This document shows positions 1-64,000 of a stretch of 64,000 nucleotides of DNA, piece by piece. This DNA is from Burkholderia metallica (GTDB lineage: Bacteria; Pseudomonadota; Gammaproteobacteria; Burkholderiales; Burkholderiaceae). The stretch is taken from contig NZ_CADFDB010000003.1 in assembly GCF_902832845.1 (NCBI RefSeq), positions 310,001 to 374,000 of the forward strand. The letters run 5' to 3'. How positions within the stretch are numbered: position 1 is the stretch's first letter; each line of letters starts with the position of its first letter. The translations under genes and the position numbers were made by a program. A model generated the notes under the pieces. It was not told the DNA's origin. It did no database searches and saw only the letters and a list, made by a program, of their open reading frames with translations.

Positions 1-4
1 TGCG

Positions 5-1159
5 TTGGAAACCACATCTAGCAACGAAACGACCGTACCACCCAACAACGGCAAGAAGCCCTTGATGGAGCGCATCAAGGGAATCAACCGTCTCTTCGCG
101 TTCACAGTGATCGTCCCAACCGCGATCGCGGTCGCGTACTTCGGTCTCATCGCATCCGACGTTTACGTCTCGGAATCGCGCTTCGTTGTTCGCAGCCCAC
201 AGCGGCAAATGCAAACGAGCGTCGTGGGCGCATTGCTGCAAGGCTCCGGCTTCTCGCGCGCGCAGGACGACACCTACGCGGTGGTCGACTATATCCAGTC
301 CCGCGATGCACTACGTGAGTTGAACAAGGCCGACTATATTGCCAACGCGTATGGTGACCACGGCGACTTCGTCAGCAGGTTCTCGAAGTCGTTCGACAAC
401 AGCTTTGAAGCCCTGCTGAAATACTATCGCAAGCATGTCGTCTCGGTCGACTTCGACTCAGCATCCGCCATCACGACCCTTCAGATCCGCGCCTACACTG
501 CGCAGGATGCCGAAAGGATCAACGAATCGCTGCTGGAGCTGAGTGAAGGCCTCGTAAATCGCATGAACGATCGTGCCGCGAACGATACCGTGCGATTCGC
601 GCAGAAGCAGGTCGACCAGGCAACCGAAAAGGCCAAGGATGCAGCTGCAGCTCTAGCCTCATATCGGAACACGCACACGGTTTTCGATCCCGACAAGCAA
701 TCCGCCTTGGAGCTGCAGCAAGTCAGCAGTCTGCAATCGCAGTTGCTGGCGGCACAGAGCCAACTAATCCAGTTGCAGTCCACCGCGCCGGCAAACCCGC
801 AGGTCGCGACGCTAAAAACCAATATTTCGACGCTTCAGCGTCAAATCGAGGCGGCCACCAGCGGTGTCGCCGGCCGAACCGGCTCGCTGTCGGACAAGGC
901 TGCTCAATACGCACGCCTGCAGCTGGAATCGCAGTTTGCGGACAAGCAGCTAGCTTCCGCGATGACAGGTATGGAAAACGCGCGCGCCGAATTGCAGCGC
1001 AAGCAACTCTATCTCGAACGGCTCGTCGAGCCCAACACCCCAGACATCGCAATCGAACCGCGACGCCTAAAATCGATTTTTGAAACTTTCGCGTTGAGCA
1101 TGATCGTCTGGGGCATCTTGAGCCTGTTGCTGGCCGGCGTCCGAGAGCACTATGACTAA
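5..1159 (+). CDS. kpsE: Capsule export inner-membrane protein, KpsE/CtrB/BexC family
   Basis: Inner-membrane, periplasm-spanning component of an ABC-dependent polysaccharide exporter, thought to link the KpsMT transporter to the outer-membrane pore. The 384-residue protein has one membrane segment near residues 30-50, a long periplasmic part with Gln/Ala-rich coiled coil at about 190-340, and a second membrane segment near 357-377, which is the family layout. The length is normal. The start is TTG at position 5; only four bases lie upstream, so an earlier start outside the window cannot be excluded. It overlaps the permease gene by 8 nt, which indicates a common transcript. Family assignment is by architecture and neighbours; the symbol is by homology. 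Confidence 0.85.
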   Translation: METTSSNETTVPPNNGKKPLMERIKGINRLFAFTVIVPTAIAVAYFGLIASDVYVSESRFVVRSPQRQMQTSVVGALLQGSGFSRAQDDTYAVVDYIQSRDALRELNKADYIANAYGDHGDFVSRFSKSFDNSFEALLKYYRKHVVSVDFDSASAITTLQIRAYTAQDAERINESLLELSEGLVNRMNDRAANDTVRFAQKQVDQATEKAKDAAAALASYRNTHTVFDPDKQSALELQQVSSLQSQLLAAQSQLIQLQSTAPANPQVATLKTNISTLQRQIEAATSGVAGRTGSLSDKAAQYARLQLESQFADKQLASAMTGMENARAELQRKQLYLERLVEPNTPDIAIEPRRLKSIFETFALSMIVWGILSLLLAGVREHYD

Positions 1160-1961
1160 TCGGCAAGCCGTGCATCACGACACGCCCTTCTTTCGTTCGT
1201 TGCGCATTCAGATCCGCGTCGTCGGCGCGCTGCTGATGCGTGAAATCATCACGCGCTACGGTCGCCACAACGTTGGCTTCCTGTGGATCATGTGCGAACC
1301 GATGATGTTCACGCTGGGCGTCACAGCCCTATGGACAGTCACCAAGGCGACTCACGGCTCGACGTTGCCGATCACGGCATTTGCCGTCACCGGCTATTCG
1401 ACAGTGCTGCTATGGCGCAATTGCGCAGGCCGCTGCTCGCTTGCGATCCAGCCCAATCAAAGCCTGCTCTACCATCGCAACGTCAGGGTAATCGATCTTC
1501 TGATGGCACGCCTGGTGCTGGAGATATCCGGCGCAACGATGTCGTTTTTCGTACTGAGCGTGCTCTTCATCGGGATCGGCATGATGGCGCCGCCGCACAA
1601 CATCGCCCTGATCCTCGGCGGATGGATTCATATCGCGACCCTCGCTTGCGGCCTCGGATTTACGCTTGGCGCACTAAGCGAGCGCAGCGAAACCGTCGAG
1701 CGAGTCTGGCACACGATCGCCTACCTGCTGTTTCCATTGTCGGGCGCGGTATTCATGGTGGATTGGATGCCTCAGTATGCGCAGAAATTCGTTTTGCTTC
1801 TGCCAATGGTGCACGGCGTAGAAATGATCCGATCCGGTTATTTCGGCCCTCTCGTCAAAGCACATTACGACATCGGTTATATGGTGACCTTCGACCTGGT
1901 TCTTCTACTCATCGGTCTGTGCCTCGTCCGGGAGGCCAGCAAGCACGTGGAGCCGGAATGA
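1152..1961 (+). CDS. kpsM: Capsule ABC transporter permease, KpsM family
   Basis: Membrane subunit of the ABC-2-type exporter that moves lipid-linked capsular polysaccharide across the inner membrane. The 269-residue protein shows about six hydrophobic segments and the family's N-terminal stretch ([18 protein letters not shown]) just before the first helix. The length matches KpsM, CtrC and BexB. The gene starts inside the end of the KpsE-like gene and its stop overlaps the ATPase start (ATGA at 1958-1961), so the three exporter genes are very probably translationally coupled. Confidence 0.92.
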
Positions 1962-2611
1962 TTGCTCTCAAAGGCCTGAGCAAGGCTTACCACACTCGGA
2001 CCGGCCGACGCACGGTACTCGACGACATTTCACTGACCGTAAACAAGGGCGAACGTGTCGGCATTCTCGGACGGAACGGTGCAGGGAAATCGACGTTGAT
2101 CCGGATGATCAGCGGCGCAGAACCTCCGACGGCCGGGCGCATTACGCGTGACATGAGTGTCTCCTGGCCACTTGCCTTCGGCGGCGCCTTCCAGGGAAGC
2201 CTGACAGGAATGGATAACCTGCGCTTCGTATGTCGGGTGTATGGTGCGGATGCGAAGCGCGCGGAGCCGTTCGTGCAGGAATTTTCGGAGTTAGGCAGCT
2301 ACCTTCGAGAACCAGTTAAGACGTATTCTTCCGGCATGCGGGCACGTTTGGCGTTCGCAATTTCGATGGCAATTGAATTTGATTGCTTCCTGATCGATGA
2401 GATTATCGCGGTTGGTGACAGCCGCTTTCACGCGAAATGCCATCACGAGCTTTTCGAAAAACGACGGGATCGAGCGCTCATTATTGTCAGCCATGATGTC
2501 GCATATGTTCGACAGCATTGCGACCGCGCAGCCGTGCTGGTGCAGGGAAAGCTTCACAATTTCGCGGACGTCGGCCAAGCTTACGATTTTTATCAGGCAA
2601 GCACCGCTTGA
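1958..2611 (+). CDS. kpsT: Capsule ABC transporter ATP-binding protein, KpsT family
   Basis: ATPase subunit that powers capsule export with the KpsM-type permease. The 217-residue protein is short, as is usual for KpsT, CtrD and BexA. Walker A is GRNGAGKST. The signature is the divergent YSSGMRAR typical of polysaccharide exporters rather than LSGGQ. Walker B is FDCFLIDE, followed by the switch histidine in IIVSHD. The ATG is chosen because it overlaps the permease stop as ATGA and because homology begins at this residue; a longer open frame upstream lies antiparallel in meaning to the permease and is a shadow. About 150 AT-rich bases without a recognisable gene follow. Confidence 0.94.
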
Positions 2612-2758
2612 CTCCACATCGCCATGCAAAGCGGGTTATTTGTCTGATGTAAAGATATTCCGGAAAATCGGGCCGGAACTCGATCGGCCGTCCAACTCAA
2701 CTGGTCGATTATCAACAGAATCGAGCGAAGCGACGCGCGTGGGCGCAAAGGTATTTGA

Positions 2759-4477
2759 GTGGCAACTTACCGTCAAAAACTGATCGTCGTTCTTGCGATG
2801 CATCGCAGCGGCTCAAGTGCAATCACCAATATGCTCCCGGTACTGGGCGTGCAGCTCGGTGACGCATTACTTCCTGGCATTGAAGGAAACAACGCAAAAG
2901 GGTTCTTCGAAGACAGCGACCTCAATGCGCTCAACATCGCCATGCTCGATGCCGTGGAAAATGACTGGCATCATCTGACGTCGCTCGAAGAAATCGATTT
3001 CGACACGTTGCGCCATAAGGGCTTTTTCGGACAAGCAGTCGACCTGCTGCAAAAGAAAATCCGCGATGCGGATGTATTCGGATTCAAGGATCCGCGGGTG
3101 TCCAAATTGCTCCCTTTCTGGCAACAGGTCTTCGCGCATTGCCAAGTCGAGACGCATTATCTAATTACCTTGCGCAATCCGGTGAGCGTCGCTCGTTCAC
3201 TCAAGGAACGCAACGGCTTCATCCCCGGAAAAAGTTACCTCCTGTGGCTTCAGCACGTCCTGCCGGGACTCGTTCATACCAACGGCGCATCCAGATGCAT
3301 CGTAGATTACGACGCCTTTCTCGAAGCGCCTCAGCCCTACATCGACTTGTGCGCAACTCGATTTGGCCTGAAGATCGACCCGCAACGGCTGGCAGCGTAC
3401 GAAACCGAGTTTCTGGACCTTTCGCTACGGCACACGGTTTTCTCGAGCACTGACTTCGATCTCGAACCAATGTGTCAGACCATGGTCCGGGATGCCTACA
3501 CGGCACTCAGGGCATGCGCACTCCAGAAGCACGATCTGGATGATCCCGAATTGCGGCAGCGATGCATCGAGTGGAGTGACGCTCTCGCGGGCATGCAGCC
3601 TACCCTTCGGTTGATCGACGCGCTATCGGCCCAGGTCGATCTCTATTACCAGACTGCGATGCAGCACGGCGGGGAGTTCGTTCGCCAAAGGGATCAGTGC
3701 CGCACACTCGAAGAGAAAATTCTGGAGCTGGAACGGCAGTCCAAGGCAGACGCGCATACTGCAACGCTTCGAATCGACGCATTGTCACAGGCGCTCCAGT
3801 TGAGCGAAGCTGCTGTAAGCCGCGTCACTGCCGAGCATGCCGCAAGCGAATTGACGTGGAACCAGGAAGCGCTGGTTCGCGAAACCACTCACAATCAGTT
3901 GGTACGCACGCTTGAAGCGGAATCTTTCCGTGAGCGAGAATCATTGATCGCAGCGATCAAAACCGCGCAGCAAAATCTCAGTAGTCTGGTCGCCGAGAAA
4001 CACGGCTCCGCCGAAGCTGACGCGCGTCGAGAACTTCAATGGCAACAAACGCTCAACGAACAACGCGATGGACATCGCCAGCAATTGACCTCTCTTCAGG
4101 AAAGATCAGAAGCCGCCCTGTCTGCGGCCCTACTGAAGACCCAGACTCTCACCGACCAGTTAGACGAATTGCAAGCAGCGCTGCGCGGCTCCGACGACAA
4201 GCGCATCGCACGTGAAGCGCAGTTTCACGATGAAGTGAAAGCGCTTCAAGCGGATATTGAAGCAGCCCGACGTGAACTGCAGACTCGCGATCGACAGCAT
4301 CAGGCCGAAGCAACGGAATACAAGGCGCAGTGGAGCGCAACCGAGACCCGGGTACACATGCTCGAACGGGACCTGCAAGCAACTCGCGACGAGCTAGAGC
4401 GGATCAAGGCAAGCGCCTCATGGAAACTCACTTCGACCTTACGACGAATAGGACGCTGGATCATCCCCGCCAGATAG
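2759..4477 (+). CDS. Sulfotransferase-like protein with long C-terminal coiled coil
   Basis: Possible polysaccharide-modifying enzyme. Residues 1-260 resemble the sulfotransferase family: a 5'-phosphosulfate-loop-like motif (AMHRSGSSAI, residues about 13-22) and a later RNPVSVARSLKERNG stretch that could be the 3'-phosphate site. Residues about 300-555 are Glu/Gln/Arg-rich heptads predicted to form a coiled coil, and the C-terminus (SASWKLTSTLRRIGRW) is a motif often seen at the end of coiled-coil regions in capsule and LPS glycosyltransferases. It starts at GTG with AAAGG seven bases upstream. It sits between the exporter genes and a run of glycosyltransferases. Whether it transfers sulfate is inferred; the loop differs from the classical one. 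Confidence 0.72.
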   Translation: MATYRQKLIVVLAMHRSGSSAITNMLPVLGVQLGDALLPGIEGNNAKGFFEDSDLNALNIAMLDAVENDWHHLTSLEEIDFDTLRHKGFFGQAVDLLQKKIRDADVFGFKDPRVSKLLPFWQQVFAHCQVETHYLITLRNPVSVARSLKERNGFIPGKSYLLWLQHVLPGLVHTNGASRCIVDYDAFLEAPQPYIDLCATRFGLKIDPQRLAAYETEFLDLSLRHTVFSSTDFDLEPMCQTMVRDAYTALRACALQKHDLDDPELRQRCIEWSDALAGMQPTLRLIDALSAQVDLYYQTAMQHGGEFVRQRDQCRTLEEKILELERQSKADAHTATLRIDALSQALQLSEAAVSRVTAEHAASELTWNQEALVRETTHNQLVRTLEAESFRERESLIAAIKTAQQNLSSLVAEKHGSAEADARRELQWQQTLNEQRDGHRQQLTSLQERSEAALSAALLKTQTLTDQLDELQAALRGSDDKRIAREAQFHDEVKALQADIEAARRELQTRDRQHQAEATEYKAQWSATETRVHMLERDLQATRDELERIKASASWKLTSTLRRIGRWIIPAR

Positions 4478-4585
4478 CGAGGCAGGATGAATTTACCGAC
4501 TGGCAGGCGGCGGGAGAGCGCCAAGATTCCCTGTCACACCACCGAAGCAGAATACATCGCAAGAAAAATTGAGGTAGGTTTACCA

Positions 4586-6238
4586 ATGACTGTCACTTCC
4601 CCCCCTTATTCGCACAAGGTTCCTCCGGCTACATTGGACGATCTGCTCGGTCTGGACGACGAAGCATTCGTTCTTGCTGCATATCGGACAGTATTGGGCA
4701 GGGAAGCCGATCAGGAGGGCCATGCATATTATCTGCGCCGTATCCGCAACGGGATCGGCAAGCTTCAAATTCTCGGACAGCTGAGAAATTCGAAGGAAGC
4801 CCGCGCACGCTCGATCGATATGAGTGGACTGGACCGCGCCATTCGTGCGACCAAGCTGAAGCGATTTTTCAGCTTCACGGCACCGTGGACGCGACGCCAC
4901 AAGGATCAGGACCGGAAGCTGAATGATCTGGAGAACTCGCTGCATGCGCTCGCGCGCGTCGCGGCGTCGACCAACGAGCAAGTCTCGAGCCTGCACGCGT
5001 CGCTGACCCGGCTCCCTCATGCCCTCGGCGAAAATCACCAGCCCGTCATGCGTGGGCCGGCAAGCACCGATACACCGCTCATTTCCGTCATCACGCCGCT
5101 CTACAAGACGTCGATCTATTATCTGGAACGGTTGGCGACGTCACTCTGGGCCGTACAGGACTCGATCGAATGGGTCGTCGTCAACGACTCCCCAGGGGTA
5201 CCCCATGTCGAATCGTTCATCGACAGGATGCAATCGTGCTTCCCAAACATCAAATATGTCAGGCACGACGTCAATCAGGGAATCTTTACCTCCTATACCA
5301 GCGGCATCAACGCCGCCAGCACGCCGTACGTCGCCATTCTCGACCATGACGACGAGGTGGACCTCGCGCCGATCGTCGCGCACCTGAACGAGGTCGGGGA
5401 GCGTCACGACCTCATCTATACCGACGAAGTGCGATTCGGGCAGGAGGTCAATGTCCACTTTGCCAAGCCGACATTCGATCCGCTGAGTTCGATGCATTAC
5501 TTCTACATGCATCACATCACGCTGTTCCGCACGGCGATTTGCAAGGAACTGATCGGGAAGGAAACCGATGCCGTCAAAAAATATCGCAGCTGCTTCGACA
5601 TCTGGCTGTCGCTCGGTTACATCCGGCATTTCGGCTCGCAACCGATTTCCAGCAAATACATGCCCTATCCCAGCTACGGCTGGCGGGTTCACGACGACAG
5701 TACGGCCAAGAGTCTGGGCCAGAAGCCGCTTGCTGACGGTGAACGGATAGAGATCGCCAAGGGCCTCTACCGCGAGCTGGATCCGCTGGCGAACATCGAG
5801 CTCGACGATGAAGCACGCTACCTCGTTCGATACCGGTATCCCACTGCGTCGGCGCAGGACCGAAAGCAACTGGCAAAGCTGATTTGCTCGCGCTTCGACG
5901 TCTATACCCACCGCATGACCGCCATTTCGGAACATCAGATGGGCCGGGGAGACCACCCGCTGCTTGGAGCGTTGTCCAACGTCCCGCTGGCTTACCTCGA
6001 CGACTTCATCACCGGAAAATGCCTCGTCGTGCCGCGACACAAGCTTCCTCGCGACAGCCGGATCCACGACAACGTCTCGCGTCACCTGAACAACGTTCCG
6101 GTGCTGGAAACGATCGACGACAGACTCAGCCCTGCTGATTTCGCCAAGCTGACGGCGCAAAACATCGGCATCCTGAGCTCCAAGCGAGCACCGAAAATGA
6201 ACAAGAGCCGCACGGCATCACATCTGCTGGTCGTTTGA
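4586..6238 (+). CDS. Glycosyltransferase family 2 protein with N-terminal DUF4214-like domain
   Basis: Predicted nucleotide-sugar-dependent transferase acting in polysaccharide assembly at the cytoplasmic face. Residues about 15-80 carry a DUF4214-like repeat (AYRTVLGREADQEGHAYYLRRI), then a linker, then a GT-A fold from about residue 165 (ISVITPLYKTSIYYLERL) with an acidic metal-binding motif in ILDHDDEVD. The ATG at 4586 is preferred over an in-frame start 99 bases earlier because GAGGTAGG lies directly before it and the extra N-terminus resembles nothing. The gene is 550 codons and is followed after 16 bases by another GT2 gene. Donor and acceptor sugars cannot be read from sequence. Confidence 0.82.
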   Translation: MTVTSPPYSHKVPPATLDDLLGLDDEAFVLAAYRTVLGREADQEGHAYYLRRIRNGIGKLQILGQLRNSKEARARSIDMSGLDRAIRATKLKRFFSFTAPWTRRHKDQDRKLNDLENSLHALARVAASTNEQVSSLHASLTRLPHALGENHQPVMRGPASTDTPLISVITPLYKTSIYYLERLATSLWAVQDSIEWVVVNDSPGVPHVESFIDRMQSCFPNIKYVRHDVNQGIFTSYTSGINAASTPYVAILDHDDEVDLAPIVAHLNEVGERHDLIYTDEVRFGQEVNVHFAKPTFDPLSSMHYFYMHHITLFRTAICKELIGKETDAVKKYRSCFDIWLSLGYIRHFGSQPISSKYMPYPSYGWRVHDDSTAKSLGQKPLADGERIEIAKGLYRELDPLANIELDDEARYLVRYRYPTASAQDRKQLAKLICSRFDVYTHRMTAISEHQMGRGDHPLLGALSNVPLAYLDDFITGKCLVVPRHKLPRDSRIHDNVSRHLNNVPVLETIDDRLSPADFAKLTAQNIGILSSKRAPKMNKSRTASHLLVV

Positions 6239-6254
6239 TGGAAGCACGCTACAA

Positions 6255-7622
6255 ATGAACAAGAACAGTTCCAATCCGACAGTCAGCATCCTCTTGCCGG
6301 TCTACAACGGACAGGCCTACCTGCAGGAGATGCTGGATTCCATTGCATCGCAGAACCTGACCGATTTCGAACTGATCGTCGTCGACGACGGGTCGACCGA
6401 TGGAAGCTGGGATCTTCTGACGTCGTGGATGAGCGGTCACGCCCTCTCCGTTCGGCGTTTGCGCAAGCCGGTCAACCTGGGCGTATGCGCCGCACTCGTT
6501 GACGCATCGCGGCTCGCACGTGGACGCTATATCGCGCAGATCGGCCAGGACGACGTCTGGTCGCCGGATCACCTGTCGGCGCTTTGCGCCGCGCTCGACA
6601 ACAATCCGGACGCGAGCGCAGCCTTTGCCGGCGTCACCTATATCGATGCGCAAAGCAAGCCGATGGCCGCTACCGTGTTCAATCACAGCCGCATCGACGA
6701 AGATGGTCATGAGATGCTGCTCGCCAAACTGACGGCCGGGAATTTCCTCTGCGCACCCGCGTCGATGTTCCGCCGCGAGTTTTTCAACATCTCGTACTGG
6801 GGCGCGTCGAACGAGCGCCTGCAGGATTACGAGCTGTGGCTCAATTTGCTGCTGCACGGCCGTTTCGTGTTCACCAGGCAGATCACGTGCTCGTACCGGT
6901 TGCACAACAACAATCTGAGCTCGGGCTCACAGATGCGGCTGCAGAGCGAGTACGAGTTGCTCATGACGCTGATGCGGGTACTGATGAGCAGTCGTTTCGA
7001 GCACTTCTATGCAGGCCTGAACAACGATTCGGAACGGCGTATCGAGTTCGTCCGAGCGCTCGACCACAGCCTGACGATGGTCACGGCTTACTGCTCCGGC
7101 ATCGCCATGCTGCACGCGGCGGTCCTTGAATGCATCAGCATGTGGGAAACGGAGCGTCTGCAGGAAGTCAACGCGATGCGGATCAAGACCGTCCGCGCGC
7201 TCGGCCTGCTGCGCAAGGCGCTTGCGTTGAGAAAGCTCAGTTCGGCCCATCTGCTGCGAGACAACAGCGGCGTACCGTATCTCGTTCCGGCTCATGACGC
7301 ACTGTCGCCCCTCGTCACGGCACTGATCGAAGAAGGCTGCTTCCAGGACGGCGCGCATATTGACTTCTCGTCCGTCGATTTGCCCTACCTGTATGCATGT
7401 TCGGAAACTCAGCTCGAACAATTGAAGTCCTATGATTCATTCCTGTCTGCGACTCGCCAGCATCGAGTCGTGGTTTTCGACGCGGAAAAGACCGGCGACC
7501 ATCCGTGCGGATTCGGCATTGCAGCCGATCAGCACCTGGATCATGGTCTGATGGACAAATTGTTCAAGTTCATGGAAGAGAGGCATCGGTCGTTCTATCA
7601 AGCACGTCCGATGATTGGGTGA
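6255..7622 (+). CDS. Glycosyltransferase family 2 protein
   Basis: Predicted sugar transferase of the capsule locus. The N-terminal 220 residues form a standard GT2 domain: VSILLPVYNGQAYLQEML at the start, VVDDGSTDGSW for nucleotide binding, and IGQDDVW as the acidic metal-binding motif near residue 97. The remaining 235 residues are a helical region without a family I recognise, so part of the protein is unassigned. The 455-residue length exceeds that of a lone GT2 domain. It begins 16 bases after the previous transferase and ends 6 bases before the ATP-grasp gene, consistent with one operon. Confidence 0.88.
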   Translation: MNKNSSNPTVSILLPVYNGQAYLQEMLDSIASQNLTDFELIVVDDGSTDGSWDLLTSWMSGHALSVRRLRKPVNLGVCAALVDASRLARGRYIAQIGQDDVWSPDHLSALCAALDNNPDASAAFAGVTYIDAQSKPMAATVFNHSRIDEDGHEMLLAKLTAGNFLCAPASMFRREFFNISYWGASNERLQDYELWLNLLLHGRFVFTRQITCSYRLHNNNLSSGSQMRLQSEYELLMTLMRVLMSSRFEHFYAGLNNDSERRIEFVRALDHSLTMVTAYCSGIAMLHAAVLECISMWETERLQEVNAMRIKTVRALGLLRKALALRKLSSAHLLRDNSGVPYLVPAHDALSPLVTALIEEGCFQDGAHIDFSSVDLPYLYACSETQLEQLKSYDSFLSATRQHRVVVFDAEKTGDHPCGFGIAADQHLDHGLMDKLFKFMEERHRSFYQARPMIG

Positions 7623-7628
7623 AGCGTT

Positions 7629-8648
7629 GTGAGCGCAAAAGTCGATATGCCTACCAATATTCAGAAGTGCGTCCTTGTCACTGCCGCCGGTACCGCCACG
7701 GCAGTCAACGTCATCAAGAGCCTGTCGCAGATTCCCGGCGTCAGAGTTGTGACGACGGACAGCAACGAGCGCCACATGATTGCGGCTCCCTCTCGCTGGA
7801 ATACCACGCACTATCAGGTACCGCTCGCGAGCAATACCGATGCCTTCGTGTCGGCCTTGACGGCCATCTGCGAAAAAGAAGGCGTCGATGCGATCTATCC
7901 GATCCACGATGCTGAAATTCTTGCCGTCACCGCCCATCGCGCCCGATTTCCCGCGCGCGTGCGGCTGCCGGCCCTGTCGGCCGACAGCGTGCGAAATTCA
8001 AACGACAAGCTGCTGAATTTCGATATCTCCCGCGAGGCGGGCCTCCCCGTTCCCGATACGATTCCGGGCTCGAAACTGCAGCCGAGCGATATCGAGCGCT
8101 ATCAGGCATTGATTCGCAAGCCGCGATCCGGCGTAGGAAGCGTCGGCGTTCGCCGGGTGACGAACTTCGACGAGTTGGACCGTCAGGCAGACCTGACCGA
8201 TGCCATCGTGTATCAACAGCCCTGCGCCGGCGACGAATATACGATCGATGTCCTTCGTGTCGGCGCCGACCTGATTTCCGTCGCACGCGAGCGTCTCGAA
8301 ACCAAGGCCGGCGTATGCACGAAGGCACGCGTCTTCGTGCACCCGAACACCGACGCGCTCGCGCGCCGCATTGCGGACGTGTTCGAACTCCAGGGCCTGT
8401 TCTGTTTTCAGGTAATCGGCGACATCGAAAGCGGTGACCTGAAGATCATCGACATCAATCCCCGTTGCGGCGGCGGCACGGCACTTTCCGTCGCGGCAGG
8501 ATTTCCGCTGCTTCAATGGCATTTCGCCGCGCTCCTGGATCTCGAGGAAGCATCGGAATTCAAAAGCACATGCGCGCACCGGCTGGCACAGGGCGGTGAA
8601 GCGATCGTCTGCCGCCATTACGAAGAAATTGTGACCTTCTCGTCATGA
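7629..8648 (+). CDS. ATP-grasp family enzyme (CarB-like)
   Basis: ATP-dependent ligase-type enzyme of unknown substrate. The N-terminal 100 residues resemble a Rossmann pre-ATP-grasp domain (VLVTAAGTATAVNVIKSL). The ATP-grasp core follows, with RKPRSGVGSVGV as the glycine-rich lysine loop and a C-terminal metal-binding motif IDINPRCGGGTALS. The 339-residue length fits small CarB-like enzymes found in polysaccharide clusters. The start is GTG, 6 bases after the upstream stop, and the end overlaps the HAD gene as ATGA. The tight pairing with the HAD gene and the amino-sugar genes suggests it acylates or otherwise activates a sugar substituent; that is inference only. Confidence 0.85.
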   Translation: MSAKVDMPTNIQKCVLVTAAGTATAVNVIKSLSQIPGVRVVTTDSNERHMIAAPSRWNTTHYQVPLASNTDAFVSALTAICEKEGVDAIYPIHDAEILAVTAHRARFPARVRLPALSADSVRNSNDKLLNFDISREAGLPVPDTIPGSKLQPSDIERYQALIRKPRSGVGSVGVRRVTNFDELDRQADLTDAIVYQQPCAGDEYTIDVLRVGADLISVARERLETKAGVCTKARVFVHPNTDALARRIADVFELQGLFCFQVIGDIESGDLKIIDINPRCGGGTALSVAAGFPLLQWHFAALLDLEEASEFKSTCAHRLAQGGEAIVCRHYEEIVTFSS

Positions 8649-9313
8649 AGCCACATCGCCCGCTAGTCGCCCTCGATTTCGACGGCACGCTCGTTTCGTG
8701 CAAAGAAAAGCAGTTGTATGCGCTCGATGAAGCGTCAAAGCTGCATCACGTCGCCTACGATGCCCACGACACGTTCTGGGACCTGAAACGCAATGGATCT
8801 TCCACGCTCAAGGCGCTGACGGCGACGGGCGTGGATGAAGTGCTGGCGAGCAAGATCTCGGCGGCCTGGATCGATATCGTCGAGAGCGAACAGGCCAGCG
8901 AGCACGACAGGCTGCTGCCGGACGTTGCCGACGCGCTTCGCGGTCTGGCAGCATCGGCCGATCTGATGCTGCTGTCCGCGCGCCGCAACGCGGCGCTGCT
9001 CGAACGGCAACTCGTATCGCTGAATCTATTGAAGTTCTTTCCAATCTGGGAAACCGTCTCGCCGCTGGGCGGGGTCGGAAATTCGAAAGCACAGCGCCTC
9101 GTACATCACGGCGCCTGCTGCTACGCCGGCGACACTGAGAGTGACTGGTCGGCATCCGTAGCAGCGGCGCTTCCGTTTTACCTGCTTTCTACCGGGCAGC
9201 GCAGCAGTTCTTTTTTTGAGACGCATTTTCGAGATTTTGAGAATGCACCGCCGGTCATCTACGGCAATTTTCAACACGTCGCCGACGCCATAAAACATGA
9301 CCTACTCAGTTGA
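8645..9313 (+). CDS. HAD-superfamily hydrolase
   Basis: Predicted phosphatase of the haloacid dehalogenase superfamily. Motif I is VALDFDGTLV, with the nucleophile at Asp11 and the general acid at Asp13. Motif II is LLSARRN and motif IV is YAGDTESDW. The 222-residue length with a helical cap between motifs I and II is usual. It overlaps the ATP-grasp gene by 4 nt and the ketoisomerase gene by 17 nt, so it is probably co-translated with both. It could dephosphorylate a sugar or an acyl-phosphate intermediate, but no substrate can be named. Confidence 0.84.
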   Translation: MKPHRPLVALDFDGTLVSCKEKQLYALDEASKLHHVAYDAHDTFWDLKRNGSSTLKALTATGVDEVLASKISAAWIDIVESEQASEHDRLLPDVADALRGLAASADLMLLSARRNAALLERQLVSLNLLKFFPIWETVSPLGGVGNSKAQRLVHHGACCYAGDTESDWSASVAAALPFYLLSTGQRSSSFFETHFRDFENAPPVIYGNFQHVADAIKHDLLS

Positions 9314-9737
9314 CATGTGTCGATTCATCGACCTTCCGCAGTTCTCGGATCGCCGCGGGAACCTGTCGTTCATTGAAAATGGAGGCGCGCTTCCGTTCGA
9401 CGTCAAGCGATTCTACTTTCTGTACGACGTACCGTTCGGCGTCGAGCGCGCGGGGCACGCACACAAGAATCTGCATCAAGTGTTTTTCGCGTTCGCCGGC
9501 TGTTACGAGCTGCACCTTGACGACGGCACGAACAAGCGGACAGTATTGATCAATCAACCGAACAAGCCCTTCTACGTCTGCCCTCATATCTGGCGCGTCG
9601 TCGACAGTTTCACGTCCGGCGCCGTGTGTGCCGTGCTCGCAAGTGAGCAATATAGCGAGTCGGACTATCTGAGAAACTATGACGACTTTCATCAATATCT
9701 CAAAACAGCAAAATCACCGCGGGAGAACGTGCTGTGA
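9297..9737 (+). CDS. dTDP-4-oxo-6-deoxyglucose 3,4-ketoisomerase, FdtA/QdtA family (WxcM-like cupin)
   Basis: Cupin-fold isomerase that moves the keto group of dTDP-4-keto-6-deoxyglucose to C3, the step that feeds 3-amino-3,6-dideoxyhexoses. Visible family features are the opening RFIDLPQFSDRRGNLSFIE, the active-site region with Tyr43, Arg51 and the HAH motif (His54, His56), and WRVVDSF near the C-terminus. The 146-residue length is typical. The first ATG overlaps the HAD gene; a second ATG at 9315 (residue 7) is equally possible, as neither has a clear Shine-Dalgarno. It overlaps the aminotransferase gene as GTGA. I cannot tell from sequence whether the 3-keto galacto (FdtA) or gluco (QdtA) epimer is made. 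Confidence 0.86.
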   Translation: MTYSVDMCRFIDLPQFSDRRGNLSFIENGGALPFDVKRFYFLYDVPFGVERAGHAHKNLHQVFFAFAGCYELHLDDGTNKRTVLINQPNKPFYVCPHIWRVVDSFTSGAVCAVLASEQYSESDYLRNYDDFHQYLKTAKSPRENVL

Positions 9738-10840
9738 ATGTACCTTTTTTGGATCTAGGTCGCCTGAATGCGCCTTACAAGGCAGAATTTCTCAGCGTCG
9801 CGTCGAAGCTTTTCGACGACGGCACTTTCATCGGCGGTGGACTCGTTAGCCAATTCGAACGGGAATTCGCTGAATATTGCGGCATCGAGCATTGCGTCGG
9901 GGTCGGCAACGGGCTCGACGCCATCACGCTGGCCCTGAAGGCGCTCGGTATCGCCCCGGGTGACGAAATCATCGTTCCCGCACAGACGTTCGTCGCGACC
10001 TGGCTTGCCGTGACCCACGTCGGCGCGGTCAATGTCCCGGTCGATGTCGAACCTCGAACGGCCAACCTCGATCCTGACCTGATCGAAGCTGCAATTACGC
10101 CGCGTACCAAGGCGATCATCGTCGTCCATCTGTATGGCGCGACCGCCGATATGAAGCGCATCAACGAGATCGCAAAGCGACACGGCTTGTATGTCATCGA
10201 GGATGCTGCCCAGGCTCACGGCGATATCCGCTTCGACCGCAAGGTAGGCACATTCGGTGATATCGCGACGTTCAGCTTCTACCCTTCCAAGAACCTCGGT
10301 GCAGTCGGCGATGCCGGATGCGTGGTCACCAACTCCAGCGTGCTCGCACAGCGCGTGCGCGAACTTGGCAACTATGGCAGCTCGGTCAAGTATCGTCACG
10401 ATTCCATCGGATTCAACAGCCGCCTCGATCCGATTCAGGCCGGTTTCCTGTCCCTGAAGATCAAGGATCTCGATCGCATCATCGAGAAGCGACGGGCGAT
10501 CGCCGCACGCTACGATCAGGCCCTCGGCAACGTCGACGAGTCCGCTCCGGTCTTCCGGCTGCTCGACTTCGGGCTGCAATCGGTCTGGCACAACTACGTC
10601 ATCGTCTGCCGGGATCGAGATACCGTTCAGCGTCAGCTGACGGAAGCCGGGGTCGGTGTCGGCATCCACTACCCGACGATTCCTACCGAGCAGACCTGCT
10701 ACGCCGACATGCAGCACTACAGCCAGGCAACGCCGGTCGCGCACCGCCTCAGTCAATCCGTTCTGAGCTTGCCGATGGGTGAATACCTGAGCGACGCCGA
10801 AGTCGACCACGTCTGCGACGCGCTGCGGAAACTGGCGTAA
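9734..10840 (+). CDS. DegT/DnrJ/EryC1 PLP-dependent sugar aminotransferase (FdtB/QdtB-like)
   Basis: Transfers an amino group to the 3-keto sugar made by the adjacent ketoisomerase, giving a dTDP-3-amino-3,6-dideoxyhexose. The 368-residue protein has the complete DegT layout: GVGNGLDAITLALKALG near the N-terminus, VIEDAAQAHGD with the PLP-ring aspartate near residue 157, and the Schiff-base lysine at about Lys186 in SFYPSKNLGAVGDAG. It starts at GTG overlapping the isomerase stop. No acetyltransferase gene, the usual third member (FdtC/QdtC), follows it. A 13-bp stem-loop lies 85 bases downstream. Confidence 0.93.
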   Translation: MNVPFLDLGRLNAPYKAEFLSVASKLFDDGTFIGGGLVSQFEREFAEYCGIEHCVGVGNGLDAITLALKALGIAPGDEIIVPAQTFVATWLAVTHVGAVNVPVDVEPRTANLDPDLIEAAITPRTKAIIVVHLYGATADMKRINEIAKRHGLYVIEDAAQAHGDIRFDRKVGTFGDIATFSFYPSKNLGAVGDAGCVVTNSSVLAQRVRELGNYGSSVKYRHDSIGFNSRLDPIQAGFLSLKIKDLDRIIEKRRAIAARYDQALGNVDESAPVFRLLDFGLQSVWHNYVIVCRDRDTVQRQLTEAGVGVGIHYPTIPTEQTCYADMQHYSQATPVAHRLSQSVLSLPMGEYLSDAEVDHVCDALRKLA

Positions 10841-10925
10841 CCGAAGGTTCATCGACGCTACCGGCATTACAGGACGCGATTTGATCTTTCGCTCTCCTCG
10901 CGAGATCGCCCCGCGCCAGCCATGC

Positions 10926-10954
10926 CATGACGGGGACGTATCGTCCCCGTCATG
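10926..10954. terminator. Perfect 13-bp stem-loop after the aminotransferase gene
   Basis: Bases 10926-10938 are exactly complementary to 10942-10954 with a 3-base loop. It lies in the 188-base gap between two genes of the same strand. No U-tract follows, so it may be a transcript-end or processing hairpin, or an operator, rather than a classical intrinsic terminator. Confidence 0.5.
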
Positions 10955-11037
10955 TGAATGCAGGTCCCGAAATACGAGTCTGTCATCGGTCCGGCAATCT
11001 GCCTTCCGTCATGACGTAGCGCATTACCGTGTCATCT

Positions 11038-13356
11038 ATGATCGATCTGGAGTTCTTTCGCTTGAGCTGGAACATGTCGCACCTGCGGCGCCTTCCGGAC
11101 GACACCGATCAGCCGAAGAACTCGCGGCCGTGCAAGTGCTATGCGGTACACGCTCGCGTGAAGGCGGGGTGGTACATGCTGGAGCTTCGGGCGCATGCCG
11201 CCGCCCCCAGCGTCAAGGTGCGCGTCGTCGTCGCCCAGGAAGGTGGCGAAATCGAATCGTTCTCGGTCACGACGAGCACGAGACAAGTCAGTAAACGGCT
11301 CATCCGCCTGTCTTCGCCCGGACGCGTCAGCCTGCAGATGGAATCCGCGCACCCGGACGACGCGGTTACGCAATTCAGGTTGGCGCGCGTGACGGGCCGA
11401 TTCGCACGCTCGCGCATGCATCGAAAGCTGAGCGCGCTGCATCCGATGTACAAACGCGAAGCATCCGGCTCGTCATCGACCCGGCAAGCGAACGCCGGGC
11501 CTGAGCGGGACATGTGGCACGACTACTGCCAGCTCTTCGAGAACCCGGATGCGCTCGTTGATTACTCGGACTGGGTCGAGTGCTTCGACACGCCGAACGG
11601 CGACGCACTTGCCCGGATGAGCCGTCGCATCGATTCATTCCGTGATCGCCCCACCGTTGCGGTGGCGATGGCGTTGGCCACGCCGGATGCCGCCTGGCTG
11701 AACGCAACCATTCTGCATGTGAAGGCGCAGATTTACCCGTATTGGGAACTTCATATCGTCGCTCCCGCCACGTCGGATCCGGAGATTCTGCATTTGCTGG
11801 AGCATCACGCCCGGAGCGACAGCCGCGTGAAAATCCTGCAGACGGGCAACCACGCAACTCCCCAAGACGAACTGACCCGCGCGTTGATTCGGTCCGGATC
11901 GTGGATCGCGGTGCTCGGCCAGCACGATCTGCTGCCCCGGCACGCGCTGTTTTCCATCTGCGAGACTGCCGATGCAGCACCGCATGCGGAGCTGATCTAT
12001 TCCGACGAGGATCGGATTGATGAAGACGGATCACGCAAGGATCCGCACTTCAAATGCGACTGGAACGAAGATCTGTGCCTGGCTCGCGGCACGCTCTCGC
12101 ATTTGAGCGCCTGCCATGCACGCCTGTTCGAGGCCGTGGGCGGCTGGGATCCGCGTCCGGGCTTCGCGTCCGGTTACGATCTGGCGCTGCGGTGCATCGG
12201 AACTGCCCGACCGGATGGCATCGTGCATATTCCGAGCATCCTCTACCACGTTCGCACCGATGCCCGGGATCAGTTCGACACGGCCACCGATGCGGACAGG
12301 CAAGCCGGATACCTGGCACTCGCGAACCATCTGCAGCGCAACGGAGTCGCAGCGGATGCGAGCATAACGGCGCACGGCTACCGGGTTCGGTATCGGCTAC
12401 CCGAGCCGGCCCCGATGGTCAGCATCATCATTCCCACCAGGAACGGGCTGTCGCTGCTGCGCCAATGCATCGAATCCATTCTGCGCCGAACGACCTACCC
12501 GCACTACGAGATCGTCGTCGTCGACAACGGCTCCGACGAGCGCGAGACGCTGGATTACCTTGCCACGCTGGCCACGCATGAACGCATCGAGATCGTCCGC
12601 GACGACCGGCCGTTCAACTATTCCGCGCTCAACAACCACGCTTGTGCACGCGCACGCGGAGACTATCTTGCCCTCGTCAACAACGACATCGAGGTCATCA
12701 GCCCGGACTGGCTGGAAGAAATGCTGGGGCAGGCAACGCGCCCCGAAGTCGGCGCCGTCGGCGCAAAACTTCTGTATTCGGACGACACCGTGCAGCATGC
12801 CGGTGTCATCCTCGGCCTCAGCGGCGCCGCGGATCATATCCACCGCGGGCTGCGAAGGCACGATCCGGGCTATCAGGCTCGGGCAGCAGTCGTTCAATCC
12901 CTTTCTGCCGTCACGGCTGCCTGCCTCGTCGTCAGGAAATCGCTCTACGTCGACATCGGCGGCCTCAACGAAACGTCTTTGCCCGTCGCTTTCAACGACA
13001 TCGACTTTTGCTTGCGCATCAGAAGCGCAGGATATCGAATCATCTGGACGCCGTTCGCCGAACTCTATCATCACGAATCGGCAACCCGCGGTGAAGACGA
13101 TACGCCGGAAAAAAAGCGGCGCTCGGATGGCGAGGTGGCGTACATGCGGCAACATTGGGCCGATTTCATGGCGGACGATCCGGCCTATAGCCGGAATCTG
13201 ACGCTGGATCGGGCCCAGTGCCAGATTGCATGGCCGCCGAGAGCAGGGCTGGGCGCGAACAGGAAGGCCGGCTCTGTACCGGCACATCCGTGCGCGACAT
13301 TCGAAGATCGGCCGTCTGCCGATCCGGTTGGCTACTCGAACAGGGAAGAAACCTGA
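11038..13356 (+). CDS. Bifunctional glycosyltransferase with two GT2 domains
   Basis: Large polysaccharide-building transferase of about 772 residues. A 150-residue N-terminal region of beta character has no family I recognise. It is followed by a first GT2-like domain (about 195-420, with LIYSDEDRIDEDG carrying acidic residues) and a second, canonical GT2 domain (about 450-700: VSIIIPTRNGLSLLRQCIESIL, VVDNGSDERETLDYL, and VNNDIEVISPDWLEEML). This is the layout of RfbF/WbbL-type transferases that add rhamnose or related sugars in O-antigen and capsule clusters. GTG at 11029 in the same frame is an alternative start; neither has a clear ribosome site. Confidence 0.87.
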   Translation: MIDLEFFRLSWNMSHLRRLPDDTDQPKNSRPCKCYAVHARVKAGWYMLELRAHAAAPSVKVRVVVAQEGGEIESFSVTTSTRQVSKRLIRLSSPGRVSLQMESAHPDDAVTQFRLARVTGRFARSRMHRKLSALHPMYKREASGSSSTRQANAGPERDMWHDYCQLFENPDALVDYSDWVECFDTPNGDALARMSRRIDSFRDRPTVAVAMALATPDAAWLNATILHVKAQIYPYWELHIVAPATSDPEILHLLEHHARSDSRVKILQTGNHATPQDELTRALIRSGSWIAVLGQHDLLPRHALFSICETADAAPHAELIYSDEDRIDEDGSRKDPHFKCDWNEDLCLARGTLSHLSACHARLFEAVGGWDPRPGFASGYDLALRCIGTARPDGIVHIPSILYHVRTDARDQFDTATDADRQAGYLALANHLQRNGVAADASITAHGYRVRYRLPEPAPMVSIIIPTRNGLSLLRQCIESILRRTTYPHYEIVVVDNGSDERETLDYLATLATHERIEIVRDDRPFNYSALNNHACARARGDYLALVNNDIEVISPDWLEEMLGQATRPEVGAVGAKLLYSDDTVQHAGVILGLSGAADHIHRGLRRHDPGYQARAAVVQSLSAVTAACLVVRKSLYVDIGGLNETSLPVAFNDIDFCLRIRSAGYRIIWTPFAELYHHESATRGEDDTPEKKRRSDGEVAYMRQHWADFMADDPAYSRNLTLDRAQCQIAWPPRAGLGANRKAGSVPAHPCATFEDRPSADPVGYSNREET

Positions 13357-13363
13357 TCCCGTC

Positions 13364-14917
13364 ATGACAAACAACCGAACTTTCAGCGTTCTTCTGGAAA
13401 TGCGGCCCGCCCTCGATGGCCACGCCGGCATTCCCCAGGAAACGAGACTCCTGTTTCGAGGCTTATGCGAGTGCCAGGCGATCGAGGTCGAGGGGCTGCT
13501 CCAGACGTCGCTCGCGTTTCTTGCGCCGGGCGCCGAAGACGATTCGGCTCGCGAACCGGACATGACGCTCGCTGCCGTACGCGAACGCACGCGGGTTGTC
13601 GTATCGATGGACAAACCGCGACCCAAAGGCATCTGGGCGACGGTTCGTACCTATGTCCGCTCCCGCCGAACCGCCTACGCGCTGGCGCTGTCCGCGCTGT
13701 TGCGTCCCGCGCGTGCTCACGTGCGGCTCACTCGCTTCGCGCCCTGCGGCTTCGAGGAATTCGTCTGGCGCCGCCTGTTCGAGAAGACCCTGCCGGCAGA
13801 CGATTTCAAGGTCGTCACCGCGCGAGATCTACGTGTCTGCACGGTTCCCTGGAACGTGTTGCAGAGTGCAGGACTTCTGACCTTGAAGTTCCGGCGTGAG
13901 GCAATCTATCCACGCCTCGCGCTCGATCGGGCCAACGTCTTCATTGCGCAGACGCCGTATCCCGGCAGAATCCCCAGCGATGTTGCGTTCGTCGTGCGCT
14001 ATCACGACGCCTTTCCGATCATGATGCCCGACACGATCGCCAACAAGGTCCGGCATCACGCCACGCACATGCATGCGTTGATCAGCAATGCAAAATCGGG
14101 CGCGTATTTTGCCTGTGTGTCCGAAACGACCCGACAGGGCCTGATCGCGTTGCTTCCCGAGGTTCGCGATCGGTCGGTCACGATTCACAACATGATCTCG
14201 GCCGATTTCCGCGAAACCGACGCGCCGGCCGATCGGGTCAAGCAGATCGTAAGGCTTCGCATTACCCCGGCCGGCCCGCTGAATCCGACCTTTTCCACGA
14301 CCGAATCGAGAGAGCGCTTTTACGCGGACGCGCTGGATCGGCAGCCGTTCAAGTATCTACTGATGGTTTCCACGATCGAACCCCGCAAGAATCACGCTAG
14401 ACTCCTGGCAGCATGGTCGACGCTCATGGCGGGTCGCGATCCATCGATCAAGCTCGTTTTCGTCGGCAACGCCGGCTGGGGTAGCGAGGTACTGACCCAG
14501 GAAATGCGCGCGTGGATCGATACCGGCGCCCTGTTCGTCCTGTCCGGGGTCCCCGCCGCAGATCTGTGCACGTTGTACCGGCACGCCGTCGCGACAGTGT
14601 GCCCGAGCCTCGCGGAGGGTTTCGACTATTCTGGCCTGGAGTCCATGGCCAGCGGCGGGGTCGTGGTGTCATCCGACATCGCGGTCCATCGCGAGGTCTA
14701 CGGCGAAGCGACCGAATACTTTGATCCGCACTGCACGCGGAGCCTGGCGGATGCGATCGGCCGCGTTGCCTATGACGACGGCGCTGAAATGCGGCGTTCC
14801 GAATTGAAAGCACTGGGACGCGAAATGGCAACCCGGTATCAGCCAAAGAACATCCTGCCTCAGTGGGAACGTTTTCTCGGTGCGATATCAGCCGGGACGG
14901 CAGGAATCGGGGGATAG
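13364..14917 (+). CDS. Glycosyltransferase family 4 protein
   Basis: Retaining, GT-B-fold sugar transferase. The 517-residue protein has an N-terminal acceptor half and a C-terminal GT4 half starting at MVSTIEPRKNHARLLAAW, with nucleotide-sugar-binding residues in VFVGNAGWGSE and the EX7E motif in CPSLAEGFDYSGLESMASGG. The start chosen is the ATG 7 bases after the previous stop; the frame stays open further upstream inside the neighbour but the homologous protein begins here (TFSVLLEMRP). The C-terminal half is of the same type as the GT4 at 21824, so the two may add related sugars. Confidence 0.88.
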   Translation: MTNNRTFSVLLEMRPALDGHAGIPQETRLLFRGLCECQAIEVEGLLQTSLAFLAPGAEDDSAREPDMTLAAVRERTRVVVSMDKPRPKGIWATVRTYVRSRRTAYALALSALLRPARAHVRLTRFAPCGFEEFVWRRLFEKTLPADDFKVVTARDLRVCTVPWNVLQSAGLLTLKFRREAIYPRLALDRANVFIAQTPYPGRIPSDVAFVVRYHDAFPIMMPDTIANKVRHHATHMHALISNAKSGAYFACVSETTRQGLIALLPEVRDRSVTIHNMISADFRETDAPADRVKQIVRLRITPAGPLNPTFSTTESRERFYADALDRQPFKYLLMVSTIEPRKNHARLLAAWSTLMAGRDPSIKLVFVGNAGWGSEVLTQEMRAWIDTGALFVLSGVPAADLCTLYRHAVATVCPSLAEGFDYSGLESMASGGVVVSSDIAVHREVYGEATEYFDPHCTRSLADAIGRVAYDDGAEMRRSELKALGREMATRYQPKNILPQWERFLGAISAGTAGIGG

Positions 14918-15048
14918 ATCCAGTCGTTCCGACCGTACCGGATCATTGCGTATTTCCGCGTACGGTATTGTTTAAAATGGTGCCTGCTGAATTTCCGGCA
15001 AGCACTGATGTTTTTCGAACCAGACCGGGCATATTGAATGGCTCATCC

Positions 15049-15062
15049 TGCTACATGTAGCA
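15049..15062. promoter_or_regulatory. 14-base perfect palindrome, possible operator
   Basis: The sequence TGCTACATGTAGCA equals its own reverse complement. It lies about 230 bases upstream of the export lipoprotein gene in otherwise non-coding DNA. A dimeric regulator site is possible; the palindrome matches no operator I recognise. Confidence 0.35.
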
Positions 15063-15075
15063 ATTCACGTGCAAC

Positions 15076-15115
15076 GCAAAACCGTCCGCCTCCCCGCCGA
15101 ACGCGGACGTTTTGC
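15076..15115 (+). other. Stem-loop in the leader of the export lipoprotein gene
   Basis: Bases 15076-15089 pair with 15103-15115 with a single bulged base and a 13-base loop. The base of the stem is A-rich on the left and T-rich on the right, like a terminator, but the bases after it (GCCGCCGG) are not a U-tract. It may be an mRNA leader structure. Confidence 0.4.
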
Positions 15116-15290
15116 CGCCGGCGCGGGCCGTCCGGCATGTACCCGGTCCTCGCTCCTCAGCCGACGACGATCGATTGGATGCGAGCCGCGAAACCGAATC
15201 ACATCGCCCCCCCCTTTTCCGTGACCGCTGCAGGTTTGTTCAGAAGCAGCGGTCTCAAACGCTCAGCCTAAAATTTAAGACACTCGTAAC

Positions 15291-16457
15291 ATGCGTCGCA
15301 TACACTCCCTGACCTATACGTTGCCGCTACTATGCGGAATGGCCCTCACGGCCTGCTCGTCTATCCCCACGTCCGGACCGAGCACGTCGGCCGTCACGCA
15401 AGCTCCCGCCAATCCGGGCTCGATCGGCATTCAGGTGGTCGACGTCAACGACGACGTCGCCCGGCGCCTGCTCTCCCTGCAAATGGCCGGCGACTTTTCG
15501 AAAACCCTCGGCGAACACGCGACGACGTCACAGCAATTGGGCGCCGGCGACGTCATCGAGGTGTCGATCTGGGAGGCTCCGCCTGCTTTGCTGTTTGGCA
15601 CGTCTTCGACGGACGGGCGCCCCAACACCACCTCCAATGCGCGCGTAACGGCGCTGCCGGATCAGACGATCGACAGCTACGGTAATGTGCGTATCCCGTT
15701 CGTCGGGCCGATCAAGGCCGCCGGACGCACGCCCGAGGAACTCGGCGTGGCGATCACCGAGAGACTGAAGGGCAAGGCCAATCAGCCCCAAACGCTGGTC
15801 AGGCTGGTGCAGAACACGACCTCCTACGTCACGATCGTCGGCGACGTCAATTCCAGCAAACGCATGCCGCTGACGCCCAGCGGCGAGCGCATCCTCGACG
15901 CGCTCGCCAGCGCGGGCGGCGTGCGGCAGCCGATCGAAAAAATGACGCTACAGGTTACACGCGGCAAGACCGTGCAGTCGCTGCCGCTGGAAACGATCAT
16001 CCGGGATCCGCGCCAGAACGTTCCGCTTCAGCCCGGCGACGTCGTGACGGCGCTGTATCAGCCGAACAGCTTCACGGCGCTCGGCGCGACCGGCAAGAAC
16101 GAGGAAATCAACTTCGAAGCGCAGGGCATTACGCTGGCCCAGGCGCTCGGTCGCATGGGCGGCCTGAACGATTCGCGCTCCGATGCCCAGGGCGTCTTCA
16201 TCTTCCGGTTCGAGAAGGCGAATGCGCTCCAATGGCCGCTTCAGCCGGTCAAGACGGCACCCAACGGCCTAGTTCCGGTCGTTTATCGAGTCAACCTGAA
16301 GGATCCCAACAGTTTCTTCGTCGCGCAAAGCTTCATGATGGACAACAAGGATGTGGTCTACGTGTCCAATGCGCCAATTGCGGAACTGCAAAAATTCCTC
16401 AATGTAATCTTCTCCGTTGCTTACCCGGTCATGACGACGGTTACGACTTTCCGGTAA
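15291..16457 (+). CDS. Capsule export outer-membrane lipoprotein (CtrA/BexD/Wza, OPX family)
   Basis: Forms the outer-membrane channel through which the polysaccharide leaves the cell. The 388-residue protein begins with a lipoprotein signal peptide whose lipobox LTAC puts the acylated cysteine at Cys22. A polysaccharide-export domain follows (LGAGDVIEVSIWEAPP near residues 82-97), then SLBB-type repeats (YVTIVGDVNSSKRMPL and later) and an amphipathic C-terminal region. The length matches CtrA and BexD and is shorter than E. coli KpsD. It stands alone between two non-coding stretches, apart from the kpsE-M-T genes it must work with. Confidence 0.9.
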   Translation: MRRIHSLTYTLPLLCGMALTACSSIPTSGPSTSAVTQAPANPGSIGIQVVDVNDDVARRLLSLQMAGDFSKTLGEHATTSQQLGAGDVIEVSIWEAPPALLFGTSSTDGRPNTTSNARVTALPDQTIDSYGNVRIPFVGPIKAAGRTPEELGVAITERLKGKANQPQTLVRLVQNTTSYVTIVGDVNSSKRMPLTPSGERILDALASAGGVRQPIEKMTLQVTRGKTVQSLPLETIIRDPRQNVPLQPGDVVTALYQPNSFTALGATGKNEEINFEAQGITLAQALGRMGGLNDSRSDAQGVFIFRFEKANALQWPLQPVKTAPNGLVPVVYRVNLKDPNSFFVAQSFMMDNKDVVYVSNAPIAELQKFLNVIFSVAYPVMTTVTTFR

Positions 16458-16475
16458 TCCACACGTAAATCTCCC

Positions 16476-16499
16476 GCCGCACGATTCGATTCGTGCGGC
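16476..16499 (+). terminator. 9-bp stem-loop after the export lipoprotein gene
   Basis: Bases 16476-16484 are exactly complementary to 16491-16499 with a 6-base loop, 19 bases after the stop codon. Only a short AAAT follows, so termination would be weak or Rho-assisted. Confidence 0.45.
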
Positions 16500-16564
16500 A
16501 AATCATTCGAAGTGCTTCGCCGCCGTAAAGCGGAAAATGAGCATGCGCTCCGATGCCTTTCCGA

Positions 16565-16595
16565 TTGACGAAAGCGCATATGGATTTCGAATACT
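16565..16595 (+). promoter_or_regulatory. Possible sigma-70 promoter for the rfbBDA genes
   Basis: TTGACG at 16565-16570 is a near-consensus -35 box and AATACT at 16590-16595 could be the -10, but the spacer would be 19 bases, longer than ideal. The region lies 55 bases upstream of rfbB in an AT-rich gap. Confidence 0.33.
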
Positions 16596-16649
16596 CGATT
16601 TCGTCGAAGCACACTGCCCTATTCATTCATATTTATTGTAGAGACCATT

Positions 16650-17726
16650 ATGTTGCTAATCACTGGCGGTGCGGGTTTCATTGGCGCCAACTTCGTTCTG
16701 GACTGGATTGCCAGCTCCGAAGAGCCCGTCATCAACCTGGACAAACTGACCTATGCGGGCAATCTCGACACGCTTGCATCGCTTGCCGACAATCCTGGGC
16801 ACACGTTCGTCCGCGGCGACATCGGTGACAGGGAACTGGTCGGAGACCTTCTGAAACAGCATCGCCCGCGCGCGGTCATCAACTTCGCTGCCGAATCGCA
16901 TGTCGACCGGTCCATTTCCGGCCCGGGCGATTTCATTCAAACCAACGTGGTCGGCACCTTCAACCTGCTCGAATCGGTGCGAGGCTACTGGAGCGAGCTT
17001 CCGGACGCAGAGCGTGAGGCTTTCCGCTTTCTTCACGTGTCGACCGACGAAGTCTACGGCACGCTCGGCCCCAACGATCCGGCCTTCGCGGAAACGAACC
17101 GCTACGAGCCCAACAGCCCCTACTCCGCAAGCAAGGCCGCGTCGGATCATCTCGTCCGCGCATGGCACCACACTTACGGCATGCCGGTACTGACCACCAA
17201 CTGCTCCAACAACTACGGTCCTTACCATTTCCCGGAAAAGCTCATTCCGCTCGTCATTCTGAACGCGCTGGCCGGCAAGCCCCTGCCGATCTACGGCGAC
17301 GGCCAGCAAATCCGGGACTGGCTCTACGTGAAGGATCACTGCTCGGCCATTCGGCGTGTTCTGCAACAAGGGAGCGTCGGCGAAACCTATAACGTGGGCG
17401 GCTGGAACGAATGCACGAATCTCGAGGTTGTTCGAACGATCTGCTCGATTCTTGACGAGCTTCAGCCTCGCAGCGACAAACAGTCTTACGCAAACCAGAT
17501 CAGTTTCGTTCAGGATCGCCCCGGGCATGATCGCCGATACGCAATCGATGCTCGCAAGCTGGAGCGCGAGTTGAACTGGAAACCTGAAGAGACATTCGAA
17601 GGCGGCATCCGGAAGACGGTGCGTTGGTACCTCGACAATCAGGAGTGGGTGCAGAACGTCACGTCTGGCAGCTATCGCGACTGGATTGACCTGCAATATG
17701 GAGCCGATGCATGCCGCGCATCCTGA
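16650..17726 (+). CDS. rfbB: dTDP-glucose 4,6-dehydratase
   Basis: Second enzyme of dTDP-sugar synthesis: converts dTDP-glucose to dTDP-4-keto-6-deoxyglucose in the cytoplasm. The 358-residue protein is an extended short-chain dehydrogenase with the NAD-binding motif [10 protein letters not shown] at residues 6-15, the STDEVYG segment, and the catalytic YSASK motif. Its product is the branch point for both dTDP-rhamnose (rfbC, rfbD here) and the 3-amino sugar made by the ketoisomerase/aminotransferase pair at 9.3-10.8 kb. It overlaps rfbD by 16 nt. Confidence 0.97.
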
Positions 17727-18598
17727 TCACGGGCTCCAGCGGCCAGGTCGGCTTCGAACTCGAACGTGCATTGGCACCGCTCGGCGAGTTGCTTGTACCG
17801 AAACGGGAAGATCTGGATCTTTCCGACATTGGCACGCTTGCGGAACGGCTCACCGCATTGCAACCGGATGTCATTGTCAATCCGGCCGCCTATACGGCAG
17901 TAGACCTCGCGGAAAGCCAGGCTGCGTTGGCGCATGCGATCAACGCCGATGCTCCTAGCGTCATGGCCTCGTGGGCGGCAAACAGGAACGTTCCGTTTAT
18001 TCACTATTCGACGGATTACGTATTCGATGGCACGAAAGCAGAACCGTACCTCGAAGACGACACCACGCATCCGTTATCGGTCTACGGGCAGAGCAAGCTG
18101 GCGGGTGAAGTTGCGGTTCGCGCAGCATGCAGCCGTCATTTGATTTTGCGTACGAGCTGGGTTGTCGGCGTGCACGGGAAGAATTTTCTCAAAACGATTC
18201 TCAGGCTGGCGCAAGAGCGTGAGCAGCTCAACGTCGTCGCCGATCAGGTCGGTGCGCCAACCACCGCGCCCTTCATCGCCGACGTGACCGCCCACGTGCT
18301 CGCCCGCGCGCTGTTCCCGTCGTTCGACGCCTGGGGTACGTATCACCTGGCCGCCGCAGGCGAGACGACGTGGTATGACTACGCGCGTCGTATCGTTCGC
18401 CTTGCCGAAGAATCCGGCATCGCATTGAAACTGAAGCAAGACGCCATTCAGGCCGTCCCCACCAGTGCCTATCCGACAGCCGCGACACGCCCCGCGAATT
18501 CACGGCTGAATTGCAGCAAGCTCGCCAATACATTCGATCTGCACATGCAACCCTGGCAATACGGCATCGACCATGTATTCGCTCAACTACAACATTGA
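17711..18598 (+). CDS. rfbD: dTDP-4-dehydrorhamnose reductase
   Basis: Last enzyme of dTDP-L-rhamnose synthesis, reducing dTDP-4-keto-L-rhamnose. The 295-residue protein has the nucleotide-binding [10 protein letters not shown] at its start, [10 protein letters not shown], the catalytic YGQSK motif, and RTSWVVG, all typical of RmlD. The start lies inside the end of rfbB with GGAG seven bases upstream, pointing to coupled translation. The order here is B-D-A, with C displaced and inverted. Confidence 0.97.
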
Positions 18599-18619
18599 AA
18601 CCGAGAGCAGACCAACATC

Positions 18620-19501
18620 ATGAAACGAAAGGGCATTATTCTCGCGGGTGGTTCGGGAACCCGTCTGTACCCTGCAACGCAGGCGGTGAGCAAGCAATTG
18701 CTACCGATCTACGACAAGCCGATGATCTACTACCCGCTCAGCACGTTGATGTTGGCAGGCATCCGCGACATTTTGATCATCTCGACGCCTCAGGACACAC
18801 CGCGCTTCGAGCAGTTGCTCGGTGACGGTCATCAGTGGGGACTCAATCTTCAATACGCGGTTCAGCCGAGCCCCGACGGACTGGCTCAAGCGTTCATCCT
18901 TGCCGAATCGTTCCTCACGGGAGATCGCTCCGCACTCGTGCTCGGCGACAACATTTTCCACGGCCACGAATTTGTGTCGCTCCTGCACGAGGCCGCGCGC
19001 AAGGAAACCGGCGCCAGCGTGTTTGCCTATCGCGTCAACGATCCCGAACGATATGGGGTGGTCGAATTCGACCAGGACGGTCGCGCGATCAGCATCGAGG
19101 AAAAACCTGCTCAGCCGAAATCGCACTACGCCGTTACCGGCCTGTATTTCTACGACAGCATGGTCGTCGACATCGCCAAATCGATCAAACCGTCGGCTCG
19201 CGGCGAACTCGAGATTACCGATGTCAATGCAACCTACCTGCGCGAAGGTCTGCTTGACGTCAAGACGATGGGACGCGGCTACGCGTGGCTCGACACCGGT
19301 ACCCACGACTCGATGCTCGAGGCCAGCCACTTCATCGCCACGATGGAACATCGCCAGGGACTGAAAGTGGCTTGCATCGAAGAAATTGCCTATCGCTTGG
19401 GCTACATCGATTCCGAGCAATTGCTCCGCCTTGCTGCACCGCTCAGCAAGAACGGCTACGGTCAATACCTGAAAAATATCCTGAAAGAGCACACGCGCTA
19501 G
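18620..19501 (+). CDS. rfbA: Glucose-1-phosphate thymidylyltransferase
   Basis: First enzyme of the pathway: makes dTDP-glucose from glucose-1-phosphate and dTTP, and is usually feedback-inhibited by dTDP-rhamnose. The 293-residue length is standard. The signature [13 protein letters not shown] near residues 7-19 binds the nucleotide, [12 protein letters not shown] and VLGDNIFHG follow, and the metal-binding VLGDN aspartate is present. It lies 21 bases after rfbD on the same transcript. A bulged stem-loop overlaps its end. Confidence 0.97.
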
Positions 19502-19529
19502 CCGGGGGCCGCTGCAACCCCGGTGGCTA
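19499..19529 (+). terminator. Stem-loop at the end of rfbA
   Basis: Bases 19499-19507 pair with 19518-19529 with bulges on the right side, covering the rfbA stop region. There is no U-tract, so it may be an mRNA 3'-end structure rather than a strong terminator. Confidence 0.4.
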
Positions 19530-19727
19530 TGCACCACAAGTGTGCCACTCGGGGGATACGTCGCGTTTTTCTTTCGATTGCACGGTAACCGATCCGGCTA
19601 AGATATCAATTTGTCGCCGGGTGCCGATCATTGCAGCATGCGTGGAATCCGGCGAATTGCACACAATAGCGATCATGTGGCCGAAGCCTCGATCGCTGAT
19701 AATGACCGGCTCACTCTTCGAGGCAAT

Positions 19728-20813
19728 ATGCGCGTAGCCATCATTGGCGGATCCAACTCAGTCATAGCCAACGGGTACATTGGCAGGTTCGCCAGCCACC
19801 TTTCCGCGATTTCGGGCAACGAGGTGACGCTCGACAACATTTCCGTAGGCGGCACCACGTCGCTCACTTCCATCGGGCGCCTTCAGGAAATTACCGAGGT
19901 ACCCGATGTCATCGTCCTCGAATATTCACTGAACGACACGGGGCACCTCAATCATCGCCCCGACGGAGCGGACCTGAAACGTCTGTTCCTCGAGATTTTC
20001 TTCAACGCCGCTGCGGAGCGCTTCCCGGACGCGACCATCGTGCCGCTTATCCTGTCCGCCCAGCCGTTCTACAGAACCGACATTCATAACCAGATCTACG
20101 ATGCTGAAATCGCATGGTATCGGGATCGCGGGATTTCGTTCGTCGACACCCGCTCGTGGTTCTTCGATACGTTCGGCTGGCCGATTCCGTCGTTCGTCTA
20201 CTCGGACGAGGCGCACTACCACCGCGGCTGCACGGTCGCGATGATCGGCACGTTGTTAGCCGAACGCGTCAATGCACTATGGCAACGGGGTCCGAAGCTC
20301 GGTGAGCTAACTCGCCCCATTTCCCTCCCCGGTACCCAGACGCGCCTGAAGCCCCGCTTCGCTTCCGCGAAAGAAATTGCGGTGCAAACCGGTACTGGAG
20401 GCAAACTCGTTCGCATCGAAAATCGGCATGTAAAAGCAGATTGTCTGACACTGACGGCCGGTGAGCAGCTCGCCATACCCGTTTCCGGCATTCCGATCGC
20501 CGTGTCACTCGCATCGACCAATGCTCATTGGTACGCCGAACTGGAGCATGATGGAAGACCTGTCGCACTATCGACCCGGTATCAAGACATTCCCGAAGGA
20601 AAGTTTATCTACTCGAGCATTCCGCTTCTCATGGAAAGCAATCCCAACCAGCTGGCTGCAATTCCCAGAACGGAAACCATTGCGCTACAAACCAGACTGA
20701 CGCCTCCGTCAGGGCAAATATTCACGTTCGACGGATTCCATGACGCATCTCGCGAATCACGCCATGAAAACCGGCTCGATCTTGCCGGCGTTCTGGTTCT
20801 GGAAGCCGTTTAA
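19728..20813 (+). CDS. SGNH/GDSL-type hydrolase with C-terminal beta-rich extension
   Basis: Predicted esterase or deacetylase. The N-terminal 190 residues carry the SGNH blocks: the nucleophile serine in IIGGSNSV (Ser9), a glycine in SVGGTTSL, Asn-Asp in YSLNDTGH, and the Asp/His pair in SDEAHYHRG. About 170 further residues form a beta-rich tail I do not recognise. The start is placed at ATG 19728 because GAGG lies just before it and the catalytic block follows at once; an in-frame start 117 bases earlier gives an unrelated N-terminus. No signal peptide is visible, so a cytoplasmic role in trimming acyl groups from sugar intermediates is possible. Confidence 0.78.
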   Translation: MRVAIIGGSNSVIANGYIGRFASHLSAISGNEVTLDNISVGGTTSLTSIGRLQEITEVPDVIVLEYSLNDTGHLNHRPDGADLKRLFLEIFFNAAAERFPDATIVPLILSAQPFYRTDIHNQIYDAEIAWYRDRGISFVDTRSWFFDTFGWPIPSFVYSDEAHYHRGCTVAMIGTLLAERVNALWQRGPKLGELTRPISLPGTQTRLKPRFASAKEIAVQTGTGGKLVRIENRHVKADCLTLTAGEQLAIPVSGIPIAVSLASTNAHWYAELEHDGRPVALSTRYQDIPEGKFIYSSIPLLMESNPNQLAAIPRTETIALQTRLTPPSGQIFTFDGFHDASRESRHENRLDLAGVLVLEAV

Positions 20814-20871
20814 TAATCGCACGCAGCAAAAAACGGAGCGGCGCGGCACACAATTGTTCGTCGCTGCTCCG

Positions 20872-20893
20872 ATGCCCCGGAAGACCGGGGCAT
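20872..20893. terminator. Hairpin between convergent genes
   Basis: Bases 20872-20880 and 20885-20893 form a perfect 9-bp, GC-rich stem with a 4-base AAGA loop. It lies between the ends of the SGNH gene (plus) and rfbC (minus), so it could end both transcripts, although neither side has a U-tract. Confidence 0.5.
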
Positions 20894-20902
20894 GACCGGT
20901 GT

Positions 20903-21445
20903 TCAGAACAGATCGGCCGTTGCGAACAGAACCCCTTGCTGATCCTTGGCGGAAACGACAGGAGCGTCGCATAGCGGCCAGTCGATATTCAGTTGCGGAT
21001 CGTTCCAAAGGATCGTCTTCTCGTACTCGGGATACCAGTAGTCCGTCGTTTTGTACAAGAATTCCGCCGAGCTGGAAGTCACCACGAATCCGTGGGCAAA
21101 CCCTTCTGGAATCCAAAGTTGCCGATTGTTTTCGGCAGAGAGCGTTACCCCCACCCATTGACCGAACGTAGGCGATGAGCGCCGCAAATCGACAGCAACG
21201 TCGAATACCTCACCGGAAACCACACGAACGAGCTTTGCTTGAGTATGCTGTATCTGGTAGTGAAGGCCGCGCAACACATTCTTCGCCGATTTTGAATGGT
21301 TGTCTTGCACGAACTCAACATCGCGACCAATTGCCTCGACAAATTTTTTTTGATTGAAACTCTCAAAGAAAAAACCGCGCTCATCACCAAAAACTCTCGG
21401 CTCGACGATCTTCAAGTCCGGAATATTCGTCTCAACGATATTCAC
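20903..21445 (-). CDS. rfbC: dTDP-4-dehydrorhamnose 3,5-epimerase
   Basis: Third enzyme of dTDP-L-rhamnose synthesis, a cupin-fold epimerase acting on dTDP-4-keto-6-deoxyglucose. Family residues are the substrate-binding DERGFFFESF, the catalytic HSKSAKNVLRGLHYQ (His in GLHYQ) and PEGFAHGFVV. GTG at 21445 is chosen as start: GGGGAG lies just upstream and the 180-residue product has the usual length; an ATG 24 bases earlier would add eight residues. Unlike rfbB, rfbD and rfbA it is on the minus strand and separated from them by the SGNH gene. Confidence 0.96.
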   Translation of the reverse strand: MNIVETNIPDLKIVEPRVFGDERGFFFESFNQKKFVEAIGRDVEFVQDNHSKSAKNVLRGLHYQIQHTQAKLVRVVSGEVFDVAVDLRRSSPTFGQWVGVTLSAENNRQLWIPEGFAHGFVVTSSSAEFLYKTTDYWYPEYEKTILWNDPQLNIDWPLCDAPVVSAKDQQGVLFATADLF

Positions 21446-21823
21446 TCGTTCTCCCCAGCTCAAATCCAAAAATCACCATCGCGGCCAAACACCGGATGTA
21501 TATTTCACCGCTCTAACGCGGCACCATAGTAAGTTCGACCGTGCTTCGACGTCGTCCAAGGGCCATGTCTCGCTGCATGGTGTAGCAGCGAAGCCTTTGC
21601 GAAAATCGTTGCTGCCATCCGAAGGCGGTCGTGAAGACAGCCCGCTGCTCCTCGCCAAAAGGGGACCGACAACAAGAATGCATCCCACTCCATGACGCCC
21701 AGACATTCAGAATGTCCATTACGCCGACGAATCCACAGCTTCGATTATCACATGTAACGGTTAGAATATGAGGCCGCCCCGACACGGGCTCCAAGCGAAT
21801 ATCTCCGATCATCGGGTTGACCA
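21446..21823. other. Non-coding interval between divergent rfbC and glycosyltransferase genes
   Basis: These 378 bases contain only short overlapping open frames without coding character. The interval must hold promoters for both directions, but no convincing -35/-10 pair was found. A 6-bp inverted repeat around a CAG spacer lies at 21702-21716. The region is AT-richer near 21440-21520. Confidence 0.5.
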
Positions 21824-22981
21824 GTGCAAAGAATCTTATTGGACGTGACGCGTCTGCTGACACGCCTCGGCAAGCGCATGCTCCCTACCGGAGTAGACCG
21901 TGTCGGCCTCGAGTACATTCGCCGCTATGCGCCAAGGGCACGAGCGGTGCTCAGCGAGCGGGGCTTTCACACCGTATTGTCGGAGAGCGATTCCGCTGTC
22001 GTATTTCAGACCTTGCTAGATCAGGATTTCAGCCGAGTCGCCAGGATGCGGATCCTCGCCACCAAGGCGCTCGTGAGCGCATGGCGAAAAACACCGCTGC
22101 CCGGAAGCATCCTGTTGCACACCAGTCACTCGGGGATGGAGTTCGCGCGATATCTGCAGGCAATGCGCAATCTTGGCGTCCGCACCGTCTTCATGGTGCA
22201 CGACCTGATTCCGCTGACTCATGCCGAATATTGTCGCGAAGGAGTCCGTGAAACGCATCGACTACGCATTCATACCGTACTCGAACATGCGTCAGGCGTC
22301 ATTGCCAACTCCCGCTTCACGCTAGATTCCCTCACCGACGAAGCACATCGCGCCGGCATGAAGCTGCCGCGCACCGTCGTCGCCAGGCTGGCTCCAGGAA
22401 TCGAGCGGCCGACACGCAACTCTCGTGCCCCGATCGATTCGCCTTATTTCGTCATGCTTGGCACTATCGAACCGCGCAAGAATCATTGGTTCATGCTGCA
22501 CGTATGGCGTCGAATCGTGGAGGATTCCGGCTTCGATGCGCCGAAGCTTATCGTCATCGGTCGGCGGGGCTGGGAGTGCGAGAACGTCGTCGATATGCTC
22601 GAGCGGTGCGAAAGCCTGAAGGGCGCCGTGGTGGAACAGCCCAATTGCTCCGATCGAGAATTGCAGGTGTGGCTGCAACATGCGCGCGCCCTCCTGTTCC
22701 CCTCGTTCGTAGAAGGTTACGGTATGCCACTCGTTGAAGCATTGACGATGCAGGTTCCCGTCATTGCCAGCGACCTGGGTGTATTCCGGGAGGTGGCGGG
22801 TGACGCTCCCGACTACCTGGACCCGCTCGATGGCCCAGGCTGGATGGCCCGAATCCGTGCCTATTCGCATGCGCCAAGCCCCGAGCGTGATAATCAGTTG
22901 GTTCGGATCGCGCAGTTTCGCGCGCCCACCTGGACCGAACATTTCGCCCAGGTCGACCGCTTCCTGGAAGAACTGGGTTGA
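21824..22981 (+). CDS. Glycosyltransferase family 4 protein
   Basis: Retaining GT-B-fold sugar transferase of the capsule locus. The 385-residue protein opens with LLDVTRLLTRLGKRMLPTGVDRV and has a GT4 C-terminal half (LGTIEPRKNHWFMLHVW, IVIGRRGWE, and the EX7E motif in FPSFVEGYGMPLVEAL). It resembles WbdA/WbpZ-type mannosyl/rhamnosyl transferases in overall layout, but the sugar cannot be assigned. It starts at GTG and overlaps the start of kpsC by 4 nt, so the two are probably translated together. Confidence 0.88.
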   Translation: MQRILLDVTRLLTRLGKRMLPTGVDRVGLEYIRRYAPRARAVLSERGFHTVLSESDSAVVFQTLLDQDFSRVARMRILATKALVSAWRKTPLPGSILLHTSHSGMEFARYLQAMRNLGVRTVFMVHDLIPLTHAEYCREGVRETHRLRIHTVLEHASGVIANSRFTLDSLTDEAHRAGMKLPRTVVARLAPGIERPTRNSRAPIDSPYFVMLGTIEPRKNHWFMLHVWRRIVEDSGFDAPKLIVIGRRGWECENVVDMLERCESLKGAVVEQPNCSDRELQVWLQHARALLFPSFVEGYGMPLVEALTMQVPVIASDLGVFREVAGDAPDYLDPLDGPGWMARIRAYSHAPSPERDNQLVRIAQFRAPTWTEHFAQVDRFLEELG

Positions 22982-25026
22982 ATGTTCGCGCCACGATGAG
23001 CGATTCACCTCGAGAATCCAGCCCCCCTCGGACCTTTGACCTACGCGAAATCACTCCGGGGCGACGCATGCTGAACTGGCTGCTCGGCAAATCTCCCTAT
23101 CTGTGGGTTGACCGCAAGGTTGCGTGGCCGCTGGTGCAGCGACTGGCCCGCACAGTGCGGCCGGAAACCTTGGCAGCATGGCCAGGCCCAGTCGCACCCA
23201 GCCGAGACCTGGGCATCCCGCAACTCTCGTGGTTTGCCGTTCCATTCACCGCGCACGATGCAATGCGATCGCTGATCGATAGCATGAACACCATGCTGCT
23301 GACCATGAAATCCGATTGCCAAACGTCCAATATCCCATTGCTGATGCAACGCGTCCTCTCAACCGACGCATTGCACCCGTCGAGTCGAGTGGCGGCGTCA
23401 CAACAGTTCTCCGCATCCCGCTCGCCGAGTTCACGCATCATCCTCATTGACGAACGAACGTACTCCGCAACAAATCCTGGATCCCCGGGACGCACTCGAC
23501 GTCGCGATTTCCGCACCTTGCTGCAGAATGCAAGGTCGGCCCATCCCGACGCGGAGTTCTGGCTCGTGCGCTCCAGCGACCCAGGGAGCGGTGCCTGGCT
23601 TTCGTCCGGTGCAGCCTTGCCCGACGACATCCGCCGGCTTCACGAACCGTATTCGTTTAGCGAAGTTCTCGGCACAGCTGATCACCTGTATGTCGTCAGC
23701 GCGTCGGAAGGTGTCGGCGGGATATTGGCGGATGTACCCACGCACGTGTTCGGCAAGCCGTACTACGCAGGATGGGGCCTCACGCACGACGCTTTAGAAT
23801 TTCCGGAACGAACGGCCCGTCCGACGCTCGCTGCATTCTTCGACGTTGCGTTCCTGCACCACGCCCGGTATCTGGATCCCGAGACGCACCTACCCGGGAC
23901 ACTGGCATCCGTACTGGATAGCGTGGAAATTCAACGAGCCGTCGCCTCTCGCTATTCGACGCTCAAATGCGTTGCCGCGCTGCGTTTCCAATGGTGGAAA
24001 CGGCCATTCGCCACCCCCTATCTAACAGCAGGTGGCGGCTCATTGCGCTGGATCGACCAACCGCAACAACTGCGCCCCGACGAACAGGCCGTTGTATGGG
24101 GCGGGCGCGAGGCAACCGAGATTCCATCCGGCGTTCAAATCATCAGGATCGAGGACGGCTTCCTCCATTCGACCGGTCTCGGGTCCGACATGATTGCACC
24201 CCGCAGTCAGGTAATCGATCGTCAAGGCCTGTATTTCGATGCAAGCCGTCCGAATGATCTGACCGCGATACTGAACAACACGAGATTCGATTCGGCCGAA
24301 CTGGCGCGCGCATCCATGCTACGCTCCCTCATCGCAGAACTCGGCCTCACGAAATACAACCTTGGCCGCCGCGCACCGGCATGGCAGGTTCCGCGCGACA
24401 AGCGCGTCGTCCTCGTGCCAGGTCAAGTGGCCGATGACGCGTCCATCCGCCTCGGTACGCGGGCGATCAATACCGCAGAAATGCTGCTGGAAGAAGTTCG
24501 GCGGATTCGGCCCGACGCGTTCGTCGTCTACAAGCCACATCCCGACGTCCTGTCGGGTAATCGGAACGGCCTCATCGATGCGGCACGATTCGCCGACGTT
24601 GTCGACGCCGATGCCGATCTGATTTCGCTGATCGAACGCGCCGACGAAGTGCACACGTTGTCATCACTGTCCGGCTTCGAAGCGCTGTTGCGTGGCAAGG
24701 CTGTATTTACTTACGGTCTACCGTTCTACGCCGGCTGGGGACTCACCCATGACGCGCTGGCACCGGTGCCGTGGCGCGAGCGCAAATTGTCGCTCGACAT
24801 GCTCACGGCCGGCGCACTGTTGCGCTACCCGCTGTATTGGGATTGGCGGCTGCACCGCTTCACGACTCCTGAAGCTGTATGCCGACAGATCGCCAACGCA
24901 GCGTGCCGCCCGCTGAAACAGGTTCGGGGCAACCGCTTACGCCCGTTACTCAAGGCAATTCGCTGGACCCGTAATGCACTGGTTCATTTCCACTGGCGCT
25001 TCCGACAGCGTTACCAGCGCATGTAA
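22978..25026 (+). CDS. kpsC: Capsule linker beta-Kdo transferase, KpsC family
   Basis: KpsC, with KpsS, builds the poly-Kdo linker on lyso-phosphatidylglycerol that anchors ABC-exported capsules. The 682-residue length matches E. coli KpsC. Two related modules are visible: KPYYAGWGLTHD ends one near residues 260-271, and LPFYAGWGLTHD ends a second near 581-592. The second module also has RIEDGFLHSTGLGSDM and VYKPHPDVLSG. The first module's N-terminal lobe is short and poorly conserved. TTG at 22978 (GGAAG upstream, stop/start overlap) is taken as start; ATG at 22996 is possible. KpsS is not in the window and is presumably to the left of position 1. Confidence 0.9.
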   Translation: MNVRATMSDSPRESSPPRTFDLREITPGRRMLNWLLGKSPYLWVDRKVAWPLVQRLARTVRPETLAAWPGPVAPSRDLGIPQLSWFAVPFTAHDAMRSLIDSMNTMLLTMKSDCQTSNIPLLMQRVLSTDALHPSSRVAASQQFSASRSPSSRIILIDERTYSATNPGSPGRTRRRDFRTLLQNARSAHPDAEFWLVRSSDPGSGAWLSSGAALPDDIRRLHEPYSFSEVLGTADHLYVVSASEGVGGILADVPTHVFGKPYYAGWGLTHDALEFPERTARPTLAAFFDVAFLHHARYLDPETHLPGTLASVLDSVEIQRAVASRYSTLKCVAALRFQWWKRPFATPYLTAGGGSLRWIDQPQQLRPDEQAVVWGGREATEIPSGVQIIRIEDGFLHSTGLGSDMIAPRSQVIDRQGLYFDASRPNDLTAILNNTRFDSAELARASMLRSLIAELGLTKYNLGRRAPAWQVPRDKRVVLVPGQVADDASIRLGTRAINTAEMLLEEVRRIRPDAFVVYKPHPDVLSGNRNGLIDAARFADVVDADADLISLIERADEVHTLSSLSGFEALLRGKAVFTYGLPFYAGWGLTHDALAPVPWRERKLSLDMLTAGALLRYPLYWDWRLHRFTTPEAVCRQIANAACRPLKQVRGNRLRPLLKAIRWTRNALVHFHWRFRQRYQRM

Positions 25027-25485
25027 CGCGAAGACGGCCCGGGCCTCGCTTGACGAGCAAATCGCATCGGTGCCGTGCTGGATCCACGAAATCACGCCAT
25101 CTGCGACCGATGATACATTCATGGGCCCGAGTCCCGCGAGATGGCCGGCAAGTCCTCCACGGCCCGGTAATCGTTTCGCAAAGAGCCCCCAAAAAACCTC
25201 GCTTGCTTCGTATGTCCCGCTTGAAAACGCAGCCCTGCTGATCCTGCACGCAGTTCACGAATTCGTTTCCGCGAGAACAGGTGATCGCCACATGAACGGT
25301 GCCGCGAAAGGTGAGCCCGTTACACTCCAGCGCCGTACGGGCGGCCCGACAACCTACGGCCTCGGGATTGCAATGTCGCGAACACTTGCCTGCAGGACAG
25401 TTGCCCCTTTCGCTCCAGTCAGTTATAAAAAAGCGGACCACCGTGGCTCGCCAGCCGCGCCTCCTGCCCCTCCCCCGGAGCCCCC
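25027..25485. other. Intergenic boundary between capsule locus and core genes
   Basis: These 459 bases separate kpsC from mscS. Open frames cover parts of it on both strands, but none has a ribosome site or resembles a known protein. A good sigma-70 promoter for mscS lies near the right end (25401-25429). No tRNA, direct repeat or recombinase gene marking an island edge was recognised. Confidence 0.5.
25401..25429 (+). promoter_or_regulatory. Sigma-70 promoter of mscS
   Basis: TTGCCC (25401-25406) and TATAAA (25424-25429) are separated by exactly 17 bases. The predicted transcript starts about 50 bases upstream of the mscS start codon. Confidence 0.65.
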
Positions 25486-26298
25486 ATGATCGATCTCGCC
25501 ACAGCCCAGCAATTCCTGATGACCCGCGGCCTCGACTTCGGCCTCAACCTCCTCGCCGCGATCGTCTTATGGTTCATCGGCCGCTGGGCGATCCGCATCG
25601 GCACTCGCCTGCTCGGCAAGGTCGTGCGCCGCAGCGGCAAGGTCGACCCGACGCTCACCGACTACCTGACCTCCGTCGTCGGCGTGCTGTTGACGATCCT
25701 GCTGATCCTCGCGATCCTGCAGATCTTCGGCGTGCAGACGACCTCGTTCGCTGCCCTGCTCGCCGGCCTCGGCCTCGCGATCGGTACCGCCTGGGGCGGC
25801 CTGCTCGCACATTTCGCCGCAGGCGTGTTCATGCAGGTGCTGCGTCCGTTCAAGATCGGCGACGTGATCAACGCAGGCGGCGTCACGGGCACGGTCAAGG
25901 AGCTCGGCCTGTTCGGCACGACGATCATCACCGCCGACAACATCGTGACGATCGTCGGCAACAACAAGATCTTCTCGGACAACATTGCCAACTACAGCGC
26001 GACGTCGCACCGCCGCGTCGACCTGACCGCGAAGATCGCGAACAGCGTCGATGCCGTCGACGCGATCAGCCGCCTGAAGACGTCGATCCAGCAGATCCCG
26101 AACGTGCTGACCAGCCCGGCGCCGGACGTCGGCGTGCTGCAGTTCACGCCGGAAGGTCCGCTGCTGTTCGTGCGTCCGTCCACGGCGCCCGAGAACTACT
26201 GGCAGGTGTACTGCGACACCAACCGCGTGATCCTCGAGACGTTCCGCGACGCCCAGTACCCGACGCCCGAAACCCCCGTCGCGCATCGCACCGCGTAA
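25486..26298 (+). CDS. mscS: Small-conductance mechanosensitive channel, MscS family
   Basis: Inner-membrane channel that opens under membrane tension to release solutes on osmotic downshock. The 270-residue protein has three predicted membrane helices; the pore-lining third one is Gly/Ala-rich (LLAGLGLAIGTAWGGLLAHF), as in MscS. A beta domain follows (FKIGDVINAGGVTGTVKELGLFGTTIITADNIVTIVGN is the stretch at residues about 124-161, with the conserved KIGD and GTV motifs), then a C-terminal alpha/beta domain. CGGAG precedes the ATG. It has its own promoter and ends at a terminator shared with dedA. Confidence 0.93.
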   Translation: MIDLATAQQFLMTRGLDFGLNLLAAIVLWFIGRWAIRIGTRLLGKVVRRSGKVDPTLTDYLTSVVGVLLTILLILAILQIFGVQTTSFAALLAGLGLAIGTAWGGLLAHFAAGVFMQVLRPFKIGDVINAGGVTGTVKELGLFGTTIITADNIVTIVGNNKIFSDNIANYSATSHRRVDLTAKIANSVDAVDAISRLKTSIQQIPNVLTSPAPDVGVLQFTPEGPLLFVRPSTAPENYWQVYCDTNRVILETFRDAQYPTPETPVAHRTA

Positions 26299-26323
26299 CG
26301 CGCAACACCCGCAACGGACGAAA

Positions 26324-26351
26324 AAAAAGCGTGGCACCCGCCACGCTTTTT
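26324..26351. terminator. Bidirectional intrinsic terminator of mscS and dedA
   Basis: Bases 26324-26335 pair perfectly with 26340-26351 around a 4-base loop, with an A-run on the left and a T-run on the right. It can end transcription from both converging genes. Confidence 0.9.
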
Positions 26352-26383
26352 CACTGCCCGAAAAGAAAACGAAACGCCCCCGC

Positions 26384-27067
26384 TCAGCGCCCACCCGCCT
26401 TCGGCACATTGTCCGACTGCTTGCCGCGCACCAGCTTCCACACCGCACCCAGCGCGACCGGCACGACCGCCGCCCCGATCCCGGCCAGCACGATCACGTT
26501 CAGGTACTGGCGGATGAACGGGATATTGCCGAAGAAATAGCCGAGCAGCACGAGCAGCAGCACCCACACCAGCGCACCGATCACGTTGAACAACTGGAAG
26601 CGCGCGACGCTCATCGACGACGCGCCCGCGACGAACGGCGCGAACGTACGCACGACCGGGATGAAGCGCGCGAGCACGATCGTCTTGCCGCCGTGCTTGT
26701 CGTAGAACGAGTGGGTCTTCTGCAGCGCGGCGCGATCGAGGAAGCGCTCGAGCACCGGGATATGGGTATTGAACACCTTCGGGCCGACCCAGCGGCCGAT
26801 CATGTAATTGACCGTGTTGCCGGCGATCGCCGCGACGAGCAGCAGCACGATCAGCGCGCCGACGTTCATTTCCCCCGTCGCCGCGAACGCCCCGCCGATG
26901 AACAGCAGCGAATCGCCGGGCAGGAACGGAAACACGACGAGCCCGGTCTCGCAGAACACGATCAGGAACAGCACGAGATAGACCCATGCGCCGTACTGCC
27001 GGATGAAATCGCCGAGGAAAGCGTCGATATGCAGGACAAGGTTGACGAAATGAAGCAGCGTATCCAA
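26384..27067 (-). CDS. DedA family membrane protein
   Basis: Integral membrane protein of the DedA (SNARE-associated/VTT) family, linked to phospholipid recycling, envelope integrity and proton-motive force; in Burkholderia, members affect polymyxin resistance. The 227-residue protein shows the family signatures: ETGLVVFPFLPGDSLL near residues 40-55 and the conserved arginine motif in ARFIPVVRTFAPFVAG, with several hydrophobic helices. The start is TTG at 27067 with GAGGAA seven bases upstream. It converges with mscS and diverges from mutL. Which of several paralogues it is cannot be decided. Confidence 0.92.
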   Translation of the reverse strand: MDTLLHFVNLVLHIDAFLGDFIRQYGAWVYLVLFLIVFCETGLVVFPFLPGDSLLFIGGAFAATGEMNVGALIVLLLVAAIAGNTVNYMIGRWVGPKVFNTHIPVLERFLDRAALQKTHSFYDKHGGKTIVLARFIPVVRTFAPFVAGASSMSVARFQLFNVIGALVWVLLLVLLGYFFGNIPFIRQYLNVIVLAGIGAAVVPVALGAVWKLVRGKQSDNVPKAGGR

Positions 27068-27228
27068 ATGCGATTCCTCGATGGCGATAGGGCCGGAACG
27101 GCCGAAAAAGGCTGGCGCGCCCGCCGGTCAAGGCGGTGCGTGTAACGAGGCCATGATACCGAAACTACCTTAAGGCTCCGTGAAAAAACGTAACCGCCGC
27201 TCGCCCCGGCACGCATTCGCGGCCTCGC

Positions 27229-27234
27229 TATAAT
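27229..27234 (+). promoter_or_regulatory. Consensus -10 box directly before mutL
   Basis: A perfect TATAAT ends 6 bases before the mutL ATG, so the expected transcript would begin at or next to the A of the start codon (leaderless or nearly so). The position of a -35 box holds only a weak match (CCGGCA with a 17-base spacer). Confidence 0.55.
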
Positions 27235-27240
27235 TCGGCC

Positions 27241-29244
27241 ATGTCCGATATCACCGAAACGGCCGCGGGCGCCGCGCCCGCCCCCGCCGCGCGCCCGCTG
27301 CGCGCGATCCAGCCCCTGCCCGACCAGCTGATCAGCCAGATCGCCGCCGGCGAGGTCGTCGAACGCCCGGCGTCGGTCGTCAAGGAGCTGCTCGAGAACG
27401 CGATGGACGCCGGCGCCACGACGCTGCGCATCGTGCTGGAAGAAGGCGGCGTGAAGCGCATCTCGATCACCGACGACGGCTGCGGGATTCCGCCCGACGA
27501 GCTGGCGCTCGCGCTGATGCGCCATGCCACCAGCAAGATCCGCTCGCTCGAGGAGCTCGAGGCGGTCGCGACGCTGGGTTTTCGCGGCGAAGCGCTCGCG
27601 TCGATCGCATCGGTCGCCGAGATGTCGATCACGAGCCGCACGGCCGATGCCGCGCATGCGATGAAGATCGACGCGCAGACAGGCGTGCTGTCGCCCGCCG
27701 CCGGCGCGACCGGCACGACGATCGAGGTGCGCGAGCTGTACTTCAACACGCCCGCGCGGCGCAAGTTCCTGAAGAGCGAGCAGACCGAGTTCGGCCACTG
27801 CCTGGAAATGATTCGCCGTGCGGCGCTCGCGCGGCCGGACGTTGCGATCTCAGTGCTGCACAACGGCAAGGCGGTCGAGCACTGGAATGCGACCGAGCCC
27901 GCGCAGCGCGTCGCGAAGATCCTCGGCGACAGCTTCGCGACCGCGCACCTGCCGCTCGACGAGCAGGCCGGCCCGCTTGCGGTGTACGGCTGCGCAGGCC
28001 TGCCGACCGCGAGTCGCGGTCGCGCCGACCAGCAATACTTCTTCGTCAACGGCCGCTTCGTGCGCGACAAGCTGCTGACGCACGCGGTACGCGCCGCCTA
28101 CGAGGACGTGCTGCACGGCGACCGCTACCCGTCGTACGTGCTGTTTCTCGACCTGCCGCCCGAAGCCGTCGACGTGAACGTGCATCCGTCGAAGATCGAG
28201 GTGCGCTTCCGCGATTCGCGCTCGATCCACCAGTACGTGTTCCATGCAGTCCAGCGTGCGCTCGCGCGTCACGCGGGCGCGTCGCCGGAAACCACCGCGG
28301 GCGGCCATGCCGCGCAACTGTCACCGGCGCCGCGCGGGCCCGCTTCGTTCCTGGATACCCCGCTCGGCCAGGCCCCGCACGGCAACGCGACCGGCGGCAG
28401 CGGCTTCTCGCCGTCGTCGTCCTCGTCGTCGGGCAACACCTGGATGCGCCAGGCGCGGATGACCCAGGGCACGCTGCCCGTCGCACAGCCGCTCGCGCTC
28501 TATGACGCGCTGTTCGGCCGCAAGGACACGGGCGCGGGCACGCCGGACGGCACGACGCTCATCGCGCGCGATTCGGCCGATATGGCCGATTCGGCCAACG
28601 CACCGATCGCACCGCGGTCGGGCTTCGCGGCTTCGCCGCTCGCCGCCACCGCGCACGACGAGCAGCCGCTCGGCTTCGCGCTCGGCCAGATCCACGGCAT
28701 CTACGTGCTCGCGCAGAACGCGCACGGTCTCGTGATCGTCGACATGCACGCGGCCCACGAGCGGATCCTGTACGAACAGTTCAAGAACGCGCTGGCCGAT
28801 CGCACGGTCGCCGTGCAGTCGTTGCTGCTGCCGGTCTCGATGACGGCCACGCCGGTCGAGATCGGCACGGTCGAGGAAGAACGCGACACGCTCGAATCGC
28901 TCGGGTTCGACCTGGCGGTGCTGTCGCCGACGACGCTCGCGATCCGCGCGGTCCCCGCGCTGCTGAAGGATGCCGACCTGCAGTCGCTCGCGCGTGCGGT
29001 GCTCGCCGACCTTCATGCGTTCGGCGGTTCACGCGTGCTCACAGAGCGGCAGCACGAACTGCTCGGCACGCTCGCCTGCCATCACGCGGTGCGCGCGAAC
29101 CGGCGCCTGACGCTCGACGAGATGAATGCGCTGCTGCGGCAGATGGAAGCGACCGAACGCGCGGACCAGTGCAATCACGGCCGGCCGACCTGGTATCAGC
29201 TCACGCTGAACGATCTGGACCGCCTCTTCATGCGCGGCCAATGA
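27241..29244 (+). CDS. mutL: DNA mismatch repair protein MutL
   Basis: Couples mismatch recognition by MutS to strand incision. The 667-residue protein has the N-terminal GHKL ATPase ([33 protein letters not shown]), a long low-complexity linker at about 350-450, and a C-terminal dimerisation domain. The latter carries [12 protein letters not shown] from Asp501, matching the endonuclease motif DQHA(X)2E(X)4E with Met for Gln, plus ACHHAVRAN and QCNHGRPT (Cys644). This suggests MutL itself nicks DNA, as expected where no MutH exists. It overlaps miaA by 4 nt. Confidence 0.97.
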
Positions 29245-30215
29245 GCGCGGCACCTCACGCCAGCCCGACGACGATCGCCTGCCTGCTCGGCCCCACCGCG
29301 TCGGGCAAGACGGCCGCGGCGCTGGCGCTCGCGGCGCGCCGCCCGATCGAGATCGTCAGCGTCGATTCGGCGCTCGTCTACCGCGACATGGATATCGGCA
29401 CCGCGAAGCCTTCGCGCGAAGAACGCGCGAGCGTGCCGCATCACCTGATCGACATCATCGACCCGGCCGACGCGTATTCGGCCGCGAGTTTCCGCGCGGA
29501 CACGCTGCGCCTGATCGGCGAGATCGCCGCGCGCGGCCGCACGCCGCTGCTCGCGGGCGGCACGATGCTGTACTACAAGGCGCTGACGCAGGGGCTCAAC
29601 GACCTGCCGGGCGCCGATCCGGACGTGCGCGCCACCCTCGATGCCGAAGCCGCGCGCGACGGCTGGCCCGCGCTGCATGCGCGGCTCGCGCAGGTCGATC
29701 CCGACACGGCCGCGCGGCTCGCGCCGAACGATTCGCAACGCATCCAGCGCGCGCTCGAAGTGTTCATGCTGACCGGGCAGCCGATGTCGGCGCTGCTGAC
29801 CGCGCCGCGGCGCACCGACGATGCGGCCGCCGCTTACCGCTTCGTGCCAGTCGCGCTGGAGCCGTCGGATCGCGCGGTGCTGCATGCCCGGATCGCGCAG
29901 CGCTTCGACGCGATGCTCGATGCGGGCTTCATCGACGAAGTCGAGCGGCTGCGCCGTCGCAAAGATCTCCATCCGGACCTGCCGTCGATGCGCTGCGTCG
30001 GCTACCGGCAGGCGTGGGAATTCCTCGACGGCGACACCGACTACCGGACGATGCGCGACAAGGGGATCTTCGCGACGCGGCAGCTCTGCAAGCGCCAGAT
30101 CACCTGGTTGCGCGCGATGCCGGAGCGAATCGTCGTCGACTGCATCGCGCCGGACGCGACGGCCCGCGCACTGGACGCGCTCGAACGCGTGCTCGACGGC
30201 AACCCACCGGGCTGA
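29241..30215 (+). CDS. miaA: tRNA dimethylallyltransferase
   Basis: Adds a dimethylallyl group to N6 of adenosine 37 in tRNAs reading UNN codons. The 324-residue protein has the P-loop [12 protein letters not shown] near the start, [18 protein letters not shown] for substrate and tRNA binding, HHLIDI, and the [13 protein letters not shown] motif. The ATG is inside the mutL stop (ATGA); an in-frame start 72 bases earlier falls within mutL and is unlikely. The mutL-miaA order is widespread in proteobacteria. Confidence 0.97.
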
Positions 30216-30220
30216 CCGCG

Positions 30221-30853
30221 TCAGCGCGTCCGACGCGCCGCCAGGCGCGCGCGCGCGCCGTCGACGATCCACGCGATGCCGCGCTCGAATGCCGCGCCGC
30301 CGCTGCGCTCGCGCAGCGCGGCCCAGCCGTTCGCAAGCAGCGGATACTCGGCGGCGTCCGGCAGCGGCGCAGCGGCGTCGCCGCCCGGCCCGGCCTGCTC
30401 TTCCAGCACCCATCCGACCACGAAACGGCCGATCGCGTACATCACGTCGACCGCCTCGTCCGGCGTGAAACCCGCGTCGCAGAGCAGCGCGACCTTGCGT
30501 TCGATCGAGCTGAAGTGCAGCGCGCGCGGCCGCGTGCCGGCATGCAGGCGCGCGCCGTCGCGATAGGCCAGCAGCGCGTGGCGGAAACTGCGCGCGTTGT
30601 CGACGAGCCACGCATCCCACACTTCGCCCGCGCGCGGCAGCGACGCGTCGTGGCGCTCGAGCATGATCGCCTCGGCCATCGCGTCGAGCAGTTCGCCCTT
30701 GTTCCGGAAATGCCAGTAAAGCGTCGGCGACTGCACGCCGAGCCGCTCGGCGAGCCGCCGCGTCGACAGCCCGTCGATCCCCACTTCATCCAGCAGGTCG
30801 AGCGCCGCGCGCAATACCGTGTCGCGCGTCAGCCGCGCGCCTGTGTCCTTCAT
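30221..30853 (-). CDS. tetR: Tetracycline repressor, TetR class
   Basis: Transcriptional repressor, predicted to control itself and the divergent efflux gene. The 210-residue protein aligns along its whole length with the tetracycline-resistance TetR proteins: the helix-turn-helix (GLSTRRLAERLGVQSPTLYW) and the drug pocket. Residues equivalent to TetR His64, Asn82, Phe86, His100, Arg104 and Pro105 are His68, Asn86, Phe90, His104, Arg108 and Pro109; the equivalent of Gln116 is Lys120. Two tet-operator-like sites lie between it and the efflux gene, one starting at its own start codon. The frame is open far upstream but that is a shadow of the efflux gene. Confidence 0.92.
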   Translation of the reverse strand: MKDTGARLTRDTVLRAALDLLDEVGIDGLSTRRLAERLGVQSPTLYWHFRNKGELLDAMAEAIMLERHDASLPRAGEVWDAWLVDNARSFRHALLAYRDGARLHAGTRPRALHFSSIERKVALLCDAGFTPDEAVDVMYAIGRFVVGWVLEEQAGPGGDAAAPLPDAAEYPLLANGWAALRERSGGAAFERGIAWIVDGARARLAARRTR

Positions 30854-30871
30854 CTCTATCACCGATAGGGA
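30853..30871. promoter_or_regulatory. tet operator, tetR-proximal
   Basis: The 19 bases TCTCTATCACCGATAGGGA differ at a single position from the reverse complement of Tn10 tetO2. The site begins at the first base of the tetR start codon, so bound repressor would block tetR transcription and initiation. Confidence 0.85.
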
Positions 30872-30890
30872 AAGCTGTGGAATAATCGCC

Positions 30891-30909
30891 ACTCTATCAC
30901 CGATAGAGT
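30891..30909. promoter_or_regulatory. tet operator, tetA-proximal
   Basis: The 19 bases ACTCTATCACCGATAGAGT differ from Tn10 tetO1 only at the two central positions; the 8-base arms are perfect inverted repeats. Its centre is 38 bases from that of the other operator and it ends 7 bases before the efflux gene. Confidence 0.88.
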
Positions 30910-30916
30910 CACACCC

Positions 30917-32110
30917 TTGAATCCGTCCCTGATTGCCATTCTGGCCACGGTCCTGCTCGACGCGATCGGCGTCGGGATCGTGATGCCGATCCTGCCCGGG
31001 CTGCTGCGCTCGCTTGCCGATGCGGGCAGTACCGACACCCACTACGGGATGCTGCTCGCGCTGTACGCGTTCGCGCAGTTCCTGTGCGCACCGCTGCTCG
31101 GCGCGCTGAGCGACCGCTTCGGCCGCCGGCCCGTCCTGCTCGTCTCGCTCGCCGGCGCCGCGCTCGACTACCTGCTGATGGCGCTCGCACCGACACTCGC
31201 ATGGCTCTACGTCGGGCGGCTGATCGCGGGGATCACCGGCGCGAACGTCGCGGTCGCGACCGCGTACATGACCGACGTCACCGCCGAACCCGACCGCGCG
31301 CGACGCTTCGGCCAGCTCGGTGCGATGATGGGCATCGGCTTCATCGCGGGCCCGTTGATCGGCGGCCTGCTCGGCGCGCTGCATCTGCGCGCGCCGTTCG
31401 TCGCGGCCGCGGCGCTCAACGCGCTCAATCTCGCGCTCGTCTGGCGCGCGCTGCCGGAATCGCGGCCGCGTTCGGCCCGCGAAGGCCATGCGGCGGGCGC
31501 ACTCAACCCGTTCTCCAGCCTGCGCCGGTTGAGCGGCGCACCGGCGCTCGTGCCGCTGATCGGCATTTACGTGATCGTGGCGCTGGTGTCGCAGGCTCCC
31601 GCGACGCTGTGGATCCTGTACGGCCAGGAACATTTCGGCTGGTCGACGCCGATCGCGGGACTGTCGCTGGCGGGCTACGGCGCGTGTCACGCACTCGCGC
31701 AGGCCTTCGCGATCGGGCCGCTGATCGCGCGGCTCGGCGAGCGTCGCGCGCTTGCGCTGGGCCTCGCGGGCGACGCGATCGGGCTCGCGATAATCGCGTT
31801 CGCGACCGCCGCATGGGTGCCGTTCGCGCTGCTGCCGCTGTTCGCGGCGGGCGGCATGACGCTGCCGGCACTGCAGGCGATGCTCGCACGGCAGGTCGAC
31901 GACGCGCGCCAGGGCGAACTGCAAGGCACGCTCGCGAGCGTGTCGAGCCTGATCGGCGTCGCCGGGCCGCTGGTCGTCACCGCCACCTACGCGGCGACGC
32001 GCGCGACGTGGCCGGGGCTCGTCTGGGCCGCGGCCGCACTGCTTTATCTGCTCGTGCCGCCGCTGCTGGCCGGCGCGCGGCCCACGGCGGCGGCGCGGCC
32101 GTCCGCATGA
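30917..32110 (+). CDS. tetA: Tetracycline efflux MFS transporter, TetA family
   Basis: Predicted inner-membrane drug/proton antiporter. The 397-residue protein has 12 predicted helices and aligns throughout with TetA(A/B/C): LDAIGVGIVMPILPGLLR in helix 1, LYAFAQFLCAPLLGALSDRFGRRPVLL with MFS motif A, and PALQAMLARQVDDARQGELQG late in the protein. The start is TTG with no Shine-Dalgarno, very close to the second operator, so the mRNA may have a very short leader. Its codon use and GC content match the chromosome, so it does not look like a recent transposon import. Actual substrate and resistance are untested. Confidence 0.9.
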   Translation: MNPSLIAILATVLLDAIGVGIVMPILPGLLRSLADAGSTDTHYGMLLALYAFAQFLCAPLLGALSDRFGRRPVLLVSLAGAALDYLLMALAPTLAWLYVGRLIAGITGANVAVATAYMTDVTAEPDRARRFGQLGAMMGIGFIAGPLIGGLLGALHLRAPFVAAAALNALNLALVWRALPESRPRSAREGHAAGALNPFSSLRRLSGAPALVPLIGIYVIVALVSQAPATLWILYGQEHFGWSTPIAGLSLAGYGACHALAQAFAIGPLIARLGERRALALGLAGDAIGLAIIAFATAAWVPFALLPLFAAGGMTLPALQAMLARQVDDARQGELQGTLASVSSLIGVAGPLVVTATYAATRATWPGLVWAAAALLYLLVPPLLAGARPTAAARPSA

Positions 32111-32144
32111 GTGTCGGCCTGCACGGTCACGCCCGCTGCCGCAC

Positions 32145-32540
32145 TCAGTGCGCGAGCGTCACGAGATTCGCGTCGCGTACGAGCTGCCAGCGGCCGTCGG
32201 TCTTGCGGAAGATCGTCAGCGTATGACCCGAACGGCGGATCGCGTCGCCGCCCGGCGGGGTCGCGTCGATCTCGATGAAATTGCGCATGTACGCCCAGTC
32301 GCCCAACACGCGCAGTTCGTCGATCCGGTAACGGCCGTCGATCTTCGGTGCGGCCGCGCCCGCGGCGTTCGCGTCGCGCGATGCGGCTGCAAACGCCGCC
32401 TTGTCGAACGGCGGCTTGCCGGCCACCATGAAGATCGCGTCGTCGGCGATCAGGTCGAGCACGGTCGCCAGGTCCCCGCGGCGGCTCGACACGAACCAGT
32501 TGTCCACGAGCTCGCGGATCGCGCGTTCGTCTTCGGTCAT
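32145..32540 (-). CDS. SnoaL-like / DUF4440-family protein
   Basis: Small alpha+beta-barrel protein of the NTF2-like superfamily; members include hydrolases, isomerases and proteins of unknown function. The 131-residue protein opens with DERAIRELVDNWFVSSRRGDL and contains LIADDAIFMVAGKPPF and a C-terminal HTLTIFRKTDGRWQLVRDAN, all typical of the family. The ATG at 32540 is chosen because a strong AAGGAGG lies 7 bases upstream; a longer frame begins 42 bases earlier. It converges with tetA. No substrate can be named. Confidence 0.85.
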   Translation of the reverse strand: MTEDERAIRELVDNWFVSSRRGDLATVLDLIADDAIFMVAGKPPFDKAAFAAASRDANAAGAAAPKIDGRYRIDELRVLGDWAYMRNFIEIDATPPGGDAIRRSGHTLTIFRKTDGRWQLVRDANLVTLAH

Positions 32541-32588
32541 CGTCGTCCCTCCTTCATCGGCGCGCACCGTGACGCCACGCACCGCACG

Positions 32589-32624
32589 AAAAAAAAGCCG
32601 CCCGGATCGACTCCGGGCGGCTTT
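32589..32624 (-). terminator. Intrinsic terminator of purM
   Basis: On the minus strand a perfect 12-bp stem (32613-32624 with 32594-32605, 7-base loop) is followed by a run of eight T residues. It lies 25 bases after the purM stop. Confidence 0.93.
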
Positions 32625-32648
32625 CCTTGCTGCATCTGCTGCTGCGTG

Positions 32649-33704
32649 TCAGACCACGACCGTCTGCGCCTCGCCTTCGCGGGTCGCACGCACGGTGCCG
32701 ATCTTCCACACCTGTTCGCCGGCGGCGGTCAGGTCGGCGATCGCTGCGTCCGCATCGGCTGCCGAAACGATCACGGCCATGCCGATCCCGCAGTTGAACA
32801 CGCGGTGCATTTCCGCATCGGCGACGCCGCCGTGCTCCTGCAGCCACTTGAACAGCGGCGGCAGCGGCCACGCCTTCTGGTCGAGCTCGGCGGTGAGGCC
32901 TTCGCGCAGCACGCGCGGGATGTTCTCGACGAGACCGCCGCCCGTGATGTGCGCCATGCCCTTCACCGACAGCTTCTGCATCAGCGCGAGCAGCGGCTTC
33001 ACGTAGATGCGCGTGGGCGCCATCAGCGCGTCGGCCAGCGAGCGGCCGTGGAAATCGGCCGACAGGTCGGGGTTCGCGCGCTCGATGATCTTGCGCACGA
33101 GCGAGAAGCCGTTCGAATGGATGCCGCTCGATGCGAGGCCCAGCACCACGTCGCCTTCGGCGATCGTGCTGCCGTCGATGATCTTGCTCTTCTCGACCGC
33201 GCCGACCGCGAAGCCGGCCAGGTCGTATTCGCCGTCCGGGTACATGCCCGGCATTTCGGCCGTTTCACCGCCGATCAGCGCGCAGCCCGACAGTTCGCAA
33301 CCTTGCGCGATGCCCTTGACGACCGTAGCAGCGGTATCGACGTCGAGCTTGCCGCACGCGAAGTAATCGAGGAAGAACAGCGGCTCGGCGCCTTGCACGA
33401 GGATGTCGTTCACGCTCATCGCGACGAGATCCTGGCCGACCGTGTCGTGTTTGTTCAGATGAAACGCCAGCTTGAGCTTGGTGCCCACGCCGTCGGTGCC
33501 CGACACGAGCACCGGCTCCTTGTACTTCTTCGGCACTTCGAACAGCGCGCCGAACCCGCCGATGCCGCCGAGCACGCCGTCGCGCAGGGTTTTCTTCGCA
33601 AAAGGCTTGATTTTGTCGATGAGCGCGTCGCCCGCGTCGATGTCGACGCCTGCGTCGCGATAGGACAGACCCTGAGCGTCGGGAGCGGATTTCGGAGGAT
33701 TCAT
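32649..33704 (-). CDS. purM: Phosphoribosylformylglycinamidine cyclo-ligase
   Basis: Fifth step of de novo purine synthesis: ATP-dependent closure of FGAM to aminoimidazole ribonucleotide. The 351-residue protein has [12 protein letters not shown] at the start, the [21 protein letters not shown] stretch split across residues about 51-71 (glycine-rich ATP site), [11 protein letters not shown], and the C-terminal GIGMAVIV. Length and motifs are standard. It is transcribed alone, with its own terminator, and diverges from hda. A 19-base palindrome lies 20 bases upstream of the start. Confidence 0.97.
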
Positions 33705-33723
33705 GGGGGAATGCGAGAAGGTC

Positions 33724-33742
33724 GGTAAAATGCGATTTTACC
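33724..33742. promoter_or_regulatory. Perfect 8-bp inverted repeat upstream of purM
   Basis: GGTAAAAT and ATTTTACC (33724-33731, 33735-33742) are exact inverted repeats around GCG. On the minus strand it contains TAAAAT, a plausible -10 box. It could be a regulator site for purM, but it does not match the E. coli PurR box. Confidence 0.45.
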
Positions 33743-33945
33743 CGAAGCCGGCCCGTTGGCCGGAATTCCCAGCACCGAATCGTCAGGGATTGCATCTTGG
33801 TCGACACGTCCCCGTTTTCAACGCCGAGCGAACCGCGCCGAAACCCGCGCGGCGCCGTGCGTGCGGCCGCGCGTGAAGCCCATGGAGCCGCAGTTTCCGC
33901 CGCGTGCCCGGCGTACGGCACGCGTATTTTCAACCGACCCGCATT

Positions 33946-34689
33946 GTGACTGTTGTGTCCCGTCAACTGACGCTCGATCTCGGCACGCCGCCGCCCGCCA
34001 CGTTCGACAACTTCATCATGAACGAGGAGAACGACGAGCTCATCTCGCGCCTGCAGAAGCTCGACCTCGCGCTCGCGGCGGGCCCCGTGCCGGACCGGTC
34101 GTTCTATATCTGGGGCGAGCCCGGCAGCGGCCGCACCCATCTGCTGCAGGCGCTCGTGAGCGACGCGTCGTACGGCTATGCGCGCTATCTCACGCCGCAG
34201 AGCCCGCTCGGCGCGTTCACGTTCGACCCGCGCATCGGCATCTACGCGATCGACGACTGCGACCGGATGAGCGACACGCAGCAGGTCGCGCTGTTCAACC
34301 TGTTCAACGAAGTGCGCGCCCACCCGTCGAGCGCGTTCGTCGCAGCGGGCCCTGCGGCGCCGCTCGCGCTCGACGTGCGCGAGGATCTGCGCACGCGCCT
34401 CGGCTGGGGGCTCGTCTTCCACCTGTCACCGCCGTCCGACGCCGGCAAGATCGCGGTGCTCAAGCTCGCGGCAAAGGAGCGCGGAATCGCGCTCACCGAC
34501 GACATCGCCGCCTACCTGCTGACCCATTTCCGCCGCGACATGCCGAGCCTGATGGCGCTGCTCGACGCGCTCGACCGCTTCTCGCTCGAACAAAAGCGCG
34601 CGGTCACGCTGCCGCTGCTGCGCCGCATGCTCGCGCGTCCCGGCGACGACATCACACCACCGGGCGCGGGCCCCCACCGCTTCGAGTAA
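33946..34689 (+). CDS. hda: DnaA regulatory inactivator Hda
   Basis: With the replication clamp, promotes ATP hydrolysis by DnaA and prevents re-initiation. The 247-residue protein begins with a clamp-binding motif (RQLTLDL) and has an AAA+ domain related to DnaA: Walker A variant GEPGSGRTHLLQAL, Walker B YAIDDCDRM, and a sensor stretch DLRTRLGWGLVF. The start is uncertain: GTG 33946 is used, GTG 33955 is equally plausible, and an ATG at 33904 would add residues without homology. Its stop codon lies within the TAAAAT box of the next gene. Confidence 0.93.
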   Translation: MTVVSRQLTLDLGTPPPATFDNFIMNEENDELISRLQKLDLALAAGPVPDRSFYIWGEPGSGRTHLLQALVSDASYGYARYLTPQSPLGAFTFDPRIGIYAIDDCDRMSDTQQVALFNLFNEVRAHPSSAFVAAGPAAPLALDVREDLRTRLGWGLVFHLSPPSDAGKIAVLKLAAKERGIALTDDIAAYLLTHFRRDMPSLMALLDALDRFSLEQKRAVTLPLLRRMLARPGDDITPPGAGPHRFE

Positions 34690-34692
34690 AAT
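34687..34692 (+). promoter_or_regulatory. Possible -10 box overlapping the hda stop codon
   Basis: TAAAAT includes the TAA stop of hda and ends 8 bases before the next ATG. A transcript starting about 7 bases later would be essentially leaderless. No strong -35 was found. Confidence 0.4.
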
Positions 34693-34700
34693 GCGCTTCC

Positions 34701-35378
34701 ATGACTAATCTGGCACTCTTTGACCTCGATCACACGCTGATCCCGACCGATAGCGACCACGAATGGGGCCGCTTCATGGTGAAGCTCGGCATCGTCGACG
34801 CGGAAAGCTTCTCGCGTCAGAACGATCAGTTCTTCGCCGACTACAAGGCCGGCAACCTCGATATCCACGCGTACCTCACCGCGATGCTCACGCCGCTCGC
34901 GAAGTATTCGCGCGCGCAGCTCGCGCAATGGCACGAGCAGTACATGCACGAGGTGATCCGGCCCGCAATGACGCCCGCCGCGCTCGAACTCGTGCGCCGG
35001 CACCTCGATGCGGGCGATCTCTGCTGCGTCGTGACGGCGACCAACGAATTCATCACGCGCCCGATCGCGTCCGCGTTCGGTGTCGACACGCTGATCGCCT
35101 GCGAGGTCGAAACGACCGACGGGCATCCCGATTCGCCGTACACGGGCCGGCCCACCGGCACGCCGAGCTATCGCGAAGGCAAGATCGTGCGGACCGAAGC
35201 GTGGCTCGCGTCGCTGGGCAAGCAATGGAGCGACTTCGAACACACGTATTTCTACAGCGACTCGCACAACGACATTCCGTTGCTCGAGAAAGTCACCGAC
35301 CCGATCGCGACCAACCCTGACGACACGCTGCGCGCGCATGCAAGCAACCGCGGCTGGCGCATCCTCGATCTCTTCTGA
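34701..35378 (+). CDS. HAD-superfamily subfamily IB phosphatase (SerB/CicA-like)
   Basis: Predicted phosphatase. The 225-residue protein has motif I LFDLDHTLIPTDSD with the catalytic aspartates near residues 7 and 9, motif II VVTATNEF, and a C-terminal motif YFYSDSHNDIPLLE typical of subfamily IB (phosphoserine-phosphatase-like) enzymes. The ATG is chosen because homology starts there; the frame is open much further upstream but only as a shadow of hda. It lies between hda and pcnB, an order I associate with Burkholderia and relatives. The substrate is unknown. Confidence 0.9.
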   Translation: MTNLALFDLDHTLIPTDSDHEWGRFMVKLGIVDAESFSRQNDQFFADYKAGNLDIHAYLTAMLTPLAKYSRAQLAQWHEQYMHEVIRPAMTPAALELVRRHLDAGDLCCVVTATNEFITRPIASAFGVDTLIACEVETTDGHPDSPYTGRPTGTPSYREGKIVRTEAWLASLGKQWSDFEHTYFYSDSHNDIPLLEKVTDPIATNPDDTLRAHASNRGWRILDLF

Positions 35379-35383
35379 ACGTC

Positions 35384-36925
35384 GTGATCAAAAAATTCAT
35401 TCGCAAGCTGCTCGGCCAGGACGAAACCGAGCAAACCTCTCCCGCAGCGGCCCCGGCCGACGAAGCGGCCCCTGCTGCCCCGCGTGCCCCGAAGGGCGCC
35501 CGCGGCGGCGGCGCGAAGAAACCGCGCAGCAACCACGAGCCGACCGTCGTGCCGGCCAGCGTGCACGGCATCAATCCGGCGCTGATCTCGAAGAACGCGG
35601 TGCGCGTGACCGACACGCTGCAGCAGGCGGGCTTCCGCGCATTCATCGTCGGCGGTGCGGTGCGCGACCTGCTGCTCGGCATCGCGCCGAAGGATTTCGA
35701 CGTCGCGACCGATGCGACGCCGACCGAAGTGCAGCGCCTGTTCCGCCGCGCGCGCCTGATCGGCCGCCGCTTCCAGATCGTCCACGTGCAGTTCGGCCAG
35801 GAGCTGATCGAGGTGTCGACGTTCCGCGCGCTGGTCGACGCGCCGCCTGAAGCGGCCGCGACCGCCGAGCCGCCGAAGCGCTTGAAGCGCGACGAACTCG
35901 ATCGCCGCACCCACGCGGTCGATGCGAGCGGCCGCGTGCTGCGCGACAACGTGTGGGGCGAGCAGCACGAAGACGCCGCGCGCCGCGACTTCACGATCAA
36001 CGCGATGTACTACGACCCGTCGACGCAGACGGTGCTCGATTACCACGACGGGATGGCCGACGTGCGCGCCCGCCTGTTGCGGATGATCGGCGATCCGGCC
36101 ACGCGCTTTCGCGAGGATCCGGTGCGGATGCTGCGCGTCGTGCGCTTCGCCGCCAAGCTCGGTTTCGAAATCGAGCCGCACACGCGCGAGCCGATCGGCG
36201 CACTCGCCGACCTGATCAACAACGTGCCGGCCGCGCGCCTGTTCGACGAAATGCTGAAGCTGCTGCTGTCGGGCCACGCGCTCGCGTGCCTGACGCGGCT
36301 GCGCAAGGAAGGCCTGCACCACGGACTGCTGCCGCTGCTCGACGTCGTGCTCGAACAGCCGCAGGGCGAGAAGTTCATCACGCTCGCGCTGAACAACACC
36401 GACGCGCGCGTGCGCGCCGGCAAGCCGGTGTCGCCGGGCTTCCTGTTCGCGACGCTGCTGTGGCACGACATGCGCCAGCGCTTCGAGCAATACACGGCCG
36501 ACGGCGAAATCCCGGTGCCGGCGCTCCATCGCGCGATGGACGACGTGCTCGACATGCAGACCGAGAAACTCGCGATCCACAAGCGCTATTCGGCCGACAT
36601 GCGCGAGATCTGGGGGCTGCAGCTGCGCCTCGAGAAACGCTCGGGCCGCAGCGCGATGCGGCTGCTGGAACACCAAAGGTTTAGAGCGGGGTATGATTTC
36701 CTCCTGTTACGCTGCGAATCCGGCGAGCTCGATATGGAAGTCGGACAGTGGTGGACGGATTTCATCGAAGGCGATGCGGCCGCTCGCGAGACCTTGCTCA
36801 CGCAGGGCGGCTCGAAGGAAAAATCGCCCCGCAAGCGGCGCCGCCGCGGCGGCGCGCGAAACCGCAAGCCGGGTGAAGGTGCCGCCGAGCCGGCGCCGGA
36901 TACCGCGGGCGGCTCCGACGACTGA
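35384..36925 (+). CDS. pcnB: Poly(A) polymerase I
   Basis: Adds 3' poly(A) tails that mark RNA for decay and controls plasmid copy number through antisense RNA. The 513-residue protein has an N-terminal Ala/Lys-rich extension, the class II nucleotidyltransferase core (FIVGGAVRDLLLGIAPKDFD, with the metal-binding aspartates in DFDVATDATP), RRDFTINAM, a tRNA-nucleotidyltransferase-like middle domain, and a very basic C-terminal tail (RKRRRRGGARNRK) suited to RNA binding. It starts at GTG five bases after the HAD stop. Lack of EDxxR-type CCA features favours pcnB over a cca gene. Confidence 0.94.
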   Translation: MIKKFIRKLLGQDETEQTSPAAAPADEAAPAAPRAPKGARGGGAKKPRSNHEPTVVPASVHGINPALISKNAVRVTDTLQQAGFRAFIVGGAVRDLLLGIAPKDFDVATDATPTEVQRLFRRARLIGRRFQIVHVQFGQELIEVSTFRALVDAPPEAAATAEPPKRLKRDELDRRTHAVDASGRVLRDNVWGEQHEDAARRDFTINAMYYDPSTQTVLDYHDGMADVRARLLRMIGDPATRFREDPVRMLRVVRFAAKLGFEIEPHTREPIGALADLINNVPAARLFDEMLKLLLSGHALACLTRLRKEGLHHGLLPLLDVVLEQPQGEKFITLALNNTDARVRAGKPVSPGFLFATLLWHDMRQRFEQYTADGEIPVPALHRAMDDVLDMQTEKLAIHKRYSADMREIWGLQLRLEKRSGRSAMRLLEHQRFRAGYDFLLLRCESGELDMEVGQWWTDFIEGDAAARETLLTQGGSKEKSPRKRRRRGGARNRKPGEGAAEPAPDTAGGSDD

Positions 36926-36960
36926 CGCACGCGCCGGCGAACGACGTAGGAAGTGATGCC

Positions 36961-37503
36961 ATGACGGTTGCATATATCGGACTGGGGGCGAATCTCGGCG
37001 ACGCACGCCAGACCCTGAAAGACGCGGTGGTGTGCCTCGCGCAGCAGCGCACCATCTCGATTCTCGGCAAGTCGAGCCTGTATCGCACGGCGCCCTTCGA
37101 AGCGGGCGGCGACGACTACTACAACTGCGTCGTCAAGCTCGACACGACGCTGTCGGCCCGCGAGCTGCTCGCGCTCTGCCAGAAGATCGAACATCACTTC
37201 GGCCGCGAGCGCCCGTATCGCAATGCGCCGCGCACGCTCGACCTCGACATCCTGCTGTTCGGCGCCGATTCGATCGACGAACCCGACCTGATCGTCCCGC
37301 ACCCGCGCCTCACCGACCGCGCGTTCGCGCTCGTGCCGCTCGTCGAGATCGAGCCGGCGCTCGACATCCCCGCGCGCGGCCGTGCCGCTGCGTTCCTCGC
37401 CGCCGTCGCGGACCAGCGCGTCGAGAAGGTACAGACCTGCCAGTGCCCGATGCAGAAGGCGCTCGCCGCCGGCGAAGACGCCGACAAGAACCGCTGCCGA
37501 TGA
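36961..37503 (+). CDS. folK: 6-hydroxymethyl-7,8-dihydropterin pyrophosphokinase
   Basis: Folate synthesis: transfers pyrophosphate from ATP to hydroxymethyl-dihydropterin before p-aminobenzoate is added. The 180-residue protein has YIGLGANLGD at the N-terminus, SSLYRTAPFE with YYNCVV for pterin binding, and the signature RNAPRTLDLDILLFG. AGGAAG precedes the ATG. It overlaps the deoxynucleoside kinase gene as ATGA. The p-aminobenzoate enzymes (pabB-pabC fusion) are encoded 3 kb to the right on the other strand. Confidence 0.96.
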   Translation: MTVAYIGLGANLGDARQTLKDAVVCLAQQRTISILGKSSLYRTAPFEAGGDDYYNCVVKLDTTLSARELLALCQKIEHHFGRERPYRNAPRTLDLDILLFGADSIDEPDLIVPHPRLTDRAFALVPLVEIEPALDIPARGRAAAFLAAVADQRVEKVQTCQCPMQKALAAGEDADKNRCR

Positions 37504-38186
37504 CCCCGACTCCCCTTACCGTCACCGCGCCCGACCTGCGCGCCCCGCACCGCTATCTCGTGATCGAAGGCCCGATCGGCGTCGGCAAGACGACGCTCGC
37601 GCGGCTGCTCGCCGAGCGCTGGTCGATGCAGGCGCTGCTCGAGCGCCCGCAGGACAACCCGTTCCTCGAACGCTTCTATCGCGACACCGCGCGCTACGCG
37701 CTGCCCGTGCAGCTGTCGTTCGCGCTGCAGCGCGCGCAGCAGGCGCGCGAGCTGATCGGTGCGCTCGAAACGGGCCGCCCGGTCATCGCCGATTTCATGC
37801 CGCAGAAGAACGACATCTTCGCGCGGCTGAACCTGCCGGAAGACGAATGGCAGCTGTATCGCTCGGTCGCGACGCATGTGGACGTGCCGCAGGCGCCGTC
37901 GCCCGACCTCGTCGTCTACCTGCAGGCGAGCCCCGAGGTGCTGTTCTCGCGCATCCAGAAGCGCGGGCTGCCGATGGAGCTGCAGATCAGCGATGCGTAC
38001 CTGCGCTCGCTCGTCGACGCGTACAACGAATTCTTCTACCACTACGACCGCACGCCGGTGCTGACGGTCGCAGCCGAACACCTGAACCCGCTGGACTCCC
38101 CCGAAGACCTCGCCCTGCTGATCGAGCGCATCGAGACGATGCGCGGCCGCAAGGAATTCTTCGTCAAGGGCGAGACGACGCGCTAA
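37500..38186 (+). CDS. Deoxynucleoside kinase (deoxyadenosine/deoxyguanosine kinase family)
   Basis: Salvage enzyme phosphorylating a deoxynucleoside. The 228-residue protein has the P-loop EGPIGVGKTTLARLL, the ERPQDNPFLERFY stretch with the catalytic glutamate, and a lid motif with SRIQKRG. It overlaps the folK stop (ATGA); earlier in-frame starts lie inside folK and are shadows. This gene between folK and panB is common in Burkholderiales. Which deoxynucleoside is preferred cannot be read from sequence. Confidence 0.92.
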   Translation: MTPTPLTVTAPDLRAPHRYLVIEGPIGVGKTTLARLLAERWSMQALLERPQDNPFLERFYRDTARYALPVQLSFALQRAQQARELIGALETGRPVIADFMPQKNDIFARLNLPEDEWQLYRSVATHVDVPQAPSPDLVVYLQASPEVLFSRIQKRGLPMELQISDAYLRSLVDAYNEFFYHYDRTPVLTVAAEHLNPLDSPEDLALLIERIETMRGRKEFFVKGETTR

Positions 38187-38231
38187 CGCGTCCTCGCCTG
38201 TCGTTCCTCACCCATCCGAACCGGATTTCCC

Positions 38232-39047
38232 ATGACCTATCTCCAGGAATCGAGCCGGCCTGCCGTCACGGTGCCCAAGCTGCAGGCAATGCGCGACGCC
38301 GACGAGAAGATCGCGATGCTTACGTGCTACGACGCGAGCTTTTCCGCCCTGCTCGACCGCTCGGGCGTCGACGTGCTGCTGATCGGCGATTCGCTCGGCA
38401 ACGTGCTGCAGGGCCACACCACCACGCTGCCCGTGTCGATCGACGACATCGCGTATCACACCGCCTGTGTCGCGCGGGCCCAGCCGCGCGCGCTCGTCGT
38501 CGCCGATCTGCCGTTCGGCACGTACGGCACGCCCGCCGACGCGTTCGCGAATGCGGTCAAGCTGATGCGCGCAGGCGCGCAGATGGTCAAGCTCGAAGGC
38601 GGCGAATGGCTCGCCGAGACGATCCGCTTCCTCGTCGAACGCGCGGTGCCCGTGTGTGCGCACGTGGGCCTCACGCCGCAGTCGGTGCATGCGTTCGGCG
38701 GCTTCAAGGTGCAGGGCAAGACCGAAGCCGGCGCCGCGCAACTTCTGCGCGACGCACGCGCGGTCGAGGACGCCGGTGCGCAGCTCGTCGTGCTCGAAGC
38801 CGTGCCGACGCTCGTCGCGACCGAAGTCACGCACATGCTGAAGATTCCGACGATCGGTATCGGCGCGGGCGTCGACTGCTCGGGGCAGGTGCTGGTGCTG
38901 CACGACATGCTGGGCATCTTCCCCGGCAAGCGCCCGCGATTCGTGAAGGATTTCATGCAGGGGCAGCCGACCATCCAGGCGGCCGTCGAAGCCTATGTGA
39001 GCGCGGTGAAGGACGGTTCGTTCCCCGGCCCCGAACACTCCTTCTGA
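38232..39047 (+). CDS. panB: 3-methyl-2-oxobutanoate hydroxymethyltransferase
   Basis: First committed step of pantothenate synthesis: adds a hydroxymethyl group from methylene-tetrahydrofolate to ketoisovalerate. The 271-residue protein is a TIM barrel with [14 protein letters not shown], the metal-binding [21 protein letters not shown] and [18 protein letters not shown]. Its folate cofactor links it to folK upstream. An 11-bp GC-rich inverted repeat follows 12 bases after the stop. Confidence 0.97.
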
Positions 39048-39058
39048 TTTTGAACGAC

Positions 39059-39091
39059 GCGGCGACGCGATGCGGACACACGCGTCGCCGC
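39059..39091 (+). terminator. 11-bp inverted repeat after panB
   Basis: Bases 39059-39069 pair perfectly with 39081-39091 around an 11-base loop. No U-tract follows, so termination may need Rho. Confidence 0.5.
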
Positions 39092-39212
39092 CTGCTCGAC
39101 GACACCCGTCGTTCGTCGTTCGATCTGACAGCCTGGCATTTCAAACACGTCCCATATCCGCGCCTCTTCGTTACTGAGACCATTGCGCTTCCATCGCTCC
39201 ACGGAGGCAAAA

Positions 39213-39592
39213 ATGTCCCACGTATTCGAACGCGCAGCCGCCTTGGAAGGCGAACCGCTACAAGGCGACGGCGAGTGCGTCGCGCTCGTGAAGGCTCATA
39301 CCCGAGTGGGTGCGGCCTCGGGCTGGCGGCCGGAAAAAATCGTCAAGGGCGATTCGGCCATTCGTCCGGGCACGGTCATCGCGACCTTTGACAACAGCGT
39401 TATCCGAACAGACCGCACGGCAACCATGCAGCGTTCTATCTGGGTCAGGATTCGACAGGCATCTACGTCGTCGAACAATGGCGCAGTCTGTCGAAGGTCA
39501 GGAAACGGCACATGCGGTTCCAGGGCAAGGACAGAAACGGTCGCTATATCGACCCGAGCAACAACGCCGATGCGTTCTCGGTGGTGAGATGA
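39213..39592 (+). pseudogene. BPSL0067-family (Tae2-like amidase effector) gene with one-base frameshift
   Basis: A 126-residue CHAP/NlpC-like protein would be encoded if one base were restored. Frame 1 runs from the ATG at 39213 (GGAGG five bases upstream) through GDGECVALVKAH, whose Cys22 is a likely nucleophile, to about VIATFDN. The sequence then continues in the -1 frame as RYPNRPHGNHAAFYLGQD, with candidate catalytic histidines, to IDPSNNADAFSVVR and a stop at 39590-39592. The break lies near 39397; loss of one C from AGCCGT would explain it. As I recall, this family includes type VI peptidoglycan amidases of the Tae2 group. A sequencing error is the main alternative to a true pseudogene. 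Confidence 0.78.
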
Positions 39593-40047
39593 CGATGTCG
39601 CGCGCCTTTTTTCCGGCCGGCGCGGCACTCGCCACGTTGCTGACAATCGTTTGCATGTCGTCGGCATACGCCACGTCGGCACTCGTCCAGTGTCCGGCCC
39701 GTCTGCCGGTTTCACAAGCGGTCAACGGTCCTGCACCCGAGGGCTGGAAATCCTACGATTCGCAGAAAGCGCATCCGCTGATCGGCGTGTCGTTCTGGGC
39801 CGGACCGCCCGATCGACTCGCGATGCTCGCCCCGTCGGGCGGTGTCAAACGCGGCAATACGCTCGTCGATACATGGTCGCTTGCCTCGGCCGACACCGAG
39901 TACTGGGTGAGTTGCGAGTATTTCGACACCGCCGCGACTGTCGCCCGGCCGCTCGGCACCGCCGCGCGAACCTGCACGGTCCGCTACGACGCGAAGCGGA
40001 CGCCATCGACAATGATCGACTGGCACTGCAAACCGCCAGCGCGCTGA
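39589..40047 (+). CDS. STY0301-family exported protein, probable immunity partner
   Basis: A 152-residue protein with a clear signal peptide (basic MTMSR, hydrophobic core, cleavage after SSAYA near residue 28), so it should act in the periplasm. The mature part has conserved cysteines (VQCPARLPV, WVSCEYF, RTCTVRY, DWHCKP) and the GWKSYDSQKAHPLIGVSF stretch of the STY0301 family. It starts in an ATGA overlap with the stop of the shifted frame of the preceding effector gene, the arrangement expected of a coupled effector/immunity pair. Immunity function is inferred from this pairing and from periplasmic targeting. Confidence 0.82.
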   Translation: MTMSRAFFPAGAALATLLTIVCMSSAYATSALVQCPARLPVSQAVNGPAPEGWKSYDSQKAHPLIGVSFWAGPPDRLAMLAPSGGVKRGNTLVDTWSLASADTEYWVSCEYFDTAATVARPLGTAARTCTVRYDAKRTPSTMIDWHCKPPAR

Positions 40048-40096
40048 TTCGACGGACCGGGAGGCAACCAGCCGAAGGCTCGCGTCATGCCGCACG

Positions 40097-40150
40097 CGTG
40101 GTTGCATCGATCCGGGCGATAACGCCGATGCCTTTTCGGTCGTGAAATGA
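40097..40150 (+). pseudogene. C-terminal remnant of a second BPSL0067-family gene
   Basis: Read in frame from 40106, these bases encode IDPGDNADAFSVVK and a stop, matching IDPSNNADAFSVVR at the end of the broken effector gene 560 bases upstream. The 54-base segments are about 70% identical. Upstream of it the similarity fades, so only a tail survives, directly behind the STY0301 gene. Confidence 0.65.
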
Positions 40151-40254
40151 GGGATGCGCATGCGCCCGACAGGCACCGACGTGCGTCGCGCGATACAGAC
40201 GTGGGCACACCATCGTGCAAAGCTGGCGATGTACGCCGCAGAAGTAATCCGCGT

Positions 40255-42192
40255 TCAGGCCGGTGCGCAGCCATGAATCAGCCGCGCTTCCATCGGCCCG
40301 CGCAACGCATTGCAGATCATCAGTTCCTCCGCGTTCAGCACTTCATCGAGCGTCAACGCACGCTCTTCTGCGCCCAGTGCTGGATCCTCGAGCAGCACGC
40401 CGCGCATCACGCCCGGCAGCACGCCACTCGCCAGCGGCGGCGTCACCCACTGGCCGTCGAGCTTCACGAACACATTCGAGCGGCCGCCCTCCGTCACCTC
40501 GCCACGCTCGTTGACGAACAGCATGTCGAAGCCGCCGAGCGCTTCCGCCGCCTGCCATGCACGGTCGTATTCGGCGCGACGCGTCGTTTTGTGCAGCAGC
40601 AGCGCGTCGTCGGTGCGGGTCGGCGCGAAGCCGTGCGCGGCCGCAAGCATCACGCCGACCGGCCCCGCGGGCAGCGGCTTCAGCGCCGCGGCCGTGATGT
40701 CGAGCATGCCGTCTTTCGCGAGCGCGAGCTTCATCCGGTACGGGCCGTCGCCGTCGAGCGCCGCGCAGCGCGCATCGACCTCGCGACGCAATGCGTCGGC
40801 GTCGAGGCGGAAGCCGAACGCGTCCGCGCTGCCCTGCAGCCGCGCGAGATGGCGCTCGAAATACCGGATGCCGTCTGTACGCGTGGCCGCCGTGGTTTCG
40901 AACAACTGGAAGCCGGGATCAGCGTCGGTCAGGAATCGTGCTTTCAATTCACACTCCGCATATTCGTCGGCGGCAACGCTGTCGAGCACGATGCCCGCGC
41001 CGACGCCCATCGTGCCGCGGCGCCGGCCGGCCCGGCGAGTCGCCGCCTCGCGCGCGTCGACCGTTGCGACAGCATCGATACCGACCGCTTCGAGCGTCAG
41101 CGTCCGGATCGCGACCGACAGGCAGAAATCGCCGCAGCCGGCCACACCGTCGGGCGCCGCATCGCCTGTCGACTGGTCTTCCTTCGGCGCATCGAGCCAG
41201 CCGATCGCGCCCGTGTAGAGCCCGCGCGGCGTCGACTCGATCGTGTCGATCAGCTGCATCGTCTTGTACTTCGGCGCGCCGGTGATCGACCCGCAAGGGA
41301 ACAGCGCGCGCAGCATCTGCGCGAACGTCGTCCCGTCGCGCCAGCCGGCCTCGACCGTCGACGTCATCTGCCACACCGACGCATACGGCTCGACCGAGAA
41401 CAGCGCCGGCACCTTGACCGTGCCCGTGCGCGCGATCCGCGACACATCGTTGCGCAGCAGGTCGACGATCATCACGTTTTCCGCGCGGTTCTTCGGATCG
41501 CTCGCGAGGAACGCGGCGGCGGCCGCATCGTCGCGCGGATCGGCCGAACGCGGCGCGGTGCCCTTCATCGGCCGCGCGCGCAGCACGTCGCCGTGCTTCT
41601 CGACGAACAGCTCGGGCGAGCACGACACGACCCAGGTACCGTCGGGCAACGCGATCAGCGCGCCGTAGCGCACCGGCTGGCGCGCGCGCAGCCGCCGGTA
41701 CAGCGCGAGCGGCGTGCCGAACACGTCGAAATTCAGCCGGTACGTGTAGTTGACCTGATACGAATCGCCGGCGCGCAGCGCATCGTGCACGGCGGCGATC
41801 GCCGCGTCGAACGCATCGCGCGACACGCTCTTCGCGACATGCGCGACACCCGCGATCGACGGCGTGCCGCCGCCGTCCTGCTGCGCGAGCCACGCGTCGA
41901 CTTCGTCGCGCGACAGGCGCTCGCAGCGCGCATACAGCAAAAAGCGCAGCGGGGCGTGGCCCGGCTGCGCCCGTTGCAGGTTGCGTCCGAATTCGTAATC
42001 GCCGACGACGACCGCATGCAGCCCGTCGCGCAGATCCTGCGCCACCGCCGCATCGATCGCGTCGAGTTGCGCCGGATCCGTGCACACGCGTTCGTGCACG
42101 AAGCCGGAATACAAACGACTCGACCGCGCGAGCGCGGTCGAGTCGCAATCGTCCAAGAGCGCGAACGACGCGCTCTCGTTGCCTTCAGTCAT
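40255..42192 (-). CDS. pabB: Fused aminodeoxychorismate synthase component I and 4-amino-4-deoxychorismate lyase
   Basis: Makes p-aminobenzoate for folate from chorismate. Residues about 1-400 are PabB: the chorismate-binding core has SYQVNYTYRLNF, CSPELFVEKHGD, RPMKGTAPR, NVMIVDLLRNDVSRI, and FPCGSITGAPK. Residues about 430-645 are PabC, a fold-type IV PLP enzyme with FQLFETTAA, the probable PLP lysine in LLLHKTTRRAEYDRA, and NERGEVTEGGRSNVFV. Such PabB-PabC fusions are known in beta-proteobacteria. It begins 4 bases after dnaJ on the same strand and so probably shares its transcript. The amidotransferase subunit PabA is not in the window. Confidence 0.95.
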   Translation of the reverse strand: MTEGNESASFALLDDCDSTALARSSRLYSGFVHERVCTDPAQLDAIDAAVAQDLRDGLHAVVVGDYEFGRNLQRAQPGHAPLRFLLYARCERLSRDEVDAWLAQQDGGGTPSIAGVAHVAKSVSRDAFDAAIAAVHDALRAGDSYQVNYTYRLNFDVFGTPLALYRRLRARQPVRYGALIALPDGTWVVSCSPELFVEKHGDVLRARPMKGTAPRSADPRDDAAAAAFLASDPKNRAENVMIVDLLRNDVSRIARTGTVKVPALFSVEPYASVWQMTSTVEAGWRDGTTFAQMLRALFPCGSITGAPKYKTMQLIDTIESTPRGLYTGAIGWLDAPKEDQSTGDAAPDGVAGCGDFCLSVAIRTLTLEAVGIDAVATVDAREAATRRAGRRRGTMGVGAGIVLDSVAADEYAECELKARFLTDADPGFQLFETTAATRTDGIRYFERHLARLQGSADAFGFRLDADALRREVDARCAALDGDGPYRMKLALAKDGMLDITAAALKPLPAGPVGVMLAAAHGFAPTRTDDALLLHKTTRRAEYDRAWQAAEALGGFDMLFVNERGEVTEGGRSNVFVKLDGQWVTPPLASGVLPGVMRGVLLEDPALGAEERALTLDEVLNAEELMICNALRGPMEARLIHGCAPA

Positions 42193-42196
42193 GCTG

Positions 42197-43333
42197 TTAC
42201 TCGAAGAAGCTCTTCACCCGGTCGAACCAGCTCTTGCTCTGCGGGCTGTGACGCGCGCCGCCCTCCGCCAGCGACTTCTCGAACTGCTTGAGCAGGTCGC
42301 GCTGCTGGTCGGTGAGTTTCACCGGCGTTTCGACCTGCACGTGTACGTACAGATCGCCTGCGATGCTCGAACGCAGCCCCTTGATGCCCTTGCCGCGCAG
42401 ACGGAACGTCTTGCCCGACTGCGTGCCTTCCGGCACCGGGAACGACGCACGGCCGGCCAGCGTCGGCACCTCGATCTCGCCGCCGAGTGCGGCGGTCGTG
42501 AACGGGATCGGCATCTGGCAGTGGAGATCGTCGCCGTCGCGCTCGAACACCGAGTGCGGCTTGATGTGGATCTCGACGTACAGGTCGCCCGGCGGCCCGC
42601 CGTTGATGCCCGGCTCGCCGTTGCCGGCCGAGCGGATGCGCATCCCGTCGTCGATGCCGGCCGGGATCTTCACTTCGAGCGTCTTGGTTTCCTTCACCTT
42701 GCCCGACCCGTGGCAATGCACGCACGGCTCGGGGATGTAGGTGCCCGTGCCGTGGCACTTCGGGCAGGTCTGCTGGATGCTGAAGAAGCCCTGCGACATG
42801 CGCACCGTGCCCTGGCCGTGACAGGTCGGGCAGGTTTCCGGCTTCGTGCCCGGCTTCGCGCCCGATCCGTGACAGACTTCGCACGATACCCAGCTCGGCA
42901 CGCGGATCTGCGTGTCGTAGCCGTGCGCGGCCTGCTCGAGCGTGATTTCCATGCTGTAGCGCAGGTCGGCGCCGCGATACACCTGCGGGCCGCCGCGGCC
43001 GCCGCGCGCGGCACCGCCCGCGGCCTGGCCGAAGATGTCGCCGAAGATGTCGCCGAATGCATCCGCGAAGCCGCCGAAGCCCTGTGCGCCCGCACCGCCC
43101 ATGTTCGGATCGACGCCCGTATGCCCGTACTGGTCGTACGCAGCCCGCTTCTGGCCATCCGACAGCATTTCATAGGCTTCCTTCGCCTCCTTGAAATGCT
43201 CTTCCGCATCCTTGCTGTCCGGATTGCGGTCAGGGTGATACTTCATCGCAAGCTTGCGATATGCCTTCTTGATTTCGTCGTCGCTCGCATTCTTCGCGAC
43301 GCCCAGAACCTCGTAGTAATCCCGTTTCGCCAT
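42197..43333 (-). CDS. dnaJ: Chaperone protein DnaJ
   Basis: Hsp40 co-chaperone that delivers unfolded clients to DnaK and stimulates its ATPase. The 378-residue protein has an N-terminal J domain with the HPD motif (KYHPDRNPD), a Gly/Phe-rich linker, four zinc-binding CxxCxGxG repeats ([32 protein letters not shown]) and a C-terminal client-binding domain. It follows dnaK after a 255-base gap containing a GC-rich hairpin, and pabB-pabC follows it directly. Confidence 0.98.
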
Positions 43334-43539
43334 ATCGATTCACTGTGCCGCCACGCATCGCGCACGCGGCGGCTCCTTTCGCCTGCAGTAAAGTCTCTCG
43401 ACTCGTCTGGCGCTGCGCCGTCCGCGGACGGCTCGCGCAGCACCCGCCAAAAAACAAATGTGCCCGGAGGGCCGCAAAGCCCGCCAGGCGTGGAGTCGAT
43501 CCGGCCATCCGGAAGGAAAGACAGACCGCTTGTCAGCCG

Positions 43540-43566
43540 CGCCGCGCGCGTTTTGCGCGCGCGGCG
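43540..43566 (-). other. GC-rich hairpin between dnaK and dnaJ
   Basis: Bases 43540-43550 and 43556-43566 form a perfect 11-bp stem with a 5-base loop, 23 bases after the dnaK stop. With no U-tract it could be an mRNA-processing or partial-termination element that lowers dnaJ relative to dnaK. The rest of the 255-base gap shows no gene. Confidence 0.5.
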
Positions 43567-43588
43567 TACGGTGCCATTGCAACCCGGC

Positions 43589-45541
43589 TTAGTCCTTCTT
43601 CACTTCCTTGAACTCGGCGTCGACGACGTCGTCGGCAGCCTGTTGCGCACCGCCCGCATGGGCCGCGCCTTCCGCTGCACCGGCCGCGCCGGCCGCACCC
43701 GCCTGCTGAGCCTGCATGTCGGCGTACATCTTCTCGCCGAGCTTCTGCGACACCTTGCCGAGCTCCTCGACCTTCGCGTCGATCGCAGCCTTGTCGGACG
43801 ACGTGTCCTTCAGCGCGTCCTCGAGCGACTTCAGCGCCGCTTCGATCGCTTCCTTCTCGCCCGCGTCCAGCTTGTCGCCGTACTCGGTCAGCGCCTTCTT
43901 TGTGCTGTGGACCAGCGCGTCGCCCTGGTTGCGCGAATCGGCCAGCTCGCGCAGCTTGTGGTCTTCCGCTGCGTTCGCTTCCGCGTCCTTGATCATCTGG
44001 TCGATTTCAGCCTCGGACAGACCCGAGTTCGCCTTGATCGTGATCTTGTTTTCCTTGCCGGTCGCCTTGTCCTTCGCGCCGACGTGCAGGATGCCGTTCG
44101 CGTCGATGTCGAAGGTCACTTCGATCTGCGGCACGCCGCGCGGTGCCGGCGGGATGCCTTCGAGGTTGAACTCGCCGAGCAGCTTGTTGCCCGCTGCCAT
44201 TTCGCGTTCGCCCTGGAACACCTTGATCGTCACGGCGCCCTGGTTGTCGTCGGCCGTCGAGTACACCTGAGCGTGCTTCGTCGGGATCGTCGTGTTCTTG
44301 TTGATCATCTTCGTCATCACGCCGCCGAGCGTCTCGATACCGAGCGACAGCGGGGTCACGTCGAGCAGCAGCACGTCCTTGCGGTCGCCCGACAGCACCT
44401 GGCCCTGGATCGCCGCGCCGACTGCGACGGCTTCGTCCGGGTTCACGTCACGGCGCGGATCCTTGCCGAAGAACTCCTTCACCTTCTCCATGACCTTCGG
44501 CATGCGGGTCTGGCCGCCGACCAGGATCACGTCGTCGATGTCCGACACCTTGACGCCTGCGTCCTTGATCGCGATACGGCACGGTTCGATCGTGCGCTCG
44601 ACGAGGTCTTCCACCAGCGCTTCCAGCTTCGCGCGGGTGATCTTCAGGTTCAAGTGCTTCGGGCCCGACGCGTCCGCCGTGATGTACGGCAGGTTGATTT
44701 CGGTCTGCTGGCCCGACGACAGCTCGATCTTCGCCTTTTCAGCGGCTTCCTTCAGGCGCTGCAGCGCGAGCACGTCCTTCGACAGGTCGACGCCCTGCTC
44801 CTTCTTGAACTCGCCGATGATGTAATCGATGATGCGCTGGTCGAAGTCTTCGCCGCCAAGGAACGTGTCGCCGTTGGTCGACAGCACTTCGAACTGCATT
44901 TCGCCGTCGACGTCCGCGATCTCGATGATCGACACGTCGAACGTACCGCCGCCGAGGTCATACACGGCGATCTTGCGGTCGCCCTTCTCGGCCTTGTCGA
45001 GGCCGAACGCGAGCGCGGCCGCGGTCGGCTCGTTGATGATCCGCTTGACTTCGAGGCCCGCGATGCGGCCGGCGTCCTTGGTCGCCTGGCGCTGGCTGTC
45101 GTTGAAGTACGCCGGCACCGTGATCACGGCTTCCGTGACCGGCTCGCCGAGGTAGTCTTCGGCCGTCTTCTTCATCTTGCGCAGCACTTCGGCCGACACC
45201 TGCGGCGGCGCGAGCTTTTCGCCGTGCGCTTCGACCCATGCATCGCCGTTGTCGGCCTTGATGATGCTGTACGGCATCAGGCCGATGTCCTTCTGGACTT
45301 CCTTCTCTTCGAAGCGGCGGCCGATCAGGCGCTTCACCGCGAACAGCGTGTTCTTCGGGTTCGTCACCGACTGACGCTTGGCCGGCGCGCCGACGAGCAC
45401 TTCGTTGTCGTCCATGTACGCGATGATCGACGGCGTGGTGCGGGCGCCTTCCGAGTTCTCGATGACCTTGACCTGGTTGCCTTCCATGATGGCGACGCAC
45501 GAGTTCGTGGTGCCGAGGTCAATACCGATGATCTTTCCCAT
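43589..45541 (-). CDS. dnaK: Chaperone protein DnaK (Hsp70)
   Basis: ATP-driven protein-folding chaperone. The 650-residue protein has the actin-like ATPase domain beginning [17 protein letters not shown], with the [17 protein letters not shown] and [13 protein letters not shown] motifs, a substrate-binding domain ([17 protein letters not shown] at its start), and an Ala/Gly-rich tail ending in EFKEVKKD, the expected C-terminus. It is the third gene of the heat-shock operon grpE-trx-dnaK-dnaJ. Confidence 0.99.
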
Positions 45542-45688
45542 TTTTTCCTAATCTCCAGAAATGCTTGTTTGCTGCGCAAAAACCCGCGTTTTGGGGCGGC
45601 TTTGCGCGCCAGAATTCAACTCTGTTCCCGAAATGCGTCCGGCCGGTCCGTTTTCAAGACCCGACGAGCGATGCGGATATTAAATTTT

Positions 45689-46141
45689 TCAATCGCTGCC
45701 GGCTAGCGGATCGCCGCCCGGCGGATCGCCGCCCGACGCGACGATTTTCGCGCGTGCCGCCGATACGGCTGCCTGGAACTGCGCGAGGCCATGCCAGCCC
45801 GTCGCGCGACCGAGCCGCTTGCCGCGATGGAAGAAGAACCACGCCGGCACACCGTGCAGCCCGAAGCGGCGCCCCAGCTGATGGTTTTCGTACACGTTGC
45901 AATGGAACCACTTCAGGCCCAGTGCGCGGATCGCATCGGGCTGCGCGAGCATCGCCTTCTTCGCGACCTCGCAGTTGAAGCAGTCGACGCCCCAGAAGAA
46001 CACCACCGCGAGCGCATCGCCGGCGCCGTCGATCGCCGCGTCGAACGTGCCGGCGTCCAGCGCCTGCATGTCGAACGCGCCCCAGAAGGTGACTTCCTTC
46101 GGAGCATCGAACGCGGCCGGATCGACGCCGGCGGGCAGCAT
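45689..46141 (-). CDS. Thioredoxin-fold protein in the heat-shock operon
   Basis: A 150-residue predicted disulfide-active protein. It has a thioredoxin-like core with FFWGVDCFNCEVAKKAML, where the CFNC pair is in the place of the thioredoxin CGPC, and a conserved cis-proline region in FGLHGVPAWFFFHRGKRL. No signal peptide is visible, so it probably works in the cytoplasm. It starts 10 bases after grpE and is followed by dnaK, so it should be co-induced by heat. Members at this place are known in Burkholderia but their role is unclear; a redox chaperone function is inference. Confidence 0.85.
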   Translation of the reverse strand: MLPAGVDPAAFDAPKEVTFWGAFDMQALDAGTFDAAIDGAGDALAVVFFWGVDCFNCEVAKKAMLAQPDAIRALGLKWFHCNVYENHQLGRRFGLHGVPAWFFFHRGKRLGRATGWHGLAQFQAAVSAARAKIVASGGDPPGGDPLAGSD

Positions 46142-46151
46142 CGCGACGGCC

Positions 46152-46697
46152 TTACTTCGGCTGGGCGACGGTGACGAGCGCCGGGCGCAGCACGCGGTCG
46201 GCGATCATGTAGCCCTTTTGCAGCACCGTGACGACGGTGTTCGGCTCCTGCTCGGCCGGCACCATCGAAATCGCCTGGTGCTGGTGCGGATCGAACTTCT
46301 CGCCGACCGGGTTCAGCGCGACGACGCGGCCCTTCTCGAGCGCGCTCGTGAGCTGGCGCAGCGTCAGCTCGACGCCTTCGCGCACCTTCGCGATGTCGCC
46401 GGACGTATCGTTGACGGCCGCTTCCAGACTGTCCAGCACGGGCAGCAGATGCTCCGCGAAGCTCTCGATCGCGAACTTGTGCGCCTTCGAGACGTCGTCC
46501 TGCGCACGGCGGCGGACGTTCTCGGTCTCGGCCTTCGCCCGCAGGAAGCTTTCCTGCAGCTCGGCGACCTTGGCCTGAGCCTCCGCGAGCGCCGCGTCGG
46601 CTGCGTCGGCGGCGGGGGCAGCGCCTTGCGCCGCCTGCTTCTCGCTGCCGATATCTTCGGCCGATTGGGTAGCCGGATTCTCTTGCGTGTTTTCCAT
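46152..46697 (-). CDS. grpE: Nucleotide exchange factor GrpE
   Basis: Releases ADP from DnaK to reset its cycle. The 181-residue protein has an acidic, Ala/Glu-rich N-terminus, a long dimeric helix (about 40-90: [20 protein letters not shown] region) and a C-terminal beta domain with [15 protein letters not shown] and the [14 protein letters not shown] ending. It is the first gene of the operon and lies downstream of a sigma-32 promoter. Confidence 0.98.
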
Positions 46698-46779
46698 GTC
46701 GCTGAAAGTCGATTAGAGGTTGAAGCCAAATCGGCAACCGCCGAGCCGTATACCCGGCGGCACCGCACATTGCTGGTGC

Positions 46780-46807
46780 AAATAAGGGTGAAAACGACGA
46801 TTTCAAG
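46780..46807 (-). promoter_or_regulatory. Sigma-32 heat-shock promoter of the grpE operon
   Basis: Reading the minus strand, CTTGAAA (46807-46801) is followed after 12 bases by CCCTTATTT (46788-46780), close to the sigma-32 consensus CTTGAA and CCCATNT. The transcript would have a leader of about 75 bases before grpE. No CIRCE repeat is present. The rest of the 353-base gap between grpE and 47051 shows no gene. Confidence 0.82.
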
Positions 46808-47050
46808 GGGGTTATTCGTCGGCATTCGCCATTGCCGCGAAACAACCGCGCGCGGCACCGGTGCATTGCCCGCATAGTCCGCCGCAGGGGCGAAACAGGC
46901 GGTAACAACGCTTACCTGGCAAGTACTAGCTTGGCACAGGCCCGCTGCACTACACTCCATCCAGACGCCGGAAAAGCGTGTTTACCCCTAGCTGACCGTC
47001 GCCTGACATCCACCTGGCGCCGTTTTCACCCTTCTTTCGAGGGGAGTACC

Positions 47051-47212
47051 GTGAAACTGACCTTTGCGATATCGGTGGTCGCGCTGGTACTCATTGCCGG
47101 CACCACCACCATCTGCCTGTCTGGAGCCGTTACCGACCGCACGACCGAATACGGGAGCGCGCGGGCGACGTTCGACCAGATGTTCAGCTCCCACCAGAAA
47201 ATCTGTCGATGA
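47051..47212 (+). CDS. Small exported or membrane-anchored protein
   Basis: A 53-residue open frame starting at GTG with GGGGAG five bases upstream. Residues 1-25 are a basic start and a hydrophobic stretch (VVALVLIAGTTTICL) that could be a signal peptide or membrane anchor; the rest (TDRTTEYGSARATFDQMF) is hydrophilic. It resembles no family I know. Its last 29 bases overlap the end of hslR on the other strand. The good ribosome site and membrane pattern support it; the short length leaves doubt. Confidence 0.45.
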   Translation: MKLTFAISVVALVLIAGTTTICLSGAVTDRTTEYGSARATFDQMFSSHQKICR

Positions 47213-47591
47213 TGCGCCGGTCGCGCTTCGTAGGCCGGCCGTGCAATTCGGCCGCCGGCTCGCGATACGTGCGGCGGCGCTCCAGTTCGGCGAGCCGCGC
47301 GGCCCGCCCCGCTTCCGTTTCCTCGTAAAGCGTCTGCGCGACGCTCGCCGGCCCGCGCACGTCGCACACGCCAAGCACGGCAATGTGCCAGACGATGCCG
47401 TCGATCGCAATCTCGACCTCGTCGCCCACCCGCACGTCCTTGGCCGGCTTGACCGCCGCGCCGCCGATCTTCACGTGCCCCTTGTCGACCGCCTCGGTCG
47501 CGAGCGAACGCGTCTTGAAGAACCGGGCCGCCCACAGCCATTTGTCGATGCGCAGCTTCGCGCACGGATCGGTCGAAATCTTGTAGTTCAT
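47184..47591 (-). CDS. hslR: Heat-shock RNA-binding protein Hsp15 (S4 domain)
   Basis: Binds stalled 50S ribosomal subunits carrying nascent-chain tRNA and helps recycle them after heat stress. The 135-residue protein has an N-terminal S4 domain (LRIDKWLWAARFFKTRSLA, then VKIGGAAVKPAKDVRVGDEV) and a basic C-terminal tail (RPTKRDRRIIDRF), typical of Hsp15. It lies 66 bases after hemH on the same strand, next to the heat-shock operon. Confidence 0.92.
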   Translation of the reverse strand: MNYKISTDPCAKLRIDKWLWAARFFKTRSLATEAVDKGHVKIGGAAVKPAKDVRVGDEVEIAIDGIVWHIAVLGVCDVRGPASVAQTLYEETEAGRAARLAELERRRTYREPAAELHGRPTKRDRRIIDRFSGGS

Positions 47592-47657
47592 GTCAGTCTC
47601 CGCCGGGCCGCCTCAAGAGGGCTGACCGCCCGAAGAGCGCGCAAGGATCGTTTCATC

Positions 47658-48722
47658 TCAACTCACCGTTTCGGGCTGCACGGCCTTGACCGGCCAGCCC
47701 TGCAGATTCTCGGCGACGATCTCGCCGAGCGCGCCGATCCAGGCGGGCGCGCCGTTCAGGCACGGAATGCGGTGGAACGCCTTGCCGCCGCCGGCGAGGA
47801 ACTCGTCGCGCACTTCCATGCCGATCTCCTCGATCGTCTCCAGGCAGTCGGCCGTGAAACCGGGACAGAACACGTCGGCCCGCCGCACACCGGCCTCGCC
47901 GAACTCGCGCAGCGTGGGCGCGGTATAGGGCTGCAGCCATTCGGCCTTGCCGAAGCGCGACTGAAACGTCACGCGGCATTCGGTCGTCGACAGCCCGAGC
48001 GCGGCCATCAGCAGCGCGCCCGTCTGCTGGCACTGGTCGTGGTAGGGGTCGCCGAGGTCGAGCGTGCGCTTCGGCACGCCGTGAAAGCTCAGCACGAGCT
48101 TGTCGCCGGCCGCGAAGTCGGGCCGGCCATGCTGCGCCCAGTACTGGCGCACCTGCTCGGCCAGCGCGTGGATATAGGCCGGATGGTCGGCGTAGTGCCG
48201 CACCGTGCGCACCTCCGGCTGGTTGCGCATGCGCGCGAGCGCGTTGAATGCAGCGTCGAATGCGGTGGCCGTGGTCGACGCCGAGTATTGCGGATACATC
48301 GGCATCAGCAGCACGCGCTCGACGCCCGCGCGCTTGAACTGCGCGAGTGCGTGCGAAATGTTCGGGCTGCCGTAGCGCATCGCGTAGTCGACCGTCACGT
48401 GATAGCCGTTCGACGTGAGCAGGTGGCGCACGCTGTCGGTCTGGCGCTCGGTGTACACGCGCAGCGGCGAGCCCTCGGGCATCCAGACGGCCGCGTATTT
48501 CTTCGCGGACGCACGGCCGCGCAGCGGCAGGATCAACGTGCGCAGCAGCACCTGCCAGACGGCCTGCGGAATCTCGACGACGCGCGGATCCGACAGGAAT
48601 TCAGCCAGATAGCGGCGCACCGCGCGCGGCGTCGGAGCGTCGGGCGTGCCGAGATTGATCAGCAGCACACCGATGCGATGGGCGGCCGCGGTGCTCGAAG
48701 GCGGCTCAAGATCGAAACGCAT
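47658..48722 (-). CDS. hemH: Ferrochelatase
   Basis: Last step of haem synthesis: inserts ferrous iron into protoporphyrin IX, at the cytoplasmic membrane face. The 354-residue protein has [14 protein letters not shown] at the start, [13 protein letters not shown], the catalytic histidine in LSFHGVPKR, and [15 protein letters not shown], with [15 protein letters not shown] near the end. ATG 48722 is chosen because homology starts soon after; a start 42 bases earlier overlaps the probable -10 box at 48764-48769. Confidence 0.96.
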
Positions 48723-48763
48723 GGGCAAGAACGTGCTCGAGGCACGGGACCGGACGGCCCTCA

Positions 48764-48769
48764 ATTATA
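48764..48769 (-). promoter_or_regulatory. Consensus -10 box upstream of hemH
   Basis: A perfect TATAAT on the minus strand lies 41 bases before the hemH ATG. The matching -35 position has only a weak match (CCGACC). Confidence 0.5.
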
Positions 48770-48869
48770 GCGGGCCGCCTCGCGGTGGTCGGCTGGCCGT
48801 TCGGCCGACTGTCGGGATGCACGCCGCCGCGGCACGATGGCGGTGCGGGATCGGGCTGGCGGCGGCAGG

Positions 48870-49892
48870 CTACTGCTGGCTCAGCGTGAGCGACAGCAGG
48901 CGCGCGGTGATGTCGACGATCGGTATCACGCGGTTGTACGCCATGCGGGTCGGGCCGATCACGCCGAGCGTGCCGACGATCTGCCCGTTCACCTCGTAAG
49001 GCGCGGTCACGACACTCATTTCCTCGATCGGCACGAGCGTCGATTCACCGCCGATGAAAATCTGCACGCCCTGGGCGTGGCTCGACACGTCGAGCAGTTG
49101 CAGGAAGCCCGTCTTTTGGTCGAATACGTCGAACAGCTTGCGCAGCCGCGCCATGTCGGAAGAGAGATCCGCCACCTCGAGCAGGTTGCGTTCGCCGGAA
49201 ATCAGCACGGTGTCCTCGGTGTCGGGCACCTCGGTGCTAGCCGTCACGGCCGCGTGCATCAGCGCGGTCATGTCGCCGCGCAACTGGTCGATCTCGTCGC
49301 GCAGGCGGCGGCGCACCTCGTCGAACGACAGTCCGGCGAAATGCGCGTTGATGTAATTGGACGCTTCGGTCAGTTGCGACGGCGAGTAGTCGCGCGGCGT
49401 CGCGAGCATCCGGTTCTGCACGTCGCCCTCGGGCGTGACGATGATCAGCAGGATGCGCTTGTCCGACAACCGCATGAACTCGATCTGCTTGAACACGTGG
49501 CTGCGGCGCGGCGTCAGTACGACGCCCGCGAACTGCGACAGGTTCGACAGCACGCTCGCGGCAGCCGCCACGACGCGCTGCTGCGGCTCGCCGGCCTGCA
49601 GCGTGTTCTGCACCTGCCGCGCGACGGCCTCGGCGTCGATCGGCGCCTCGACCGTCAGCATCGTGTCGACGAACAGCCGGTAGCCGCGCGGCGTCGGCAC
49701 GCGGCCGGCCGACGTGTGCGGGCTCGATACGAGGCCGAGCTCCTCCAGGTCGGACATCACGTTGCGGATCGTCGCCGGGCTCAGCTCGAGCCCGGAGTAA
49801 CGGGACAACGTGCGCGATCCGACTGGCTGACCGTCGGCGATATACCGTTCGATCAGGGTTTTCAGGAGGGTTCGTGCGCGAGGATCTAGCAT
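48870..49892 (-). CDS. hrcA: Heat-inducible transcription repressor HrcA
   Basis: Represses chaperone genes, classically groESL, by binding CIRCE; GroEL keeps it active. The 340-residue protein has an N-terminal winged helix ([55 protein letters not shown]) and a GAF-like dimerisation half. ATG 49892 is chosen from homology; 30 earlier in-frame codons are unlike HrcA. No CIRCE element was found in this window, so its targets here are elsewhere, and the grpE operon appears to be under sigma-32. It is divergent from nadK. Confidence 0.96.
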
Positions 49893-50008
49893 GGTGGAAA
49901 ATTCTAGCGCAACCGCGCGGGCGCGGCGAGTGGCGTCGGCAACCATTGCGCGGGCCGGCCCGATCCGGCCCCGCCCGCGCACAGCCGGTTCTTTTCGTCA
50001 ACGAGCTA

Positions 50009-50017
50009 TGGTGTAAT
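50009..50017 (+). promoter_or_regulatory. Extended -10 box directly before nadK
   Basis: TGGTGTAAT, a TGn-type extended -10, ends 6 bases before the nadK ATG. Transcription would be expected to start at the A of the start codon, giving a leaderless mRNA. The -35 area has only TTCTTT. Confidence 0.45.
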
Positions 50018-50023
50018 GCCGGC

Positions 50024-50926
50024 ATGAAAACCGGTAATCAGTTCAACACTGTCGCGCTCGTCGGCCGGAGCAACACGCCCAACATCGCCGAGCCGCTCGC
50101 CACGCTGGCCGCCTGCATCGCCAAACGGGGCTTCGAGGTCGTCTTCGAAGCCGAGACCGCGCGCGAGATCGGCATCGACGGCTACCCGGCGCTGACCCCG
50201 GCCGAAATCGGGGCGCGCGCCGACGTGGCGGTCGTGCTGGGCGGCGACGGCACGATGCTCGGCATCGGCCGCCAGCTCGCGCCGTACAAGACACCGCTGA
50301 TCGGGATCAACCACGGGCGGCTCGGCTTCATCACCGATATCGCGGCGGCCGACATGCAGGCGCTCGTGCCGGTGATCCTGTCGGGCAAGTTCGAGCGCGA
50401 GGAGCGCTCGCTGCTCGAGGCCCGGATCATGCGCGACGGCGAACCGATCTACCATGCGCTCGCGTTCAACGACGTCGTCGTGAACCGCAGCGGCTTCTCC
50501 GGCATGGTCGAGCTGCGCGCGTCGGTCGACGGCCGGTACATGTACAACCAGCGTTCGGACGGCCTGATCGTCGCCACGCCCACCGGTTCGACCGCGTATG
50601 CGCTGTCGTCCGCCGGCCCGATCCTCCATCCGCAGCTGCAGGGCGTCGTGCTCGTGCCGATCGCGCCGCACGCGCTGTCGAACCGGCCGATCGTGCTGCC
50701 CGACGATTCGAAAATCGCGATCCAGATCGTCGGCGGGCGCGACGTCAACGTGAACTTCGACATGCAGTCGTTCACCGCGCTCGAACTGAACGACACGATC
50801 GAGGTGCGCCGCTCGAAGCACACGGTGCCGTTCCTGCACCCGATCGGCTACAGCTACTATGCAACGCTGCGCAAGAAGCTGCACTGGAACGAACACGCCT
50901 CGAACGAAGACGACAAGGCGTCCTGA
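50024..50926 (+). CDS. nadK: NAD kinase
   Basis: Phosphorylates NAD to NADP. The 300-residue protein has the catalytic [11 protein letters not shown] motif, the [12 protein letters not shown] stretch, and the diacylglycerol-kinase-like [21 protein letters not shown] motif. ATG 50024 is chosen because it follows the probable promoter and matches family length; the frame is open 150 bases further upstream with no homology. recN follows after 19 bases, the usual proteobacterial order. Confidence 0.97.
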
Positions 50927-50945
50927 CGCCGCTCCGCCCGACATC

Positions 50946-52595
50946 ATGCTCCGCCACCTCTCGATCCGCGACTTCGTCATCGTCGCCGCGCTCGATCTCG
51001 AATTCGACAGCGGCTTTTCCGTCTTTTCCGGCGAGACCGGCGCCGGAAAATCGATCCTGATCGACGCCCTCGCCCTCGCGCTCGGCGAACGTGCCGACGC
51101 GAGCGTCGTGCGCACCGGCTGCAGCCGCGCCGACATCACCGCCGAATTCACGCCGCACGACCGCGTCGCGCGCTGGCTCGACGAGCATGCGTTCGACGCC
51201 GAGGACACCGTGATGCTGCGCCGCGTGATCGACGCGAACGGCCGGTCGCGCGCGTTCATCAACGGCACCAGCGCGACGCTCGCGCAACTGCGCGAACTCG
51301 GCGAAATGCTCGTCGACATCCACGGCCAGCATGCGCACCAGCTGCTGATGCGGCCCGACGCGCAGCGCGAGCTGTTCGACACGCACGCGGGGCTCGTCGC
51401 CGACGCGGCGAACGTCGCACGCGCATGGCGCGTGTGGCGCGACGCGACGCAGGCGATCGACGCCGCGAAGGCGCACGAGCGCGAACTGCAGCTCGAACGC
51501 GAAAAGCTCGCATGGCAGCTCGCCGAGCTCGACAAGCTCGCGCCGCAGGCCGGCGAATGGGACGAAGTCAGCAACGAGCACAAGCGCCTGTCGCATTCGG
51601 CGAACCTGATCGAAGGCGTGCGCGGTGCGCTCAACGCGCTCTCCGAGTCCGACGACGCGATGCTCGCGCAGCTCGGCACGATCGTGTCGAAGCTGCGCAG
51701 CCTCGCCGACTACGACGCGGCGCTCGGCGACGCGCTCGCGTCGCTCGAACCGGCCGAAATCCAGTTGCAGGAAGCCGTCTATTCGCTGTCGCACTATGTG
51801 CAGCGCATCGATCTCGATCCTGAACGGCTCGCGCAGGTCGAAACGCGGCTCGACGCGCTGCACTCGACCGCCCGCAAGTTCCGGCTGCCGCCCGACACGC
51901 TGCACGAAGAACACGCGGCACGCCGCGCGCAGCTCGCCGCGCTCGACGCGGCCGCCGATCTCGGCGCGCTCGAGGCGGTGCAGGCCAAGGCGCGGGAAGC
52001 CTACCTCGCCGACGCCAGACATCTGTCCAAGGCACGCACGCAAGCCGCCAAGGCGCTCGGCACGGCCGTCACGGCCGGCATGCAGGAGCTGTCGATGGCG
52101 GGCGGCAGTTTCGAAGTCGCGCTCGTGCCGCTCGCCGACGGCGGCCCACACGGGCTCGAGCAGGTCGAGTTCCGCGTGGCCGGGCACCCCGGCGTCCCGC
52201 TGCGGCCGCTCGCGAAGGTCGCATCGGGCGGCGAACTCGCGCGGATCAGCCTCGCGCTCGCGGTGATCGCGAGCGCGGCCAGCCCGACGCCGACGCTGAT
52301 CTTCGACGAAGTCGATACGGGAATCGGCGGCGGCGTCGCCGAAGTGGTCGGCCGCCTGCTGCACCAGCTCGGGCGCGATCGCCAGGTGCTGTGCGTGACG
52401 CACCTGCCGCAAGTCGCTGCACGCGGCGACCACCACTTCCAGGTCGCGAAAGGCGCCGACGATCGCGGCGGCACGGTGTCGACGGTCGTCGCGCTCGACC
52501 GGGCCAACCGGATCGAGGAAGTCGCGCGAATGCTCGGCGGGCTCGAAATCACGGCCACGACGCGCAAGCACGCGAAGGAAATGCTCGCGGCCTGA
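50946..52595 (+). CDS. recN: DNA repair protein RecN
   Basis: SMC-like ATPase in double-strand-break repair. The 549-residue protein has an N-terminal Walker A GETGAGKSILIDALALALG, a central coiled-coil part with DIHGQHAHQLLM, and a C-terminal half with the ABC signature ASGGELARISLAL, Walker B LIFDEVDTGIGG and a final CVTHLPQVAARGDHHF. ATG 50946 fits homology (MLRHLSIRDFVIV); the 29 codons before it overlap nadK. An intrinsic terminator follows. Confidence 0.97.
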   Translation: MLRHLSIRDFVIVAALDLEFDSGFSVFSGETGAGKSILIDALALALGERADASVVRTGCSRADITAEFTPHDRVARWLDEHAFDAEDTVMLRRVIDANGRSRAFINGTSATLAQLRELGEMLVDIHGQHAHQLLMRPDAQRELFDTHAGLVADAANVARAWRVWRDATQAIDAAKAHERELQLEREKLAWQLAELDKLAPQAGEWDEVSNEHKRLSHSANLIEGVRGALNALSESDDAMLAQLGTIVSKLRSLADYDAALGDALASLEPAEIQLQEAVYSLSHYVQRIDLDPERLAQVETRLDALHSTARKFRLPPDTLHEEHAARRAQLAALDAAADLGALEAVQAKAREAYLADARHLSKARTQAAKALGTAVTAGMQELSMAGGSFEVALVPLADGGPHGLEQVEFRVAGHPGVPLRPLAKVASGGELARISLALAVIASAASPTPTLIFDEVDTGIGGGVAEVVGRLLHQLGRDRQVLCVTHLPQVAARGDHHFQVAKGADDRGGTVSTVVALDRANRIEEVARMLGGLEITATTRKHAKEMLAA

Positions 52596-52629
52596 CGCCG
52601 GCCATCCGTTGATCCGTTGATCGAACGCG

Positions 52630-52657
52630 AAAAGACCGGCGCACGCGCCGGTCTTTT
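52630..52657. terminator. Bidirectional terminator of recN and glnE
   Basis: Bases 52630-52641 pair perfectly with 52646-52657 around a 4-base loop, with A residues on the left and T residues on the right. It lies between the ends of recN (plus) and glnE (minus). Confidence 0.88.
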
Positions 52658-52713
52658 TCCGAGCACGGCGGCACGATCGCGTCCGCCCTGCCGCACCAGA
52701 TCGAACGGCCGTT

Positions 52714-55515
52714 TCAACTCTCCGTTTCAACCGAGCCGAACACGCGCGTCCACAGCGCCGTCACGGCCGCCCGCTCGTCGGCCACCACGGCCGGATCGAC
52801 CCGCGCCTTCTCCATCCCGTCGAGCCGCAGCTTGTGCTGCAGTTTCCGGTACGTACGGTAGGCGGCGCCGACGCGCTCGGCCTCGTCCTCGCCCATCAGC
52901 CCGAAGCGCGCGACCTCGCGCAAGAGCGCGATATTGCCCGTGTTGCGGATCAGCTCGGCATCGCTCGACGCGTGCAGCAGCACCCAGTACTGGACGATGA
53001 ACTCGATGTCGACCATCCCGCCGCGGTCGTGCTTCAGGTCGAACAGCTCGGTCTGGTTCGGGTGGCCGGCAAACACCTTGCCGCGCATGTCGACGATTTC
53101 CTTCGCGAGCACGGCGCCGTCGCGCGGGGTCGTCAGCACCTGCTGGCGGATCGCCTCGAAATCCGCGCCGATCTGCGCGTCGCCCGCGCTGTAGCGGGCG
53201 CGAGTCAATGCTTGGTGCTCCCAGACCCACGCGGTGTTCGCGGCGTCGCCCTCGCGCAGCTGGTAGCGGCGGAACGCGTCGAGATCGGTGACGAGCAGCC
53301 CCGCTTCGCCGTTCGGCCGCAGCCGCAGGTCGATGTCGAACAGCGCGCCGGCCCCGGTCGCGGTGGTGAGCCACGTGATCAGGCGCCGCGTGAAGGTCGT
53401 GTAGACGTCCGCCGAGCGCTCGTCGGCGTCGTCGTACAGAAAGATCAGGTCGAGATCGGATGCGTAGCCGAGCTCCTTGCCGCCCAGCTTGCCGTACGCG
53501 ATCACCGCGAACTTCGGCACGTCGCGATGGCGCTTCGCGAGCTGCGACCAGACGACCTCGATCGTCACGTCGAGCACCGCGTCGGCCAGCTCGGACAACC
53601 GGTCGCTCACGTGCTCGACCGACAGTTGCCCGGCCAGATCGATCAGCAGGATTCGGAACACCTCCGCGTGCTGCGCGTGCCGCAGCAGGTCCATCTGCTG
53701 CTCGGGGCCGTCGGCCGCGGCGAGGCGCGCGCGCAGCGCGTCCTTGAACGCCGGCCAGTCGAACGGGCTGGCGATCGCCTCGTCGTCGAGCAGCTCGTCG
53801 AGCAGTTGCGGGTGGCGGATCAGGTAGCCGCCGCCCCAGCGCGTCGCCCCGAGCACCGACAGCACGCGGTCGAGCGCGGCCGGGTATTCGGTCAGCAGCG
53901 CGAGATAGACCCCGCGCCGGCTGACCGTCTCGAGCAGGTCGAACAGGCGCACGATCGTGTCGTCGCGGCGCGCGGCGTCGATCTTCGGCGCGGCGTCGAG
54001 CGCCCGCTGCGCGACGCTGTCGAAGCGCTGCCGGCTCTTTTCCGGCAGGCCCGTGTAGCGCGAGGACTGCCAGATCGCGCGCAACCGCGCGAGCACGGCG
54101 GCCGGATCGGTAAAGCCGAGGCCGTCGAGACGCGCGACCAGCGCGTCGTCCTCGCCGTCGTCGGCCAGCGCACCGCTCCAGATCCATGCGGCCGCCGTGT
54201 CGTCACCGGCCGCGCAGGGCATGCCGCTCGCCTTGTCGGCAAAAATCTGGTCGAACTGCGCCTCGACGAACGTGCGGTGGCCGTCCAGCACCGTCATCAG
54301 CGCCGCATAGTCGGCAAAACCGAGCGACGCGGCCAGCGCCGCGCGTTCGCCGGGCTCGACCGGCATCGCATGCGTCTGCGCGTCGTCGCGGTACTGCAGC
54401 CGGTGCTCGAGCGTGCGCAGGAAGTTGTACGCGTCGGTCAGGCGGGCGCGCACATCGTCGCCGATCAGCCCGCGCGCCTGCGCATGGCGCAGCACCGCGA
54501 GCGTCGGCCGCACGCGGAATTCCGCATCCTGGCCGCCGCGGATCAGCTGGAACACCTGCGCGCTGAACTCGATCTCGCGGATGCCGCCGCGCCCGAGCTT
54601 GATGTCGTCGGCCTTGTCGGGCCGCATCGACGCCCGGCGCGCGGCTTCGTGACGAATCTGCTGGTGCAGCGAACGAATCGCGCCGATCACGCCGAAATCG
54701 AGATAGCGCCGGTACACGAACGGCTTGACGATCGATTCGAGCTGCGACGCCAGCCGCTGCGCCGCGTCGCTGTCGCCTTCCGACACGAGCCTGCCCTTGA
54801 TCCACGCGTAGCGCTCCCACTCGCGCCCCTGCACGTAGAAATACTCTTCGAGCATCCCGAGGCTGCAGACGAGCGGCCCCGAATCGCCGTTCGGGCGCAG
54901 CCGCATGTCGACGCGAAACACGTAGCCGTCGGCGGTAACCTCCGACAGCACGCCGATCAGGCGCCGGCCGAGCCGCGTGAAGTATTCCTGCGTGGACAGC
55001 GGCGAACGCGTGCCGCCGGTCGTCTCGCCGTCGTCCTCGTAGACGAAGATCAGGTCGATGTCCGACGACACGTTCAACTCGCGGCCACCGAGCTTGCCCA
55101 TCCCGACCACGCCGAGCACGACGCGCTGGCCGTCGGCGCCGCGCGGCTCGCCGTACAGCGCCTCGAGTTCGGCCGACAGCAGCGCGAGCGAGCGCTGCAC
55201 GGCCACTTCGGCGAGATCGGTCATCGCGCCCGTCACCTCGGCGACGTCCGCCAGCCCGCGCAGGTCGCGCTCCGCCACGGCGCCGAATGCCTCGGCCCGC
55301 AGTTGCCGCAGCGCGCGCTTCAGTTGCTCCTCGGTCGGCGCGGCCGTGCCGGCCGGCGTCGCGAGCAGTTCGGTCAGGCGCGCGTCGAGCTGCGCGCGAC
55401 CGAGCGGCGCGGCGGCCCACGCGGCGACCTGGTCGGCCAGCGCGGGTCGCGCGGCCGCCGCGCGGGCCAGGTAACGGGAATAGGACGTGCAGATCAGGGC
55501 GGAAGCGTCGGTCAT
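52714..55515 (-). CDS. glnE: Glutamine synthetase adenylyltransferase/deadenylase
   Basis: Switches glutamine synthetase off and on by adding or removing AMP, under PII control. The 933-residue protein has two nucleotidyltransferase modules: the N-terminal (deadenylylase) with GMGKLGGRELNVSSDIDLIF and the C-terminal (adenylylase) with YGKLGGKELGYASDLDLIF, each keeping the DxD pair, separated by the regulatory linker. ATG 55515 is chosen: the product has normal length, and 77 earlier codons show only low-complexity Arg/Gly. A divergent 230-base region separates it from yhdP. Confidence 0.97.
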   Translation of the reverse strand: MTDASALICTSYSRYLARAAAARPALADQVAAWAAAPLGRAQLDARLTELLATPAGTAAPTEEQLKRALRQLRAEAFGAVAERDLRGLADVAEVTGAMTDLAEVAVQRSLALLSAELEALYGEPRGADGQRVVLGVVGMGKLGGRELNVSSDIDLIFVYEDDGETTGGTRSPLSTQEYFTRLGRRLIGVLSEVTADGYVFRVDMRLRPNGDSGPLVCSLGMLEEYFYVQGREWERYAWIKGRLVSEGDSDAAQRLASQLESIVKPFVYRRYLDFGVIGAIRSLHQQIRHEAARRASMRPDKADDIKLGRGGIREIEFSAQVFQLIRGGQDAEFRVRPTLAVLRHAQARGLIGDDVRARLTDAYNFLRTLEHRLQYRDDAQTHAMPVEPGERAALAASLGFADYAALMTVLDGHRTFVEAQFDQIFADKASGMPCAAGDDTAAAWIWSGALADDGEDDALVARLDGLGFTDPAAVLARLRAIWQSSRYTGLPEKSRQRFDSVAQRALDAAPKIDAARRDDTIVRLFDLLETVSRRGVYLALLTEYPAALDRVLSVLGATRWGGGYLIRHPQLLDELLDDEAIASPFDWPAFKDALRARLAAADGPEQQMDLLRHAQHAEVFRILLIDLAGQLSVEHVSDRLSELADAVLDVTIEVVWSQLAKRHRDVPKFAVIAYGKLGGKELGYASDLDLIFLYDDADERSADVYTTFTRRLITWLTTATGAGALFDIDLRLRPNGEAGLLVTDLDAFRRYQLREGDAANTAWVWEHQALTRARYSAGDAQIGADFEAIRQQVLTTPRDGAVLAKEIVDMRGKVFAGHPNQTELFDLKHDRGGMVDIEFIVQYWVLLHASSDAELIRNTGNIALLREVARFGLMGEDEAERVGAAYRTYRKLQHKLRLDGMEKARVDPAVVADERAAVTALWTRVFGSVETES

Positions 55516-55744
55516 CGAGAAGCGGGCCTGGCGGAAAGGCCGGCCGGCACCGGAAGCGCATGCGCGCCCCGCGCCCGGCCGGCCCCATGGACTCGGCGCG
55601 GCATCGCGGAACGCAGGTGCGCCCGTCGCGAAACCGCGCGCCGGAAAGCCCGTGCCGCGCTGCCGCAACGGCCGCCGGCACGAACCCGTGTGATACATTT
55701 CAACGTCAGTCTGCAAAACTACCATATCGCCGCCCGTCCGCCGC

Positions 55745-58700
55745 ATGTCCGACCGTCAGGAATCCGCCGTAGCTGCGCCCGAAGCGGGACCTCCGAAGCA
55801 CGATCATCCGGTCCTGCGCCGCGTGTTCAGGGTGACGCTGGCAGTCGGGATCGGCACCTACTTCGTCGCGGCCGGCGCGTTCCTCGGGCTGCGCTACGTA
55901 GTGCTGCCCCGCATCGACGAATTCCGCCCGCGCATCGAGCAGGCGGTGTCCGACAAGCTCCACGCGCAGCTTTCGATCGGCAAGCTTTCTCCCAGCTGGT
56001 CCGGCATGCAGCCGGGCGTCGAACTCACGAACCTGACGATCCGCGGCCGCGACGGCCAGGTCGCGCTGTCGGTGCCGCACGCGACGGCCGCGCTGTCGTG
56101 GCTGTCGCTGCTGCGGCTGTCGCCCGCGCTGTCGAGCCTGATCGTCGACCAGCCCGACCTCGTCGTCGCGCGTACGGCCGACGGCTCGCTGAGCATCGCC
56201 GGCGTCGGCGTGGCGACCACCCACGGCGGCAACGACACGTTCGGCACGTGGCTGCTGAAGCAGGAGGCGATCGTGCTGCGTGGCGGCACGCTGCGCTGGC
56301 GCGACGCGCAGCACGATGCGCCGGAACTCGTGCTGTCGGGCATCCGGCTCGCGGTACTCAACGACGGCCGCGTGCACAAGGCCGCGCTGCAGGCGCCCGC
56401 GAACGGCACGCTGCTGCTCGGCCCGCTCGATTTCCGCGCGCGCTTCAGGCACAAGCCGCTCGCGCCGGTCGGCAAGCCGTCGAACTGGACGGGCGATGCG
56501 TACCTGTCGACGGGCCCGGTCGACCTGCAGACACTCGCGCGCTACCTCGACATGCCGCTCACGATTCACGCGGGCCGGATCGACAACGCGATCTGGGCCA
56601 CCTTCGGCGACGGCCACCTGCACTCGGCGGGCGGCAACCTGCAGGGCGCGGACGTCGCGCTGCGCGTGCGCCCGACGCAGCCGCGGCTCGACGTGCCGAC
56701 GGTCGGCTTCGGCTGGGACATGCAGCTCGACGCCGGCCACGACTACATGCTGCACCTGACGCGCTTCAACGCGGAGCTCGGCCAGCCGCCGCTGCCGGAC
56801 GGCACGCCGCTCGCCCGCTCGCTCGCGCTGTCGACGCTGACGGCCCGCTACCGCGTGCCGACCGCGAACCAGGGGCAGTTGCTCAGTGTCGTCGGCGACC
56901 GCGTCGATCTCGGCATCCTCAGCGAGTTCATCCGCGGGCTGCCGCTGTCGGCGCGCCTGCGCAACGAGCTGATCAAGCTCGACCCGCGCGGGATGGTGTC
57001 GAACTATCACATCGAGGTCGAGCGCGCGAAACCCGCGCATGCCGATCTCGCCGACGAGGAGCGGCGCATGGGCGCCGCGCCGATCGTCCGCTACCGTTTC
57101 CTCGGCGACCTGCAAGGCATCAGCTTCGCCGCGCAGGAGCCGCCGCCCGGGCTCTCGCCGCGCGGCCACCCGCGCGCCGGCTGGCCGGGCGTCGAGAACC
57201 TGTGGGGTCGCGTCGATGCGAGCGAGACGGGCGGCTCCGCGCATATCGACACGGTCGACGCAGCCGTCACGGTGCCGGGCGAATTCGACGAGCCGCGCCT
57301 GACGTTCGACCGGCTGCGCGGCAACGCGAAATGGGCGATCACGCCCGCGCCCGGCGACAAGCATGCGCGCGTCGACGTCTCGCTGTCCGACCTGTTCGTG
57401 TCGAACCCCGATGCCGAAATTGCGGTGTCGGGCTCGTACACGAACCCCGGCCACGGCCGCGGCTCGCTCGACCTGCGCGCCGATTTCGCGCGCGCGTCGG
57501 TCGCGCGCATTCCGCGCTACCTGCCGACCGGGATGTCCGAGCACCTGCGCGACTATCTCGGCCACGCACTGCAGGACGGCAAGGTGACCAAGGGCGCGTC
57601 GATCGTCGCACGCGGCCCGCTCGAAAAATTTCCGTTCGAACACGAGCCGGACGCCGGCGTGTTCCACATCGTCGCGCCGTTCACCGGCGGCCGCTTCGAG
57701 CCGACGCCGTACCCGCCGCGCAAGCTCGCGAACGGCACGCCAAGCGTCTGGCCGGCGCTCGACGGGATCGACGGCGTGTTCGAGCTCGCGCAGAACAAGC
57801 TGCGCTTCGACATCGGGCGCGCGCACTACAAGCGCGTCGCGTTGACGAAGGTCACGGGCCGCATCGACGATCTCGGCAACCCGACCCACTCGCCGCTGAT
57901 CATCGACGGCCATGCGCAGGGCCCGCTCGCCGACCTGATCGACTACGCGGACAACAGCTCGCTCGGCACGATGAGCGGCCATATCGGCCAGCGGATCGAC
58001 GCGCAGGGGCCCGCGTCGCTCGCGCTCAAGATCACGATTCCGCAGCACGTCGCCCATCCGCATACGCATATCGAAGGGGCGCTCGCATTCGGCGGCAACA
58101 CGCTGTCGACCAGCGGCGTGCCGCCGTTGTCGGCGCTGCGCGGCAGCGTCCGCTTCACCGAGGCCGGCGCGTCGCTGCACGACCTGTCCGGGCGGTTCCT
58201 CGGCGGCCCGGTGCGCGCGAACGGCAACTTCCAGTCGCACGGCCCGTACGCCGTGAACGTCGACGGCCGGCTCGCGCTCGACGCCGCACGCGGGCTGAAT
58301 CTGCACGGCCCCGCCGCCGCGCTGCTCGAGCACGTGGTCGGCGATGCGCCGTACAAGGTCGCCGTGCGCGGCGCGCCGGGCCGGCTGCCCGACGTCAGTG
58401 CGCATTCCGACCTGACGGGTGTCGCGCTGAACTTCCCGGCGCCGTTCGCGAAACCGGCCGGCACGCCGATGCCGTTCAGCTTTACGCTGCAGCCGGCGCC
58501 GCAGGCGGACGGCAAGCGCCTCGAACATGCCGACCTGACGCTCGGCCCCGTGTCGGCCACCTACCTGCTCGACGCGACGCGCGGCCAGCCGCTGCGCGCG
58601 GTACGCGGCGCGATGGGCATCCACCGGATGCCCGACATGCCGCAGGACGGCGTGAGCGCGGCCGTCGACGTCAACGAGCTGGACGCCGATGCGTGGCTCG

Positions 58701-59944
58701 CGCTGGCCCGTACGCTGAAGCCCGACACGCCGCGCGTGCCGGAGCCGCAGAGCGCGCCGCGCGTCGATTTCGCGAGCTTTGCGCCGAAGCGCTTCGCGCT
58801 CCATTTCGGTACGCTGAAGCTGCTCAAGCGCAACTGGGAAAACGTGATCGTCGGCGCGTCGCACGTCGACGAGCTCTGGCAGGCGAACATCGCGTCGAAC
58901 CAGGTGTCGGGCTACCTGTCGTGGGCGCCGGGCGGCGGCCACAACGGCGCGGGCGTGCTGAACGCGCGGCTCGCGAAGCTCGTGATCCCGGACAGCGCGC
59001 AGCACGATCTCGTCGGCCGCGCGATGAACCTGCCGACGCCGACCGATCGCCCGATGCCGTCGATCGACCTGATCGTCGACCAGGTCGTCGCGCGCAACCA
59101 CGACATCGGCCGCCTGGTCGTCAACGCGCGCAACATCGACGAAGACGGCACGCCCGTGTGGCAGCTCGACAAGCTGGAGCTGTCGAACCCGGCCGCGAAA
59201 CTGACGGCGACCGGCAACTGGCGCACGTCGCGCCGGGCGCTCGCCCGCGGCGCCGACGAAAGCGATGCGCCGCGCCGCACCGTGTTCGACTTCAAGCTCG
59301 ACATCGACAACGCGGGCGCGCTGCTCGATCGCGTCGGCCTGCCGCGCACGCTCGCGGACGGCCACGGCTCGGTCACCGGCAAGGTGGGCTGGCGCGGCGG
59401 CCCGACCGCGCTCGACTTCCCGTCGCTCGGCGGCCAGATCGCGCTCGATCTCGAACACGGCCAGATCCTGAAGGTCGATCCGGGCGCGGCGAAGCTGCTC
59501 GGCGTGCTGAGCCTGCAGAGCCTCGCGCGCTTCCTGACGCTGAATTTCCGCGACGTGATCGGCAAGGGGCTGCCGTTCGACAAGATCACCGGTACCGGCC
59601 GGATCTCGAACGGGATCGCCCGCACCGACGACTTCTCGATGATGACGGGGCCCGCAAACGTCACCGTACGCGGCGCGGTCGATCTGGGCACCGAGACGCA
59701 GGACCTGCACGCGCACGTCGCGCCGAAAATCAGCGCGGGCGCGGCCGCGATCGGGGCGGCGATCATCAACCCGCTGCTCGGCGTCGGCGTGCTGGCCGCG
59801 AACTACGCGCTGTCGGAGACGCTGTCGCACGCGTTCGCGCTCGACTACGCGATCACCGGCTCGTGGGCGCACCCGCACATCGAGCGGGTGCGGGGCGATC
59901 AGGGTAAGATGAATCACGGTCCGGCCGATGCGGCGAGTCATTGA
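55745..59944 (+). CDS. yhdP: YhdP-family AsmA-like envelope protein
   Basis: Very large envelope protein of the AsmA/YhdP family, which moves phospholipids from the inner to the outer membrane across the periplasm. The 1399-residue protein has one N-terminal membrane anchor (about residues 28-52), then a long beta-rich periplasmic body of repeated short motifs, and an AsmA-like C-terminal domain (GLPFDKITGTGRISNGIARTD region near 1275-1295 and a hydrophobic GAAIGAAIINPLLGVGVLA stretch). Length and layout match YhdP of about 1270-1400 residues. The antisense frames along it are shadows. Confidence 0.93.
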   Translation: MSDRQESAVAAPEAGPPKHDHPVLRRVFRVTLAVGIGTYFVAAGAFLGLRYVVLPRIDEFRPRIEQAVSDKLHAQLSIGKLSPSWSGMQPGVELTNLTIRGRDGQVALSVPHATAALSWLSLLRLSPALSSLIVDQPDLVVARTADGSLSIAGVGVATTHGGNDTFGTWLLKQEAIVLRGGTLRWRDAQHDAPELVLSGIRLAVLNDGRVHKAALQAPANGTLLLGPLDFRARFRHKPLAPVGKPSNWTGDAYLSTGPVDLQTLARYLDMPLTIHAGRIDNAIWATFGDGHLHSAGGNLQGADVALRVRPTQPRLDVPTVGFGWDMQLDAGHDYMLHLTRFNAELGQPPLPDGTPLARSLALSTLTARYRVPTANQGQLLSVVGDRVDLGILSEFIRGLPLSARLRNELIKLDPRGMVSNYHIEVERAKPAHADLADEERRMGAAPIVRYRFLGDLQGISFAAQEPPPGLSPRGHPRAGWPGVENLWGRVDASETGGSAHIDTVDAAVTVPGEFDEPRLTFDRLRGNAKWAITPAPGDKHARVDVSLSDLFVSNPDAEIAVSGSYTNPGHGRGSLDLRADFARASVARIPRYLPTGMSEHLRDYLGHALQDGKVTKGASIVARGPLEKFPFEHEPDAGVFHIVAPFTGGRFEPTPYPPRKLANGTPSVWPALDGIDGVFELAQNKLRFDIGRAHYKRVALTKVTGRIDDLGNPTHSPLIIDGHAQGPLADLIDYADNSSLGTMSGHIGQRIDAQGPASLALKITIPQHVAHPHTHIEGALAFGGNTLSTSGVPPLSALRGSVRFTEAGASLHDLSGRFLGGPVRANGNFQSHGPYAVNVDGRLALDAARGLNLHGPAAALLEHVVGDAPYKVAVRGAPGRLPDVSAHSDLTGVALNFPAPFAKPAGTPMPFSFTLQPAPQADGKRLEHADLTLGPVSATYLLDATRGQPLRAVRGAMGIHRMPDMPQDGVSAAVDVNELDADAWLALARTLKPDTPRVPEPQSAPRVDFASFAPKRFALHFGTLKLLKRNWENVIVGASHVDELWQANIASNQVSGYLSWAPGGGHNGAGVLNARLAKLVIPDSAQHDLVGRAMNLPTPTDRPMPSIDLIVDQVVARNHDIGRLVVNARNIDEDGTPVWQLDKLELSNPAAKLTATGNWRTSRRALARGADESDAPRRTVFDFKLDIDNAGALLDRVGLPRTLADGHGSVTGKVGWRGGPTALDFPSLGGQIALDLEHGQILKVDPGAAKLLGVLSLQSLARFLTLNFRDVIGKGLPFDKITGTGRISNGIARTDDFSMMTGPANVTVRGAVDLGTETQDLHAHVAPKISAGAAAIGAAIINPLLGVGVLAANYALSETLSHAFALDYAITGSWAHPHIERVRGDQGKMNHGPADAASH

Positions 59945-60007
59945 GCCGCGCATCGAACCGCGCACGGTGCCGGGCCGCACCCCATTTATCACGCAACCGA
60001 TCCTGCG

Positions 60008-60835
60008 ATGACCGACCTTACCCGTTCCGCCACGCCCTTCCGGGTCGCCGCGCTGCAGATGGTGAGCACGCCGGACGTCACACGCAATCTCGACGAAGCG
60101 CGCCGCCTGATCGCGGAAGCCGCCGGCGAAGGCGCACGGCTCGTGCTGCTGCCCGAATACTTCTGCTTCATGGGTCAGCGCGACACCGACAAGCTCGCGC
60201 TCGCCGAGCCTTACCAGGACGGCCCGATCCAGCGCTTCCTGGCGGACGCCGCGCGCCGCCACGGCGTCTGGGTGATCGGTGGCACGCTGCCGCTGAAGGC
60301 GCCGGAGGCCGATCGCGTGCTCAACACGACGCTCGTCTTCGATCCGTCCGGCAACGAGGCCGCGCGCTACGACAAGATCCACCTGTTCAACTTCGAGAAG
60401 GGCGACGAATCGTTCGACGAGGCGCGCACGATCCGCGCGGGCGACACGGTCGTCGCGTTCGACGCGCCGTTCGGGCGGGTCGGCCTGTCGGTCTGTTACG
60501 ATCTCCGCTTTCCGGAGCTGTATCGCCGCCTGGGCGACTGCGCGCTGATCGTCGTGCCGTCGGCGTTTACGTATACGACGGGCCGCGCGCACTGGGAAAC
60601 GCTGCTGCGCGCGCGGGCCGTCGAGAACCAGTGTTACGTGCTCGCGGCCGCACAAGGCGGCAAGCACGAGAACGGCCGGCGCACGTGGGGTCACAGCATG
60701 CTGATCGACCCGTGGGGCGAGATCGTCGCGGTCCGCGACGTGGGCGCCAGCGTCGTGCTCGGCGCGATCGACCCGCAGCGCATCGCCGATGTGCGCCAGA
60801 GCCTGCCCGCGTGGCGACACCGCGTGCTGACCTGA
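60008..60835 (+). CDS. Carbon-nitrogen hydrolase, nitrilase superfamily (Nit1/YbeM-like)
   Basis: Amidase of the nitrilase superfamily; close relatives remove deaminated glutathione or act as omega-amidases. The 275-residue protein has the complete Glu-Lys-Cys triad: Glu50 in LLPEYFCFMG, Lys123 in RYDKIHLFNF and Cys163 in GLSVCYDLRFPELYR. It lies 63 bases after yhdP and 85 before tldD, an order common in beta-proteobacteria. The deaminated-glutathione amidase role is the best guess from subfamily features. Confidence 0.9.
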   Translation: MTDLTRSATPFRVAALQMVSTPDVTRNLDEARRLIAEAAGEGARLVLLPEYFCFMGQRDTDKLALAEPYQDGPIQRFLADAARRHGVWVIGGTLPLKAPEADRVLNTTLVFDPSGNEAARYDKIHLFNFEKGDESFDEARTIRAGDTVVAFDAPFGRVGLSVCYDLRFPELYRRLGDCALIVVPSAFTYTTGRAHWETLLRARAVENQCYVLAAAQGGKHENGRRTWGHSMLIDPWGEIVAVRDVGASVVLGAIDPQRIADVRQSLPAWRHRVLT

Positions 60836-60920
60836 ATTCGCCGCGCTGCTTGAAACGCCGCGCGACCAACCCATCTGCCCAGCAGCACCCGACAACTTTT
60901 TGAGAACCCCCGATATCCGC

Positions 60921-62387
60921 ATGAACATCATCGAACCCGGCATCCGCAACCTCGCGCTGGCGAAGGACATCCTGCTCACGCCGTACGGCCTCGACGAAAG
61001 CCTGCTCACGCGCACGATCGCCGACATCTTCACGCATCGCGTCGACTACGCGGACCTGTACTTCCAGGCGACCCGCAGCGAAGCGTGGAGCCTCGAGGAA
61101 GGCATCGTCAAATCGGGCAGCTTCAGCATCGACCAGGGCGTCGGCGTGCGCGCGGTCGCGGGCGACCGCACCGCGTTCGCTTACTCGGACGACCTGTCGC
61201 CGGAAGCGATCGCGCAAGCCGCCGCGGCCACCAAGGCGATCGCGGCGGCCGGCGGCGGCCGCCAGAAGATCAAGGCGGCGACGTCGCTGACGGGCATCTC
61301 GGGCCGCGACCTGTACCTGCCGTCCGATCCGCTCGCGTCGCTCGATGCGACGGCCAAGGTCAAGCTGCTCGAGCGCATCGAGCAGATGGCGCGCGGCCGC
61401 GACCCGCGCATCACGCAGGTGATGGCGGGCCTCGCCGGCGAATACGACGTCGTGCTGGTCGCGCGCAGCGACGGCGCGCTCGCGGCCGACATCCGCCCGC
61501 TCGTGCGCGTGTCCGTCACGGTGATCGCGGAACAGAACGGCCGCCGCGAGATCGGCTCCGGCGGCGGCGGCGGCCGCTTCGACTACGGCTACTTCACCGA
61601 CGACGTGCTGTCGCGCTACGTCGACGACGCCGTGCATGCAGCGCTCGTGAACCTCGACGCCCGCCCCGCGCCGGCCGGCGCGATGACGGTCGTGCTCGGC
61701 CCGGGCTGGCCGGGCGTGCTGCTGCACGAGGCGATCGGCCACGGCCTCGAGGGCGATTTCAACCGCAAGGGTTCGTCGGCGTTCGCCGGCCGGATCGGCG
61801 AGCGGGTCGCCGCGAAGGGCGTGACCGTCGTCGACGACGGCACGCTGCCGAACCGCCGCGGCTCGCTGAACATCGACGACGAAGGCAACCCGACGCAGTG
61901 CACGACGCTGATCGAGGACGGCATCCTGAAGGGCTACATCCAGGACACGCTGAACGCGCGCCTGATGAAGATGCCGGTCACGGGCAACGCGCGGCGCGAG
62001 TCGTACGCGGCGCTGCCGATGCCGCGCATGACGAACACGTACATGCTCAACGGCGACAAGGACCCGCAGGAAATCATCGCGTCGGTGAAGAACGGCCTGT
62101 ACGCGGTGAACTTCGGCGGCGGCCAGGTCGACATCACGAACGGCAAGTTCGTGTTCTCGGCCTCCGAGGCGTACATGATCGAGAACGGCAAGGTCACCTA
62201 CCCGGTGAAGGGCGCGACGCTGATCGGCAGCGGCCCCGAATCGCTGAAGGACGTCAGCATGATCGGTAACGACATGTCGCTCGACAGCGGTGTCGGCGTA
62301 TGCGGCAAGGAAGGCCAGAGCGTGCCGGTCGGCGTCGGCCAGCCGACCCTGCGGATCGACAGGATGACGGTCGGCGGTACGGCATAA
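60921..62387 (+). CDS. tldD: Metalloprotease TldD
   Basis: Zinc protease subunit that with TldE/PmbA forms a tunnel-shaped enzyme degrading unfolded peptides; in E. coli it matures microcin B17 and affects CcdA. The 488-residue protein has the HEAIGHGLEGD zinc motif (HExxxH), GVGVRAVAGDRTAFAYSDD near the N-terminus and a C-terminal IGSGPESLKDVSMIGND. ATG 60921 is preferred over a TTG 21 bases earlier. The partner gene is not in this window. A long-loop inverted repeat follows. Confidence 0.97.
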   Translation: MNIIEPGIRNLALAKDILLTPYGLDESLLTRTIADIFTHRVDYADLYFQATRSEAWSLEEGIVKSGSFSIDQGVGVRAVAGDRTAFAYSDDLSPEAIAQAAAATKAIAAAGGGRQKIKAATSLTGISGRDLYLPSDPLASLDATAKVKLLERIEQMARGRDPRITQVMAGLAGEYDVVLVARSDGALAADIRPLVRVSVTVIAEQNGRREIGSGGGGGRFDYGYFTDDVLSRYVDDAVHAALVNLDARPAPAGAMTVVLGPGWPGVLLHEAIGHGLEGDFNRKGSSAFAGRIGERVAAKGVTVVDDGTLPNRRGSLNIDDEGNPTQCTTLIEDGILKGYIQDTLNARLMKMPVTGNARRESYAALPMPRMTNTYMLNGDKDPQEIIASVKNGLYAVNFGGGQVDITNGKFVFSASEAYMIENGKVTYPVKGATLIGSGPESLKDVSMIGNDMSLDSGVGVCGKEGQSVPVGVGQPTLRIDRMTVGGTA

Positions 62388-62402
62388 CCGCATCGCCGCG
62401 CA

Positions 62403-62440
62403 GACATTCCGCGTATTTTGAAGAAAACGCGCGGAATGTC
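62403..62440 (+). terminator. Inverted repeat after tldD
   Basis: Bases 62403-62413 pair perfectly with 62430-62440 around a 16-base, A/T-rich loop; a short TTTTC follows shortly after. It probably ends the tldD transcript before the aroG promoter. Confidence 0.55.
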
Positions 62441-62461
62441 CGCATTTTCGACCACCCCCGG

Positions 62462-62490
62462 TTGCCAGCCGCGCGGCGACGGGGTATAAA
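62462..62490 (+). promoter_or_regulatory. Sigma-70 promoter of the aroG leader
   Basis: TTGCCA (62462-62467) and TATAAA (62485-62490) are separated by exactly 17 bases. Transcription should begin near 62497, about 30 bases before the leader peptide start. Confidence 0.75.
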
Positions 62491-62527
62491 TTCCGAATCA
62501 ACTTTTTTGACGAACTCCATTTCCGTC

Positions 62528-62593
62528 ATGTCCGCCAAGTTTTACTTTTACTTTTTTTGGCATCTCAGACCGTTGGCGGATCGAGAGGGTTGA
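62528..62593 (+). CDS. aroG attenuator leader peptide
   Basis: A 21-codon open frame whose centre reads KFYFYFFW: four Phe, two Tyr and one Trp codon within eight. Such clusters are the sensor of ribosome-stalling attenuation: when charged aromatic tRNAs are scarce the ribosome pauses here. It lies downstream of a good promoter, spans the first two RNA segments of an attenuator, and is followed by an intrinsic terminator and aroG. The ribosome site before it is weak. It is too short for routine gene calling. Confidence 0.82.
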   Translation: MSAKFYFYFFWHLRPLADREG

Positions 62594-62655
62594 TGGCGCG
62601 TCAAGCGCAACCGAAATTCCCGAAAAAACCGCCGGCGAACCCGGCGGTTTTTTTT
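62531..62655 (+). promoter_or_regulatory. Transcription attenuator of aroG (alternative hairpins)
   Basis: Segment 1 (62531-62538) pairs perfectly with segment 2 (62573-62580). Segment 2, as 62571-62579, can instead pair with segment 3 (62629-62637), nine contiguous pairs including two G-U. Segment 3 is part of the terminator stem (62623-62635 with 62641-62653) that ends in T residues. Stalling at the aromatic codons, which cover segment 1, would free segment 2 to form the antiterminator and allow aroG expression. Confidence 0.78.
62623..62655 (+). terminator. Attenuator terminator before aroG
   Basis: A perfect 13-bp stem (62623-62635 with 62641-62653), 5-base loop, ending in a run of eight T residues. 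It lies 30 bases after the leader peptide stop and 135 bases before aroG. Confidence 0.92.
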
Positions 62656-62789
62656 CGCCCTTCGCCAGCCGGTCGCCGCCGCAGCGACATCGCGGCCCCG
62701 ACCGAAACCACTGAATCGCTTGAATTGATGAATCTGCCGCACGCGCACTCGCACTGACCGAACGGCGCCCGGAACTTAGGAGAAACTGC

Positions 62790-63863
62790 ATGCCCCCGCA
62801 CAATACCGACGACGTCCGCATTCGCGAACTCAAGGAACTGACGCCGCCCGCCCACCTGATCCGCGAATTCGCGTGCTCCGAAGCCGCATCCGAGCTGATC
62901 TACAACGCGCGCCAGTCGATGCACCGCATCCTGCACGGGATGGACGACCGGCTGATCGTCGTCATCGGGCCGTGCTCGATCCACGACACGAAGGCGGCGA
63001 TCGAATACGCGGGCCGGCTCGTGAAGGAACGCGAGCGCTTCAAGGGCGAGCTGGAAATCGTGATGCGCGTGTACTTCGAGAAGCCGCGCACGACGGTCGG
63101 CTGGAAGGGGCTCATCAACGATCCGCACCTCGACAACAGCTTCAAGATCAACGAAGGGCTGCGCACCGCGCGCGAGCTGCTGCTGCAGATCAACGAGATG
63201 GGGCTGCCGGCCGCGACCGAATACCTCGACATGATCAGCCCGCAGTACATCGCCGACCTGATCTCGTGGGGCGCGATCGGCGCACGCACGACCGAGTCGC
63301 AGGTGCACCGCGAGCTTGCGTCGGGGCTGTCGTGCCCGGTCGGCTTCAAGAACGGCACCGACGGCAACGTGAAGATCGCGGTCGACGCGATCAAGGCCGC
63401 GTCGCAGCCGCACCATTTCCTGTCGGTGACGAAGGGCGGCCATTCGGCGATCGTGTCGACGGCCGGCAACGAGGACTGCCACGTGATCCTGCGCGGCGGC
63501 AAGACGCCGAACTACGATGCCGACAGCGTGAACGCCGCGTGCGCGGACATCGGCAAGGCCGGCCTCGCCGCGCGCCTGATGATCGACGCGAGCCACGCGA
63601 ACAGCTCGAAGAAACACGAAAACCAGATCCCGGTCTGCGCGGACATCGGCCGCCAGATCGCGGCCGGCGACGCCCGCATCGTCGGCGTGATGATCGAGTC
63701 GCACCTCGTCGAGGGGCGCCAGGACCTGAAGGAAGGTTGCGAGCTGACCTACGGCCAGAGCATCACCGATGCGTGCATCGCGTGGGACGACAGCGTGAAG
63801 GTGCTCGAAGGCCTCGCGGAAGCGGTGAAGGCGCGCCGCGTCACGCGCGGCAGCGGGAACTGA
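62790..63863 (+). CDS. aroG: 3-deoxy-7-phosphoheptulonate (DAHP) synthase, class I
   Basis: First enzyme of the shikimate pathway: joins phosphoenolpyruvate and erythrose-4-phosphate, committing carbon to aromatic amino acids. The 357-residue protein is of the AroFGH type: VVIGPCSIHDTKAAIEYA, RVYFEKPRTTVGWKG, GARTTESQVHRELASGL, GFKNGTDGN and the metal-binding IDASHANSSKKHENQ. AGGAGA lies six bases before the ATG. An aromatic-codon attenuator controls it from upstream. Which amino acid inhibits the enzyme cannot be told from sequence with certainty. Confidence 0.97.
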   Translation: MPPHNTDDVRIRELKELTPPAHLIREFACSEAASELIYNARQSMHRILHGMDDRLIVVIGPCSIHDTKAAIEYAGRLVKERERFKGELEIVMRVYFEKPRTTVGWKGLINDPHLDNSFKINEGLRTARELLLQINEMGLPAATEYLDMISPQYIADLISWGAIGARTTESQVHRELASGLSCPVGFKNGTDGNVKIAVDAIKAASQPHHFLSVTKGGHSAIVSTAGNEDCHVILRGGKTPNYDADSVNAACADIGKAGLAARLMIDASHANSSKKHENQIPVCADIGRQIAAGDARIVGVMIESHLVEGRQDLKEGCELTYGQSITDACIAWDDSVKVLEGLAEAVKARRVTRGSGN

Positions 63864-63940
63864 CGGACGCCAGCAGGTTGGCCGCCGGGCGGCGGATCGG
63901 CCATGCGGCCAGCCTGCGGTCGTCGCTTCGGTCTGCCAGA

Positions 63941-63962
63941 CTAGCTAACATCATTTAGCTAG
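63941..63962. promoter_or_regulatory. Inverted-repeat operator before the antitoxin gene
   Basis: CTAGCTAA (63941-63948) and TTAGCTAG (63955-63962) are perfect inverted repeats around a 6-base spacer, ending 13 bases before the start codon. This is the usual placement of an autoregulatory operator in Phd/YefM-type modules. Confidence 0.6.
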
Positions 63963-63975
63963 CCAAGGGACGATC

Positions 63976-64000
63976 ATGCCGACCGTCAACATGCACGACG
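63976..64000 (+). CDS. Start of a Phd/YefM-like antitoxin gene (truncated by window end)
   Basis: AAGGGA five bases before an ATG, then codons for MPTVNMHD, the characteristic opening of Phd/YefM-family antitoxins. Only eight codons lie in the window, so the call rests on this motif, the ribosome site and the upstream operator-like repeat. A toxin gene would be expected just to the right. Confidence 0.55.

Follow-up and report, generated by a model that had tools for sequence, protein, structure and literature searches.

A conserved attenuator-like leader upstream of aroG in Burkholderia metallica and related bacteria

How is the gene for DAHP synthase, the enzyme that controls entry into aromatic synthesis, regulated in Burkholderia? 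The genes for this step are under TyrR and TrpR in E. coli according to the available portions of PMC5343134 and PMC11802643, in agreement with the remark in a first-pass annotation that the E. coli enzyme is controlled by repressors. For aroG in the window, by which we mean the whole stretch of 64,000 nucleotides of Burkholderia metallica DNA that was analysed, the same annotation proposed attenuation by a leader peptide. The source genome is 7.55 Mb in size and encodes an AroG protein that is 98-99% identical to AroG of two named Burkholderia strains; the product is AroG-type on the basis of its NCBIfam score (609 bits against a cutoff of 568).

The tldD gene lies upstream of aroG on the same strand, with its stop codon ending at 62387, and the interval between the two genes holds, in this order, a hairpin, a promoter, a leader open reading frame (ORF), and an intrinsic terminator (Table 1). 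The segment that contains the hairpin (62390-62455) folds at -27.4 kcal/mol, and this hairpin is a possible tldD terminator. The elements that the first-pass annotation had placed before aroG can all be read in the sequence, namely a well-spaced promoter, a 21-codon aromatic-rich leader peptide ending in TGA (62591-62593), a terminator with a T tract, a perfect 8-bp stem between strands 1 and 2 (TCCGCCAA at 62531-62538 and TTGGCGGA at 62573-62580, with no mismatch), and an antiterminator of strands 2 and 3 (62571-62579 with 62629-62637) in which all nine pairs check out, two of them being G-U. The terminator arms, CCGCCGG (62629-62635) and CCGGCGG (62641-62647), are followed by eight T residues (62648-62655), into which a run of six A residues before the terminator can pair, and the structure as a whole (62629-62655) is located 134 nt before the aroG ATG. 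Strand 3 is common to antiterminator and terminator, which are mutually exclusive in the window. A stock scan of the window for promoters and terminators reported neither element of the aroG leader, in our reading because its rules accept only -10 boxes that end in T and extend the stem into the T tract; a purpose-written terminator rule did recover the terminator. The whole leader folds with a z score of -3.0 (one of 200 shuffles is as good), and no Shine-Dalgarno sequence was seen by inspection before the leader ATG in the window. Transcription is expected to start near 62497, which gives a predicted 5' UTR of about 31 nt. All four leader Phe codons (62540-62557) are TTT; the four window ORFs that were counted have TTT 5 times and TTC 68 times. 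Codon 16 of the leader (62573) is TTG in the window versus CTG in 57 of 59 leaders from the genus, and by reading, this T provides one extra pair between strands 1 and 2 and turns one pair of the 2:3 helix into a G-U.

Table 1. Features of the aroG locus, with positions in the window
Feature	Position	Strand	Basis
Hairpin directly 3' of tldD, then four T only; possible tldD terminator	62400-62443	+	Fold z -4.46; 0/200 shuffles as good
Promoter: -35 TTGCCA (62462-62467), 17-nt spacer, -10 TATAAA (62485-62490)	62462-62490	+	Sequence; close matches in Burkholderia-group and several Oxalobacteraceae leaders
Leader ORF MSAKFYFYFFWHLRPLADREG, 21 aa, plus stop	62528-62593 (coding 62528-62590)	+	Sequence; 61/61 genus genomes searched
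Control codons Phe-Tyr-Phe-Tyr-Phe-Phe-Trp (FYFYFFW)	62540-62560	+	Sequence; conserved in genus
Strand 1, pairs with 62573-62580	62531-62538	+	Perfect 8 bp here; no support as a general helix over 44 leaders
Strand 2: protector with strand 1, antiterminator with strand 3	62571-62580	+	Pairing in sequence; 2:3 covariation
Strand 3: antiterminator with strand 2, terminator with strand 4	62629-62637	+	Covariation of 2:3 and 3:4
Strand 4 and T tract of intrinsic terminator	62641-62655	+	Sequence; terminator rule; 3:4 covariation
aroG, DAHP synthase, candidate regulated gene	62790-63863	+	NCBIfam NF006723, 2e-183

Defining a leader as an ATG ORF with at least five aromatic codons in ten, we surveyed 81 aroG loci (the window's own and the 80 whose AroG is most similar to it) and found the ORF in 49, a terminator in 48, and both in 45. 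The ORF stands alone in four loci (L032, L038, L056, and L077), the terminator alone in three (L052, L058, and L067), and neither is present in 29 (Fisher p = 2e-14, for loci that are related to one another). When 80 of the 81 upstream regions, one being too short, were shuffled 1600 times in all, the ORF appeared in 30 shuffles, a terminator in 13, and both in none; the slightly narrower terminator rule used for these shuffles finds terminators in 47 of the 81 real loci. An ATG ORF with seven aromatic codons in eight, as in the window, arose in none of 3000 shuffles of its upstream region. Inspection by eye shows a hairpin with a T tract at L038, missed by the GC rule, and a shorter aromatic leader at L067, both of which were kept out of the count of loci with both elements, and the ORF alone passes the rule in L032 (Rhodocyclus) and L077 (Entomohabitans). 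Named loci with both elements include Burkholderia, Paraburkholderia, Caballeronia, Trinickia, Cupriavidus, Janthinobacterium, Rugamonas, Massilia, and Noviherbaspirillum, together with Herminiimonas, Oxalobacter, Bordetella, Quisquiliibacterium, Dyella, Xanthomonas, Stenotrophomonas, and Devosia; relatives occur in Xanthomonadales and Devosia. The two elements were not seen together in the examined loci of Azoarcus, Thauera, Dechloromonas, Rhodocyclus, enterobacteria, and Photobacterium/Enterovibrio.

A covariance model built from 44 of these 45 leaders (L006 was dropped as a near-copy of L005) finds one full-length match in the source genome, at 114 bits. A second leader copy in this genome was considered and rejected, given that one of 31 matches is full-length and the others are partial, always taking in the terminator end. 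Matches are present in all 61 genomes of the genus that were searched, the source genome included. Of 300 genomes of the order (again with the source genome) drawn from a larger group, at least 80 besides the source have a full-length match. Of the 80 full-length matches listed, 76 lie on the same strand 22-145 nt before an aroG orthologue, and the remaining four, all from one genus, lie ahead of another gene. At the level of the class, seven of 369 genomes match at E 1e-6 in a scan that scored eight candidates per genome and may therefore underrate the spread; four of the seven are outside the order, and aroG adjoins the match in all four. The four stray matches (L123, positions 510-1331, and L124-L126, from four genomes) are full-length and have a leader with YFYWYRSS and a terminator, and the ORF behind them, which contains MNEVSDARQIAR and has no Pfam or NCBIfam match, is possibly an unrecognised aromatic-related gene. 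Three genomes of another genus (G022, G152, and G250 of g28) have two aroG-type genes in tandem behind the leader. Leaders before three DAHP synthase paralogues were sought and discounted, there being at most three aromatic codons in eight on either strand side tested; a terminator-like hairpin is present at one paralogue locus (L002).

The first-pass annotation had named loss of the Phe, Tyr, and Trp codons in close relatives as evidence that would count against attenuation. No such loss is seen: the FYFYFFW block, Trp included, is present in all 61 genus leaders, 59 of which were read by a script and the other two on re-inspection. Among the 59, codons F5 to W11 show synonymous variation at F5, Y6, and F10, and two nonsynonymous changes, F5L and F10Y, in one leader each. 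In the 76 aroG leaders from the order's other genomes, the densest ten codons include Phe in 76, Tyr in 67, and Trp in 33, where the peptides of L115, L168, and L171 were replaced or supplied by reading the DNA. Phe is near-universal, and the presence of Tyr and Trp depends on the lineage: each of the 16 leaders of families f23 and f49 has Trp, and all 17 of f11, f20, and f43 lack it. In 104 distinct leaders (114 with a terminator, minus two in which no 2:3 helix was found and eight duplicates), Trp accounts for 52 of 828 block codons versus 13 of 1052 flank codons, although these leaders had been picked partly by their density of Phe, Tyr, and Trp codons, so that Trp content entered into the choice. 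Decay or drift is evident in three leaders: L171 retains a single Phe codon, L115, from a 1.2-Mb genome, has no Trp and has Leu in place of the first Phe, and in L016 (Candidatus Burkholderia humilis) a frameshift follows FYFYF, with the ORF running on into the terminator.

The comparison of 44 leaders gives moderate covariation support to the putative 2:3 and 3:4 pairings but none to 1:2 as drawn. In the 3:4 terminator, 96% of cells are paired and 18 show a double change, against a shuffled mean of 3.5; the values for the 2:3 antiterminator are 85.5% and 10, against 2.9. None of 500 shuffles reaches these double-change counts or the covariation scores for either helix, although relatedness of the leaders can inflate the cell counts. 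Pairs with a double change number three for each helix, a value reached in 107 (3:4) and 134 (2:3) of the 500 shuffles, and most core pairs never vary. The 2:3 score of 0.099 compares with at most 0.037 when the helix is slid, even though sliding by +1 and +2 yields as many double-change cells as the true register. For 1:2 as drawn, 65% of cells are paired (27 of 500 shuffles reach this) and the score is reached by 133 of 500. The drawn 1:2 stem fits the Burkholderia group; in other leaders any strand 1 would lie in a different register. A helix between the 5' UTR and GAGAGGG found little support, with a mean of -15.1 versus -12.9 kcal/mol for shuffled sequences and p < 0.05 in one of 13 cases.

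The placing of the aromatic codons was examined with a thermodynamic model: the ribosome was stalled at each codon in turn, and the RNA lying 3' of it was folded, using three footprints. The modelled probability of the 2:3 helix is 0.99-1.00 with codons S2 to W11 in the A site, 0.62-1.00 at H12, 0.10-0.69 at L13, 0-0.44 at R14, and zero from P15 onward; the aromatic block therefore ends where strand 2 begins to be covered. A census of codon positions in 112 of the 114 leaders, eight of which are repeats, shows that the aromatic share, binned every 6 nt between 36 and 7 nt ahead of strand 2, is in turn 42, 78, 93, 68, and 30%, peaking 19-24 nt before strand 2, and drops to 2-4% from 6 nt before strand 2 to 11 nt into it. 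At the position of the 30% bin, a stall would already be starting to cover strand 2. Taken together, the model and the census indicate that a stall at the control codons would leave strand 2 free and that a stall at the stop codon would not. An earlier model, in which strand 1 could pair across the ribosome, gave 1:2 rather than 2:3 for stalls at F10 and W11, and this modelled outcome stands against full antitermination at W11; we set that model aside because a helix closing over the bound ribosome with little spare RNA seems implausible. At full length the fold always favours 3:4 (P 1.00), and antitermination must therefore be kinetic. RNA cut at 62640 in the absence of a ribosome forms 2:3 at 0.69 and 1:2 at 0.13, with the result that termination without translation is not clearly predicted.

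Attenuation of aroG fits the established anatomy of the leader, its conservation before and association with aroG, and the placing of the aromatic codons, and the moderate covariation of 2:3 and 3:4 adds to this evidence. On the strength of these sequence features, the leader is very probably a ribosome-mediated transcription attenuator of aroG. The mechanism that we infer from the sequence, from the start site through leader translation, stalling, and read-through to the choice of which of the three amino acids act, would run as follows. Transcription would start near 62497, and a ribosome would follow on the 21-codon leader. When charged Phe- and Tyr-tRNA, and probably Trp-tRNA, are plentiful, the ribosome would run to the stop codon and cover strand 2, allowing strands 3 and 4 to form the terminator and turning aroG off. 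A shortage of any one of these tRNAs would make the ribosome stall within F5-W11, leaving strand 2 free to pair with strand 3 once the latter is made, so that no terminator forms and aroG is transcribed.

Promoter positions point to a variation on this scheme in many relatives. Of 117 leaders, 48 have their best -10 box ending 6-10 nt ahead of the ATG (7.7% in shuffles); these come from families f4, f10, f11, f13, f23, f39, f43, and f49 and from named loci that include Bordetella, Xanthomonas, Stenotrophomonas, Dyella, and Devosia. In 28 of 117 it ends 35-39 nt before the ATG (10.9% in shuffles), the distance in the window being 37 nt. The best score is 9 or 10 out of 12 in 37 of the 117 leaders and 8 or less, scores common in shuffles, in the rest. 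A -10 box 6-10 nt before the ATG suggests RNAs that start at or near the ATG, and hence leaderless translation, a reading based on predicted boxes that are often weak when taken singly. The aroR/aroF leaders of Corynebacterium glutamicum were reportedly called leaderless by Neshat et al. in 2014. The RNA of S. meliloti trpL starts at the ATG, as described in the available part of PMC7298713.

As to which amino acids the leader would sense, the control codons point to multi-input sensing of Phe, Tyr, and Trp, within which sensing of Trp is plausible. We tentatively put forward, as quite possible, a three-input OR gate for the aromatic family at the shikimate entry, in which a shortage of Phe, Tyr, or Trp would open aroG and Trp would be read at the last codon that leaves strand 2 free, and which would have been rewired by changes in leader codons (Phe only, Phe and Tyr, or Phe, Tyr, and Trp) over Burkholderiales, Xanthomonadales, and Devosia, with a leaderless start in many lineages. 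It is also possible, if somewhat doubtful, that the attenuator senses Phe only, perhaps with Tyr, and that the Trp codon is incidental and hardly affects aroG. The presence of Phe in every one of the 76 leaders from the order's other genomes, as against Trp in 33, speaks for such an arrangement, as do the position of Trp as the last control codon in the window, at the edge of the permissive range, and the C. glutamicum aroR leader, which according to the available part of PMC11802643 responds when Phe is limiting but not when Tyr is. Retention of Trp in all 61 genus leaders, however, argues for a role of this codon, as does its enrichment in the block (52/828 versus 13/1052 codons, in leaders partly picked by Phe, Tyr, and Trp density), and the thermodynamic model has a stall at W11 still leaving strand 2 free (P 0.99-1.00).

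Two further readings concern the leader as a whole. The terminated leader RNA or its peptide might also act in trans in the manner of rnTrpL and peTrpL of Sinorhizobium meliloti, a precedent set out in the available part of PMC7298713, and within the Burkholderia group there is little variation in the C-terminal half of the peptide, PLADRE[GE], or in the codons for it. This conserved stretch nevertheless overlaps strand 2 and a possible 5' UTR helix, such that structure in cis may explain the conservation, and we consider action in trans improbable. That the terminator merely serves tldD and the ORF is untranslated can hardly be right, even though tldD, which has the same orientation, stops about 240 nt upstream of it and the hairpin straight after tldD has only four T residues. 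The codon block, the 2:3 pairing, and the spacing are conserved; moreover, the promoter lying between tldD and the terminator, and the leader and terminator that precede aroG outside the order without a tldD context, rule out a plain tldD terminator.

The attenuator that we favour would place under an RNA switch, reading the end products as charged tRNA, a step that is under TyrR and TrpR in E. coli. Because many lineages have the leader and its amino acid inputs differ between them, it constitutes a natural series for testing the gain and loss of attenuator inputs, and it might serve as a control point in strain engineering. Attenuation in proteobacteria has reportedly been the subject of a comparative study. 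We found no aroG leader from Proteobacteria in the freely accessible literature that was searched, and an earlier mention in subscription papers is possible. None is described in the available portions of PMC2965389, PMC10175445, PMC4603805, PMC5343134, PMC1173090, PMC1183508, and PMC12125101. The available part of PMC5688073 tabulates 82 B. cenocepacia 5' UTRs with short transcripts (Table S3), among which aroG may be present.

No Rfam family (release 15) is found in the window at gathering, and no Pfam or NCBIfam family was found for the leader; identity with Phe_leader (RF01859) was rejected at 16.4 bits against a cutoff of 55 (E 3.8). The leader is a conserved attenuator-like element before aroG that matches no Rfam family and belongs to an already known type of attenuator. 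The ilvGMEDA and thrABC leaders resemble it in that one leader reads several amino acids, although they serve the branched-chain and threonine pathways. In the E. coli pheA and pheST leaders, as at aroG, a Phe-rich peptide is combined with competing hairpins and an intrinsic terminator. These leaders (Phe_leader, RF01859) differ in regulating pheA and pheST, as given in the available part of PMC11802643. The trp leaders of E. coli and S. meliloti trpLE(G) share the mechanism proposed here, and that of S. meliloti also shares the RNA start at the ATG (PMC7298713, in the part available) predicted for many relatives of the window. They differ, however, in having Trp codons and trp genes, and the window leader has its predicted 5' UTR. 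The nearest described counterpart is aroR/aroF of C. glutamicum, and for this reason we regard the aroG leader as a further case of a known attenuator type. There, a leader peptide with Phe-Tyr-Phe precedes the DAHP synthase gene aroF (available part of PMC4046766), and attenuation responds to Phe limitation, with no effect of Tyr availability even though the peptide has Tyr (the available part of the review PMC11802643; PMC7356990, likewise available in part, cites the same source, Neshat et al. 2014, for this attenuator). The C. glutamicum leader, compared here by description only, differs in belonging to an Actinobacterium, in a reported motif without Trp, and in the lack of a Tyr effect. 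The idea of a DAHP synthase leader has precedent, because the C. glutamicum leader also stands before a DAHP synthase gene.
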